Part shown: piece after piece, positions 1 through 39,955 of the stretch | How positions within the stretch are numbered: the stretch's first letter is position 1 | Layout: each line of letters starts with the position of its first letter | Origin: a virus | Virus record (IMG/VR): IMGVR_UViG_3300007735_000719 | Span: 1 to 39,955 of that record | Strand: one strand, 5' to 3' | Length of the DNA: 39,955 nucleotides | The notes under the pieces: model-generated | Database searches by the model: none | What the model was told of the DNA's origin: nothing | Seen by the model: only the letters and a program-made list of their open reading frames with translations | Made by a program: the position numbers and the translations under genes

Positions 1-127
1 GCATGGTGGTTGCAACACTGGCGCTACTAACCGGCGAGGTCACCGTCGTGCGGTTGAGCGCGCTTCCGTTCTTGTCTATAACGCCTTGACGAACACCAGT
101 TGCATTTGCCGCGAAGTAAAACTGCGC
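1..127. repeat. Terminal direct repeat R1 (identical to 38414-38540)
   Basis: The first 127 bases are identical to 38414-38540; the next base differs (g at 128, a at 38541). With R2 (1416-1542 = 39829-39955) it brackets the diverged tailspike segment. An exact length of 127 at both ends is typical of the k-mer overlap of a de Bruijn assembly rather than of a biological terminal repeat. Confidence 0.9.
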
Positions 128-1876
128 GCTTATGCGGTAAGTGCCGGGCTCCTTGATGTAGATTTTGTCGGTGTCTGAGGTCGTCGAGTGCAGGCCCTGA
201 TTATCAATGGTGTTGACGTTCCACAGCAACGCCGTGAATGCGTTGTTAGGTATTGACTGCACCGCGCTGCCGGTGACGTAGCATAGGCTCGGGCCTATGT
301 TTGTGAACGCAGTCGTGACGCCCGGCCCAACGGAACACGACACCGCAGTGCTGGCGAGGTTGGTGTTGTAGCCGGCTGTGGTCGGCTGAATCTTGGTGAC
401 GTCGCTGATGAACCCTGCGAGCGTGGTTGGCACCGTTTGGTTGTCGATGACCTCGCATGAGCGAAACCGAACGCCGCGCGGATAGGTGTCGTAAGTGTTT
501 GGCGCAGTGCCAAAAGCGTTGCTGCCCGCCATGACGCGGAAACCCTGCGCAACGCCGACGCCAGCCCCGCCATTGTTCAACACGTTGACCACTTTGCAGC
601 CGACGACATCAATGTTTCCCGTGGCGTATGTCAGCGTCGTGTTGTTGGCATTAGGGGCGCTGATCACAAATCCGCCGCTGCCGGCGTTATTGGCAATGCA
701 GCCGGTAATGAGCCCGTCGTGCGTGACGTTTGCGCACTTAAATCCCCAAGTGTTTGCGTTGTTGGCAGTGCAGCCGCTAATCGTGAAACGACGGTTGCCC
801 TCGTAGTAGGCCGGCGTTGTGCCGCTGATGACCGCTCCGCTGAAGTCGTACCCCTGATCTACCGTAGACGAATTGCAGCCGGTGATCGTGCAGTCCCGAA
901 CCTCAGTGAACAGGAATCCTCGCGTATAGCGCACTGTGGCGACGCTGGCCAGCACGGCGCGCAGGTTGTCGGCGTTGCAATTCGCGACCGTGAAATTCGC
1001 GCAGTCGCTGAAGTCGTAGCCGTTAATGATGTCGTTCGTCGGATCTGGCGTGAACGCCGCGACGCAGTCGCGCACCAGACAGTTTTCGATCACAAACCGC
1101 TTTGACTGACGGACTTGAATGCGGGAGCCGTTGCCGTTGCCGGTCACGGTCACGTTCGTGATTCTGAAGTTCTGGTTGTACGAACCGTCAGCGTTGGTGA
1201 CACGCAGCGCGGACTTGCTGCTGTCGTCGCTGGCCCCGGAGTTTTGCGTCGAGCCCATATCGAACGCACAGTTGTCTATGAACCAGTTGCTGAGGTTGTA
1301 GATCCAGAGCGTCGCCACGCTCGCGGTCGTCGGGCTCAACTGGATAAAATTTGCGTTGCGCAGGCCGACAAACGATGACGGCTGCATGGTGCCGGAAATA
1401 GCGTAAGTCAGCCCACCGCCGTCAACAATTTTGCCGCTTTGAAGCGCCAATAGAACTGCGGCCCGGTCATCCGCCACCCCGTCGCCAATCGCCCCGAAAT
1501 CAAGCGGGCTTACCGCTTCTCGCAGTTTGCCCTGCACCGTGCGCGAGACGGCACCGGTACCGGCGGGGAGGTAGCCCACGCTGTTGCTACCGGAGGAAGC
1601 TAAGAGATCATCTAGCTCAATGGCGCTGATGGCGACCGTCTCATAGCCGGTCTTGGCCACCACAAGGTCGTACAACCCGTTAGCTGCGTAGAACGACACC
1701 TGGCCGGTTGAAGACGATAGAAAAGGGTTGGCCAACGGCGAAACCCCGTTGTCTGAGTACAGCGTAGCTAGTGTCGTTGTGCCGGACACATATACCGTGC
1801 AAGTCGCAGCATCAAGAACCCGAAGCGTCGAGTTGGTTGCCGTGGTGGATGCGATGAAATTAACGTATCTCTGCAC
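1..1876 (-). CDS. Tailspike protein, allele A (3' end cut by window edge)
   Basis: Receptor-binding tailspike of the parallel beta-helix type. I read a GTG start at 1876 with GGAG seven bases upstream. About 110 residues of a virion-attachment region follow, then the junction AVSPLDFGAIGDGVADD, the hallmark of phage pectate-lyase-like spikes. A long Cys/Asn-rich beta-helix (repeated NC, GC and DC turns) and the start of a C1q/TNF-like C-terminal domain come next. The frame is open to base 1, where about 41 residues are missing. Those residues are present in the other copy (38289-39955), which is collinear with this one and only partly identical. The full protein would be about 666 aa. It sits at the end of the head-gene block, just after a small ORF. 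Endoglycosidase activity is plausible for this fold but not shown. Confidence 0.85.
   Translation of the reverse strand, partial: MQRYVNFIASTTATNSTLRVLDAATCTVYVSGTTTLATLYSDNGVSPLANPFLSSSTGQVSFYAANGLYDLVVAKTGYETVAISAIELDDLLASSGSNSVGYLPAGTGAVSRTVQGKLREAVSPLDFGAIGDGVADDRAAVLLALQSGKIVDGGGLTYAISGTMQPSSFVGLRNANFIQLSPTTASVATLWIYNLSNWFIDNCAFDMGSTQNSGASDDSSKSALRVTNADGSYNQNFRITNVTVTGNGNGSRIQVRQSKRFVIENCLVRDCVAAFTPDPTNDIINGYDFSDCANFTVANCNADNLRAVLASVATVRYTRGFLFTEVRDCTITGCNSSTVDQGYDFSGAVISGTTPAYYEGNRRFTISGCTANNANTWGFKCANVTHDGLITGCIANNAGSGGFVISAPNANNTTLTYATGNIDVVGCKVVNVLNNGGAGVGVAQGFRVMAGSNAFGTAPNTYDTYPRGVRFRSCEVIDNQTVPTTLAGFISDVTKIQPTTAGYNTNLASTAVSCSVGPGVTTAFTNIGPSLCYVTGSAVQSIPNNAFTALLWNVNTIDNQGLHSTTSDTDKIYIKEPGTYRISAQFYFAANATGVRQGVIDKNGSALNRTTVTSPVSSASVATTM
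1416..1542. repeat. Direct repeat R2 (identical to 39829-39955)
   Basis: These 127 bases are identical to the last 127 bases of the window. The base just before differs (a at 1415, g at 39828). It lies in the AVSPLDFGAIGDG junction region of the tailspike gene, where the attachment region meets the beta-helix. Confidence 0.9.
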
Positions 1877-1887
1877 GGCGAAGACTC

Positions 1888-2052
1888 CTAACAGCGGGCT
1901 TCTGCGCCCTGCCGCCGTTGACGTTTCAACTGGTTGACGGGTGCGAGGTCTTCTGGGCCTCGCACCCATCCGTTCTGCAAGTCGGCCTCGACCTCGGCTT
2001 CCAAGGTAGCCACCTTGGTGCCGTGAACGGGGTGGTAGAGCTTGACGTTCAT
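1888..2052 (-). CDS. Small hypothetical protein before the tailspike
   Basis: A 54-aa charged protein starting MNVKLYHPVHGTKVATLEAE. I chose the ATG at 2052 because residues before it in the same frame look non-coding. It lies between the decoration-type gene and the tailspike start, 11 bases from the latter, so it belongs to the late operon. No Shine-Dalgarno site is convincing, and the product is not recognised. The first half (a short beta-type stretch, then acidic residues) looks protein-like; the tail is Arg/Gln-rich. Confidence 0.5.
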   Translation of the reverse strand: MNVKLYHPVHGTKVATLEAEVEADLQNGWVRGPEDLAPVNQLKRQRRQGAEARC

Positions 2053-2065
2053 ACCACCCTGCCCA

Positions 2066-2455
2066 TTAAACGAGTCGGTACAGCGTCCAAGCACCGTCGC
2101 CGGTTTTGCGAGCGCGGAATGCAGCAGACGTGTTGGTGGCAGCCGTAGCTGTGCCCACAATCGTCCAGCCCGTGCCGGCCGCCACGGTGGCGGTAGTGCC
2201 GGCCGTGTTGATCAGGTTGAAATCGAACCCGCTGTCCGGCTTCACGTTAATCAACGCGGTTTCCATCAGAGCCACCGTCGGCAGCGTCTGCGTGCCCGGC
2301 GTGCCGCTGGCAACAATCAGCCCGGTCAGCAGCTGAGCCGCCGTCAGCGTACCCGCCGCAGAAACTGCGGCCGGCGCGCCCTGAAGGATCAGCTGGATTT
2401 CGTTGGTGTTGCCGTCGGTGACCTGATAGCCGTTACCCGTAGTAGGAAATGCCAT
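2066..2455 (-). CDS. Putative capsid decoration-type protein
   Basis: A 129-aa Ala/Thr/Gly-rich protein, probably all-beta, without signal peptide or membrane segment. It starts with ATG at 2455 behind a clear GGAG, 12 bases downstream of the coat gene stop. Small beta-rich proteins just downstream of the coat gene are often head decoration or stabilising proteins in podoviruses, and this composition fits. The role is inferred from position and composition only. The C-terminus (FRARKTGDGAWTLYRLV) resembles the ends of other short phage structural proteins. Confidence 0.7.
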   Translation of the reverse strand: MAFPTTGNGYQVTDGNTNEIQLILQGAPAAVSAAGTLTAAQLLTGLIVASGTPGTQTLPTVALMETALINVKPDSGFDFNLINTAGTTATVAAGTGWTIVGTATAATNTSAAFRARKTGDGAWTLYRLV

Positions 2456-2467
2456 GATGTTTTCTCC

Positions 2468-3679
2468 TTAGCCCCAAATGCGGCAGGCCATCGGCGCCCG
2501 GATGACTGAATAGCCATACAGGACGTCTACGCGGCAAGGCATACGGTCGTTGTTGATGTCGTACTGACGGACGATACGCAGGCTGATGCCGTTATGCACC
2601 TGCCGGGAGGCCATATCGACGCCCTGCGGGAGCAGAAGGTCGGCAGTAGCCAGCGTGATGGCGTCCTTGTGGTACACCAGGTTCTGCGGGTACTGGGTCG
2701 AGGCCGCGCCAACGAAGGTGACCGCCGCACCAGACTGCGGGAACGCATCGATGGTCGCCAGCGCGTTGGTGCTGGTGTACATCGGCGGGCTCACCGACAC
2801 CGTCCAAGTACCGGCCACAGCGGTCGCGTCGGCGGTCGCCACGAACTGCTGAAGCGAGCCAGTGGACTGGCGGGTCTGCGGGTTGACCGAGTTGACGTTG
2901 GCGATGGTGAACACGTCACCGGCCTTGATCGTGGTCGTCACCGCGCCCTGCGACAGCGTGATGGTCGAAGCGCCCTGCGTGCTGATGGTCGCGCCCACGG
3001 TAGTGGATGCGGTCGCGTCGCGGGTGCCGGTGGTGTGCTGGACAATCGACTGAGACATGTTGATCTCGTCATAACCCAGTACGCCTTCGCCCATCATGCC
3101 GTTCTTGAACTGGCGGCTGATGGTGCCGCCCGGATTGAACAAGCCCTTCATGCCTTCGACCAGACCAGCGTTAGCCGCCGGGTTGACGGTGGCATAGCGC
3201 GGCGACATCGGCGCGGCGTACTCGTTCAGCTTCTGCTGACCCTGCAACAGCACCAGCGAGGTCGCCGGGGTGGTGCCAGGGGTGCCGACCGAGCTATAGA
3301 TGCTCTTGTAGGCGTTCGCCACGTCGGCGTCCACGCTAGAGGCCAACTGGCTGATACGCGGCTTCAGCACGCGCTCTGCAAAGTCGTCCAGCTGCATGGT
3401 CAGTTCGGCAGAGGTGAAGTTGATGCCGATATGCTTCTGGCTGGCGACGGTGAGCGTGGTGTACTGCTCGTTGTCGTCCTGCACCTGAAGGGCGGCACCG
3501 TCGGTCACCAGCGCGCGGTCGGGCAGACGGATGCGGAGAGTGGAGCCAATTTTGGCGCCTTCGACAGCAAAGCTGTCATCGTACTGCCGGTTGCAGTTCC
3601 GGGTGATCACCAGATTGTTCTCAAGGATTTCGAGACTCTTACGGGTGATCATGTCAATCGTAAGCAATGAGTTGGCCAT
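2468..3679 (-). CDS. Major capsid protein (P22 gp5-like)
   Basis: A 403-aa coat protein of the P22 gp5 group (P22 gp5 is 430 aa). The N-terminus MANSLLTIDMITRKSLEIL, the region VGATISTQGASTITLSQG and the stretch IRVPMACRIWG-like at the C-terminus (seen as IRAPMACRIWG) fit that family. The protein should adopt the HK97 fold and assemble around the scaffold encoded just upstream. The central Thr/Val-rich part probably corresponds to the inserted domain of P22-type coats. It follows the scaffold gene by 13 bases and precedes a decoration-type gene, the usual order portal, scaffold, coat. Start ATG at 3679. Confidence 0.92.
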   Translation of the reverse strand: MANSLLTIDMITRKSLEILENNLVITRNCNRQYDDSFAVEGAKIGSTLRIRLPDRALVTDGAALQVQDDNEQYTTLTVASQKHIGINFTSAELTMQLDDFAERVLKPRISQLASSVDADVANAYKSIYSSVGTPGTTPATSLVLLQGQQKLNEYAAPMSPRYATVNPAANAGLVEGMKGLFNPGGTISRQFKNGMMGEGVLGYDEINMSQSIVQHTTGTRDATASTTVGATISTQGASTITLSQGAVTTTIKAGDVFTIANVNSVNPQTRQSTGSLQQFVATADATAVAGTWTVSVSPPMYTSTNALATIDAFPQSGAAVTFVGAASTQYPQNLVYHKDAITLATADLLLPQGVDMASRQVHNGISLRIVRQYDINNDRMPCRVDVLYGYSVIRAPMACRIWG

Positions 3680-3692
3680 GATGGGCTCCTAG

Positions 3693-4439
3693 TTAGCGGT
3701 ACTTTGCCTCGGCCTTCTTCATCTGCCGCTGCCGCTCGGCTTCGATCCACTCACTGACCGACATGCTCTTGATAGAGCGCGGATCTGTGGTGTCTATTAC
3801 CGGCGTCGTAGCCCCTCGGGGCTTGACAGGCGAAATAGGCTCTGGCGCTTTGGACACCTGTTTCGTCATCGGCTCGGTGGTCAATTTGACCTCCAGCCGC
3901 CCAATCTCTTTGGCCTGCAAGAACGGCGACAACCGGGAGATACGATCTGCCTCTTTGGGGTTCGCCCCCAGATAGTAGGCCAAGTCCGGCCCAATATCAG
4001 ACGCCTGAATCGTTTCGGCCATCACGTTCGTGATCGGAAGGTTCGGGTTGTACGCGACCTGTTCAAAGTCGTCGTACTTCGCCCTGGCCTCCTCCTCACG
4101 GTCGTGATAAGCCTCCAGCATCTCAGCCTGTTTGGCGCTGGCTTCCCGCGCCCGAATCAGTTCCTCCGCCTTGCGGGCGGCTAACGCATCGGCATACGCC
4201 TCAACGCTCTCAAACTGATCTGCCGGCGGTAGCTCAACAGGCGCCTTTACAACCTTCTGCTGCTGCTGACGCTCCCACTTACGCTGCTCTCTTGCGAGCC
4301 TCTTGCTGACAATCGCGTCAAGTTCTTCCTGTGTGAAGGTCTTGGGCGCTTCAGCTTCCGGCGTCGAAACTTCAGTCTCAGGCGCCGCCGTGGCGGCCTG
4401 CTCTGGCGCGGAGGTGTCCGCTAACAACTCATCAGACAT
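3693..4439 (-). CDS. Head scaffolding protein
   Basis: A 248-aa, highly charged, predicted helical protein with an acidic Ala/Glu/Pro N-terminus, the common scaffold motif FTQEELDAIVSKRLAREQRKWE near residues 35-55, a coiled-coil middle, and a basic C-terminus (MKKAEAKYR) of the kind that contacts coat protein. I chose ATG at 4439 over the upstream TTG at 4451 because GGAG lies six bases before the ATG. Its place between portal and coat genes supports the role. Scaffold proteins are expelled from the procapsid before DNA packaging. Confidence 0.85.
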   Translation of the reverse strand: MSDELLADTSAPEQAATAAPETEVSTPEAEAPKTFTQEELDAIVSKRLAREQRKWERQQQQKVVKAPVELPPADQFESVEAYADALAARKAEELIRAREASAKQAEMLEAYHDREEEARAKYDDFEQVAYNPNLPITNVMAETIQASDIGPDLAYYLGANPKEADRISRLSPFLQAKEIGRLEVKLTTEPMTKQVSKAPEPISPVKPRGATTPVIDTTDPRSIKSMSVSEWIEAERQRQMKKAEAKYR

Positions 4440-4493
4440 ATCTGGCTCCAAAAAGCCCCCGGTGAACCTCGCCGGTACGGTACTTCAAACATA

Positions 4494-5051
4494 TCACGGC
4501 GATACAAAGCCCTGCAAGTTGACGTAAACGGCACCCGTGACGGAGGCAGTCAGCGTCGCGACTTCCAGCAGCGTGTTGGCCGTGCTTTTTAGCGGCACGT
4601 TGAAGTCAATGCTCATGGTCGGCAAACCGCCGGTCGGGATCTTGGTGCGCCAGATGACCGTGCCTGCCGCGCCGTCGCGGATGACCAGTTCGGTCGCCGC
4701 GCCCAACGCTTCCGCCATCACCTGAATGTTGGTGATGTAGTTGCGGAGCGAAGCGCCGGCCGCAGCCCTGACGGTCACCGCCGTGGTGGTGTTCACAATG
4801 CCCGACGCGGCGGCGGCGTAGTTCCAGCCGGCTTCTGGCGTGGTAAACGGCATCACGGCCTGCAAACCGCTGGAGGTCATGGTCAGGCGCACCGCGTCGC
4901 CCGCCGCAAACGTAATCGGCGGGGTAGCCGCCGCGCGGACTACGCCGCCGCTGATAATCGGGTTCGATGTAGTCGCGGCGTCTTCAGCGACTGCGCCGCC
5001 GGTAAGCGTAGTGATCGAAGCCAGCGTGGTGCCGGTAGGTAAAACGTTCAT
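4494..5051 (-). CDS. Hypothetical beta-rich virion protein
   Basis: A 185-aa protein rich in Ala, Thr and Val. The C-terminal half (SLRNYITNIQVMAEALGAATEL, then VIRDGAAGTVIWRTKIP) resembles small beta-sandwich proteins found in phage head regions. It has no membrane segment. The start overlaps the preceding stop as ATGA, so it is translationally coupled to the 99-aa protein upstream. Its place between portal and scaffold suggests a head-surface or head-fibre role; I cannot name it. Confidence 0.75.
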   Translation of the reverse strand: MNVLPTGTTLASITTLTGGAVAEDAATTSNPIISGGVVRAAATPPITFAAGDAVRLTMTSSGLQAVMPFTTPEAGWNYAAAASGIVNTTTAVTVRAAAGASLRNYITNIQVMAEALGAATELVIRDGAAGTVIWRTKIPTGGLPTMSIDFNVPLKSTANTLLEVATLTASVTGAVYVNLQGFVSP

Positions 5052-5347
5052 TTGTAGTAGCTCACGTTAAGAGTGGCGGTAGCGGCTTGCTGAAAAAACC
5101 GGATGCGGGTCAGGTCGCCGTCATAGATAAGCACGGCGCCTACTGCAAGCGGCATACCTACCGTAGCCGTCGGCGCCACACCGTCGTCGCGCCACCGCAC
5201 CCCTTGGCCTTCGGGCGTAATGACCGCCACGGTCGGCGTTCCCGCCACGCCGGTCTGATTGCTGCGCGTCGGGATGGTCAGCGCAGTACTGGCGGCAAGG
5301 CCAACAATCTGCTGATAGCCGTATACGGCGGTAACGTCTTTAATCAT
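5048..5347 (-). CDS. Small hypothetical virion protein
   Basis: A 99-aa beta-rich protein with the segment VRWRDDGVAPTATVGMPL in the middle and LYISYYK-like aromatic end (seen as LNVSYYK). I recall short proteins with this pattern in many podovirus head operons, often annotated as hypothetical. ATGA overlaps join it to the genes on both sides. A head-associated or accessory structural role is likely from context; the biochemical function is unknown. Confidence 0.75.
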   Translation of the reverse strand: MIKDVTAVYGYQQIVGLAASTALTIPTRSNQTGVAGTPTVAVITPEGQGVRWRDDGVAPTATVGMPLAVGAVLIYDGDLTRIRFFQQAATATLNVSYYK

Positions 5348-5706
5348 GAAAGGAACCTCAATTTGTAGAGCGTTGACAGGTAAAGTTCAATAATCCCGTC
5401 AATCAGGTTCTGCAACGGCGTGTCCGTCTTCGGGCACACCTCGTAGCGCATGGACTCGATGGCTTCCAGCTGGTCTTCCAGAAACTCAACGACGTTGCTG
5501 GTTTTCTTCGCGCCCTGCAACGAAATCGGCCCGATCAGACCGTGCCGCCCCTGGTACGCCTCGGCGAACCCGTCTGCCAAGTCGATGATGCCTTCGTAGA
5601 ACTCCTGCAAAGCCTTGTGCTTGGCATAGCTGCGGGTATTCAGATGCACGCTGTGCGTCACGTCGCGGGCCAAAAACAGCATTCCTACTAATTCGGCGCA
5701 CTTCAT
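5344..5706 (-). CDS. Conserved phage protein, DUF5856-like (helical)
   Basis: A 120-aa helical protein with the pattern AHSVHLNTRSYAKHKAL-like (seen HSVHLNTRSYAKHKALQEFY) followed by an acidic segment DLADGFAEAYQGRHG. This matches my memory of DUF5856 proteins, small helical bundle proteins found in many phages between portal and coat. Conserved His, Glu and Asp residues in a helical bundle look ferritin-like, but metal binding is not established. ATGA overlap with the portal gene. The family assignment is from memory. Confidence 0.75.
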   Translation of the reverse strand: MKCAELVGMLFLARDVTHSVHLNTRSYAKHKALQEFYEGIIDLADGFAEAYQGRHGLIGPISLQGAKKTSNVVEFLEDQLEAIESMRYEVCPKTDTPLQNLIDGIIELYLSTLYKLRFLS

Positions 5707-7808
5707 TGCATCGGCTCCTGCATCGGCATCTCACCCGGAAGTTCTTGCGGCGGCATCTCGGGCATCCCGCCGGCTGGCGACGCAAGGTCGCCGGACTCCA
5801 TCATGCCGTGGATAGTGCCCAGCACGACGTCTTGCACCTGATCTGGCGTCATCCCGGCCATCGTCGCCGAAATCCGCTTCGTTTCGGCGTCATAACGCTT
5901 GATGTTAAGCTCCTGCGCTTCCATCGACTGCGCCACGCTCTGCAACATCTGGTGCATCTGCTCCATTTCCTGACCCATCGCCGCCATCTGCTGCTCCGCC
6001 TGCATCAAAGCCGGCGTTTTGTCGTCATCCGACAGCAGTTTCGGATCAATCGTCTTCGCAAACCGCGCAGCCATCTCCTGCGCGCCCGGCCAGTCCATAT
6101 TCTTGACGAAAAGGTCGCCTGCAATGGCCCAAAGCTGCGGGTTGCCCTGCAAAATCTGGCTCATCGCGTCCATCGCTTCCTGACGCTTGGTCATGTAGCT
6201 CGGGCCAGTGGTGACGCACACGTCGTATTTGCCGACGCCGGGGTTGTAAATCTTCTCGATTACGTTCCCCATGTCATCTTCCACCTTCCGCACCGGCTCC
6301 GGCTGCGTTGGGTCGATCTTCACCGCCTTCGCGTCGCCGTCCAGCCCGACAATCCGCGCTATCCGCTGCGTATCGTAGATTTTCGGCACCAAGTCCACAA
6401 TCTGACGGGTAATATGCCGCACGGCACGCGCCAGATTGTCCACATAGTGGTACGTCCCGGTGTCGCCCTGCTTCTCTCGCGCCAGAATCGCCCGGCCCGA
6501 CCGCTCGTTGCTGGTCGCGCCCAGGCTTGAATCATATTGCCCGGTGGTCGATTTGATGTCGTCGGACGCGCCCATCTTGGCCTGAATCAGACCAGTCTGC
6601 GCCAGCGGCGGCTGCGCGCGCTGCGGCAGTGGCAATACCGACCCCTGACCGTCCGTTACATCCGGGTTGACCTCCAAATACGGCCAGTTGTTGACGTTGG
6701 CCGTCTTCCACTGGTTCTCATACCCTTCAAACTGCCCGCCGTAGCCGATGAACGGCGCCTTGGGCGCCAGCGCCAGCATTTCCGCTTCCTGACTGACCCA
6801 GTAGTTGTACATGCGCTGGGCGTCTTTGGCGTTGCGGACGATGCCGGACACGAACACCCGGCCGTCCACCTCAAACTCGTTGCCGACCACGCGCACGACC
6901 GGAATCCATTTGCCCGCCCACTCGCGGTCTTCCAGCACTTCAAAGCCGTTGATTCGGCACCAGCGGATTTTGCGGCGGTTGACCTCGCGGCTCTTGATGG
7001 GCCTGTAGCCCATCGCCTTGACCTGCGCCATTTCCGGCGCGTCGTCGTACAGGACGATGTTACCGGGGAACATGTGCAGCGTGGTTGGCTCGTACTCGGC
7101 GTAGAAGTACTCAGCAATTCGGACGGTGTCTTCGTTGATCCACTGGCTCAACGACTGGTCGCCAACGCCCTGCTGCTCAATGCTGGACAGCGGCGTAGCG
7201 TCGGGGTACTGCCGCTCAAACTCCTCTTTCAGCAGATCTTCTGTGATGAAGCACCACTCGGCGTCGGCGCCGCAGGGGTCTTGAATGGTCGGATCCATGT
7301 ACACGCTGAACGAGTTCCGAATCCGGCCAATCTTGATGTCCTGATCGAACGAATCGTCGTCGCAATACTCCGTCAGCAGCCGGATGTAGCCCTCGCCATA
7401 CGTCACCTGGTTCTCGCAGGCCGTGTCATACGCCACGTCGGCGTCGCTGATGTACTCGATGTGTCGCACCAGCCCGTCGAATATCTCGGCCACCTCAACG
7501 TCGGCCTTGTCATCCGCCGGGATGACCTTGCCCGACGGCCGGTTCTGCCGCTGGTCGTTGGTGACCTGCTTGACGTGCTGCGGAAGCTTGTTGATAGTCA
7601 GGCACGGCCGCGCGTTGATGGTCTGGCCCTGCACCGACCCCCGCGTCGCCAGTACGTCCGCCGGCCACTGCCAGTGGTTGTCCGGCGACCCCGCAGCGAA
7701 CCGCAGGTCGTCTATCTCATCCTCGCGAGACTCGGAGTACGCCGACACCGCCAGCGTCATGCGATGGCGGGCCTGCGACAGCAGGTCTTCCTTACTTTTT
7801 CGCGCCAC
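5703..7808 (-). CDS. Portal protein (P22 gp1-like)
   Basis: A 701-aa portal protein, close in length to P22 gp1 (725 aa). It forms the dodecameric channel through which DNA enters the head and to which the tail attaches. Characteristic stretches are the N-terminal helical part with TKNKLPQHVKQVTND-like sequence (seen TINKLPQHVKQVTND), QPDMTGDQGS-type loops, ERSGRAI in the stem region and a long Met/Gln-rich C-terminal coiled coil (about residues 590-700), which corresponds to the P22 barrel. Start is GTG at 7808; no nearby ATG would keep the conserved N-terminus. It overlaps the 44-aa gene upstream by 17 bases. Confidence 0.93.
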   Translation of the reverse strand: MARKSKEDLLSQARHRMTLAVSAYSESREDEIDDLRFAAGSPDNHWQWPADVLATRGSVQGQTINARPCLTINKLPQHVKQVTNDQRQNRPSGKVIPADDKADVEVAEIFDGLVRHIEYISDADVAYDTACENQVTYGEGYIRLLTEYCDDDSFDQDIKIGRIRNSFSVYMDPTIQDPCGADAEWCFITEDLLKEEFERQYPDATPLSSIEQQGVGDQSLSQWINEDTVRIAEYFYAEYEPTTLHMFPGNIVLYDDAPEMAQVKAMGYRPIKSREVNRRKIRWCRINGFEVLEDREWAGKWIPVVRVVGNEFEVDGRVFVSGIVRNAKDAQRMYNYWVSQEAEMLALAPKAPFIGYGGQFEGYENQWKTANVNNWPYLEVNPDVTDGQGSVLPLPQRAQPPLAQTGLIQAKMGASDDIKSTTGQYDSSLGATSNERSGRAILAREKQGDTGTYHYVDNLARAVRHITRQIVDLVPKIYDTQRIARIVGLDGDAKAVKIDPTQPEPVRKVEDDMGNVIEKIYNPGVGKYDVCVTTGPSYMTKRQEAMDAMSQILQGNPQLWAIAGDLFVKNMDWPGAQEMAARFAKTIDPKLLSDDDKTPALMQAEQQMAAMGQEMEQMHQMLQSVAQSMEAQELNIKRYDAETKRISATMAGMTPDQVQDVVLGTIHGMMESGDLASPAGGMPEMPPQELPGEMPMQEPMQ

Positions 7809-7926
7809 GTTTCACCGCGTAGGCAATGGCAACTGCCTGTTTTGGCGGCTTGCCGGCCTTCACTTCGGCCTTCACGTTAGCCCGAAACGCTTCTTTGCTG
7901 CCGGATTTCTTCAGGGGCACTTCCAT
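7792..7926 (-). CDS. Small basic conserved phage protein
   Basis: A 44-aa Lys-rich protein beginning MEVPLKKSGSKEAFRANVKA and ending KRGAKK, with the segment AGKPPKQAVAIAYAVK in the middle. Short proteins with the same pattern (PLKKG..., then GKPQKQAVAIA) occur widely in phages and are annotated as hypothetical. ATG at 7926 lies inside the end of the upstream gene (stop at 7911) and its own stop lies inside the portal start, so it is tightly coupled. Function unknown; the basic character suggests nucleic acid contact, which is inference. Confidence 0.8.
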   Translation of the reverse strand: MEVPLKKSGSKEAFRANVKAEVKAGKPPKQAVAIAYAVKRGAKK

Positions 7927-8168
7927 CTCCTGAGCGACGCCTTGGCCCGCTCGCCGTCCTTCGCCTTCGCGGCCACCGCGCCCATGCGGGCGCAGAAACT
8001 TGCCTTGCGGCCCTTGTCCGCGTCCGTCTTCGGGTTCGGCGCCGGCGCCTTCAACTTGCTGCCCGTTTCGCGGTTGTACTTTTCCCGCCCTTTGGCGGTC
8101 AGGCCAGCGCCTTTGCTGGCCGGCAGCTTTTCGCCGCGCCCCACACTAAGCGAGACGCTTTTTTTCAT
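7911..8168 (-). CDS. Small basic conserved phage protein, DUF6321-like
   Basis: An 85-aa basic protein with the pattern GAGLTAKGREKYNRETGSKLKAP and SFCARMGAV, followed by ASLRRWKC near the end. I recognise this pattern as a widespread short phage protein (DUF6321-like) of unknown function, often located between terminase and portal genes. The invariant Cys in SFCAR and the C-terminal Trp-Lys-Cys are present. ATGA overlap with the upstream gene. The family name is from memory and should be checked. Confidence 0.75.
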   Translation of the reverse strand: MKKSVSLSVGRGEKLPASKGAGLTAKGREKYNRETGSKLKAPAPNPKTDADKGRKASFCARMGAVAAKAKDGERAKASLRRWKCP

Positions 8169-8578
8169 CGGCAGTGGATGAGCGCGAAGTTGATGCCCAC
8201 CGCTTCCGCCAGCGCGCCGGCCGTGGTGTTCCGCAGCGTGATGCTGGCCGTGCCCGCGCCCAGCGCGTCAACCCACAGGTTGTACGAAGCGGCGGTGGCG
8301 CCGGCGGCCACGTTCAGGATCAGCACGTCGTTGGCGCTGATCAGGTTGTTGTTCAGCGTGAACGACACGTTGGTCGTCGCGCCGAGGCTGGCCGCGTTCA
8401 TCGTAATGCGGCCCGCCGACTTGTTCAGCGTCACGGCGGTGGACTTGCTGGTCGCTTGCGTCACAGTGCCCTGCGCGGCGGTGGTGTAGCCCAGCTCGCG
8501 GTCGGACAGAATGACGTCCGAACCGTTAATCTCCTGATCCGCGTAAGCAACGCCAATCGGTTTCGTATTGCTGCTCAT
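8165..8578 (-). CDS. Small protein carrying a tail-fibre-type C-terminal domain
   Basis: A 137-aa protein whose last 100 residues closely resemble the C-terminal domain of the tail fibre at 34574-35827. Shared segments include VTQATxKSTAVTL, ITMNxAxL, VSFxLNNxL and EAVxINFA (x marks differences). The first 37 residues are a short unique leader. The domain is probably an all-beta trimerising or capping fold. The gene lies between the large terminase and the portal, so the product may be a head fibre or head-surface protein. Stop and next start overlap as ATGA. Confidence 0.8.
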   Translation of the reverse strand: MSSNTKPIGVAYADQEINGSDVILSDRELGYTTAAQGTVTQATSKSTAVTLNKSAGRITMNAASLGATTNVSFTLNNNLISANDVLILNVAAGATAASYNLWVDALGAGTASITLRNTTAGALAEAVGINFALIHCR

Positions 8579-8581
8579 TTC

Positions 8582-10105
8582 CTAAGCCCCCATCCAAGAG
8601 TTGACGACGCCGGCCTGCGCGACCATGCGTCTTGGTTTCTCAACATACTCCCGGTGCGCTACCGGAAAGGCAAACGTCACCGCCAGTGCATCCGCCGCGT
8701 CTGGACTTGCCAGACCCCGCGCCTTCATGTCCTTCTTCGACTCCAACTGGATTACTCCGCTGGACGTCGGCTTCACCATCACACCCGTCAGGTCTGACTT
8801 GAACCTGCGGTCGTCCGGGATGCTAGCAGACTTCAGCCACTCCTTCATAGCCCCCCACAGTTCCGCCCGCTTGTTCAGGTACATGATGCCGTTCTTAGCC
8901 TTCCAGCCGAAGTTCACGCCCTTCACCACCCTGTACCGCTGCTCGTGCAGCCTGTCCAAGATGCCATACCCCAGCCCGCCTTCATCTATCACCGCCAGCA
9001 CCGGCTTGTACTCCTCAATGGCCTCGATGACCCGCCCCACTATCGCCATCGTGTCCTCACCCTGGTACCGCTTGATGGCCTTGATGTCCCGGCCCTGCCG
9101 CACCACGATGACCGTCGAGTCTGCCCCGCCCCGCGCCGGATCAATGCCCAATATGATTGGCGCCGTCTCATCGTTGTACCTTGGCCGCTCTACGGCGTCG
9201 TTTACCAGCTGCGGCGAGATGAACTGGTCGTCGCCTTCGCTCGGGAACTCCCCGTACACCTCAACCCGCGCCTGATACGAATCCGGCCCGTACTCCGCGA
9301 TGATCTGCTCGTAGACCGCCTTGTCGGTGTCCTCCACCGTCCGCGCGTCCACCTGCTTGCCCCGCCAGAAGTCCCGCTTGCCGTGGAAACACTCGAAAAA
9401 GTACCCCTGATTGCGCCGCGGGTTGCTGAACGCCAGCCAGTACCTGTCCAGAATGTTTTCGGTGAAGAACCCCGCGCCCACTGACCAGATGCTGTCCGGT
9501 ATGCCGCTGGCCTCGTCGAAGATGAGCATCATCCCGTCGTGGTTGTGAACGCCTGCGTAACTGTCCGGGTTTTCCTCACTCCACAGCTTTCCTTCCGCCG
9601 CCCAGTAGCGCGTGCCCTTCTTCAGGTCGCGCTCCACGATGTCGGTCAGCCACTTCGCCGGGGTCAGTTTCGTCGCGCTCGGCTCCCACCAGTGCGCGTT
9701 GATGAGCATCGCCGACCACTTGCTGAGTTCGCCCCATGTCACCGACCGCAGCTGCGCCTCGCTGTTGGCACTTACGATTACCGATGACCCAATCCGCGTC
9801 GTCAGCATCCACAGGATGAGCCAACTGACCAGCGCCGACTTGCCAATGCCGCGACCCGACGCCACGGCCATCCGCAGCGTGTCCATGTCCACCTTGCCTC
9901 GGTTCGCCTTGATGTGTTCGGCCAGCGCCCGCAGCGTCTCGCGCTGCCACTTGCGCGGCCCCCGAAACTTAGCCAGCGGGGTGTTGGGCTGGTTCCACGG
10001 GAAACTGAACAGCACGAACGCTTCCGGGTCGTCCGCTATCTGCGGCGACCATAGCCGGGCCATCAGCGTTTGTTCTTCGTCGGCGGAATAGATCGGTTTT
10101 TGCAT
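8582..10105 (-). CDS. terL: Large terminase subunit (TerL)
   Basis: A 507-aa packaging motor subunit. The ATPase half has the Walker A motif ASGRGIGKS at residues 82-90 and the Walker B MMLIFDE at 192-198. The RNase H-like nuclease half shows the acidic residues in GIDPARGGADST (Asp322), AVIDEGGLGYG (Asp374) and SPDAADALAVTFA (Asp469, Asp472). It pumps DNA into the procapsid through the portal and cuts concatemers. Typical length and complete motifs indicate an intact gene. It is separated from the small terminase by one unknown gene, which is unusual. Start ATG at 10105. Confidence 0.95.
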   Translation of the reverse strand: MQKPIYSADEEQTLMARLWSPQIADDPEAFVLFSFPWNQPNTPLAKFRGPRKWQRETLRALAEHIKANRGKVDMDTLRMAVASGRGIGKSALVSWLILWMLTTRIGSSVIVSANSEAQLRSVTWGELSKWSAMLINAHWWEPSATKLTPAKWLTDIVERDLKKGTRYWAAEGKLWSEENPDSYAGVHNHDGMMLIFDEASGIPDSIWSVGAGFFTENILDRYWLAFSNPRRNQGYFFECFHGKRDFWRGKQVDARTVEDTDKAVYEQIIAEYGPDSYQARVEVYGEFPSEGDDQFISPQLVNDAVERPRYNDETAPIILGIDPARGGADSTVIVVRQGRDIKAIKRYQGEDTMAIVGRVIEAIEEYKPVLAVIDEGGLGYGILDRLHEQRYRVVKGVNFGWKAKNGIMYLNKRAELWGAMKEWLKSASIPDDRRFKSDLTGVMVKPTSSGVIQLESKKDMKARGLASPDAADALAVTFAFPVAHREYVEKPRRMVAQAGVVNSWMGA

Positions 10106-10108
10106 GTG

Positions 10109-11044
10109 TTACTCGGGCAGCCCGCGGCCTAACACGACAATTTTGTCGTACACCGGATGCTCTTGTTTGCCGTATCGTATTTTTCCTACCACGTTTCCAA
10201 GATGAACGTCACCTTTCACGGTGGGCCTGAGTCGGGGTTCGTCGCCTTTTGCGTATCGGCTTAAATTGACGCCTGTAGGGTATTCCACCGACAACGCGTA
10301 TTTATGCCCTTGCTCGCCTTTAGGGGCGCTGTGCTGAACGGTGATCAGCTTAAAGTCGCCCGGCGGATTGGCGGGGTATCCTTCCGGCACGTCAACCCAC
10401 GACCAGCCGGAGTTTTTCCGCGCCAAATTAGTTTTGACCGTGCTACCGGCAATTCGGGACGACGCGGGGGTAAGCGAAGACATTTCTTCTGACACCATGA
10501 ACGACGCTTTGCCGTCTGGCGCTACGCGGATGCTAGCGGCTGACGGCGTTATGCCAGTCAAATCCGTCAGGTCGCTTGGCACCAAATACCGGCCGCCGGG
10601 CTCATACCCCGCCGCGCCAAATCGCGGTTTGTATTCTTTGCTTGCCGGGTCTAACCAGCGTTGAGGCGCGGGCACAACGGGTTTGGTTGTTGCGGGCATA
10701 GGCACGTCAGGCAGTCCGCGAATTGCCGCGCCCATCCCCAGCGTTCCCGCTCCTGCTTTAGGCCCGAATGGAATGCCGCCGGTCATGGCCGCGCCGGCAA
10801 AGCCCATAGCATCCTCGGGCGTGGTCTGACGGCCCATCAGCGCCTGCCGTGGCGTACTGATCGTCGAGTCTATGCCCGCCAGCAGTTTCGCCAGAATGGC
10901 GTTGCCCGTCGCCTGATACCCTGACTTCTCGGGCTGCGGCGCGAACCGGCTGAAGATGGGCGTGACCGGGTAGTTGATGTTGCCGTCCTCGTCCATCGTC
11001 ACCAGCGCATTCTGCGGCTGCGGCGCCAGCATGTTACGGGGCAT
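10109..11044 (-). CDS. Unknown protein between small and large terminase
   Basis: A 311-aa protein. I prefer ATG at 11044 (GAGG six bases upstream) over GTG at 11056. The N-terminal 140 residues are Gly/Ala/Pro-rich and resemble the low-complexity leaders of phage virion proteins, with QPEKSGYQATGNAILAKLLAG. The C-terminal 170 residues form a compact beta-rich domain with RWLDPASKEYKPRFGAAGYE, WSWVDVPEGYP and KYALSVEYPTG. I do not recognise the family. It overlaps the small terminase by 11 bases and ends 3 bases before the large terminase. Its place suggests a packaging or virion role, or a cargo gene inserted between the two. Confidence 0.8.
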   Translation of the reverse strand: MPRNMLAPQPQNALVTMDEDGNINYPVTPIFSRFAPQPEKSGYQATGNAILAKLLAGIDSTISTPRQALMGRQTTPEDAMGFAGAAMTGGIPFGPKAGAGTLGMGAAIRGLPDVPMPATTKPVVPAPQRWLDPASKEYKPRFGAAGYEPGGRYLVPSDLTDLTGITPSAASIRVAPDGKASFMVSEEMSSLTPASSRIAGSTVKTNLARKNSGWSWVDVPEGYPANPPGDFKLITVQHSAPKGEQGHKYALSVEYPTGVNLSRYAKGDEPRLRPTVKGDVHLGNVVGKIRYGKQEHPVYDKIVVLGRGLPE

Positions 11045-11432
11045 GGATGACCTCACCTTCTATGACTCGGGCCTGCGCTTGGGCCAGGGCGTCGGTTATC
11101 GAGATCTGCTGCGCGACGTCAACCTGAACATGCGTCTTCGCGACCCAGCCGTGCTGGTGCTTCAGAATCTCCAGCGCCGCCTTGGCGTCGCCCGCGAACG
11201 CAGCATCGTGCAATACATTCGACAACGCAATCTCCGCGTCCGCCCGACCCTTCGCCACCGCCAAGTCCACCAGCGGGTCGGCTGACGCCAATCGCCGGTA
11301 CTCGGCCGGCAACATCCCGGCCGCTAACGCCAGCGAATCGCCCTTCAACCCCCGGTGCGCGGCGGCGTACAACGCCTCCAGATGCGCCTCGGTCGCGCTG
11401 ATGTCGCGGATAGTGAGCGGAAGCCCTCGCAT
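11034..11432 (-). CDS. terS: Probable small terminase subunit (TerS)
   Basis: A 132-aa helical, Ala/Leu-rich protein placed at the head of the packaging genes. The N-terminal half (ISATEAHLEALYAAAHRG, LAAGMLPAEYRRLASADPLV) looks like a helix-turn-helix DNA-binding domain, and ILKHQHGWVAK is a segment common in phage small terminase-like proteins. The acidic end (ITDALAQAQARVIEGEV) is typical as well. It would recognise the packaging site and recruit TerL. ATG at 11432 has only a weak Shine-Dalgarno site. A perfect 14-bp inverted repeat ends 11 bases upstream. Confidence 0.75.
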   Translation of the reverse strand: MRGLPLTIRDISATEAHLEALYAAAHRGLKGDSLALAAGMLPAEYRRLASADPLVDLAVAKGRADAEIALSNVLHDAAFAGDAKAALEILKHQHGWVAKTHVQVDVAQQISITDALAQAQARVIEGEVIHAP

Positions 11433-11442
11433 AAAGTGCCCG

Positions 11443-11474
11443 TTGCTGTAGAACTGCGAGCAGTTCTACAGCAA
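11443..11474. promoter_or_regulatory. Perfect 14-bp inverted repeat before the small terminase
   Basis: Arms TTGCTGTAGAACTG (11443-11456) and CAGTTCTACAGCAA (11461-11474) are fully complementary around the loop CGAG. It lies 11 bases upstream of the terS start. There is no T-run in either direction, so it is not a terminator. It could be an operator for the late operon, a TerS/packaging site, or an mRNA stem that affects the terS start. Confidence 0.75.
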
Positions 11475-11739
11475 AAAATGTCGGCTGTCTAGCGTAAAAG
11501 AGTTTTTTTGCAAAAAAAAATTGTTTGCGAGCCCTACTGTAACAGTCACCCGGCCCCCGCTCGGCCCTATCCGGTGGCCTCGTCCGACCGCGATTTGCGG
11601 CCGGCCGGCCGGCCGGATGCCCGCCACGCCGCGCGTGACGGCCTACAGCGCACGCTAGCGGGCTGGGTGCGGGTAGGGTAGCACTAGGCGCCTTGCGCGC
11701 CTTGTAGCGCGTTGTACGCGGTCACGCGGGCATGCGGAC

Positions 11740-11763
11740 GCTAGCGGCCGGCTGGCCGCTAGC
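11740..11763. repeat. 10-bp inverted repeat in GC-rich intergenic DNA
   Basis: GCTAGCGGCC and GGCCGCTAGC flank the loop GGCT with no mismatch. It lies within the non-coding control region, with no T-run. A structural or protein-binding role is possible. Confidence 0.6.
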
Positions 11764-11786
11764 TCGATGCCAGGGCGAGCCGGCCG

Positions 11787-11814
11787 GGCCGGCGAAGGGC
11801 GGCCGGCGAAGGGC
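11787..11814. repeat. Two tandem copies of a 14-bp unit
   Basis: GGCCGGCGAAGGGC is present twice back to back (11787-11800 and 11801-11814) and is followed by a partial third unit (GGCCGG). Iteron-like, but two copies are few for an origin. Confidence 0.6.
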
Positions 11815-11929
11815 GGCCGGACGGCGTGCCTAGCATCAGCCGCGGGCCGGGGGCGCCGCGCGTGCCAGGCATACCACGCGCGCCGTGGGGTAATGTGGGT
11901 GATGTCGGCAGTCTAGAAGGGGGGTTTTA

Positions 11930-12050
11930 TATCGCTACAACCTATTACTAATATGTTAGTACATACTAACATTACTCTGATCCACTAATATCTAGTTATC
12001 TAACTGTAATTATACACAAGACTAGAAAACACGCTGTAAATCAAATACAT
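11930..12050. promoter_or_regulatory. AT-rich island with palindrome; candidate origin or operator
   Basis: A sharply AT-rich stretch inside very GC-rich DNA. It contains a perfect 20-base inverted repeat ATGTTAGTA-CA-TACTAACAT (11953-11972), two direct copies of ACTAATAT (about 11947 and 11984), and a short inverted repeat AGTTA-TC-TAACT just after. Easily melted DNA with repeats and palindromes between divergent blocks is common at phage origins and at switch operators. No initiator gene is adjacent, so the function is open. Confidence 0.45.
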
Positions 12051-12236
12051 ACAGCCGGCCGCCGGCCTGGCATGGCACGGGCGTAGTAGGCGCCGACAAC
12101 CGGCCGCAGATACCGCCGACACTCGCCCGGCGCCGCTCGCCGCTCGCCGCGCGCAGCACGGCCGTCCGGCCGCCCGCCCGGATTTTCAGCGGGCCGCGAA
12201 AAAACGCCACCCACAAACACCGAAAAACGCTTGAGA

Positions 12237-12252
12237 ATCCTACACTTAGGAT
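12237..12252. promoter_or_regulatory. Small inverted repeat upstream of early promoter 1
   Basis: ATCCTA-CACT-TAGGAT, perfect 6-bp arms, 40 bases upstream of the -35 box at 12293. Its position suggests an operator or activator site for the early promoter, but the arms are short. Confidence 0.35.
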
Positions 12253-12292
12253 CGATTTTAGGGACTGCCGACACTGGATTGTAAAGAAATGC

Positions 12293-12322
12293 TTGACAAC
12301 CCGGAGCGCGCGCGCGTATCGT
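12293..12322 (+). promoter_or_regulatory. Early promoter 1 (TTGACA-N18-TATCGT)
   Basis: TTGACA at 12293-12298, an 18-base spacer and TATCGT at 12317-12322, followed 35 bases later by the first early gene. The -35 box is a perfect sigma-70 consensus. The same two boxes with the same spacer occur at 14415-14444, which supports a real shared promoter type read by host RNA polymerase. The spacer is unusually rich in CG steps. Confidence 0.7.
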
Positions 12323-12356
12323 GCGCGCGTACCGTCAACTAATGAGGATCAAAGCC

Positions 12357-12542
12357 ATGACCGACCTATTGAACGCATACTGGGCCGCCAGCGCCGCGCA
12401 TCGCGACGCAAGCCACGCATGCCGCGCTGCTCGCCGCGCCGGCGCGCCCGCCGACGTGCAAGCCGAGTTGCTCGCCGCGCGCCGCGCCGCGATGGATACC
12501 CTGCGGCGCGCCTATGAGGCGCTGCACGGCCTGACCGACTAA
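12357..12542 (+). CDS. Small Ala/Arg-rich early protein
   Basis: A 61-aa protein starting MTDLLNAYWAASAAHRDASH, predicted to be almost all helical. It is the first gene after early promoter 1. ATG at 12357 has GAGG nine bases upstream; an upstream GTG at 12321 overlaps the -10 box and is rejected. Small, helical, first-expressed phage proteins often modify host functions, but nothing in this sequence identifies a target. Confidence 0.65.
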   Translation: MTDLLNAYWAASAAHRDASHACRAARRAGAPADVQAELLAARRAAMDTLRRAYEALHGLTD

Positions 12543-12573
12543 CCACTACCACTACCGACAGGAACCCGACACC

Positions 12574-12756
12574 ATGCGCCGAAAGACAACTGAATTCCAG
12601 ATTATGGAACGGCATACCCGCCACGCCGCCGACAACGCCGAAAAATACGCGCGCGAATACCCGGAACTTGCCGCGCTGGCGCTGGAGTTTGCGGCCGCCT
12701 CGCGCGCGGCCAGCGCCGCGGCCGCCCGGCTCGCCGCTGCCATCGATTCCCTGTAA
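12574..12756 (+). CDS. Small helical early protein
   Basis: A 60-aa protein with a charged N-terminal half (MRRKTTEFQIMERHTRHAAD) and an Ala-rich C-terminal helix (EFAAASRAASAAAARLAAAI). AGGA lies upstream of ATG 12574. It follows the 61-aa early gene by 31 bases and precedes the larger conserved gene. No family recognised. The repeated Ala/Arg pattern could form an amphipathic coiled coil. Confidence 0.65.
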   Translation: MRRKTTEFQIMERHTRHAADNAEKYAREYPELAALALEFAAASRAASAAAARLAAAIDSL

Positions 12757-12794
12757 AAGAATCCTGGACATAGCAAAAAAGGAAACGAGTGAAC

Positions 12795-13604
12795 ATGAAC
12801 ATCACAATCCCTGATCACTACCTGAACCTGCCGCGCGCGGCTCTACTGCGCGCAATCGAGCGCGAAACCGGGCTGCACGTTCGCAGCTTACTGGCCGCGC
12901 CCACGAAAAACCCTAAACTCGCCAAGAGCCTGAAAATCCGCGTGCTCTCATTCCCGTTGCACCTGGCGCCCGCCACGCTGGGCGCGCCGGCCGCTAAACC
13001 TAAAGCCACCGTTTGCCCGGCCGCGACGCCGGGTTGTATCAAGGCATGCCTTAACACTGCCGGCAATCCGGCCTACGCGCGCGGCAAGCGCGTCGCGCGC
13101 CGCGCCCGGACGTTGCTGTTCTGGCAGCGTAAGGATCTGTTTTTCGCGTTGCTGATGCTTGAGATTCGCGCAGCTGCGGCTAAAGCTCGCCGCAAGCGCA
13201 TGCGGGCCGCATTCCGGCTTAACGCGACCAGCGATATTCAGTGGGAGCGGTACTCGATCAACGGCCGGCCGTTGATTGCCAGCGTGTTCCGCCGGCTGTC
13301 GTTCTACGATTACACGAAGATCCCGAACCGCGCGACGCCCGAGAATTACCGGCTCGTTTTCTCGCTCGCCGAAACCGCGCGTAATCGCCGCGCGGCCCGT
13401 GCCGAACTAGCGGCCGGGCGGAACGTAGCAGCAGTGTTCGCCACGCCACGCAATCGCCCGCTACCGGCGAGCCTATGGGGCCACCGAGTGATTGATGGTG
13501 ACGCGCACGATTACATCCCCGCGGATCCGGCCGGCGTGGTACGTGGCCTCCACGCTAAGGGCGCTGCCATTCGCGATACTAGCGGGTTCGTATTGCCGGC
13601 CTAG
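12795..13604 (+). CDS. Conserved phage protein with Cys cluster (DUF7227-like)
   Basis: A 269-aa protein with a recognisable conserved pattern: VCPAATPGCIKACLNTAGNP (three Cys, about residues 75-90), ARRARTLLFWQRKDLFFALL, RLNATSDIQWE, SFYDYTKIPNR, NYRLVFSLAE, GRNVAAVF, VIDGDAHDYIPADPAGVVRGL and AKGAAIRDTSGFV at the end. I know this as a widespread phage and mobile-element family without assigned function (DUF7227 or similar; name from memory). Conserved Asp, His and Cys residues suggest an enzyme. I chose ATG 12795 because GGAA lies ten bases upstream; the GTG at 12789 would be too close. Confidence 0.8.
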   Translation: MNITIPDHYLNLPRAALLRAIERETGLHVRSLLAAPTKNPKLAKSLKIRVLSFPLHLAPATLGAPAAKPKATVCPAATPGCIKACLNTAGNPAYARGKRVARRARTLLFWQRKDLFFALLMLEIRAAAAKARRKRMRAAFRLNATSDIQWERYSINGRPLIASVFRRLSFYDYTKIPNRATPENYRLVFSLAETARNRRAARAELAAGRNVAAVFATPRNRPLPASLWGHRVIDGDAHDYIPADPAGVVRGLHAKGAAIRDTSGFVLPA

Positions 13605-13627
13605 GCTGCTGATGATGGCCGGCCGAA

Positions 13628-13645
13628 ACGGGGCGCAAGCCCCGT
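13628..13645. promoter_or_regulatory. Intergenic stem-loop
   Basis: ACGGGGC-GCAA-GCCCCGT, perfect 7-bp stem with a stable four-base loop, between the stop at 13604 and the next start at 13670. It has no T-run, so it may stabilise or process the early mRNA rather than end it. Confidence 0.5.
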
Positions 13646-13669
13646 CTAGCTAACCAAGAGGATCGAAAG

Positions 13670-13936
13670 ATGAACCTAACCAAGGCAATCCGGGCGGCGA
13701 GCTCCGCCCACTATATGTACCGCGACGGCGGCTGGCTGCGCGCCGACGGCCAGCACCGCTCGCCGACGGACTACTGGGCCGGGCGCGCCGCCGTCCGGGA
13801 TGCGCGCATTGCGTATGTGCTCCAGCATGCGGCCGGCCTGTCGCCGGCTCGCGCGCAAGACGTGGCGCGCCACGCCGCGCCGGCCGCCGGCCGGTGGCAG
13901 GATGCGGCCCGCGCGATGGTGGAGCGGCAGGCATGA
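13670..13936 (+). CDS. Small early protein
   Basis: An 88-aa protein, aromatic near the start (SSAHYMYRDGGWLRADG, then SPTDYWAGRAAVRDARIAYV) and Ala/Arg-rich later. AGAGGA lies eight bases before ATG 13670. Its end overlaps the next start as ATGA (13933). It is the third Ala/Arg-rich small product of this block. Function unknown. Confidence 0.65.
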   Translation: MNLTKAIRAASSAHYMYRDGGWLRADGQHRSPTDYWAGRAAVRDARIAYVLQHAAGLSPARAQDVARHAAPAAGRWQDAARAMVERQA

Positions 13937-13995
13937 TCCACGCTATCGTCGCTGTCGCCCTTTTGTGGCTTGCTTTGTGGAGCGCGCGGCCATGA
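13933..13995 (+). CDS. 20-aa membrane micropeptide
   Basis: A very short ORF, MIHAIVAVALLWLALWSARP, almost entirely one hydrophobic helix. It is joined by ATGA overlaps to the 88-aa gene before it and the 58-aa gene after it. The exact overlap on both sides argues for translation. It may be an inner-membrane peptide or serve only to couple translation. Confidence 0.5.
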   Translation: MIHAIVAVALLWLALWSARP

Positions 13996-14168
13996 CGTGC
14001 CTTGTCGCTCAAGAGCGGCGCCGCGCTCGCCAGCGCGCGGCCCGGCGCCGCAACGCCCTGGCGCTGCTGCTGCTGCTGGCGCTGGCCGGCGGCCTAGGCG
14101 CCGTGCTAGCCCGCGCGCTTGATCATCCCGTTAACAATTATCCGGCGCCTAGCGCATGGCGCCATTAG
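13992..14168 (+). CDS. Small single-pass membrane protein
   Basis: A 58-aa protein with an Arg-rich N-terminus (ERRRARQRAARRR), a strong Leu/Ala transmembrane helix at about residues 22-40, and a short polar tail ending PSAWRH. The positive-inside rule puts the N-terminus in the cytoplasm. ATGA overlap with the 20-aa micropeptide. It is the last gene before a strong terminator. Function unknown; early membrane proteins may act in superinfection exclusion, which is a guess from context. Confidence 0.65.
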   Translation: MTCLVAQERRRARQRAARRRNALALLLLLALAGGLGAVLARALDHPVNNYPAPSAWRH

Positions 14169-14186
14169 GCGCCGCGCGCGCCCCTG

Positions 14187-14214
14187 AGCCCGGCCTAGCG
14201 CCGGGCTTTTTTTT
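14187..14214 (+). terminator. Rho-independent terminator after early block 1
   Basis: AGCCCGGC-CTAGC-GCCGGGCT, perfect 8-bp stem, followed by eight T residues (14207-14214). It lies 19 bases after the 58-aa gene and should end transcripts from early promoter 1. Confidence 0.9.
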
Positions 14215-14326
14215 GCCCTGCGGCCTGCGGCCTGCGGCCTGCGCCCTGCGGCCTGCGCCCTGCGCCCTGCGCCCTGCGCCCTGCGCCCTGCGCCCTGCGC
14301 CCTGCGCCCTGCGCCCAGCGGCCTGG
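14215..14326. repeat. Heptamer array, 16 units of GSCCTGC
   Basis: Sixteen back-to-back 7-bp units starting at 14215, mostly GCCCTGC with some GGCCTGC; the last two are degenerate (GCCCAGC, GGCCTGG). No unit is lost or shifted. The array starts directly after the terminator T-run. Ala/Arg/Pro ORFs read through it on both strands, but they are by-products of the repeat. Possible roles are an iteron-type binding array, a structural element or a replication-slippage expansion. Confidence 0.9.
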
Positions 14327-14343
14327 CATCACAAGGCGCCACC

Positions 14344-14399
14344 ATCGGGCTATCGGGCTATCGGGCTATCGGGCCTTCGGACGTTCGGGCCTTCGGGCT
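14344..14399. repeat. Octamer array, 7 units of ATCGGGCT-like sequence
   Basis: Seven 8-bp units: three ATCGGGCT, then ATCGGGCC, TTCGGACG, TTCGGGCC and TTCGGGCT. Further CTTCGG motifs continue through the spacer of the promoter just downstream (about 14425, 14434 and 14451). The array therefore runs into early promoter 2 and may bind a regulator there. Confidence 0.85.
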
Positions 14400-14414
14400 A
14401 GCGTCACACAATCG

Positions 14415-14444
14415 TTGACAAACCTTCGGCGCCTTCGGTATCGT
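14415..14444 (+). promoter_or_regulatory. Early promoter 2 (TTGACA-N18-TATCGT)
   Basis: TTGACA at 14415-14420, 18-base spacer, TATCGT at 14439-14444. Boxes and spacing are the same as in promoter 1 at 12293. The spacer contains two CTTCGG motifs. It drives the 80-aa gene at 14478. Confidence 0.72.
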
Positions 14445-14477
14445 CGCGCTTTCGGTAACAACAACAGGGGGAACGCA

Positions 14478-14720
14478 ATGTTTACGCTTAATCTGGTCAC
14501 CCGCTCGCGTCGCGTTATGTCGCGCGATGTCGGGCTGGATCTCGCGCAGTCGGAACACGACATCCACACCGCTGCGGCCGGCTTGCTTGCGGCGGCGGTG
14601 TCGGAGCATTCGGACATTGTCGATGCGAACGTATGCTGGGACGATCCGCGCTGCGATACTAATTATCGCGTGCTGGCGCACTGGGCGGCCGGTGTGGTGC
14701 GTGCCGGGGAGTACAGCTGA
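14478..14720 (+). CDS. Small early protein
   Basis: An 80-aa protein starting MFTLNLVTRSRRVMSRDVGL, with SEHDIHTAAAGLLAAAVSEH in the middle and WDDPRCDTNYRVLAHWAAG near the end. GGGGGA lies seven bases before ATG 14478. Directly downstream of promoter 2 and joined to the next gene by a TGATG overlap. No family recognised. Confidence 0.7.
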   Translation: MFTLNLVTRSRRVMSRDVGLDLAQSEHDIHTAAAGLLAAAVSEHSDIVDANVCWDDPRCDTNYRVLAHWAAGVVRAGEYS

Positions 14721-14899
14721 TGCACTGGGCCGACTCGGCAACGCACTGGGACGGGCGCTGGTTCCAGCACCCGGTCACCGGCTACCCCAGCACTCGCGAT
14801 GAGTGCTGGGACTTCACGCGCGAAGTGAACCTGGCCGATATCGGCGAGGCGCCGGCGCTGGTATTCAACCCGGACGCCGGCGACTTCGAGTTAGCTTAA
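14720..14899 (+). CDS. Small acidic early protein, convergent with the primase gene
   Basis: A 59-aa acidic, Trp-rich protein starting MHWADSATHWDGRWFQHPVT and ending NPDAGDFELA. It starts at the last base of the preceding stop (TGATG). Its stop overlaps the primase stop from the other strand by four bases (14896-14899), with no terminator between them. Function unknown. Confidence 0.7.
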   Translation: MHWADSATHWDGRWFQHPVTGYPSTRDECWDFTREVNLADIGEAPALVFNPDAGDFELA

Positions 14900-17208
14900 C
14901 CAGTCACCGCCCGCAGCCCGGGCGCCGGATCTGTTTCGGTCATTCGGCGCAGGTCGGACTTGCTGTAGCTGGCCAGCTGCGGCGCGCAGTATAATTGCTT
15001 TTTGGTCGGATATTCGCGCGACGACACCAGCCCGCAGTCCAGCCAGCCACACTCGGCCAGCGCGTGCAGTAACGCCGCCTTCGGTATTCGGATGCCGGAC
15101 AGGTTGCCGGCCTGTATGCGTGAGCATAGCGAGCTGAATGGCGACGCAATGACGCCCGCGGCGAACTCGCCGACGCGGTTCTCGATCATGTCAATCAGCA
15201 GTTCCTCGGCCGGGCTGCGGCCGTCGGACACCAGCGTCTCCCAGTACCTAGTGCGAATCGGCGCGGCGCCCGGGTTGAACCGACTGACATCCCGCGCGTA
15301 CAGGTGTTCGGCCACGGCATCGTATCCGCCGTTCGCGTACCACGACCACAGCAGTTCGGCGTCGGCCACGTCCATCCGCCCGCCGACGCACTTCAGCACC
15401 AGCCAGCGCCGGTCGCTGGAGTCCAGCACCAGCGGCACCTGTTCATTCGAGTACGCAACGACCAGCAGTCGGTTCAAGGCATCATAGGGGCGCAGGCCCT
15501 TTCGGTTGACCGACAAGTATTCGGGCGGCGCGGCCAACAAGGGCTTCAATTTGTTGGCGAGCGCGCGCCGGGCACCGGCATCGGAATCGCGCAGTTCGTT
15601 CAGCACCAGCACTTCGCATTCAAGGTGGTAGCCCCATGCGGAGTTCAACTCATCGCCCTGCACCAGCCCCCGGTTGCGCTGGAACGGCCCGCAGACGGCC
15701 CGCAGGAACGGCGCGATCAGCGAGTCTTTCCCGCACCCGGCGTGCCCGGCCAGCAGCACGCCGTGATTGATCTTCACGTCGGGCCGCTGGAGCTTGAACG
15801 CCAGAACGTCCAGCAGCGCCTCACGCTCGGCTGCGTCGGGCAGCAGGGCCTCAAGGTGCGCCAGCCATAGCCCGGCGCCCTGAGCGGTCACAGGGCGCCC
15901 CGGGCGGGCGTCCACCCAGCGGTTGCCGTAGACCTCGCCGCCGTCACGCTCCACCAGCGCCGGCAGGCCGGGCGCGTAGGTGATGCCGGCCAGCGCCCGG
16001 CCGCCCTTCGGCTGGCGCATGGCGTCGAACCACTGCGACGCCTGAATCAGATTGCCCTTGCCGTGCGGCGACCGGAACGCGATGTGGGCGTACAGCGCAT
16101 TGAACCCCCGCCGGGTCACTTCGGTGCGGTCATCGATGTTGAAGTAGCCGTCGTCGCTGACAACGTAGGCCCAGTGCCTGTGCAGCTCGTCGGCTTGCAG
16201 CCGCTGATGCTCGCGTGCCTGCACGGCGGCCAGCACCTCGGCGGCTTCGGCTTCAGCGACTGAGCCGGTCGGCAGCTTGTCAAGCGCGGCGGCCATCGTC
16301 GCGGCCAGCAGTTCCTCGCGCAGTCCGGGCTCACGTTTTGGGCCTCCCCGGGCCGCTACCCAGTCCAGAAACGCCCGCGAGTCCAACTCCACGCAATGCC
16401 CGTGGTAACAGCAGAACGACCGCGACGCAGGCGCATACCGGGCCTCGGGGTTGCTGTCGGAATGCTCGGCGGCGTTCGGGCAGACGACCGGCGCCCAGCC
16501 GCTGACGTTCGGGCGGCCCAGCACCAGCCCTTCGGCCAGCAGCCACGACCAGACATCGTCGGTGCCATCGTCGGCAAGGCCGACGGCCGGCGACCAGGCG
16601 CGGGTGTCGGCGTCTGGCGATTCGGCCGTGATGCTGAAGGCGTCGCACAATTGCAAATAGGTGAACTGGCGTTCGGGGTGGAACTCGACCAGTCGGGCGG
16701 CAAAGCCGTCGCGCTTGAGATTGACTGAGCCGGGCAGGCGGAAGTTCCTCACCAAGCCGCCGGCGCCGGGGTCGGTGAACTCAAGCTCGGCCAGCCGGCG
16801 CACCAGCGCGACGAACTGCGCCCCGGACGGCACGCCGTCCTCAGCGAAGGCGAAGCCGTACTGGTGGTTGCCGGGCGACGTTTCCATGATCCAGCTCGGC
16901 GCGATCGGCGGAACCTTGGACTTCGTGCCGACATCGTCCAGCACCAGCACCAAGGGGAACTCGACGCAGCGGGCCTGCGCGACCGGGCGGCCGTCGGGGA
17001 ATCGGTCGACGATGAACGACCCGGTATTGCCGTACACCGCCCAGCTAGGGTCGATACGGGCGTCGGGCACCATCGGGATGAAGGTGCACTTCGGTGACCC
17101 GTCGGCGTGGAACGCCGGCGGGCGCACGGGCTTCTGTCGAACGACCAGCGCCGTCTCGCCGTCGGGCGCCAGACTTGCGTACCAATCAATGAAAGTCTTA
17201 CAATCCAT
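14896..17208 (-). CDS. Primase/SF3 helicase (RepB/VapE-type)
   Basis: A 770-aa replication protein with two enzyme parts. The N-terminal part (about 1-200) looks like an archaeo-eukaryotic-type primase: LVLDDVGTKSK with Asp91/Asp92, and METSPGNHQYGFAF. Next comes a possible zinc site (Cys243, then CCYHGHC at 266-272). The C-terminal part (about 450-620) is a superfamily 3 helicase: Walker A AGHAGCGKDS (487-496), Walker B EVLVLNE (532-538) and VVAYSNEQVPL as motif C. It should prime and unwind phage DNA together with the polymerase gene upstream. AGGAGGAG precedes ATG 17208. All motifs are intact. Confidence 0.9.
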   Translation of the reverse strand: MDCKTFIDWYASLAPDGETALVVRQKPVRPPAFHADGSPKCTFIPMVPDARIDPSWAVYGNTGSFIVDRFPDGRPVAQARCVEFPLVLVLDDVGTKSKVPPIAPSWIMETSPGNHQYGFAFAEDGVPSGAQFVALVRRLAELEFTDPGAGGLVRNFRLPGSVNLKRDGFAARLVEFHPERQFTYLQLCDAFSITAESPDADTRAWSPAVGLADDGTDDVWSWLLAEGLVLGRPNVSGWAPVVCPNAAEHSDSNPEARYAPASRSFCCYHGHCVELDSRAFLDWVAARGGPKREPGLREELLAATMAAALDKLPTGSVAEAEAAEVLAAVQAREHQRLQADELHRHWAYVVSDDGYFNIDDRTEVTRRGFNALYAHIAFRSPHGKGNLIQASQWFDAMRQPKGGRALAGITYAPGLPALVERDGGEVYGNRWVDARPGRPVTAQGAGLWLAHLEALLPDAAEREALLDVLAFKLQRPDVKINHGVLLAGHAGCGKDSLIAPFLRAVCGPFQRNRGLVQGDELNSAWGYHLECEVLVLNELRDSDAGARRALANKLKPLLAAPPEYLSVNRKGLRPYDALNRLLVVAYSNEQVPLVLDSSDRRWLVLKCVGGRMDVADAELLWSWYANGGYDAVAEHLYARDVSRFNPGAAPIRTRYWETLVSDGRSPAEELLIDMIENRVGEFAAGVIASPFSSLCSRIQAGNLSGIRIPKAALLHALAECGWLDCGLVSSREYPTKKQLYCAPQLASYSKSDLRRMTETDPAPGLRAVTG

Positions 17209-17235
17209 TCGTTCGCTCCTCCTGTTGGTTGAATT

Positions 17236-17266
17236 GCCCCGGCCTCACCCGCCGGGGCTTTTTTTT
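17236..17266 (+). terminator. Plus-strand terminator inside a minus-strand operon
   Basis: GCCCCGGC-CTCACCC-GCCGGGGC with a perfect 8-bp stem, followed by eight T on the plus strand (17259-17266). The genes on both sides run on the minus strand, and the T-run overlaps the polymerase stop codon. It can therefore only end plus-strand RNA, for example transcripts from promoter 2 that pass antisense through the primase gene. Confidence 0.8.
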
Positions 17267-19184
17267 ACTTGCCGAACCGCAACAGCGTCTTGGCCTTTGC
17301 GGCCAGCGGCAGCCCTGCGGCCCAGGCGGGCGGGGTCTGCATGACGTCTTCCAGCCGCCGGGCGGCGGCCTCGGCCTTGTACTCGGGCACCTCAAGGACG
17401 ATTTCGTCGTGGACGTGCAGGACGACATCGTCCAGCACCCGCAGCGCCTCGCGCAGCAAGTCGTGCGCGGTTGCCTGTACGACATTTTCGCACGCCAGCC
17501 CATTCCACAGCCGGGCGCGGGGCCACTCTGTGGCGTCGGCCTTAGGCTTCCACGACGCCTTGGCGTAGGTTAGACCTTCGTCTGACAACTTGGCAAACGG
17601 GTAGCAAAGCACGCGGCCGGACGGCAGGATGTACCACAGGTGTAGTTTGTCGAATAGATAGGTGATGCGCCCCGCGCTGAACTCCCGCCCCGGGCGGCGC
17701 ATCGCGCTCAAATAAGCGTCCTCAAGCTGCGACCAGAAGACTGGCGCCCAGGGGTTGGCCTTGCGCCAGCCGGCCACGATCTGCTTCGGGTTGCTCACCG
17801 TCACGCCGTAGCCTCTCGCCATCGCGGCGAACGCGCCTTGGCCGCCTCCGAACGCCAGCGCGAGTTCCTGCACCTTGCCCACCTGACGCATCTGGAGCGC
17901 CTCGGGCGACTCCCATTCGACCTGCTTGGCGACGTCATTGTAGTGACCGCCAAAGGTCGCGACGGCATTGACGATGTACGGGTCGCGGCCGGAACGGTAG
18001 ACGTCCAACTTAGCCTCACCGGCCGGCGACTGCGCCAGCCACGGATTGACCCGACCTTCGATGGCTGACCAGTCGGCGGTCACGAACACATAGCCCGGCT
18101 GGGCGATGAGCGCCGGCCGGAGCATCGACTTCAGCGCGTCCGACACCCGGCCGTCCAGCTTGTGGCCGCGCACGATGGCCTGTCGCAGCGCGACGGGGTC
18201 TTTGGCGGTCTTGCGGGGCAGGTTGTGTACCTGCGCCCCGTAGGACGCCGCACGGCCTGTAGCGGCGCCTCCGGCGAACACGAACGCGCCCCGCAGTCGG
18301 TTGTCCTCCTCATCGGCCAGCGCGGCCAGCCGGGCGAACTTCGCAACGCTGGACGACCAGATGTCGTCGGCGCACTGCACGACCTCGCGAACGTCCGGGT
18401 CGAGGTCGTCGCAGGCCAGCAGGTTGGCCCGGACGAACTTGTCGATGCTGGACTTGCCGTTGACCTCGGTCAGCGCAAGTTGCTCCGGGGTGAGCCTGTC
18501 CAGCACCCATTCGCGCATGACGGGAGAGCGCACCGAGGTCACCATGCCCTTCGTGATCTCCCAGACCGTGTTCTGGATGTCGTTAGCTTCCTCGGCCGAG
18601 TACTGCGTGGCCGCGCGGGCCAGCGCGACGTCGATTAGAACGCCCCGGTCGTTAATCCGCTCATTGGCGTGATAGTCGGCCAGCTCAGTCGGCGACAGCG
18701 GGCGCAGGCGCTGGCTGACGTCGCGCATCGCCCGCATGTCCTGCGCGCAGTACGCGAACAGGTCGGTCAGGTCTTGCGCCGTGTGCTTGAACGGTGGCAC
18801 GCAGCACTTCCTGATGAGCGCGGCGCCCGAATGGTCTTTACGCATCCCGGCGCCGCTGAACCGCCCGATGTCCTCTAAGCTGCCAGGCGCGCAGTTCGCC
18901 CGGGCCTGCGCGGCCGTGCAGACGAACTGCTCCAGCTTGTGGTCGGTCTGGAGGACGTACCACAGGATGAGCCGCTCAAACGTCGCGTTGTGGGCGTAGA
19001 TGGGGCCCTTGTAGTTGAACACGTCCTGCGGGAACGGCTGGTCAGGCGTCCACGTCACGACGTCGCCGTCGTCAAAGGCGTAGCACATGCACAGCACCTC
19101 GGTCGAGCGGTGCATGGCGTAGTTGTAAACGCCCACAGCGGTCAGGTCGCACTCGCTGCGGGTTTCAAAATCTAGGTAGAGCAT
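17265..19184 (-). CDS. DNA polymerase, family A
   Basis: A 639-aa replicative polymerase. The N-terminal 3'-5' exonuclease domain has YLDFETRS (Asp5, Glu7) and AHNATFERL (about 64-72). The polymerase domain shows motif A DWSAIEGR (Asp371), motif B around KVQELALAFGGGQG (Lys437) and motif C VHDEIVLEV (His592, Asp593). The length fits short phage family A enzymes without a 5' nuclease. I start at ATG 19184; the longer GTG frame from 19295 adds a Pro/Arg-rich, unlikely leader. No Shine-Dalgarno site precedes 19184; instead a terminator hairpin ends two bases before it. It partners the primase downstream. Confidence 0.93.
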   Translation of the reverse strand: MLYLDFETRSECDLTAVGVYNYAMHRSTEVLCMCYAFDDGDVVTWTPDQPFPQDVFNYKGPIYAHNATFERLILWYVLQTDHKLEQFVCTAAQARANCAPGSLEDIGRFSGAGMRKDHSGAALIRKCCVPPFKHTAQDLTDLFAYCAQDMRAMRDVSQRLRPLSPTELADYHANERINDRGVLIDVALARAATQYSAEEANDIQNTVWEITKGMVTSVRSPVMREWVLDRLTPEQLALTEVNGKSSIDKFVRANLLACDDLDPDVREVVQCADDIWSSSVAKFARLAALADEEDNRLRGAFVFAGGAATGRAASYGAQVHNLPRKTAKDPVALRQAIVRGHKLDGRVSDALKSMLRPALIAQPGYVFVTADWSAIEGRVNPWLAQSPAGEAKLDVYRSGRDPYIVNAVATFGGHYNDVAKQVEWESPEALQMRQVGKVQELALAFGGGQGAFAAMARGYGVTVSNPKQIVAGWRKANPWAPVFWSQLEDAYLSAMRRPGREFSAGRITYLFDKLHLWYILPSGRVLCYPFAKLSDEGLTYAKASWKPKADATEWPRARLWNGLACENVVQATAHDLLREALRVLDDVVLHVHDEIVLEVPEYKAEAAARRLEDVMQTPPAWAAGLPLAAKAKTLLRFGK

Positions 19185-19186
19185 AG

Positions 19187-19213
19187 AAAAAAACGGGGCC
19201 TTTCGGCCCCGTT
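19187..19213 (-). terminator. Terminator/attenuator directly before the DNA polymerase gene
   Basis: On the minus strand, AACGGGGCC-GAAA-GGCCCCGTT is a perfect 9-bp stem with a GAAA tetraloop. It ends in a run of seven T that stops two bases before the polymerase ATG at 19184. It lies between the 208-aa gene (stop at 19232) and the polymerase, and should cut or lower read-through into the polymerase gene. Confidence 0.85.
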
Positions 19214-19231
19214 CCTCGTCAGGTTGGGTGA

Positions 19232-19858
19232 TTAGCTGCGGCGGCGCCGGCCGTTGTCGGCGACCGGGGCTTCCGGGCCTTCCAGCGACATCCACCCGAC
19301 GACCTCAAAGACCGGCGTGAAGACCCGGCCGTACGACTTGTGCTGGTAGTGGTCTTTCTTCAAGGCCACGACCGGCACCGGCTTCGACTGGTCTTTGTCC
19401 ACCTGATGGGCGATGGCAATCGCCAGTTCCTGCACGGCTTTCTTACCGCCGACGCTGGTCACGCTGTACCGGCATTCCAGCCCGGCATCAGCGCCGGTCA
19501 GGCACTGAAGGGAAAAGCCGATCTGCCTCTCCCAGCCCTTTTCCGCGCCGGCCGGCGCCGGCCCGACGTCCGGCAGCGGCTCGCTGACCGGCACCATGGA
19601 CTCGCCGAGCGGCTGGCCCGCGCCCCAGGCGATGAAGCCGTGGATGAAGCTGAACGGGTTGACCGCCCAGGTCGAGTCAGACTCGACCTCGGTCTGGTCG
19701 GCACCGAACACCCAGTGACCGGTCTTGTCCATCTTGAGGATGGCCGCGCCGTCCAGACCGGCAACGCCGGCGTCGATGGACTTAAGGGTGGTAGACAGAG
19801 ACTTCACAGTCTCCACGGACGGCAGGCCAGCGCCTGCAAATTTCACGAGATTGGACAT
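19232..19858 (-). CDS. Probable single-stranded DNA-binding protein
   Basis: A 208-aa protein with a beta-rich core (HWVFGADQTEVESDSTWAVN, QIGFSLQCLTGADAGLECRY) and a tail of Arg residues (NGRRRRS). Position between a RecB-like nuclease and a family A polymerase, with length and aromatic residues fitting an OB-type ssDNA-binding role, supports this call; no diagnostic motif is visible. Clear GGAG before ATG 19858. It is followed by a strong terminator. The assignment is mainly contextual. Confidence 0.6.
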   Translation of the reverse strand: MSNLVKFAGAGLPSVETVKSLSTTLKSIDAGVAGLDGAAILKMDKTGHWVFGADQTEVESDSTWAVNPFSFIHGFIAWGAGQPLGESMVPVSEPLPDVGPAPAGAEKGWERQIGFSLQCLTGADAGLECRYSVTSVGGKKAVQELAIAIAHQVDKDQSKPVPVVALKKDHYQHKSYGRVFTPVFEVVGWMSLEGPEAPVADNGRRRRS

Positions 19859-19868
19859 TACTGTCTCC

Positions 19869-20999
19869 TTACTGAAGTTTACTAAGAGCAGCAGTCAACT
19901 GCTGCCCGATTTGCAACACGGCGGGCCGAGGGTCGTCCTCCGGCGCCAACGTGTGACCGGAACTGATGGCGGTGATGAGGCCGTCGGGCATGGCGGTCTT
20001 GGTCTTCTTCAAGACTTTCTCCACCTGCGCCGGCGACTTCAACTCAGTCACCATCAGATCAGATTCATCAACACCAGCGGCGGTCAGGGCGGCAACAGCA
20101 GCCGCCTCATCAGTCCACTGGCGGGTCGCGCGCTTCGCGACCAGCTTGTATCCGGGCACAGTACCACCGGCCTCCAAGGTCTGCAAAGACATTTCGCGCA
20201 CGGCCTTGATCCAGTCTTCCAGCATGTCGGCCATGCGCAGGTGCGCGCCCAACTGACGCACGTCCAGCGCGTCACGCTGAACCTTCAGCGCCCGGTCAGC
20301 CGCGCCGGTCATCTGCGGGCAGATGGCCTTCGCCGGGCAGAAGCGGCACCAGTCGCCGGCCTTCGTCCAAGCGTCAGGGCGTTCGCTCATCTTGACCGCG
20401 TCGCGCAGGCGGGCCGAAAACTGCATCAGCTGCGGCACGCTGACCTCCCAGCGTTTCATCGACGGCGGCTGAATGATGACCAGTTCGATGGTTTCGGCGC
20501 CTTCAAACACCCAGCGGGTATGATCGCCGCGCAGCGCGGCGGAGGCGTAGAACAGCAACTGGTCGTTGTCGATGGCTTCGACCGGGACGCCGTTGCCGAA
20601 CTTCCAGTCGATGACGTAGGCCGACTTGCCGACGCGCAGCAACAGGTCGCAGGAACCAAACGCGCCGGGGATGAAGTCGCCGAAGTCCACGCGGGCCTCG
20701 CACATGAACTCGCCGTCCTTGAACGGGTCGAGGTCGTCCAGCAGTGCCAGGGCCGGCAGCAGCTTGGTGTTGACCATTTCCTCGGTCAAGGTGATGCCGT
20801 TGTACTCGGCGACGCCGACCAGATCGTGCGGCGCCGGGCCGCCGTCCAGCGTCTGGGCAATGATGTTGTGCAGCAGGGTGCCTTCATCGGCGTAGCTGCT
20901 GCTGGGCGCCGGCGGCACTTTCGCAATAAGCGCGGCGCTGCCGGGGCAGTTGATTAAACGCTTGGCGGTGGAACCGCCGACTACTGAACTGTGTTGCAT
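19869..20999 (-). CDS. RecB/Cas4-like PD-(D/E)XK nuclease with Fe-S cysteines (DUF2800-like)
   Basis: A 376-aa protein of the phage DUF2800 type. The nuclease core shows GSCDLLL (Asp118), YVIDWKFG (Asp131, Lys133) and NDQLLFYA (Gln147, Tyr151). Four cysteines, Cys18 (NCPGS) and Cys218, Cys221 and Cys227 (CRFCPAKAIC), match the iron-sulfur arrangement of AddB/Cas4 exonucleases. It would process DNA ends during replication or recombination. GGAGG precedes ATG 20999. It is the first gene of the replication operon and diverges from the plus-strand gene at 21109. Confidence 0.88.
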   Translation of the reverse strand: MQHSSVVGGSTAKRLINCPGSAALIAKVPPAPSSSYADEGTLLHNIIAQTLDGGPAPHDLVGVAEYNGITLTEEMVNTKLLPALALLDDLDPFKDGEFMCEARVDFGDFIPGAFGSCDLLLRVGKSAYVIDWKFGNGVPVEAIDNDQLLFYASAALRGDHTRWVFEGAETIELVIIQPPSMKRWEVSVPQLMQFSARLRDAVKMSERPDAWTKAGDWCRFCPAKAICPQMTGAADRALKVQRDALDVRQLGAHLRMADMLEDWIKAVREMSLQTLEAGGTVPGYKLVAKRATRQWTDEAAAVAALTAAGVDESDLMVTELKSPAQVEKVLKKTKTAMPDGLITAISSGHTLAPEDDPRPAVLQIGQQLTAALSKLQ

Positions 21000-21047
21000 G
21001 GTCGCCTCCTGTTGTGGTGGGCGGAATGTACAGGAATCGAAAACAAG

Positions 21048-21089
21048 TTGACAAGCCCCCGGGCAAAATAATTACGATTCGCTTGTCAA
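21048..21089. promoter_or_regulatory. Divergent control site with 9-bp inverted repeat
   Basis: TTGACAAGC (21048-21056) and GCTTGTCAA (21081-21089) are exact complements 24 bases apart, in the 109-base gap between the divergent genes at 20999 and 21109. Each arm contains a TTGACA box pointing inward. The plus strand has AT-rich DNA after it (AAAATAATTACGAT), but no -10 box with normal spacing is clear in either direction. A pair of promoters or a dimer-bound operator would fit. Confidence 0.5.
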
Positions 21090-21108
21090 AACAACAGGAG
21101 GTAGACCG

Positions 21109-21357
21109 ATGTCGTACCATGAATACTTGGCGGCCCAGCACTTTGGGACGCACATGACCGAGGAAGATTGGAAGGTTGAGGTGGCCGAGTGGATTAAGAG
21201 CCACCCGACCGAGGCCGGCGACGAACTGGCGCAGCACCTTGACGACGACCTCGTCGCCAAGCTGCTGACCGCGCCGGCGGCGTTCGCGCAGGACTGCTTT
21301 GAAATCTTGTGTTCGCACATTCGTGTGCAAGCCAGAAAGGCGTGGGACGAGCTATGA
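21109..21357 (+). CDS. Small acidic early protein
   Basis: An 82-aa acidic protein starting MSYHEYLAAQHFGTHMTEED, with WIKSHPTEAGDELAQHLDDD in the middle. A strong AGGAGG lies seven bases before ATG 21109. It is the first gene of early block 2 and its stop overlaps the next start. Not recognised. Confidence 0.75.
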   Translation: MSYHEYLAAQHFGTHMTEEDWKVEVAEWIKSHPTEAGDELAQHLDDDLVAKLLTAPAAFAQDCFEILCSHIRVQARKAWDEL

Positions 21358-21569
21358 CACCCGACTTCCTCCGCGCCTACGGGCGCCTGTACCAACTGGG
21401 CTGCGTCTCGATGAAGCAGTTCCGCGACCTGCCGGCCGAGGCGCGGCAGGGGTTCATTGACTGGCACGTCGCCGAGTTCGGCGGCGATGCTAACGATGCG
21501 TGGGACACCGCGCTGGACATGTTGACCGAAGACGACCATTGGAGTGATCCGCATGAAAAAAGTATCTAA
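21354..21569 (+). CDS. Small acidic early protein
   Basis: A 71-aa protein starting MTPDFLRAYGRLYQLGCVSM, with FRDLPAEARQGFIDWHVAEF in the middle. I chose ATG 21354 because it overlaps the preceding stop as ATGA, the rule in this block. Its end overlaps the next start region. Function unknown. Confidence 0.72.
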   Translation: MTPDFLRAYGRLYQLGCVSMKQFRDLPAEARQGFIDWHVAEFGGDANDAWDTALDMLTEDDHWSDPHEKSI

Positions 21570-21910
21570 CGACCCGCACGCCGGCCCCGTCGTCGGGGAT
21601 GCCAGCTACCGGCTGCATTTCCCCGACCCGGAGTCGTTCCGCGCGGCGATGGCGCTGGCGGCCCAGCTGGAGGCCAAAGGTCTGGCCCGCCGCGCCTGGC
21701 GCGTCCGGTGGAACCTTGACGGCCCGCAGCCGGCGCGGATGCCGTTGCCCCCGACGACGATGGAGACTGATGACGACCGTGGTGGTCGGGCATCGACCGA
21801 AGTGCCCGGGCTGGCCCGGATGGTGGAGCGCACGGGCCTGTCGAATTGGCAGATCGGCCGGGCGCATCACGCCCGAAAACTACGCAAAACTGAAGGAGTT
21901 CTGCAAATGA
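21553..21910 (+). CDS. Small hypothetical protein with a probable frameshift near its end
   Basis: ATG 21553 has GGAG eight bases upstream. The frame codes MKKVSNDPHAGPVVGDASYR and later GLARMVERTGLSNWQIGRA, both convincing as protein. After about 21864 this frame turns to HHARKLRKTEG, while the +1 frame gives ITPENYAKLKEFCK and then a stop at 21908-21910. That stop overlaps the next ATG (21907) exactly as ATGA, as elsewhere in this block. Removing one base near 21865 would join both parts into a protein of about 118 aa. As written, the frame runs on into the next gene and makes a 202-aa fusion. Confidence 0.6.
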
Positions 21911-22161
21911 GCAAGCTACAGGAAGCAGCGCGGCGAGCGTTGGCCGCACTAAATCGCTTTCACGGCGCGGTCACCGATACCGACTGGAAGATAGACTTTC
22001 GGCCCGAAATCGACGCGCTGCGCGACGCGCTGGCTGAAGACCGGCTGGCCGAGCCGGCGGAACCTATTACGCTGTTTGTCCGAGAGGACGACTACGAGTA
22101 TTCCGTGTGGGGCGAACTGAGACAGGTTGGGCCTAATCTGTATGAGGTGGTGGAGGAATGA
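21907..22161 (+). CDS. Small acidic protein
   Basis: An 84-aa protein starting MSKLQEAARRALAALNRFHG, with a helical first half and a beta-like end (ITLFVREDDYEYSVWGEL). GGAG lies eight bases before ATG 21907, which supports its own start although the upstream frame is open. Its stop overlaps the next start as ATGA. Not recognised. Confidence 0.65.
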   Translation: MSKLQEAARRALAALNRFHGAVTDTDWKIDFRPEIDALRDALAEDRLAEPAEPITLFVREDDYEYSVWGELRQVGPNLYEVVEE

Positions 22162-22499
22162 ACACTCTGCAAGATCATTTGAAGAGTGGAGAGGAAATAG
22201 GGTTTGGTTCCCTGCGCCGACCGTGTAAAAAGATTGTGTGCGCGGATGGCTTCACGGTGTCGGTGCAGGCGTCCACCTCGCACTACTGCACGCCGAGGGA
22301 CAACGACGGCCCATACTCGGAGGTGGAGCTTGGCTACCCCAGCGAGCCGGTGGAGGCATGGATGGAGTACGCCGAGCACTCCGACCGTCCGACGATGACG
22401 GTGTACGGTTACGTCCCGATTGAGGTGGTGGAGGTAGTGCTTGAGTATCACGGTGGGGTGGACTGGGACAAGACGACTAAGCCAAGGGGGGAGAAATGA
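22158..22499 (+). CDS. Conserved phage protein of unknown function
   Basis: A 113-aa protein with the pattern IGFGSLRRPCKKIVCADGF, SVQASTSHYCTPRDNDGPY and EVELGYPSEPV. I recall this pattern from many phages of proteobacteria, always annotated as hypothetical. Two Cys and the His-Tyr-Cys segment are conserved in my memory of the family. It ends KPRGEK, where a run of six G forms the ribosome site for the next ATGA-coupled gene. Confidence 0.75.
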   Translation: MNTLQDHLKSGEEIGFGSLRRPCKKIVCADGFTVSVQASTSHYCTPRDNDGPYSEVELGYPSEPVEAWMEYAEHSDRPTMTVYGYVPIEVVEVVLEYHGGVDWDKTTKPRGEK

Positions 22500-22759
22500 G
22501 CAGGGAAGAAATTATCCGGCTGGCCGAGTCGGCTGGAATTACGGTGATCGGCGAAGCGGTTTGGCGTTTGTGCGAACTCGTCGCCGCCGCCGAGCGCGAG
22601 GCGTGCGCGGAGGTGTGTGAGGAGTTTTACAGCGTCGAAGGCATTGCGCAGGACTGCGCGGAAGCGATCCGAGCAAGGGGATTCCGCGCTTTTGTACGGT
22701 GCTTTGTTGGTGCGCTAGAGGAGATGAACAGGATCAGCGCAAGGGGGAACGATGACTAA
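22496..22759 (+). CDS. EIIRLA-family small protein, copy 1
   Basis: An 87-aa helical protein: MSREEIIRLAESAGITVIGE, then ELVAAAEREACAEVCEEF and DCAEAIRARG. This N-terminal pattern with AAEREACA and a final AIRARG is common in small proteins of Burkholderia and other proteobacterial phages, without known function. It carries an extra tail (FRAFVRCFVGALEEMNRISARG) that repeats the RARG ending. It is the first of three related genes in this block. Confidence 0.75.
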   Translation: MSREEIIRLAESAGITVIGEAVWRLCELVAAAEREACAEVCEEFYSVEGIAQDCAEAIRARGFRAFVRCFVGALEEMNRISARGNDD

Positions 22760-22934
22760 GGAAGAAATTATCCGGCTGGCGCGGGAATCTGAACTGCTCA
22801 CTACGACGGGGGGCTATCAGGTTTGGATGCCCGATAACCTTGAGGCATTTGCCGCCCTCATCGCCGCCGCCGAGCGCGAGGCGTGTGCGAAGATTTGCGC
22901 CGCGAAAATCCGCGAAAACGGGAGGCAGGGATGA
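22752..22934 (+). CDS. EIIRLA-family small protein, copy 2
   Basis: A 60-aa short member of the same family: MTKEEIIRLARESELLTTTG, then AALIAAAEREACAKICAAKI. The stretch coding for AAAEREACA is nearly identical in DNA to copy 1, pointing to duplication. It is shorter at the C-terminus than copies 1 and 3. ATGA overlap with the next gene at 22931. Confidence 0.72.
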   Translation: MTKEEIIRLARESELLTTTGGYQVWMPDNLEAFAALIAAAEREACAKICAAKIRENGRQG

Positions 22935-23389
22935 AACAGTTTGCACCGGGGTTTCGGGGTGGCAGTTATTCCGAAAGTGACGATCTGAACATGCAAATTG
23001 AGATGGTCAACGGTCAAGCATTCCTTGATCGTTGGGCTGGAGGCGGCTGGAAAAACATCAGCGTACACAAAACATACGACGACGCTTTGCGGGCGCGAAG
23101 CGAGATCGCGGCGAAAATTCGCGCAAGGGGGGGAGAAATGACGAGGGGAGAAATCATCCGGCTGGCCGAAGAGGCTGGATTTGAATTTGCACGGCTGTCC
23201 CCGGTTATGAACACGGAAATCGTCGAAATATGGCTTGCCGCCATGGCAAAATTCGCCGCCCTCGTCGCCGCCGCCGAGCGGGATGCGTGCGCGGCTGTTT
23301 GTCGCGAAGACTGGGTTGAATTGAAAGGTTGGGATATGGCGACGGCAGAGGCTATCCGCAAAGCAATCCGCGCAAGGGGGCAGGAATGA
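22931..23389 (+). CDS. Fused gene: small protein joined in frame to EIIRLA copy 3
   Basis: As read, 152 aa. The first 69 residues (MKQFAPGFRGGSYSESDDLN, then KTYDDALRARSEIAAKIRAR) look like a separate small protein. From Met70 (ATG at 23138) the sequence is a full EIIRLA-family member: MTRGEIIRLAEEAGFEFARL, ALVAAAERDACAAVCRED and AIRKAIRARGQE. A ribosome site (GGGGGAG) precedes ATG 23138. The G-run there has seven G, against six at the comparable junction at 22486-22499. With six G the first protein would end RGEK and stop in ATGA. Either a true fusion or a one-base length change. Confidence 0.65.
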   Translation: MKQFAPGFRGGSYSESDDLNMQIEMVNGQAFLDRWAGGGWKNISVHKTYDDALRARSEIAAKIRARGGEMTRGEIIRLAEEAGFEFARLSPVMNTEIVEIWLAAMAKFAALVAAAERDACAAVCREDWVELKGWDMATAEAIRKAIRARGQE

Positions 23390-23622
23390 GCATTGAAACA
23401 GGCGGGCCGGCGTTTCCGGTGCCCGACAGCCACGACGCCAACGGTCAGGTTCAGTACGGCGCCAACGGCATGACCCTGCGCGATTACTTCGCGGCCAAGG
23501 CGATGGTGGCATTTATTTCGGCGGCGGTTACGGTAGTGAAGCCATCTACTCTCGCCAAAACCGTGGCTTCGGCGGCGTACGAAATCGCGGACGAGATGCT
23601 GAAGAAAAGGGGGCAGGAATGA
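23386..23622 (+). CDS. Conserved small phage protein
   Basis: A 78-aa protein with the common phage pattern GGPAFPVPDSHDANGQVQYG, GMTLRDYFAAKAM, and a C-terminal helix ending EMLKKRGQE. Proteins of this pattern are widespread in phages of proteobacteria and have no assigned function. ATGA overlaps on both sides. Its last codons repeat the RGQE ending of the gene before, because the G-rich ribosome site is shared sequence. Confidence 0.75.
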   Translation: MSIETGGPAFPVPDSHDANGQVQYGANGMTLRDYFAAKAMVAFISAAVTVVKPSTLAKTVASAAYEIADEMLKKRGQE

Positions 23623-23777
23623 CCGATAGCGAGTTCATTCAGGCGCTGCTGTTCAAGGCGCCGATCTGTGCCGAGGCACCAGACCTCGACGACAAGCGCC
23701 GCGCGGCGCTGGACTGGCTGGGCGAGCGGTGGCTGCTGCACCCGGCCAACAGCCCGAAGAAGCGCGGCGATGAGTGA
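23619..23777 (+). CDS. Small hypothetical protein
   Basis: A 52-aa charged helical protein starting MTDSEFIQALLFKAPICAEA and ending SPKKRGDE. It starts with ATGA overlap after GGGGGCAGGA and overlaps the VRR-NUC start by eight bases (23770). Not recognised; the coupling on both sides supports it as a gene. Confidence 0.65.
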   Translation: MTDSEFIQALLFKAPICAEAPDLDDKRRAALDWLGERWLLHPANSPKKRGDE

Positions 23778-24039
23778 GGCCGTCATCGAGCAGTACCTGG
23801 TGAAGCGCGTTCGGGCCGCGGGCGGTGTGGCGTACAAGTTCGCCAGCCTGTCGCACCGGGGCGTCGCCGACCGCATCGTCTGCCTGCCCGGCCAGACGTG
23901 GTTCATCGAACTCAAAACAAAGGGCGGCCGGTTGTCGGAACTCCAGAAGGTGTTCGCCGACGACATGCGCCGGCTGGGCCAGAACTACACCGTGCTGTGG
24001 AGCAAGGAGGAGGTGGATGAATGGCTATCAAGTATCTAA
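23770..24039 (+). CDS. VRR-NUC domain nuclease
   Basis: An 89-aa stand-alone VRR-NUC domain of the PD-(D/E)XK group: VIEQYLVKRVRAAGGVAYKF, then GVADRIVCLPG (catalytic Asp) and WFIELKTKGGRLSELQ (Glu and Lys of the ExK motif), with Gln at the end of that segment. Phage VRR-NUC proteins are thought to act as Holliday-junction or structure-specific nucleases; that activity is known for some family members. It overlaps the methyltransferase gene by 19 bases. Confidence 0.9.
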   Translation: MSEAVIEQYLVKRVRAAGGVAYKFASLSHRGVADRIVCLPGQTWFIELKTKGGRLSELQKVFADDMRRLGQNYTVLWSKEEVDEWLSSI

Positions 24040-24965
24040 GCGTCTGTAGCGGCATTGAGGCCGCTACGGTCGCCTGGCACGAATTGGGATGGGAGCCGGT
24101 CGCGTTTTCGGAGATCGAATCGTTCCCCTGCAAGGTGCTGGCGCACCACTACCCGGACGTCCCCAACTGGGGAGACATGACCAAGTTCAAGGAATGGCCT
24201 GATGCAACAATTGATGCTCTTGTCGGAGGAACCCCCTGCCAGTCTTTCAGCGTCGCCGGACTGCGACAGGGACTTGAAGACCCACGCGGCGAACTCATGC
24301 TTACCTATCTTGCAATCGCTGCACGTTACCGGCCTAGATGGGTTATCTGGGAGAACGTCCCCGGTGTCCTGTCATCCAACGAAGGACGAGATTTTGGTGC
24401 CTTCCTCGGGGCGTTGGGGCAGCTGGGGTATGGGTGGGCCTACCGGGTGCTGGACGCTCAATGGTTCGGAGTGCCCCAGCGACGGCGCAGAGTCTTCGTT
24501 GTCGGCAGTCTTGCAGACCAGCGGAGTGCAGCCGCAGTTCTTTTTGAGCGCGAGAGCGTGCTCGGGCTTCCTGCGAAGGAGCGAAGCGAAAATGCACCCG
24601 ATGCTGGTCTGGGCGATGAAGTGCGCTGTCTCGGGTGCGGAGTGATGTGGCAGCCTGACGGTGGCCTAGAGTGCTGCCCGATGTGCGGGGCGCTGCAATC
24701 ATGGGCGGCGCAGACATGCGGAACCATTTCTGACGGCGCACATATGGGCGGCGGGCTGAACGGTCAGGATGCGACCAGCGGCAGACTGCTGGTGCATACC
24801 GGGTTCCCGCGCCGACTGACCCCGCTTGAATGCGAGCGCTTGCAGGGATTCCCGGACGGCTACACAGACATTCCCGGCGCGAAGGATGGCCCCAGATACA
24901 AGGCACTGGGCAACAGCATGGCGGTGCCGTGTATGCGTTGGATCGGAGAGCGGATATGCAACTGA
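24021..24965 (+). CDS. dcm: DNA cytosine-5 methyltransferase with zinc-ribbon insert
   Basis: A 314-aa C5 methyltransferase. Motif I is SVCSGIEAATVAW (7-19), motif IV GGTPCQSFSVAG with catalytic Cys73, motif VI ENVPG (111-115), motif VIII QRRRRVFVVG (153-162), motif IX RRLTPLECERLQGFP (264-278) and motif X YKALGNSMAVP (293-303). The target-recognition region is very short and carries four Cys, CLGCG (203, 206) and CCPMCG (218-223), which looks like a zinc ribbon. No cognate restriction enzyme is present. It probably shields phage DNA from host enzymes. AGGAGG lies ahead of ATG 24021. Confidence 0.93.
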   Translation: MAIKYLSVCSGIEAATVAWHELGWEPVAFSEIESFPCKVLAHHYPDVPNWGDMTKFKEWPDATIDALVGGTPCQSFSVAGLRQGLEDPRGELMLTYLAIAARYRPRWVIWENVPGVLSSNEGRDFGAFLGALGQLGYGWAYRVLDAQWFGVPQRRRRVFVVGSLADQRSAAAVLFERESVLGLPAKERSENAPDAGLGDEVRCLGCGVMWQPDGGLECCPMCGALQSWAAQTCGTISDGAHMGGGLNGQDATSGRLLVHTGFPRRLTPLECERLQGFPDGYTDIPGAKDGPRYKALGNSMAVPCMRWIGERICN

Positions 24966-26251
24966 GAACCTACCAGAAGGACGCCGCCCAGTTCCTGCGC
25001 TTGACCCCGCGCAGCATGGTGCTGGCGCCGGTCGGCGCCGGCAAGACCGCGACCGCGCTGACGGCCATGCAGGCGGCGCTGGCGGCCGGGCAGGTACGTC
25101 GGTGGCTGGTCGTCGCACCGAAGCGCGTGGTGACCGCTGTGTGGCCCGTGGAGGCGCCCATCTGGGCGCCCGGCATGACGGTCGCCCTGTCCATCGGCAC
25201 GCCGGCCCAGCGGCTGGCAGCGGTGCAGTCGGACGCGCAGGTCGTGGTGACCAACTACGACAACCTGCAATGGCTGGCGACGCAGCGGATGGACTTCGAC
25301 GGCGTGGTGTTCGATGAACTCACCCGGCTGAAGAACCCGTCCGGCAAGCGGTTCAAGGCGATTGCAAAGGCGCTGGCGCCGATACAGGTGCGGTGGGGTC
25401 TGACCGGGTCGTTCACGTCCAACGGGCTGGAGGATGTGTTCGGGCAGTGCAAGATCGTGGACGAGCACCTGCTCGGCCGCAGCAAGGGCGCGTTCCTGCA
25501 ACAGTACTTCTACTGCGTCAGCCGGGAGTACAACGACTGGGCGCCGGTGCCGGGCTCGTTGGAGAAGGTCATGGCCCGCATCAAGCCCGCCACCTTCGTG
25601 CTGGAAAACCGCGAGTACGCCGATACTTTGCCGCCTTGCCATACGGTCGCGGTGCGGATGCCGCTGGACGACCGCCAGCCATATGAGGATATGAAGTCCA
25701 AGTTCGTCGCGGAGTTCGGCGACGTCAAGGCGCTGGCGGTCAACGCAGGCACGGTGATCGGAAAGCTCCAGCAGATGTCCGCCGGGTTCGTCTACAGCAA
25801 CGGCGAGACGCACTGGTTCTCGCAACACAAGCTGGAACGGCTGGACGAAATACTTGCCGAAAACCAGTTCGCGCCTACAATAATCGTTTACAACTATCAG
25901 GCCGAACTGGCCGCGCTCAAGGCGCGGTACGGCGCTAGGGCGGTGACGCTGGACGATGATCGTGCAATCGAGCGATGGAACTGTGGCAAGGTGTCAATCC
26001 TGCTGCTGCACCCCAAGTCAGCCGGGCACGGGCTCAACCTGCAACACGGCGGGTCAAAGATGGTGTTCATGTCGCTGCCTTGGTCGCTGGAACTGTACGA
26101 GCAGACCATCGGCCGGCTGCACCGGAGCGGGCAAAAGCACGACGTTTGGATCTATGTCCTTCTGGCGGACAAGACGGTAGACGACAGCATCTGGCGTGCG
26201 CTGCACGACAAGCAAGACGTATCTAAATTGGCACTGGAGGCACTACGATGA
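24956..26251 (+). CDS. SNF2-type DNA helicase/translocase
   Basis: A 431-aa superfamily 2 helicase of the SNF2 group. Walker A is APVGAGKT (24-31), motif II VVFDELTR (117-124) with Asp120-Glu121, motif III GLTGSFTSNG (148-157), motif V KSAGHGLNLQ (354-363) and motif VI QTIGRLHRSGQ (383-393). The length is that of the short phage type. It overlaps the methyltransferase stop by ten bases. A role in replication, recombination or remodelling of protein-bound DNA is likely; its substrate is unknown. The last codons overlap a 58-aa gene by ATGA. Confidence 0.9.
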   Translation: MQLRTYQKDAAQFLRLTPRSMVLAPVGAGKTATALTAMQAALAAGQVRRWLVVAPKRVVTAVWPVEAPIWAPGMTVALSIGTPAQRLAAVQSDAQVVVTNYDNLQWLATQRMDFDGVVFDELTRLKNPSGKRFKAIAKALAPIQVRWGLTGSFTSNGLEDVFGQCKIVDEHLLGRSKGAFLQQYFYCVSREYNDWAPVPGSLEKVMARIKPATFVLENREYADTLPPCHTVAVRMPLDDRQPYEDMKSKFVAEFGDVKALAVNAGTVIGKLQQMSAGFVYSNGETHWFSQHKLERLDEILAENQFAPTIIVYNYQAELAALKARYGARAVTLDDDRAIERWNCGKVSILLLHPKSAGHGLNLQHGGSKMVFMSLPWSLELYEQTIGRLHRSGQKHDVWIYVLLADKTVDDSIWRALHDKQDVSKLALEALR

Positions 26252-26424
26252 ACCTGACATGGCGCGAGCTGCTCGCGAAGATGCCCGACATGGGCGAGAA
26301 CGAAATCAAAGAACTGCTGATGCAGGAGCATTCGTCCCGTCGCCGAACAACGGTTATCCTGCGCCTGCACCAACGGTTTTGTATGCTGCGCGCGGAGCGC
26401 GAGCGCCGTGAACTGTTGGCTTGA
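26248..26424 (+). CDS. Small hypothetical protein after the helicase
   Basis: A 58-aa helical basic protein: MNLTWRELLAKMPDMGENEI, then KELLMQEHSSRRRTTVILRL. It starts within the helicase stop (ATGA). It is the last well-supported plus-strand gene of block 2. Function unknown. Confidence 0.65.
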   Translation: MNLTWRELLAKMPDMGENEIKELLMQEHSSRRRTTVILRLHQRFCMLRAERERRELLA

Positions 26425-26647
26425 GTGCGACCACGGGCGCAGGCCGGGCTGGTGCCCGTACTGCGCCCTGCTAGCCGCGCCGGATGACCTCAATGAGGCC
26501 GATGGCGGCGGTGACCGCAGCGCCGATGGCCGGGATGAGGTCGGGGGCGACTTGGACGCCGAATCCGCCGGCGATAAGGGCGATGCCCCGCCAGGTGGAG
26601 GGTTCTTTAAGTCGGTCTACAACGTAGTTCATTTCCTGCCTCCATGA
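26408..26647 (+). CDS. Possible small zinc-knuckle ORF (doubtful)
   Basis: A GTG-started 79-aa frame. Its first 26 residues, with WLECDHGRRPGWCPYCALLA, look like a small Cys/His zinc knuckle. The remainder is Gly/Asp-rich and lies antisense to the well-supported small membrane gene at 26471-26632. Either a real short gene that overlaps the convergent gene, or a chance frame. I keep it at low confidence. Confidence 0.3.
   Translation: MNCWLECDHGRRPGWCPYCALLAAPDDLNEADGGGDRSADGRDEVGGDLDAESAGDKGDAPPGGGFFKSVYNVVHFLPP
26435..26468. promoter_or_regulatory. Hairpin in the convergent gap
   Basis: GGGCGCAG (26435-26442) pairs with CTGCGCCC (26461-26468), and ACGGGC/GCCCGT pair inside the loop region. 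It lies between the plus-strand stop at 26424 and the minus-strand stop at 26471. No T-run, so it is at most a weak bidirectional stop signal. Confidence 0.4.
26471..26632 (-). CDS. Small membrane protein, holin-like
   Basis: A 53-aa protein starting MNYVVDRLKEPSTWRGIALI and ending AAIGLIEVIRRG, with two short hydrophobic segments. Proteins with the pattern KEPSTWRGI...IGLIEVFRR are common next to phage lysins and are often annotated as holin. AGGCAGGAA lies before ATG 26632, which overlaps the endolysin stop as ATGA. It is the last gene of the late operon. Confidence 0.75.
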   Translation of the reverse strand: MNYVVDRLKEPSTWRGIALIAGGFGVQVAPDLIPAIGAAVTAAIGLIEVIRRG

Positions 26648-26973
26648 GCGATGCTGAAGTGGTTGCCGTCTGGTTTGCTAAAACGCCCGCCCCAACAGCA
26701 TTCCGGGCCGAGCGTTTCCCAGTACTCGCCGAGCGCTCGATAGTCCTCTGTCTGTGTCTTGTAGGTTCCGTCCTTGAACAGGTTCAAATCGATCGCCAGC
26801 CGCTCGCAGTGCAGGCTGTTGACGATGCCTTTGCCGGCAGCGGCGTTGAGCTTGGCCTGCTCCGGGCTGCGGTAGGCGTCGCCAAACGTGAGTTCGTAGC
26901 CGGTGTTGTAGGCGTACTCGATGAGCTTGCCGACGAGCCGGGTAAACAGGCGCTGTTTCTCGCCGAGCGTCAT
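26629..26973 (-). CDS. Endolysin, M15-type peptidase
   Basis: A 114-aa peptidoglycan peptidase of the M15 family (VanY/L-alanyl-D-glutamate type). The metal-binding pattern is SLHCERLAIDLNLF with His55 and Asp62, and GNHFSIAHG with His105. No signal peptide, so it needs a holin to reach the cell wall. The genes on both sides are holin-like. ATGA overlaps on both ends. The small size fits a single-domain enzyme. Confidence 0.9.
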   Translation of the reverse strand: MTLGEKQRLFTRLVGKLIEYAYNTGYELTFGDAYRSPEQAKLNAAAGKGIVNSLHCERLAIDLNLFKDGTYKTQTEDYRALGEYWETLGPECCWGGRFSKPDGNHFSIAHGGRK

Positions 26974-27218
26974 GGTTTGTCCGCCTTGGCGTCAAGCCGG
27001 TCGAAGATTTTGCCGAGCATGTCTTTGATCTCGTAGATGTCGCGGCGGTAGTCTTCTTTGAGGACGTAGGTGCGCGGCAGATCTTCGCGCAGCTTGCCCA
27101 AGTCGGTCTTCAGTTCTTTGACCGCGCTCCACATTTCCATTGCCAGCCAGCAAAGCAGGGTGATGAACGACCCCAGCAGGATGTTGATGATACCTTGCAC
27201 GTCGATCACCCAGTTCAC
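26970..27218 (-). CDS. Holin-like membrane protein
   Basis: An 82-aa protein with one N-terminal membrane helix (INILLGSFITLLCWLAMEMW, about 10-29) and a charged coiled-coil tail (AVKELKTDLGKLRED, EIKDMLGKIFDRLDAK). The arrangement resembles XhlA-type or class III holins. A strong AGGAGG precedes GTG 27218. Its stop overlaps the endolysin start, and it is separated from the virion genes by 49 bases. The holin role is inferred from topology and context. Confidence 0.7.
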   Translation of the reverse strand: MNWVIDVQGIINILLGSFITLLCWLAMEMWSAVKELKTDLGKLREDLPRTYVLKEDYRRDIYEIKDMLGKIFDRLDAKADKP

Positions 27219-27267
27219 AGCAGACCTCCTTATACCGCGCCGCGCGGCGGGGCGACATGGGAAAAAC

Positions 27268-30063
27268 TCACGGCTGAAGATTGTTCAGAATCTGACGCGG
27301 GGGTTCAGGAGCCAGAAAGTTCCTGACCCTCGGCGGGTTAACGCCGTAACCTTTTGCGCCGCCTGCAATGGCATCTTGAATCAGCTTGCGGGTGCTGCTT
27401 TCGTTCATGAGCGCCACCGCGATGTTGTGCGCCTGCTCTGTCCGGGCCATGCCGGACAAACGCCGGGTAATGGCATTCATCATGATTTCCCATGTGATGC
27501 CGACCGGCGCTTTTACTGACGGCATAGGCGACACGTCTAGCAGTTTTGATCCGACGCTTCTGCCTTTGCTTGCCAGTTCCGCAAACATCTGCCCGGATTG
27601 AATCTCTCGGCGGATGTCGGCAACGATCTGTTGAGCTTCCGGCAAATCGCGAACCAGTGTCGGCGCCAGCTTGTCAGGATCAACATTAAACTGATTTTGC
27701 AGCGTCCGCGCCTCGGCCGCTACAGTCTCGCCCGTCACCGGCAATGCTCTGGCGGTTTCCCTTGCGGTTTGCAGTGACTGTCTGGCCGCTTCCTGGCGCA
27801 ACTCAAGCTGCTCCCGCGTTGCCGCGCCGCGCTCTGTCACGGCTTTAACCTCGTCGGCTTTTTTCTGTGCGGCCGATGTGATCTGTTGACGGCCGGCAGG
27901 GATTTCCGTTTTCAGCTGCTCCAGCGTTTGCCGGACATCACCCTGCACCGCCGCCGCCGGCTGCCGACCGCCCAACGCACGCGCCTCCCGCTCGGCCGCA
28001 GTCAGCGCCGCCGTCTGCACGTCCACCGCGCCCTGCGCGGCGCCCTGCGCTCGGATCAGCGGCACGTCCAGACCACGGTCGCGCAGCGTCTGCAAAGTGC
28101 CGCCGTAGCGTTGCAGGAACTGTGCGTGCGCGCCTGAGTCAATGATGCCGTTCTTCACCACCGCCCGGCGGTAGGCGTCTTCAATGCCCTGCTGCATCAA
28201 ATCCATCGCCACCGGATTGTCGCCCAGCATGTCCATGAATCGATTCGCCTTGGTCACGCCGCTGCCGGAAACAGTTGGGCGAAAGTATTCATCCACTACA
28301 CGCTCCAGCGGAATGACGGGCTCGCCATTACGGTCGGCCAGAAAACGCTGGTTCAGCCTGCCCGTGCGAAACGGCACAACGTATGTGGACTTGTAAAACT
28401 CAACGGCGGCGTTATCTAGCGCCTTTAACTCGGCCGGCACCAGCTCATCCGGGAATGACTGTATTTTCTCGTCTAGCGCCTTTCGCAATTGCACCAGATT
28501 GGCTTTCTTGGCTCTTAGCTCGGGGTTGTCGGCGATCCGACGCAAGTCCTTATTGATGGCCTCGCGGGCGTTAATCAAGTCTTGCCAATTTGCGACCGCC
28601 TGCCGTTGCGGCGCTGTGGCGGCGCCGCCGTACATAGCCGAAAACGGCGATGGCGCCTCGGGGGGCACCGGGCGCAGCTTGGTCAGCGCGGTTGCAATTT
28701 TCGGGATGTCCTCCGGCTTGAACCCGGCTTCCGCGATGATCTGATCTGCCTTTTGAACAAAATCATCCACCGGCAGCCCAGTGACGTCAGCCCCAGCTTC
28801 GCGCACCTCGTCAAACTTCGCTTTGACCGCTGTCAGCGCCGCCGACTCTTTTGCCCTGGCCTGCTGGCGCAGCCCAGCCCCCAATGCCGTCACGTCGCGC
28901 TCGGGCAGCGCCGCGCCCACTTCGGCTTGCCGCGCGGTTTCAATCGCGCCACGCTCCGCAGCCGCCGCTTCCGCCACACCAGCCGCGCGTTGCTGGGCCT
29001 GCGCCAGCGCGTCGCGGGCGGCCGTAATCTCGGCCATACCTGCCTGTTCGGCCTGAGCCCGCTGTTGCGCTGTCAGCGTTTTGTTCGCCGCAAGGTTTCG
29101 GCGCAGCATCTGCAAGCGATCTTCGGCGTGCGACACCATCTGCCGGCCTTGCAGCACTGCGGCCTGCGCTTCGCGCTCGGCGACCTGCTGGGCGCCCAAC
29201 AGCCGATTCCGCGACGACAGCGCCCGCTCCGACGCAATGTCCGCATAGCGGTTGATGACTTCGCCTTGATTGACGCGCTTTGCTGCGTCAACGAATCCGG
29301 CCAGCACGGGCTTGTTCAGAATGACAGCAATTTCTTCCAGCGTCCTGCCCTGCCCTAAAAGTTGCAGCGCCTGCTGCATCGCCTGCTCATCGTTAGCAAA
29401 CGCCTGCTGGATCGTGCGGTTCACAATCGCCTGCTGCCCGCCAGCGAGGTAAGGCTCCGCTACAGAAAAAACCCGTCGAGCGACGGGCGTTGCCACAGCT
29501 TTAACAGTTGGGCCAATTACCGGCAACAGCGCGCCGGCCCCGCCGCCGACCATTGCGCCGGACAAGGGGTCGTCCGTGGCAAGCGGCCCCGAGACTATGC
29601 CGGTGGCCCCGCCACCCAGCATCCGCTGAAGTGGCCCTAACCTCCGCCCAAACCCAGCGGACTGTAGGGCGGGCATCAGGTAGTTCGCGGCGCCGGCCGG
29701 CAACAGCGCGCCGGCGCCCCGCACCAGCATGTTGGCCGCGCCGACGGCCGGAACCGTTTCTCCGGCAAACCTGCCAAAGGAGCTATACCCCGAGGTTGGG
29801 TCGTAGCCAAAGTTCTGCTGTAGCTGTTGCAGGTTCTTTGCCCGTTGGGCCTCGGCGCTTTCGGGTGTCTCGACGCCAATAATGCGGTTTAGGCGTGTGC
29901 CTACATTGCCAAGCCCCTGCACGAAACCGCCCGCCAGGTTCCCGAACGCGCCGACGGCTTCCGTCAAATAATCGCCGGCCGAGGACGTGTAGCCTTCTGA
30001 AGGCGTTGGCGCCGATGATGCAAAAAGATCTCTGGGCTGTTCAGCAAATAAATCTCTAGGCAT
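27268..30063 (-). CDS. Large internal virion protein
   Basis: A 931-aa protein. The N-terminus MPRDLFAEQPRDLFASSAPT is followed by Gly/Ala-rich, possibly membrane-active segments (about 35-200) and then long charged coiled coils full of Ala, Gln and Arg (about 280-420 and 690-800). This composition is typical of ejection proteins of short-tailed phages, which leave the head with the DNA and form a conduit across the periplasm. I start at ATG 30063, overlapping the preceding stop as TGATG; the GTG at 30066 is an alternative. No enzyme motif found. Confidence 0.8.
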   Translation of the reverse strand: MPRDLFAEQPRDLFASSAPTPSEGYTSSAGDYLTEAVGAFGNLAGGFVQGLGNVGTRLNRIIGVETPESAEAQRAKNLQQLQQNFGYDPTSGYSSFGRFAGETVPAVGAANMLVRGAGALLPAGAANYLMPALQSAGFGRRLGPLQRMLGGGATGIVSGPLATDDPLSGAMVGGGAGALLPVIGPTVKAVATPVARRVFSVAEPYLAGGQQAIVNRTIQQAFANDEQAMQQALQLLGQGRTLEEIAVILNKPVLAGFVDAAKRVNQGEVINRYADIASERALSSRNRLLGAQQVAEREAQAAVLQGRQMVSHAEDRLQMLRRNLAANKTLTAQQRAQAEQAGMAEITAARDALAQAQQRAAGVAEAAAAERGAIETARQAEVGAALPERDVTALGAGLRQQARAKESAALTAVKAKFDEVREAGADVTGLPVDDFVQKADQIIAEAGFKPEDIPKIATALTKLRPVPPEAPSPFSAMYGGAATAPQRQAVANWQDLINAREAINKDLRRIADNPELRAKKANLVQLRKALDEKIQSFPDELVPAELKALDNAAVEFYKSTYVVPFRTGRLNQRFLADRNGEPVIPLERVVDEYFRPTVSGSGVTKANRFMDMLGDNPVAMDLMQQGIEDAYRRAVVKNGIIDSGAHAQFLQRYGGTLQTLRDRGLDVPLIRAQGAAQGAVDVQTAALTAAEREARALGGRQPAAAVQGDVRQTLEQLKTEIPAGRQQITSAAQKKADEVKAVTERGAATREQLELRQEAARQSLQTARETARALPVTGETVAAEARTLQNQFNVDPDKLAPTLVRDLPEAQQIVADIRREIQSGQMFAELASKGRSVGSKLLDVSPMPSVKAPVGITWEIMMNAITRRLSGMARTEQAHNIAVALMNESSTRKLIQDAIAGGAKGYGVNPPRVRNFLAPEPPRQILNNLQP

Positions 30064-31433
30064 CACTGCATCCCCAATCGGCGGCGAACCTCGTCTGGCG
30101 ACATGTTGTATTTTTTGGCGGTGTACGCAATATCTTCCTCAGTCGGAAGCGGGTTCTTGCCGCCAGCCGGCGCCGCCGCGCCTTGGCCGGCAGCGGGCGA
30201 GGCTTCCTGCGGCGCGGCGCCGGGGGCCGTCGGCGTTTTGCCCAGTTCGGGGAACTGATACCCCTGGTCTTCCGAATACATGTCTCGGAAGTCCTGCTGC
30301 ATGTCTTCATAGACCTGAATGAAACGCTTCAGTTTCTGCTCTACAACGGGCGGGTCGTCATTTGCTTTAGGAATAAACGGCATTAAGCGCGGGTATTCCG
30401 ACGCCGTGACGGCGGCGCCGGAGCGGTCGTGAATGATCATGCTGCCCAAATCCGCGATGGCCGCGCGGGTTGGGACGCCTTCGGGGTCTAGACGCGACAG
30501 CGCCGCATCAGGCAAAAATCCTTTCACACCTGTTGCGGCTTTAGACCCAGCTTGCTCGCCTACTTTGCCGCCCTGTATCAGCGTCAATGCGTTTCGAGCT
30601 AACCGCAGAGAATGCTCGTTTTCCATCACCGCGCGCGCGACCGGGCTTGGTAACGCCTTGAGGCCGCCGCCTTTAGTTTTGCCGGCACCAGCGGAGGTGG
30701 CAATTTCTTTCCCGTAAGCGTTGAACTGATGCACCGTCCCGTCGTCGTCGGTTTCAGTGCGCGCCACCACGTTCGCGTCTGGCGCGCCGTCGCCGCGCTT
30801 GGATTTGAAGTACAACGCTTGTATTTCCGGCGGCTGGGTAGACAGCCATTGCGCCGTCCGCACATCCGCCGGGAGCTGCCCAGCCTCGGTCGGCGCGCGG
30901 TACAAATCATGCTCCATAAACCGCTGCATCGCCTCTTGGAACGGGGGCGTGCCTGGCGTCAAACCGGCATCAATAAGCGTCTGCGCGCGGTCGGACGGTT
31001 TGGCTATGTCGGCTTCTTCTTTAGCCGTCATCCCGCGCATCCGCCGGGCGAGAATCGAGACTTTCGCCGGGTCGTTCAACTGACTAACGATGAACTGAAC
31101 GTGCGGCGGGCCGATGCCCAACGCTTCGGCCATATCCGGGTCTTGCGCAGCCGTGGAGATCAGGCCCATCAGCGCGGTAGGGTCTTCGCCGGCCAGCGCG
31201 GCGCCATTGCGGAATGCGTTGATCTTGCTTTCCAGCCGGGCCTTGCGCTCGGTCGCCTGCCCCGTCGCAATATCCTGCTGATACTTCTGCGCCTGCAACT
31301 GATTGGCCTGCATATCATTCTGCAAGCTCTGGATCTTCATGATGGCGCCAAGCTGGTTCATCCCGGCGTTCGGGTCGGGCTGCGGCATTGAGATGGGCGT
31401 CAGCCCTCGGACAAGCGTCGGATCTAATGGCAT
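30063..31433 (-). CDS. Virion protein, probable DNA-ejection factor
   Basis: A 456-aa protein, helical and Ala/Gln-rich at the start (MNQLGAIMKIQSLQNDMQAN, then AQKYQQDIATGQATERKARL), with a structured centre (LARNALTLIQGGKVGEQAGS) and a Pro/Ala tail. The pattern of N-terminal coiled coil followed by a compact domain is common in phage ejection proteins that sit between tail and larger internal proteins. Start ATG 31433; the genes on both sides follow without a gap. The role is inferred from order and composition. Confidence 0.75.
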   Translation of the reverse strand: MPLDPTLVRGLTPISMPQPDPNAGMNQLGAIMKIQSLQNDMQANQLQAQKYQQDIATGQATERKARLESKINAFRNGAALAGEDPTALMGLISTAAQDPDMAEALGIGPPHVQFIVSQLNDPAKVSILARRMRGMTAKEEADIAKPSDRAQTLIDAGLTPGTPPFQEAMQRFMEHDLYRAPTEAGQLPADVRTAQWLSTQPPEIQALYFKSKRGDGAPDANVVARTETDDDGTVHQFNAYGKEIATSAGAGKTKGGGLKALPSPVARAVMENEHSLRLARNALTLIQGGKVGEQAGSKAATGVKGFLPDAALSRLDPEGVPTRAAIADLGSMIIHDRSGAAVTASEYPRLMPFIPKANDDPPVVEQKLKRFIQVYEDMQQDFRDMYSEDQGYQFPELGKTPTAPGAAPQEASPAAGQGAAAPAGGKNPLPTEEDIAYTAKKYNMSPDEVRRRLGMQ

Positions 31434-31434
31434 G

Positions 31435-33090
31435 TCAAACCGTCCGGTTGTTTGCGTTGATCATGCTGCGAATGTACTCATTCATCAATCGCTGGTCTTG
31501 AGTCGTGCCGCGCGACAGCGCATTTGTAATGGCACGGTTCCACCCTTCCTGCGCCCCCAGATACCCCGACGCGCGCGCTGCGGCTGAGTCAGTAATGCCA
31601 GTCATCTGCGCCTGCCCGCTTGCGCCCATCGCGTTACTGACGTTGGTGCCCATGTTCTGACCCGCCTGAGACAGCGTTGTCGTCGCAGTCTGCCCCGTGC
31701 CTGCAATCGCCTGCAACGGGTTCAGCAAATTCGTGCGGTTGGTCTGGTAGCGGTTGAAGGCGTTCATGAACTCCTGAGACGCCAAGTCCTGCCCGTAGCC
31801 CTGGGCGGCCTTCAGCGCCCCGCCGGAGATGAGCCCGCCCCGCGCCGCCGCCTGACGGTCAAGCGCCTTCAAGCCTTCGGACATGCGGAACGCGTAGCCG
31901 GGGTCGGCTTGGAAGTCGGCCATCGTGAAGTTCCGCGCCAGAGATCCATACCCCGGCGCCCGCCGGTTGTTACTGATTCCAAGCAAGTCCTGCATCCGGT
32001 TCAGCGCGTTAACGCCGCCCTGCCGAAACGGTTCGTTCAGCGCGGTCTGCGCCGCAAAAATTTCGCGCGCCAATTCCATCTGCCGGTCTGCGGTCTGCGA
32101 GCCGATGTTCGCCGCGTCCCGCGCTGCGTCAGACTGAAGCCTTGCAGCTTCTTGTACTACGTTAGCGTTCCGAATCCCAGAAACAATATCCACACCCGCG
32201 CGCAGCAAGTCGCCTCTAGTCACGCCCCAGTCCGTCATTAAATCGCTAAACCAGCCCATGTTATTGCCTCCGGGGCCTGCGCCCGCTGTGCTAGTCACCC
32301 CAGCGCGGCCGGGGTTGTTCATTGCGCCTAGTGTACCCGCAGCTCGCGCCGCGTTCGACAGCCCTGCTGTTGCGCCAGTCGACACCCAGCTAGGCATATT
32401 TCTGGCAAATTCCGCGCTGCCGATTTCCGGGCCGTACTTTAGGTAATTCGCAAAGTTTTTTGGCGCGCTAGCCAAATAACTCCCCCAGCCTCCAGCCGAT
32501 TGCACGCTAGATGCCAGACTAGACCCCGCTCTCCCGCCTAAATAGCCTTGCCCGGCGCTTAGCGCGATATCGAGCAGATCTCCACCTTCACCGGCGGTTC
32601 GCCCCCCTGCATACGCCGCCCCCGCCCAGGGCCCAAGAAAATATCCCGTTGCTACCGTGATGATGGGGTCTAAGATCGACATAATGTCAAAGTCGCGAGG
32701 CGGTAGCGCATTCTGCGCCTGATAGCTCCGCGCGGCGACATCAAACAGCAGATGTACCGGCACATTGGGGTGCTGTTTGATTAACGTCTGTAGCCCGGGC
32801 TGGCGGGCGTCATCGCGGCCGTAATAGGGGTCGCTAAATGCTCGGTTGTAGTTAGGCTGACCTTTTTTCGTATCCGGCCTTGCAAACCATCGCTTTAGCC
32901 AATTAAGCGTGTCCTGCTCAACCGTCGGCGAGTTGGGGTCAATCCCGCGAGCCCACAACCCAGCGCCGCTTGCCATCGCAAATCGTTTGACATCCTCATC
33001 GTGGTGAAACCCGCCAGACATGCCAAAACGAACTTTTACGCCGTTAAAGACGCGGACGTCCCCTTTTTTTGGCCGGCGGTAGGTAGCCAT
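31435..33090 (-). CDS. Virion protein, probable DNA-ejection factor
   Basis: A 551-aa protein. Its first 115 residues form a separate-looking domain (FGMSGGFHHDEDVKRFAMAS, YGRDDARQPGLQTLIKQHP). Gly/Ala-rich hydrophobic segments follow (TVATGYFLGPWAGAAYAGG). The C-terminal half is helical and rich in Ala, Gln and Arg (AARLQSDAARDAANIGSQTA). The latter half resembles phage DNA-transfer proteins such as the P22 gp7/gp20/gp16 group in style, not by clear identity. It lies directly after the S74 fibre gene. Start ATG 33090. Confidence 0.77.
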   Translation of the reverse strand: MATYRRPKKGDVRVFNGVKVRFGMSGGFHHDEDVKRFAMASGAGLWARGIDPNSPTVEQDTLNWLKRWFARPDTKKGQPNYNRAFSDPYYGRDDARQPGLQTLIKQHPNVPVHLLFDVAARSYQAQNALPPRDFDIMSILDPIITVATGYFLGPWAGAAYAGGRTAGEGGDLLDIALSAGQGYLGGRAGSSLASSVQSAGGWGSYLASAPKNFANYLKYGPEIGSAEFARNMPSWVSTGATAGLSNAARAAGTLGAMNNPGRAGVTSTAGAGPGGNNMGWFSDLMTDWGVTRGDLLRAGVDIVSGIRNANVVQEAARLQSDAARDAANIGSQTADRQMELAREIFAAQTALNEPFRQGGVNALNRMQDLLGISNNRRAPGYGSLARNFTMADFQADPGYAFRMSEGLKALDRQAAARGGLISGGALKAAQGYGQDLASQEFMNAFNRYQTNRTNLLNPLQAIAGTGQTATTTLSQAGQNMGTNVSNAMGASGQAQMTGITDSAAARASGYLGAQEGWNRAITNALSRGTTQDQRLMNEYIRSMINANNRTV

Positions 33091-33093
33091 ACG

Positions 33094-34560
33094 TTACGGC
33101 GCCGCGCCGCCTTTTTCGAGCGTCGCTAACCGAGATTTAAGGTCTTCAATCATGGCTTGTTGTTCTTGGATCGCTTTGGTAAGCAGAGACACCATACTGC
33201 CGTAGCCGAGCGCATCTGGGCGATTCTGGTCGTCATATTGAACAAACTGAGTCAGCCCAATGGCATGCACTTCTTCCGCGATAAAACCGCCAAAAACAGC
33301 GTCGCCGTCATTGTTGCCTTTATAGGTGACCGGGCGAAGCTGCATCACCTCGGCGAGACCGTAAGGCGCGTCAGTGACAGAATTTTTATAGCGGATAGAC
33401 GAGGTGCTGCGCTGAAGGATGCCTGTAGCGGAAGACATCACCATGTTTGCGGCGGTGCCGGTAGTGCTAGCGTAGACGTCGGGCGCGCGAAAAGCGCCAT
33501 CTATGATGTAAAGACCATCCGCAGAAGAATAGCGAACGCGCTCAGAAAAAGTGCCGGCTTTGTACGAATACAAGCCAAACGTCCCGTCTTCAGTAGCGTT
33601 GTTTGGGTCGGCAATTGTCGCTGTTAACCGGATGTATTCAGTGCTGGCCGCGACGCTGTTGTTGCCGTAAAAACGAAGATTCGCAATGTCGTCGGACGCC
33701 GCAGGCGACGCGCTGTCTTTGTTAAAGACAAAGTTTATGCCTCCCGAACCGGCGTCCGTGCTTTGAAAGTAGGAATTACTCAGGCTGGTAGTGGAATTCA
33801 CTGACAGCTTATAAGCGCCTATGGGCGCCGCCCCAGCAGCCAGTGTGGTGAACTGCCCCGAGTTCGCTGTCGTTCCGCCGATAGCTGGGGGCGATGCCAG
33901 GTATGTGCTAAACCCGGAACCAGACACGGTAGACGACGCGCTAAGGGTAGTAAACGCCCCGGTGTTCGGCGTGACGTTGCCGATTGGCGGCGGCGACGCC
34001 AAGTTAGCCAAGTTAGTCACCTGAAATCGAGTGCCATCATAAACTACGGGGACTACCTGCCCGATTACGATGTCCCCCGCGGTCAATGCGACCGAACCCG
34101 TTTTGGTCACCGATTTTGCGCCGAGCCCGTTCAAATTGAGCGTCACGCTAGTCGTGGTGTTAGTCCCAGCCGCGACAAAGTTGAAAGCCTGGCCTGCGGC
34201 GTATGCGGTAAAATTCGGAGACGTTACCGTAGCGGTAATGGTGTCAGTCCCGGATACGCTGGAAAGTAGCTGAGACGTGCCAAACGTCTGCGCGCTGCTG
34301 ACGTTGTCCACCGTCCATAATTCAACGTCGTCGGCTGTAGTCAGCTTCAGTTTGTAGGCGGCGGATGCCAGCCACACGTTGGCTTCGCCGCGAGAGTCGA
34401 GAATGATCGGGTTAGTGTTAGCGGTGGCGCCAGCTTGATCTGTGTACGTCGCAAGCGGCGTTGTAGTGCCGGCGGCGTAAGAATAAAGTTTGCCACCAAC
34501 CAGCGGAGCGCCGGCGGTAGAGAAGAACTGCATTTTCGGCAAGGGGCTGAGAATTGCCAC
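33094..34560 (-). CDS. Tail fibre with self-cleaving S74 chaperone domain
   Basis: A 488-aa fibre. The N-terminus MAILSPLPKMQFFSTAGAPL with GGKLYSYAAGTTTPLATYTD is a known phage fibre start. Beta repeats (YLASPPAIGG and related) fill the centre. The last 100 residues are an intramolecular chaperone of peptidase family S74: SSIRYKNSVTDAPYGL with the Ser/Lys pair, LRPVTYKGN, GFIAEEVHAIG, then a coiled coil (IQEQQAMIEDLKSRLATLE). The domain assists trimer folding and is cut off. ATG 34560. Confidence 0.92.
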   Translation of the reverse strand: MAILSPLPKMQFFSTAGAPLVGGKLYSYAAGTTTPLATYTDQAGATANTNPIILDSRGEANVWLASAAYKLKLTTADDVELWTVDNVSSAQTFGTSQLLSSVSGTDTITATVTSPNFTAYAAGQAFNFVAAGTNTTTSVTLNLNGLGAKSVTKTGSVALTAGDIVIGQVVPVVYDGTRFQVTNLANLASPPPIGNVTPNTGAFTTLSASSTVSGSGFSTYLASPPAIGGTTANSGQFTTLAAGAAPIGAYKLSVNSTTSLSNSYFQSTDAGSGGINFVFNKDSASPAASDDIANLRFYGNNSVAASTEYIRLTATIADPNNATEDGTFGLYSYKAGTFSERVRYSSADGLYIIDGAFRAPDVYASTTGTAANMVMSSATGILQRSTSSIRYKNSVTDAPYGLAEVMQLRPVTYKGNNDGDAVFGGFIAEEVHAIGLTQFVQYDDQNRPDALGYGSMVSLLTKAIQEQQAMIEDLKSRLATLEKGGAAP

Positions 34561-34573
34561 GATGAATCTCCAG

Positions 34574-35827
34574 TTAGCTCGTCGCCGAGATGATGGCGAA
34601 GTTTATCAGCACTGCCTCTGATCTGCTTGTGCCGCTGTAATTAGTTACGCGAATGCGGGCAGTGCCCGCGCCGGTTACTTGCGCGGTGCAGGAATAAGTG
34701 TCGGCGGTTCCTGCGGGGCCGATATTTACGATCAAAGTATCGGTTGCCGCGAGTAAAGCATTGTTCAGAATAAAAGACACTGAAGCGCCGCCCGCAAGCG
34801 CCGCGGTGTTCATCGTGATTACGCCGCATGCCGCGTCTAACGTCACCGCTGTGGATTTATTGGTGGCTTGCGTGACCGAACCGCCAGGGTTACTAGTTCC
34901 GCTAATGCTAACGCTGTACCCCAAAACGCCTTGTGTGCATTTAACGCCTATAACGCCGGAGGAATTGTATGCAGCGGCTACCCACAGAGTTGATGAAAAC
35001 TCGCAGTCGCCTTCATCTGACTGAAAAGCTAGTTGGTTGTTTATGGTGACGTTTGTACCAGCATAAATTACGCCAAGCACATGAAAAGATATGGAGCGGT
35101 CATAAGTCACTGACACGTTTGTGGCATTTACAGAAGATGAGCCGTAAAGATTGCCGTTTATCTCACCATTTACCGCAAAAGCCGGCGATTCCGAATCGTT
35201 GTAAATTTTGCCAATAAAGTTTGAATTGATCGCGATACCGGAGCTTCCAGTTCGCCCGTTAAGCACGGGAGCGCCGCTCAAAATAAAGCAGCCATTGCTA
35301 TTCATTGTGAAGGTATTAGCGTAACCAGGAGTGCTTTGCATTGACCGCAAAACAAGGCTAGTTCCGCTGCCTTCCGCACCAGACACAATTACCGGCACCG
35401 TAACTTGTGTAAATGTAGGTGACGATGTCCAAGTTGGCGCGTTTGCGCCGTCGCTAACTAGCACGTCGCCCGGCTCACCAACAGTTGAAAAACTGTACGC
35501 CGCGCCGGTGCCATAGGCCACTGATCCGGCCGCGCCAGAAATATCAGTCCACGCCGGCGCGCCAGCTCCGTTGCTGGTCAAAAATTGCCCCGTTTCCCCG
35601 GTTGTGGTGAACCTGTACGACTGACCATCTCCATATGCCACGGCGCCAGCCAGCGGCGTAGAAGTAGAGTTGGTTCCGCCATTTGCGATTGGCGTCACGC
35701 CCGTTCCGCCGCCGGTGTTGGTGAACAGATTGAGAAAAAATCGATACCACTCTCGGGACACTTGACCGTTCCGCGCATCCAGAAAAGGAACGCGAGGCGG
35801 CGTGATGTTGGTAGTGGGCTCAGCCAT
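34574..35827 (-). CDS. Tail fibre or adaptor protein with two internal repeats
   Basis: A 417-aa protein. I use ATG 35827, which overlaps the gp10-like stop; a TTG at 35842 is possible. The N-terminus has ITPPRVPFLDARNGQVSREW with RFFLNLF, a common fibre-attachment stretch. Two repeats of about 35 residues follow (AVAYGDGQSYRFTTTGETGQ and SVAYGTGAAYSFSTVGEPGD). The C-terminal 100 residues match the domain of the 137-aa protein at 8165-8578. It probably forms a trimeric fibre attached to the gp10-like neck. Confidence 0.85.
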   Translation of the reverse strand: MAEPTTNITPPRVPFLDARNGQVSREWYRFFLNLFTNTGGGTGVTPIANGGTNSTSTPLAGAVAYGDGQSYRFTTTGETGQFLTSNGAGAPAWTDISGAAGSVAYGTGAAYSFSTVGEPGDVLVSDGANAPTWTSSPTFTQVTVPVIVSGAEGSGTSLVLRSMQSTPGYANTFTMNSNGCFILSGAPVLNGRTGSSGIAINSNFIGKIYNDSESPAFAVNGEINGNLYGSSSVNATNVSVTYDRSISFHVLGVIYAGTNVTINNQLAFQSDEGDCEFSSTLWVAAAYNSSGVIGVKCTQGVLGYSVSISGTSNPGGSVTQATNKSTAVTLDAACGVITMNTAALAGGASVSFILNNALLAATDTLIVNIGPAGTADTYSCTAQVTGAGTARIRVTNYSGTSRSEAVLINFAIISATS

Positions 35828-37250
35828 TTGTAGACGACACAAGCAATTCGGCGCCGACGATGGATATCTTGACAGGATCAGTGCCGGACACTTCGTAGAC
35901 TCGGTCGCGAAGTTTTTCGGTCATACCCAATCGCCGCCAAATAACCCGGGTGCCATACGCGCCTAACTCGCCCATTGAGGCCCAATGTTCGTTCGACCAG
36001 GTGTGCCCGCCATCGTCTGACCAGCGCAGCATGACCTGCGGGTTCGACCCTTGGCCGGTCACCAGACCAACACCCGTTTCGCAGTCTAGCTGCAACGAAT
36101 GATGCGCGGTGCGCTTTAAAGTGTTCTGATCTGACGCCAATGCACGCCAAGACCGCAACCACTTTTGCGGGGCACCGTTATCGGTAAACACGTTTAGGTC
36201 AAAAGCGTACAAGTTGCCGTTGCCATAATCGCCGACCACGACTTCACCGCCGTAGTTCATCTGGCAGTTTGACGCATGGCGGTAAAACTGACCGTTCTCA
36301 AATCTGGCACGTTCATGCCAACCGCCTGTCGCTACGTCATAAACCCAAGTCGCGTTTCCAGTAGGGAAAGACAGCACATAAAACGAATGCCCGTCTTGCT
36401 GGTAAGTGTACCCAATAGCGTCAGAGATGGTCGCATAGCTCTGGATTGCGTACTCCACGGCGTGCGTGCTGATGCGCTGGCCGGTGTAACCGTTTGCTCG
36501 ATACACCATGCCAGTGCCGCGCGCATCAGCGCCGAGCCAGAAAAGCCCGTTGTCCATTTTGGCTACTGAGTACGCCGCCGCGCAGCCAAGTTCGTTAAAA
36601 GCGCCTTGAATGCGCGTTAGCGGAAAATCCGCAGCGCCGGAGTCATACCAAACTTCGACCGAATTAGTGCCAAACAGCCACGCTTCGCGGTGGTCAATTG
36701 CAACGGCAATCAGCCCGTCAGGAGAGCCTTCCGCGCTGGCAAAATCCAAAGGATCTACCGACGTACCGTCTAATAGCTGGGTGACCCAAATTTTTTGCGA
36801 ATTAGGCTCATTAAACACAAAGTACCCATCTAGATACCCCACTGTGACCGCGCCGGGAAAATCAGGATCGGTAATTTCCGCAAACACGTTCGTGCGGGCG
36901 TTGTAGATATAGCTGCGCGGGTTACACGCCACAAATAATTGCGTGCCGTTATCAGACATGCTGACCGGCCCACTTCCTGACACCGTGCCAAGCGCCGTCG
37001 CACCCCAGGCCGCGTTTACTTGGTACAGCGTATTGCCAGACACGGCATAACCGTACCCGCCAAACTGCCATAGCCCGCGCACCGGGCCGCCACCAAGCGC
37101 CGCTAACAGCCTTAGCCCTGGCGCGCGGTTAAGAAAACCGGCGGTCTTGCCGTTTTCGGGCGTTGCCTCGGGGTACAGGTTCACCATACGGTTGTCCGCA
37201 GCGTTAACGCTGCGGGCCACATAGGCTTGTCCCAGAATGGGCGTTTTCAT
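35820..37250 (-). CDS. Tail-neck protein (P22 gp10-like DNA stabilisation protein)
   Basis: A 476-aa protein, nearly the same length as P22 gp10 (472 aa). The typical start MKTPILGQAYVARSVNAADN with RMVNLYPEATPENGKT is followed by repeated beta blades (LWQFGGYGYAVSGNTLYQV, VSMSDNGTQLFVACN, YLDGYFVFNEPNSQKIW, WLFGTNSVEVWYDSG). Gp10 hexamers form the lower tail hub that plugs the packaged DNA and carries the spikes. ATGA-type overlaps with both neighbours. Confidence 0.92.
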   Translation of the reverse strand: MKTPILGQAYVARSVNAADNRMVNLYPEATPENGKTAGFLNRAPGLRLLAALGGGPVRGLWQFGGYGYAVSGNTLYQVNAAWGATALGTVSGSGPVSMSDNGTQLFVACNPRSYIYNARTNVFAEITDPDFPGAVTVGYLDGYFVFNEPNSQKIWVTQLLDGTSVDPLDFASAEGSPDGLIAVAIDHREAWLFGTNSVEVWYDSGAADFPLTRIQGAFNELGCAAAYSVAKMDNGLFWLGADARGTGMVYRANGYTGQRISTHAVEYAIQSYATISDAIGYTYQQDGHSFYVLSFPTGNATWVYDVATGGWHERARFENGQFYRHASNCQMNYGGEVVVGDYGNGNLYAFDLNVFTDNGAPQKWLRSWRALASDQNTLKRTAHHSLQLDCETGVGLVTGQGSNPQVMLRWSDDGGHTWSNEHWASMGELGAYGTRVIWRRLGMTEKLRDRVYEVSGTDPVKISIVGAELLVSSTNG

Positions 37251-37996
37251 CAGTAGTTGCCAGCAAACACGTTAAATCGCTGGCGAGTTCCTACAATGCT
37301 GTACGGCAGCCCCATGATGTCGCCGGGGCTGTTGATGCGCTTCAGATTGCGTTTGCTGGTCATCGCAATGCGTTTGACTTGCGGCGGCGGCTCCACGCCA
37401 AACTCCGGTGCGATTTCGCAAGCCAGATTGTACTTAAACGCTCGCAGGTAACCCGGCGGGAACAGCAGCGGCGTGACCAGCGTCGCCGGCTGGATCAGTT
37501 CTTCCACCGAAATGAAGTGCCACTCCAGCGCCCGGGTCGGCACCGGGTAGACGTACATCTCAATGTCGGGATACGTCATGTTCAGCCAGATGACTTGCGG
37601 GTAGGTGCTGGTGACCGTCTTGACCGCAATGCCATCGTACTGTTGCTGGTTGATCTGCTTGATGCCGAACGAAATGCCGGTCGTCGCGTCGCGAAAGTAC
37701 GTTGAGTCATCAAGCTGGATGGGCCGGTTGCCCTCAAAATCACCGGACGGCCCCAGCGTGCGGCTGATGGCGTTGGCGGGCCAAGTGAACACCTGGTCTT
37801 GCGTAGAGAAGATGCTGAGCCGCTCGGTGTTCCACGAGTCGATCATCTGATTGAGTGCGGCCAGTGCGTCGATAGACGTAGCCGCCGACGGCGTCTCGCC
37901 TTCCGCAAGCTGCCCAATCAGTCGGAGCGCACCGTTAATCTGCTCTCCTGCCGTGGTTTCGCCGGCAAACAAAACCGATGGAACAATGATGGTCAT
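37250..37996 (-). CDS. Head-to-tail adaptor (P22 gp4-like)
   Basis: A 248-aa protein of the gp4 type, longer than P22 gp4 (166 aa). Features are GEQINGALRLIGQLAEGE, DALAALNQMIDSWNTERLSI, FTWPANAISRTLGPSGDFEG and YLRAFKYNLACEIAPEFGVE. It should bind beneath the portal and receive the gp10-like hub encoded next. No transmembrane part. Its stop and the gp10-like start share one base, and its start overlaps the upstream gene. Confidence 0.87.
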   Translation of the reverse strand: MTIIVPSVLFAGETTAGEQINGALRLIGQLAEGETPSAATSIDALAALNQMIDSWNTERLSIFSTQDQVFTWPANAISRTLGPSGDFEGNRPIQLDDSTYFRDATTGISFGIKQINQQQYDGIAVKTVTSTYPQVIWLNMTYPDIEMYVYPVPTRALEWHFISVEELIQPATLVTPLLFPPGYLRAFKYNLACEIAPEFGVEPPPQVKRIAMTSKRNLKRINSPGDIMGLPYSIVGTRQRFNVFAGNY

Positions 37997-38289
37997 GCGC
38001 GGTTACTCCCGATATAGCCGACAATGAACACGGCCACAATGGGCAGCGTCAGGTTCCAAAACCACGAATGCACGTCCCACACCCGCCGGTCGGCCCAGCC
38101 CCACCACGGCAGGTTCGCGCGGCGGCCGTTACCGTAGTGCTCGATCCAGCGGTATTCGGCCTGCGCGTGCTCGCGGCCGATGAACACGCCAGCGCCCAGC
38201 GCCGCACCGGCCCACCAGTCGCCGGTTGCTAGGCCGATGGCTGCTTGCAGGGCAAGAGCGATAAGAAGGTGTTCTAGTTCGTGCAGCAT
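37993..38289 (-). CDS. Small membrane protein of unknown function
   Basis: A 98-aa protein with hydrophobic segments at about 7-37 and 80-95, separated by a charged and aromatic part (REHAQAEYRWIEHYGNGRRA, NLPWWGWADRRVWDVHSW). I recall similar short membrane proteins in several podovirus tail regions, always hypothetical. The start overlaps the tailspike stop by one base and the end overlaps the gp4-like start by four. A role in lysis or in DNA entry is possible, but nothing decides it. Confidence 0.7.
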   Translation of the reverse strand: MLHELEHLLIALALQAAIGLATGDWWAGAALGAGVFIGREHAQAEYRWIEHYGNGRRANLPWWGWADRRVWDVHSWFWNLTLPIVAVFIVGYIGSNRA

Positions 38290-39955
38290 TAATCGACCTT
38301 CTGCACCATAAAGTTGGCTTCGTTATTCGCGTGGTCTAACGCCCCGCCGGAGTTTTGGTAGACACGAACCGAGTAATAATCGCCGGGCACTGCGGAATTG
38401 ATAACTGACGAATGCATGGTGGTTGCAACACTGGCGCTACTAACCGGCGAGGTCACCGTCGTGCGGTTGAGCGCGCTTCCGTTCTTGTCTATAACGCCTT
38501 GACGAACACCAGTTGCATTTGCCGCGAAGTAAAACTGCGCACTGACTCGATAGGTGCCGGCTTCTTTGATGTAGATTTTGTCCGTGTCGGTAGTCGTTGA
38601 GTGCAGCCCCTGATTGTCAATCGCGTTGGTGCTCCAGAGCAGCGTCGTAAACGCTGCATTAGGTATTGACTGCACCGCGCTGCCGGTCACATAACACAGG
38701 CTCGGCCCAATGCCGACAAACCCAGTTGTGACACCCGGCCCGACTGAACACGACACCGCAGTGCTGGCGATGTTGGTGTTGTAGCCGGCGGTTGTCGGCA
38801 GGATTTTGGTAACGTCGCTGACAAACGCTTGAACAGTGGTGGGCACAGCTTGAGTATCAATGACCTCGCACGACCGAAAACGAATGCCGCGAGGATAAGT
38901 ATCGAACGTGTTTGGGGCTGTGCCCATAGCAGCAGATCCCGCCATCACGCGGAACGCTTGCGCCTGACCAACTCCAAGCCCACCAGTGCCAAGCACGTTT
39001 ACCGCTTTGCAGCCCACGACATCAATGTTGCCTGTTGCATATGCCGGCGTCGTGCTGGCTGCGGCGGGCGCACTGAATACAAACCCGCACGAACCGCTAT
39101 TGTTTGCGATGCAGCCCGTTACTAGCCCGTCGTGCGTCACGTTGGCAAACTTAAAGCCGTAGGTGTTTCCGTTGTTGGCAGTGCAACCGCTAATCGTAAA
39201 ACGACGATTGCCTTCGTAATACGCGGGGGTCGTGCCGGAAATTACCGCGCCGCTGAAGTCGTAGCACTGGTCTGTATTGGTGGAATTGCAGCCAACAATC
39301 GTGCAATCGCGTACCTCGGTAAACAGAAAACCCCGAGTGTATCGAATGGTTGGAACCCCAACCAAAACGGTGAGCAAGCTGTTTACGTTGCAATTTGCCA
39401 CCGTGAAGTTGGCGCAATCAGAAATGTCGAATCCGTTGATAATGTCGTTTGTCGGGTCGGGGGTAAACGCCGCTACGCAGTCCCGCACCAGACAGTTCTC
39501 GATCACAAACCGTTTAGACTGCCTAACCTGAATGCGCGATCCGTTGCCGTTGCCGGTCACCGTCACGTTGGTGATGCGGAAGTTTTCGCAATAAGAGCCT
39601 GTAGCGTTACCAACGCGCAACGCAGACTTGCTGCTGTCGTCGCTGGCCCCGGAGTTTTGCGTCGAGCCCATATCGAACGCACAGTTGTCTATGAACCAGT
39701 TCGACAAGTTGTAGATCCATAACGTGGCGACGCTGGCCGTCGTCGGCGCAAGCTGAACGAAGTTTGCGTTCCGCAGGCCCACAAATGACGTTGGCTGCAT
39801 GGTGCCGGAAATAGCGTAGGTCAGCCCGCCGCCGTCAACAATTTTGCCGCTTTGAAGCGCCAATAGAACTGCGGCCCGGTCATCCGCCACCCCGTCGCCA
39901 ATCGCCCCGAAATCAAGCGGGCTTACCGCTTCTCGCAGTTTGCCCTGCACCGTGC
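38289..39955 (-). CDS. Tailspike protein, allele B (5' end cut by window edge)
   Basis: The C-terminal 553 residues or more of the beta-helix tailspike, from MQGKLREAVSPLDFGAIGDG to the stop at 38289. The beta-helix part has many NC/GC/DC turns; the last 140 residues (IYIKEAGTYRVSAQFYF, RQGVIDKNGSALNRT, YYSVRVYQNSGGALDHANNE) form a C1q/TNF-like trimerisation or binding domain. No true start lies in this stretch; the missing 5' part matches the sequence at 1543-1876 if the genome is circular, giving about 666 aa. It differs from allele A at many sites between the identical 127-bp ends. Confidence 0.88.
   Translation of the reverse strand, partial: TVQGKLREAVSPLDFGAIGDGVADDRAAVLLALQSGKIVDGGGLTYAISGTMQPTSFVGLRNANFVQLAPTTASVATLWIYNLSNWFIDNCAFDMGSTQNSGASDDSSKSALRVGNATGSYCENFRITNVTVTGNGNGSRIQVRQSKRFVIENCLVRDCVAAFTPDPTNDIINGFDISDCANFTVANCNVNSLLTVLVGVPTIRYTRGFLFTEVRDCTIVGCNSTNTDQCYDFSGAVISGTTPAYYEGNRRFTISGCTANNGNTYGFKFANVTHDGLVTGCIANNSGSCGFVFSAPAAASTTPAYATGNIDVVGCKAVNVLGTGGLGVGQAQAFRVMAGSAAMGTAPNTFDTYPRGIRFRSCEVIDTQAVPTTVQAFVSDVTKILPTTAGYNTNIASTAVSCSVGPGVTTGFVGIGPSLCYVTGSAVQSIPNAAFTTLLWSTNAIDNQGLHSTTTDTDKIYIKEAGTYRVSAQFYFAANATGVRQGVIDKNGSALNRTTVTSPVSSASVATTMHSSVINSAVPGDYYSVRVYQNSGGALDHANNEANFMVQKVD
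38414..38540. repeat. Second copy of repeat R1
   Basis: Identical to the first 127 bases of the window. It lies inside the C1q-like part of the tailspike gene, upstream (in coding sense) of the shared last 41 codons. Confidence 0.9.
39829..39955. repeat. Second copy of repeat R2
   Basis: The last 127 bases of the window, identical to 1416-1542. Together with R1 it defines both sides of the diverged tailspike segment. Confidence 0.9.

Follow-up and report, generated by a model that had tools for sequence, protein, structure and literature searches.

The virus record IMGVR_UViG_3300007735_000719 carries tailspike coding sequence at both of its ends, and the two copies differ from one another. 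Does this phage possess two tailspikes, or does the record hold two forms of a single gene? The window that we analysed is the entire record (39,955 bases). It belongs with the P22-like podoviruses, as shown by a P22-type portal gene (P22_portal, E=6e-177), coat and tail accessory genes, and matches to the scaffold, head closure and DNA ejection families. Judged by the portal, the closest named relatives are Phage DSL-LC05 from Dishui Lake (71% identity; 37,569 bp, circular) and Podoviridae sp. ctNMl277 from Manatee Spring (70%; 38,801 bp, circular).

Two incomplete tailspike copies

Positions 1-1542 and 38414-39955 (1542 bases each) align without gaps and with 290 mismatches, in agreement with the initial annotation, which had described an alignment without change of length. 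The first mismatch lies at 128 and the last at 1415, and identity is exact at the outer edges (1-127 equals 38414-38540, and 1416-1542 equals 39829-39955). The alignment thus confirms the earlier observation of exactly 127 identical bases per edge, each followed by a mismatch. Besides these edges, the only repeats of at least 40 bp in the window are one interior run and a short tandem repeat with a 7-bp unit, at 14256-14320. We refer to the left copy as allele A and to the right copy as allele B. The features of the locus are as follows.

1..1969, minus strand: tailspike allele A, with the anchor and the predicted allele-A beta-helix; open at the window start
38289..39955, minus strand: tailspike allele B, with the predicted beta-helix and the C-terminal end including the stop; the anchor is absent and the frame is open at the right edge of the window
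128..1415, minus strand: divergent receptor-binding part of allele A; 290 differences from allele B, ungapped
38541..39828, minus strand: divergent receptor-binding part of allele B
1..127 and 38414..38540, no strand: 127-bp edge on the C-terminal side, a putative k-mer overlap of the assembler
1416..1542 and 39829..39955, no strand: 127-bp edge on the N-terminal side, at the anchor/beta-helix junction
1212..1288 (equal to 39625-39701), no strand: 77-bp stretch of the divergent part over which A and B are identical
1543..1876, minus strand: tailspike anchor (virion attachment), single copy, serving A and B
38289..38413, minus strand: last 41 tailspike codons including the stop, single copy, serving A and B
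37250..37996, minus strand: tail-adaptor-like gene downstream of the tailspike, which follows the capsid side in circular relatives
2468..3679, minus strand: major capsid protein gene, upstream of the tailspike

Both copies share one minus-strand reading frame and lie in direct orientation. The frame at 2-1969 is open at the left window end and lacks the C-terminal end of the protein, and the frame at 38289-39953 is open at the right window end and lacks the anchor. As noted earlier for the attachment region and the last 41 codons, 1543..1876 and 38289..38413 each occur once. When the frames are joined over the window ends, either allele yields a tailspike frame of 697 codons with a stop. The true start is probably the GTG at 1874-1876, because the codons upstream of it overlap another gene and the relatives begin there. 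Taken literally, the contig holds both copies, and a true tandem or terminal duplication would place diverged tailspikes at the two ends of one genome, which the initial annotation had kept as its alternative. However, each copy is incomplete, and on a different side.

The 127-bp edges and probable closure of the genome

We checked the terminal repeats of ten long relatives from the same collection. A near relative of 37,668 bp (G007) has a perfect terminal repeat of 127 bp, and others in this set have repeats of 123 and 126 bp. In a further relative of 39293 bp (G001), the ends at 1-340 and 38954-39293 are 97.9% identical over 340 bp, of which the last 127 bp are exact. This near-repeat lies in and before the scaffold gene, and these ends appear to be the same kind of variant overlap at a different gene. 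The value of 127 is, by these repeats, the assembly k in this collection; the earlier remark that 127 is a usual largest k-mer in short-read assembly finds its support in G007 and G001. In metaSPAdes assemblies a break leaves ends as long as maxK, and one recognised cause of such breaks is variation within the population (PMC10914622, COBRA). The present record resembles those cases, in which breaks at variation leave overlaps equal to the largest k-mer and closed phages show 127-bp repeats. Alleles A and B are the two arms here, and each connects to one shared backbone through overlaps exactly k long (127 bp on either side). Unlike those contigs, one contig here carries both arms of the bubble, so that its two ends differ and the record lacks the end repeat that marks a circle.

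Gene order in relatives supports the view that the window ends join and that the unit would be a circle of 38,413 bp with one tailspike locus. Five uncultured relatives (L005, L008, L031, L020 and L012) each have one tailspike, located between the capsid and tail-adaptor genes. In Phage DSL-LC05 and ctNMl277, both deposited as complete circular genomes, the coat gene is followed by small genes and then by the tail adaptor and head closure genes, and no tailspike is annotated between the coat and tail adaptor genes. The unit length of 38,413 bp fits these circular relatives of 37,569 and 38,801 bp. In L034, a near relative with 96% portal identity, the tailspike is absent from the interval between capsid-side genes and tail adaptor gene (around 10200-10230): a short gene upstream lies no more than about 15 bp from the adaptor gene, and the region is free of N runs. 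This absence has no bearing on alleles A and B.

These observations make a duplication very unlikely, contrary to the alternative raised earlier. The identical stretch at each contig end has a length of exactly 127 bases, the assembly k of the collection, whereas a real duplication gives no reason for the identity to stop 127 bases beyond the last mismatch on both sides. Moreover, the relatives examined for synteny carry one copy at this place, and their gene order closes the window ends.

The record is, with high probability, a single P22-like circle of about 38,413 bp that was opened at the tailspike, from a population with two receptor-binding alleles. The initial annotation had likewise proposed a circular or permuted genome with two tailspike variants that were both walked by the assembler, a model supported by the 127-bp signature, the breaks of length maxK, the single-copy synteny, the unit length and the location of the variable part. 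Two versions of the tailspike's receptor-binding part would have coexisted in the sampled population. In a graph with k=127, A and B would form a bubble, both leaving and rejoining one backbone, and the path of the assembler would have run from A through the backbone to B, stopping where B re-enters the backbone already used. Each contig end would thus carry exactly one 127-bp k-mer of shared sequence. By one backbone we mean only that no other large bubble survived, as the assembler may have collapsed polymorphism elsewhere in it. We infer that A and B reside on different molecules of one population. An exact search of viral_contigs with a 35-mer common to both alleles returned no other record of the same phage with one allele alone. 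Among 80 portal-bearing relatives, we also asked whether contig ends cluster in the tailspike. Ends become more frequent 4.5-5.5 kb downstream of the portal, but most of the contigs behind this rise terminate outside any recognisable tailspike, and the enrichment was therefore not used.

Read as two alleles on one circle, an apparently linear and duplicated record becomes a closed phage genome whose receptor-binding part occurs in two natural forms, and its contig ends should not be annotated as two tailspike genes. Outer edges with a length of exactly k that each recur at a site inside the contig form a simple signature, with which public assemblies could be mined for other such pairs. The assembly effect and tailspike variation are both known kinds of thing; the merit of this case is a clean example, a corrected record and a searchable signature.

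Fold of the tailspike and divergence between the alleles

The fold of the tailspike was assessed from family matches and structure prediction. The tailspike scores just below the cut-off for Pfam Beta_helix (25.8 versus 25.9 bits) and just above that for Pfam End_N_terminal (26.4 versus 26.3 bits), and beta strands are predicted over residues 180-480. The structure prediction (mean pLDDT 51) is usable for the beta-helix and of low confidence elsewhere, and the best fold matches of the model include the CBA120, HK620, Sf6 and P22 tailspikes. The predicted architecture, a right-handed beta-helix after an anchor domain, is shared with these four proteins, but sequence identity to them is low (10-16%) and the model is of low confidence outside the helix. 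The residues that differ between A and B span codons 198 to 613 of the long frame. The variable part thus comprises the predicted beta-helix and the start of the C-terminal part, and these codons, the predicted helix and the fold matches agree with the earlier placement of the changes in these two regions. We infer that A and B bind different receptors or host surface glycans, in which case the record would capture how host recognition varies naturally within a single phage population.

Between the alleles, 64 of the 513 compared residues differ, and 188 of the 290 nucleotide differences fall at third codon positions (dN 0.096, dS 0.79, dN/dS about 0.12). Selection between A and B is evidently purifying, and the pattern indicates a divergence that is old, slow and constrained, not one produced by hypermutation. 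This bears on programmed variation, by which a diversity-generating retroelement, or a recombinase that switches a cassette of alternative tailspike ends, would have produced both forms within one genome. The variable part is indeed the receptor-binding module and lies between identical flanks, as such systems would have it. However, searches of the record for a reverse transcriptase (RVT_1), a resolvase and a tyrosine integrase found no match to any of them, and the third-position differences with their dN and dS values are those of slow, ordinary divergence. As the differences are mostly silent and these enzymes have no match in the record, neither a diversity-generating retroelement nor a switching cassette fits. 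The direct orientation of the copies and the lack of a third cassette in the search also speak against switching, and we regard programmed variation as extremely improbable.

Within the divergent part, the alleles share an identical run of 77 bp (1212-1288), which the initial annotation had not noted. By comparison, randomly spread differences would give a longest run with a median of 23 and a 99th percentile of 39. Relatives are only 78-82% identical to A over the same stretch. This suggests an exchange between alleles A and B. Caution is needed here, as 77 is one of the usual intermediate k values in SPAdes. A and B could be an old polymorphism that is kept by host diversity and still exchanges short tracts, which we hold to be possible but doubtful. 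If so, the record would be a natural case of balancing selection and gene conversion acting on a receptor-binding gene.

Exchange of the receptor-binding module among related phages

L005 and L003 are the full-length relatives closest to this tailspike. Over the flanks (1-127 and 1416-1876), the identity between A and these two is 62-81%, whereas that between A and B is 100%. As these relatives are only 62-81% identical there, the identity of the flanks reflects recent common descent and not constraint. In the interior, A and B are 69-85% identical, which is the divergence seen between different phages. The combination of flanks that are identical where relatives are not with an interior as diverged as between phages indicates that the receptor-binding module is exchanged by homologous recombination between related phages. 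Such an exchange, of the beta-helix/C-terminal module, would have given rise to A and B; of its two crossovers, one would fall within or slightly upstream of the anchor/beta-helix junction and the other within the C-terminal domain.

A conserved N-terminal anchor with an exchangeable receptor-binding part was also found in other phages. L008 is a near-sister of the present phage (capsid 99% and portal 99.7% identical); its tailspike (L008 4723-6696) joins the same anchor to an unrelated distal module. L006 and L135 carry the distal module of the present phage behind other anchors; their contigs gave no BLAST match to capsid, portal, terminase or head-closure genes, and L006 holds a long frame of another kind. 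The tailspikes at L135 5289-7283 and L005 4135-6144, which come from different phage backbones, form a clear recombination mosaic: their identity is about 97% over some segments and about 75% over the rest. The L008, L135/L005 and L006/L003 comparisons all switch at about window positions 1430-1490, next to the boundary between A and B, where the switch lies at or upstream of 1415, at the anchor/beta-helix junction. Four independent pairs thus switch near this junction.

The finding of the same module on unrelated backbones, and the fact that A and B are as unlike as the spikes of different phages, could also mean that the assembler joined two phage species with recently shared flanks, the backbone being that of one species only. 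Against such a chimera, A and B run into one and the same anchor and C-terminal end, with 127 or more identical bases in stretches where the identity to other phages is 62-81%, which argues that allele B sits in nearly the same flanks. A backbone that differed further out would also have left more branch points near the spike. We consider a chimera of this kind very improbable.

The reading of two alleles in one population has parallels elsewhere. Modular exchange of tailspike receptor-binding domains is known from coli phages (PMC10408124); here, in contrast, A and B switch on the C-terminal side while still inside the gene and have the last codons in common, and the exchange is visible within one population. 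In the metaviromic islands of marine phages (PMC3909814), the receptor-recognition part of tail genes likewise varies within otherwise conserved populations. Those islands were recognised by under-recruitment of reads, whereas here two complete alternative sequences are found in one P22-like record.

A contig of Sphingomonas sp. S2M10 (L132 10001-11368) encodes a relative of the receptor-binding part with 45% identity, which may be a faint hint at the host group. Elsewhere in the window, an SNF2/DEAD-type helicase gene (24830-26251) is encoded on the plus strand, whereas the structural genes are on the other one. Two genes that are far apart, 8165-8578 and 34574-35842, both match the uncharacterised phrog_18251 via its C-terminal part, and the pair possibly reflects a small paralogue of a tail-region protein.

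Follow-up and report, generated by a model that had tools for sequence, protein, structure and literature searches.

Why should two tandem repeat arrays with different units stand back to back between the terminator of one phage operon and the promoter of the next, and do they form a fixed regulatory switch or a site at which repeats turn over? The question arises in a 39,955-base virus record, IMGVR_UViG_3300007735_000719, the whole of which we analysed and refer to as the window. Its matches to portal, major head protein, large terminase, DNA ejection, and head closure Hc3, together with a family A polymerase, a primase-like protein, and a DUF2800 exonuclease, fit a podovirus-like phage. Among named records, the closest is an uncultivated Podoviridae sp. 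from Manatee Spring (58% for the polymerase and 45% for the primase), and a nucleotide search of positions 13000 to 15500 against named phages gave no match. A search for the host found no prophage; one 49% relative sits in an uncultured bacterium bin. Small rightward genes occupy ~12.3 to 14.2 kb behind promoter 1 (operon 1) and 14.48 to 14.90 kb behind promoter 2 (operon 2), and the primase operon runs leftward, converging on them. Judged by gene layout alone, both rightward operons are probably early. Operon 2 encodes small orphans that differ from clade to clade: an 80-residue product (14478 to 14720, plus strand) without a family match, which varies among relatives, and a 59-residue product (14720 to 14899, plus strand), whose relatives were found in G002 and G006 only. 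Elsewhere in the window, a leftward 932-residue open reading frame (27268 to 30066) has no PHROGs or Pfam match, and a long divergent noncoding gap (11433 to 12292) contains an AT-rich stretch and, near 11955, a TTAGT-ACTAA dyad that is kept in relatives (TTAGTGATCACTAA); this gap is a possible origin or operator region.

Operon 1 is closed by an intrinsic-terminator-like element on the plus strand at 14186 to 14214 (terminator 1), identified by a terminator scan (9 pairs, 7 of them GC) and from the sequence, with a hairpin at 14186 to 14208 and a T-run at 14207 to 14214. Array B starts directly after the T-run and consists of 15.9 copies of the heptamer GCCCTGC/GGCCTGC (14215 to 14325, 93% matches); its TRF score of 180 far exceeds any other in the window, and it is 86% GC and C-rich on the plus strand (skew -0.22). 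Array C follows on the same strand, with 7.1 imperfect copies of the octamer ATCGGGCT/TTCGGGCC (14344 to 14400, TRF score 65, 83% matches), and ends 14 bp before promoter 2, a sigma70-like element (TTGACA, 18-bp spacer, TATCGT; 14415 to 14444, plus strand) found by promoter scan and aligned in six genotypes. Its spacer carries CTTCGG at 14424 and 14433. The heptamers abutting the T-run, the octamer run behind them, and the continuation of CTTCGG into the promoter spacer, all described in an earlier note on this DNA, are thus present. Over the whole window CTTCGG is not enriched (29 found versus 26 expected), and what stands out is its clustering; the candidate operator TTCGG-N4-TTCGG in the spacer (14425 to 14438, plus strand) is the sole exact copy within the window. 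Promoter 1 (12293 to 12322, plus strand) has hexamers identical to those of promoter 2, and upstream of it lies a 2.4-copy remnant of a third array, array A, with a 14-bp unit (11787 to 11820, plus strand). The self-identity of the region was 0.95 at 7 bases and 0.82 at 8 bases, compared with maxima of 0.50 and 0.60, respectively, in 500 dinucleotide shuffles, placing arrays B and C far beyond chance. A mechanical open reading frame (14156 to 14401) spans both arrays, but we rejected a coding role, since unit lengths of 5, 6, 7, 8, 10, 14, and 15 in relatives break the frame. Rfam returned four hits on the region, all subthreshold, three of which overlap the terminator.

Scans of viral contigs yielded a group of 13 related contigs (G001 to G013) plus L228, which is probably the other half of G004 (same sample, both ending in array B). 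G007 and G008 represent one strain from two metagenomes (99.96% identity over 7,915 bp). G010, which ends within the primase gene, is uninformative; G009 stops before the terminator; and G012 and G013 (67 to 68% in the primase) have a different arrangement past the primase, with no array of score 60. Gap C could therefore be read in nine genotypes (the window, G001 to G006, G007/G008, and G011) and gap B in seven (the window, G001, G002, G004/L228, G005, G007/G008, and G011); for gap A, upstream of promoter 1, eight genotypes were counted, including the window. A comparable terminator stands in the same place in G001, L228, G005, and G007/G008. Array C is present in eight of its nine genotypes, and six of seven have a GC-rich array following the terminator, the exception in both cases being G011. 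Full versions of array A occupy the equivalent place in seven of eight genotypes (G001, G002, L228, G005, G007/G008, G009, and G011), the window having only its remnant. Promoter 2 is present in 6/9 and missing in G001, G003, and G011. Across the window and 16 pieces drawn from 12 contigs, arrays scoring at least 60 are concentrated in the same two gaps; elsewhere such rows are few, comprising a 6-bp coding repeat (G007/G008) and, in five pieces, repeats of roughly two long units. Just before terminator 1 of G007, an apparent gene (L203, 9285 to 9355) contains 11.8 copies of GCGACA encoding a Ser-Asp repeat tail. In G012/G013, an apparent counterpart gap (L196, ~6857 to 7136; L202, ~10978 to 11262) holds TGGGTAGT/ACTACCCA repeats in both orientations and no arrays.

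Within this conserved layout, the words of array B change. The unit is CGCCCGCCAG in G001, CCCGGCGGCCAGCG in G002, of CCAGCG and CCAGCGCCCG types in G004/L228, CCCTG followed by GGCGGACA in G005, and CGCCCGCCCGGCCAG in G007, differing completely even within a clade (G005, G001, G004, G011, and G008) that is 85 to 89% identical in the primase gene, a nucleotide comparison used because the broken reading frame of G005 invalidates the amino acid one. Nor do the units keep step with primase kinship: the G005 pentamer resembles the window heptamer, and both arrays begin with GCCCTGC adjoining the T-run, while G005 and G007, 94% identical to the right of array C, have B arrays without a common unit. 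Array C retains a TCGGRC core in 8/9 genotypes, with the unit TTCGGGCN in G001, G002, G003, G006, and G007 and mainly TATCGGAC in G004 and G005, and for array A most genotypes share a core of GGGCWGAC or GGGTGAC. Array B thus swaps its word, and arrays A and C vary mostly in number and detail. The earlier note found the switch in period from 7 to 8 odd; across the group it is not, the arrays being separate and their units varying independently. Its alternative suggestion of a fast-changing slippage region is supported, in that these are head-to-tail short units beyond chance whose sequence and copy number differ in every distinct related genotype, as in a variable-number tandem repeat. Between G007 and G008, a single strain pair, there were three SNPs and no gaps over the 7,915 bp spanning all arrays, and the arrays were identical save for one SNP, in array A; there is accordingly nothing to suggest very rapid change over such a period.

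The arrays are also found apart from the promoter. In G001 both promoter 2 and the genes behind it are gone, and the octamers directly adjoin the end of the primase region; in G003 a remnant of operon 2 comes after the octamers, without promoter 2; and in G011 (primase 68% identical in amino acids) everything from terminator 1 through most of operon 2 is missing. The locus appears to be a place where cargo comes and goes, and, provided that all these genomes are viable, the arrays would be dispensable and not strictly tied to promoter 2. These genomes lack the constant promoter tie of a contingency repeat of the hmw type, and they count against the proposal in the earlier note that binding arrays link promoter control and replication, as G001 and G003 have octamers without promoter 2 and G011 lacks arrays B and C as well as the promoter. 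The post-terminator unit, moreover, lacks the conservation required of a binding site. A relative without both arrays, which the note had named as evidence against its idea, was encountered once (G011), although the whole promoter 2 region is also gone there. What may survive, in narrower form, is a binding array made of the octamer, with TTCGG as both octamer core and spacer motif.

On balance, we favor the explanation that the arrays are noncoding G-run minisatellites turned over by slippage or recombination, with at most a modulating role. We see directly the arrays, their positions, the turnover of their units, and their presence without promoter 2; their function we infer to be weak or absent. 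The gap between the terminator of operon 1 and the promoter of operon 2 would probably be hardly transcribed. A short GC-rich word beside the terminator (in the window, GCCCTGC after the T-run) would be copied head to tail by replication slippage, the presumed cause, or by unequal recombination, and on one strand each unit has runs of three G, whose folding could aid the copying. Arrays would then expand, contract, and be replaced by arrays of other units while their flanks remain recognizable, and the phage would tolerate this turnover because, we propose, nothing essential is located in the gap. The more conserved array C (TTCGGGC core) may modestly tune promoter 2. The feature is real and unusual but its mechanism is probably ordinary, with minisatellites whose position is kept and whose words change in the probably untranscribed gaps around early operon 1; it resembles a site of fast minisatellite change more than a fixed switch. 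As to folding, canonical G-quadruplex motifs (four runs of three G, loops of 1 to 7) numbered 41 in 3,086 bp of arrays versus 14 in the 267,608 bp outside, a contrast inflated by repetition itself. Seventeen of 23 arrays have at least one, and the window has two in array B and one in array C. Quadruplex-competent units were 11 of 21, with the two L228 arrays left out, and 7.8 were expected from unit shuffles, so composition accounts for most of the excess.

Two observations count against neutrality. With orientation set by the early genes, array A is G-rich in 7/7 cases and the main B arrays are C-rich in 7/7 (G004 and L228 counted separately), a G005 sub-array, B2, having the opposite skew, and the skew of array C lies between -0.04 and 0.33 in all eight arrays. 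Such nonrandom strand skew is not predicted by pure neutrality, but common ancestry may explain it. In addition, the array C core and the spacer TTCGG are kept across genomes only 67 to 79% identical in the primase, which suggests some constraint. In a different explanation, TTCGG would be the binding site, both within the promoter 2 spacer and in the upstream octamers, for a regulator of phage or host origin, and octamer copy number would tune operon 2. The TTCGG-N4-TTCGG pair is invariant in all six genotypes having promoter 2, the same six carry array C with TTCGG within their octamer arrays, and promoter 1 has no TTCGG in its spacer. A precedent exists in Haemophilus influenzae hmw1A, where, according to the portion of the report available, the copy number of a 7-bp promoter repeat alters expression (PMC8262952). 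Array C nevertheless persists without promoter 2 in G001 and G003, the motif spacing is 9 bp in the promoter and 8 in the array, many units in G004 and G005 are TATCGGAC rather than TTCGG, no regulator has been identified, and array B is left unexplained. Since the invariant spacer pair is the best sign of function at this locus, we regard an operator as rather unlikely but worth serious consideration.

A bolder proposal, which we consider improbable, is that phage minisatellites are born in the gaps that follow intrinsic terminators: the hairpin or the transcription complex would stall the replication fork, the adjoining G-run word would be copied in tandem, and selection would keep any array as an operon barrier regardless of its sequence. 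It draws on the retention of position while the unit is swapped and on a scan of viral contigs for four heptamers, which found 17 contigs in 11 clusters mutually unrelated by DNA. Ten of the 17 (6/11 by cluster) had heptamers within ~100 nt of a terminator-like site, as judged by a purpose-written scanner; with the window the count is 11/18, versus 1.3 expected at random positions, an enrichment that is an upper bound, as random positions include coding DNA. With that baseline, the association is a lead and not a result. The heptamer was absent from 395 genomes of the phylum to which the bin of the 49% relative belongs, as was a reversed control, so this search has no baseline. We also considered the octamer as a widespread phage signal and rejected it: three copies of TTCGGGCN occurred in 12 contigs (6 from the group and 6 others), and its recurrence outside the group is ordinary, since one scrambled octamer matched 7. 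Among 72 more distant primase relatives, 12 had an array scoring at least 60 within 4 kb past the primase.

Other phage contigs contain arrays of further kinds. L021, a 50% primase relative, has ten copies of an CGGCTATC octamer (~4463 to 4542) and a second octamer run, of TGGGCAGG type, in a divergent gap. L237 and L239 are weakly similar to the window in the polymerase region, and L239 has a 23.7-copy heptamer array beside an CCACCCTGG decamer run (519 to 685). L172, L174, and L175 carry octamer runs of GCATTCGGG type, GC-rich words in AT-rich contigs. In L209 (3801 to 3996) and L215 (962 to 1226), GCTGGTGG, the Escherichia coli Chi octamer, occurs five times on one strand and not at all on the other within the locus, all copies lying in a repeat-rich gap behind a terminator. 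The window has two Chi sites, neither near the arrays.

Still less probable is insulation of transcription, in which Rho would load on array B upon read-through of terminator 1 and on array C upon leftward read-through from the convergent replication operon. The C-rich, G-poor composition of array B is as expected (C minus G at the 99.9th percentile of the window, plus strand), the bottom-strand RNA of array C is weakly folded (-12.5 kcal/mol), and in a 50% relative (L030) five tandem 23-bp T-run units stand directly past the primase gene (8297 to 8413), a tandem terminator-like array. Rho sites, however, have little RNA secondary structure, and the RNA of array B is strongly folded (-53.2 kcal/mol for 111 nt), no more weakly than shuffles; in folding, neither array beat shuffles on either strand. 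C minus G in array C is ordinary (38th percentile, plus strand), and G011 manages without both arrays.

Iterons of phages and plasmids are tandem direct repeats in the control region of an origin, and the arrays resemble them as tandem direct repeats in a control region that adjoins the primase operon. Arrays are likewise present in the divergent gap upstream of promoter 1, and the TGGGTAGT repeats of G012/G013 lie in the apparent counterpart of that gap. Unlike iterons, array B has a unit conserved in neither sequence nor length, is very GC-rich (86%), and is missing in G011, and no initiator or initiator-site pair was found; we think it highly improbable that the arrays bind a replication initiator. 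Least credible of all is an assembly artifact, suggested by contigs that terminate inside or at arrays (G002 at both ends, G003, G004, L228, and G006), given that two assemblies of one strain match over the arrays except for one SNP and that arrays recur in the same gap in eight genotypes. Because of these contig ends, unit numbers near them are lower bounds.

An array that is kept while its unit changes separates the importance of sequence from that of the mere presence of an array, and the natural deletions (G001, G003, and G011) and unit swaps in the group offer the means to test that split. The arrays also explain contig breaks in the early region of these phages in genome catalogues. In titles and abstracts, with subscription journals mostly outside the scope of the search, we found no phage arrays that are positionally conserved and swap units. 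In Acinetobacter phage AJO2 a minisatellite is likewise named, as one VNTR entry in a table of repeats; the available part of that report describes no conserved position among relatives (PMC6401600). The mouse Pc-1 repeat (GGCAG)n, quadruplex-forming and a recombination hotspot in the part of the report available (PMC2248197), shares short G-run tandem units with our arrays, and the minus strand of the CCCTG array behind the terminator of G005 is the same repeat in another rotation. In contrast to Pc-1, our arrays belong to a phage, are intergenic, lie beside a terminator, and are known from sequence alone, and the window unit reads GGGCGCA on the minus strand. The heptamers of H. influenzae hmw1A, as far as the accessible text describes them, are similarly in or near a promoter and variable in copy number (PMC8262952), but in the phages described here the unit itself changes among relatives, and an array may be present where the promoter is not.
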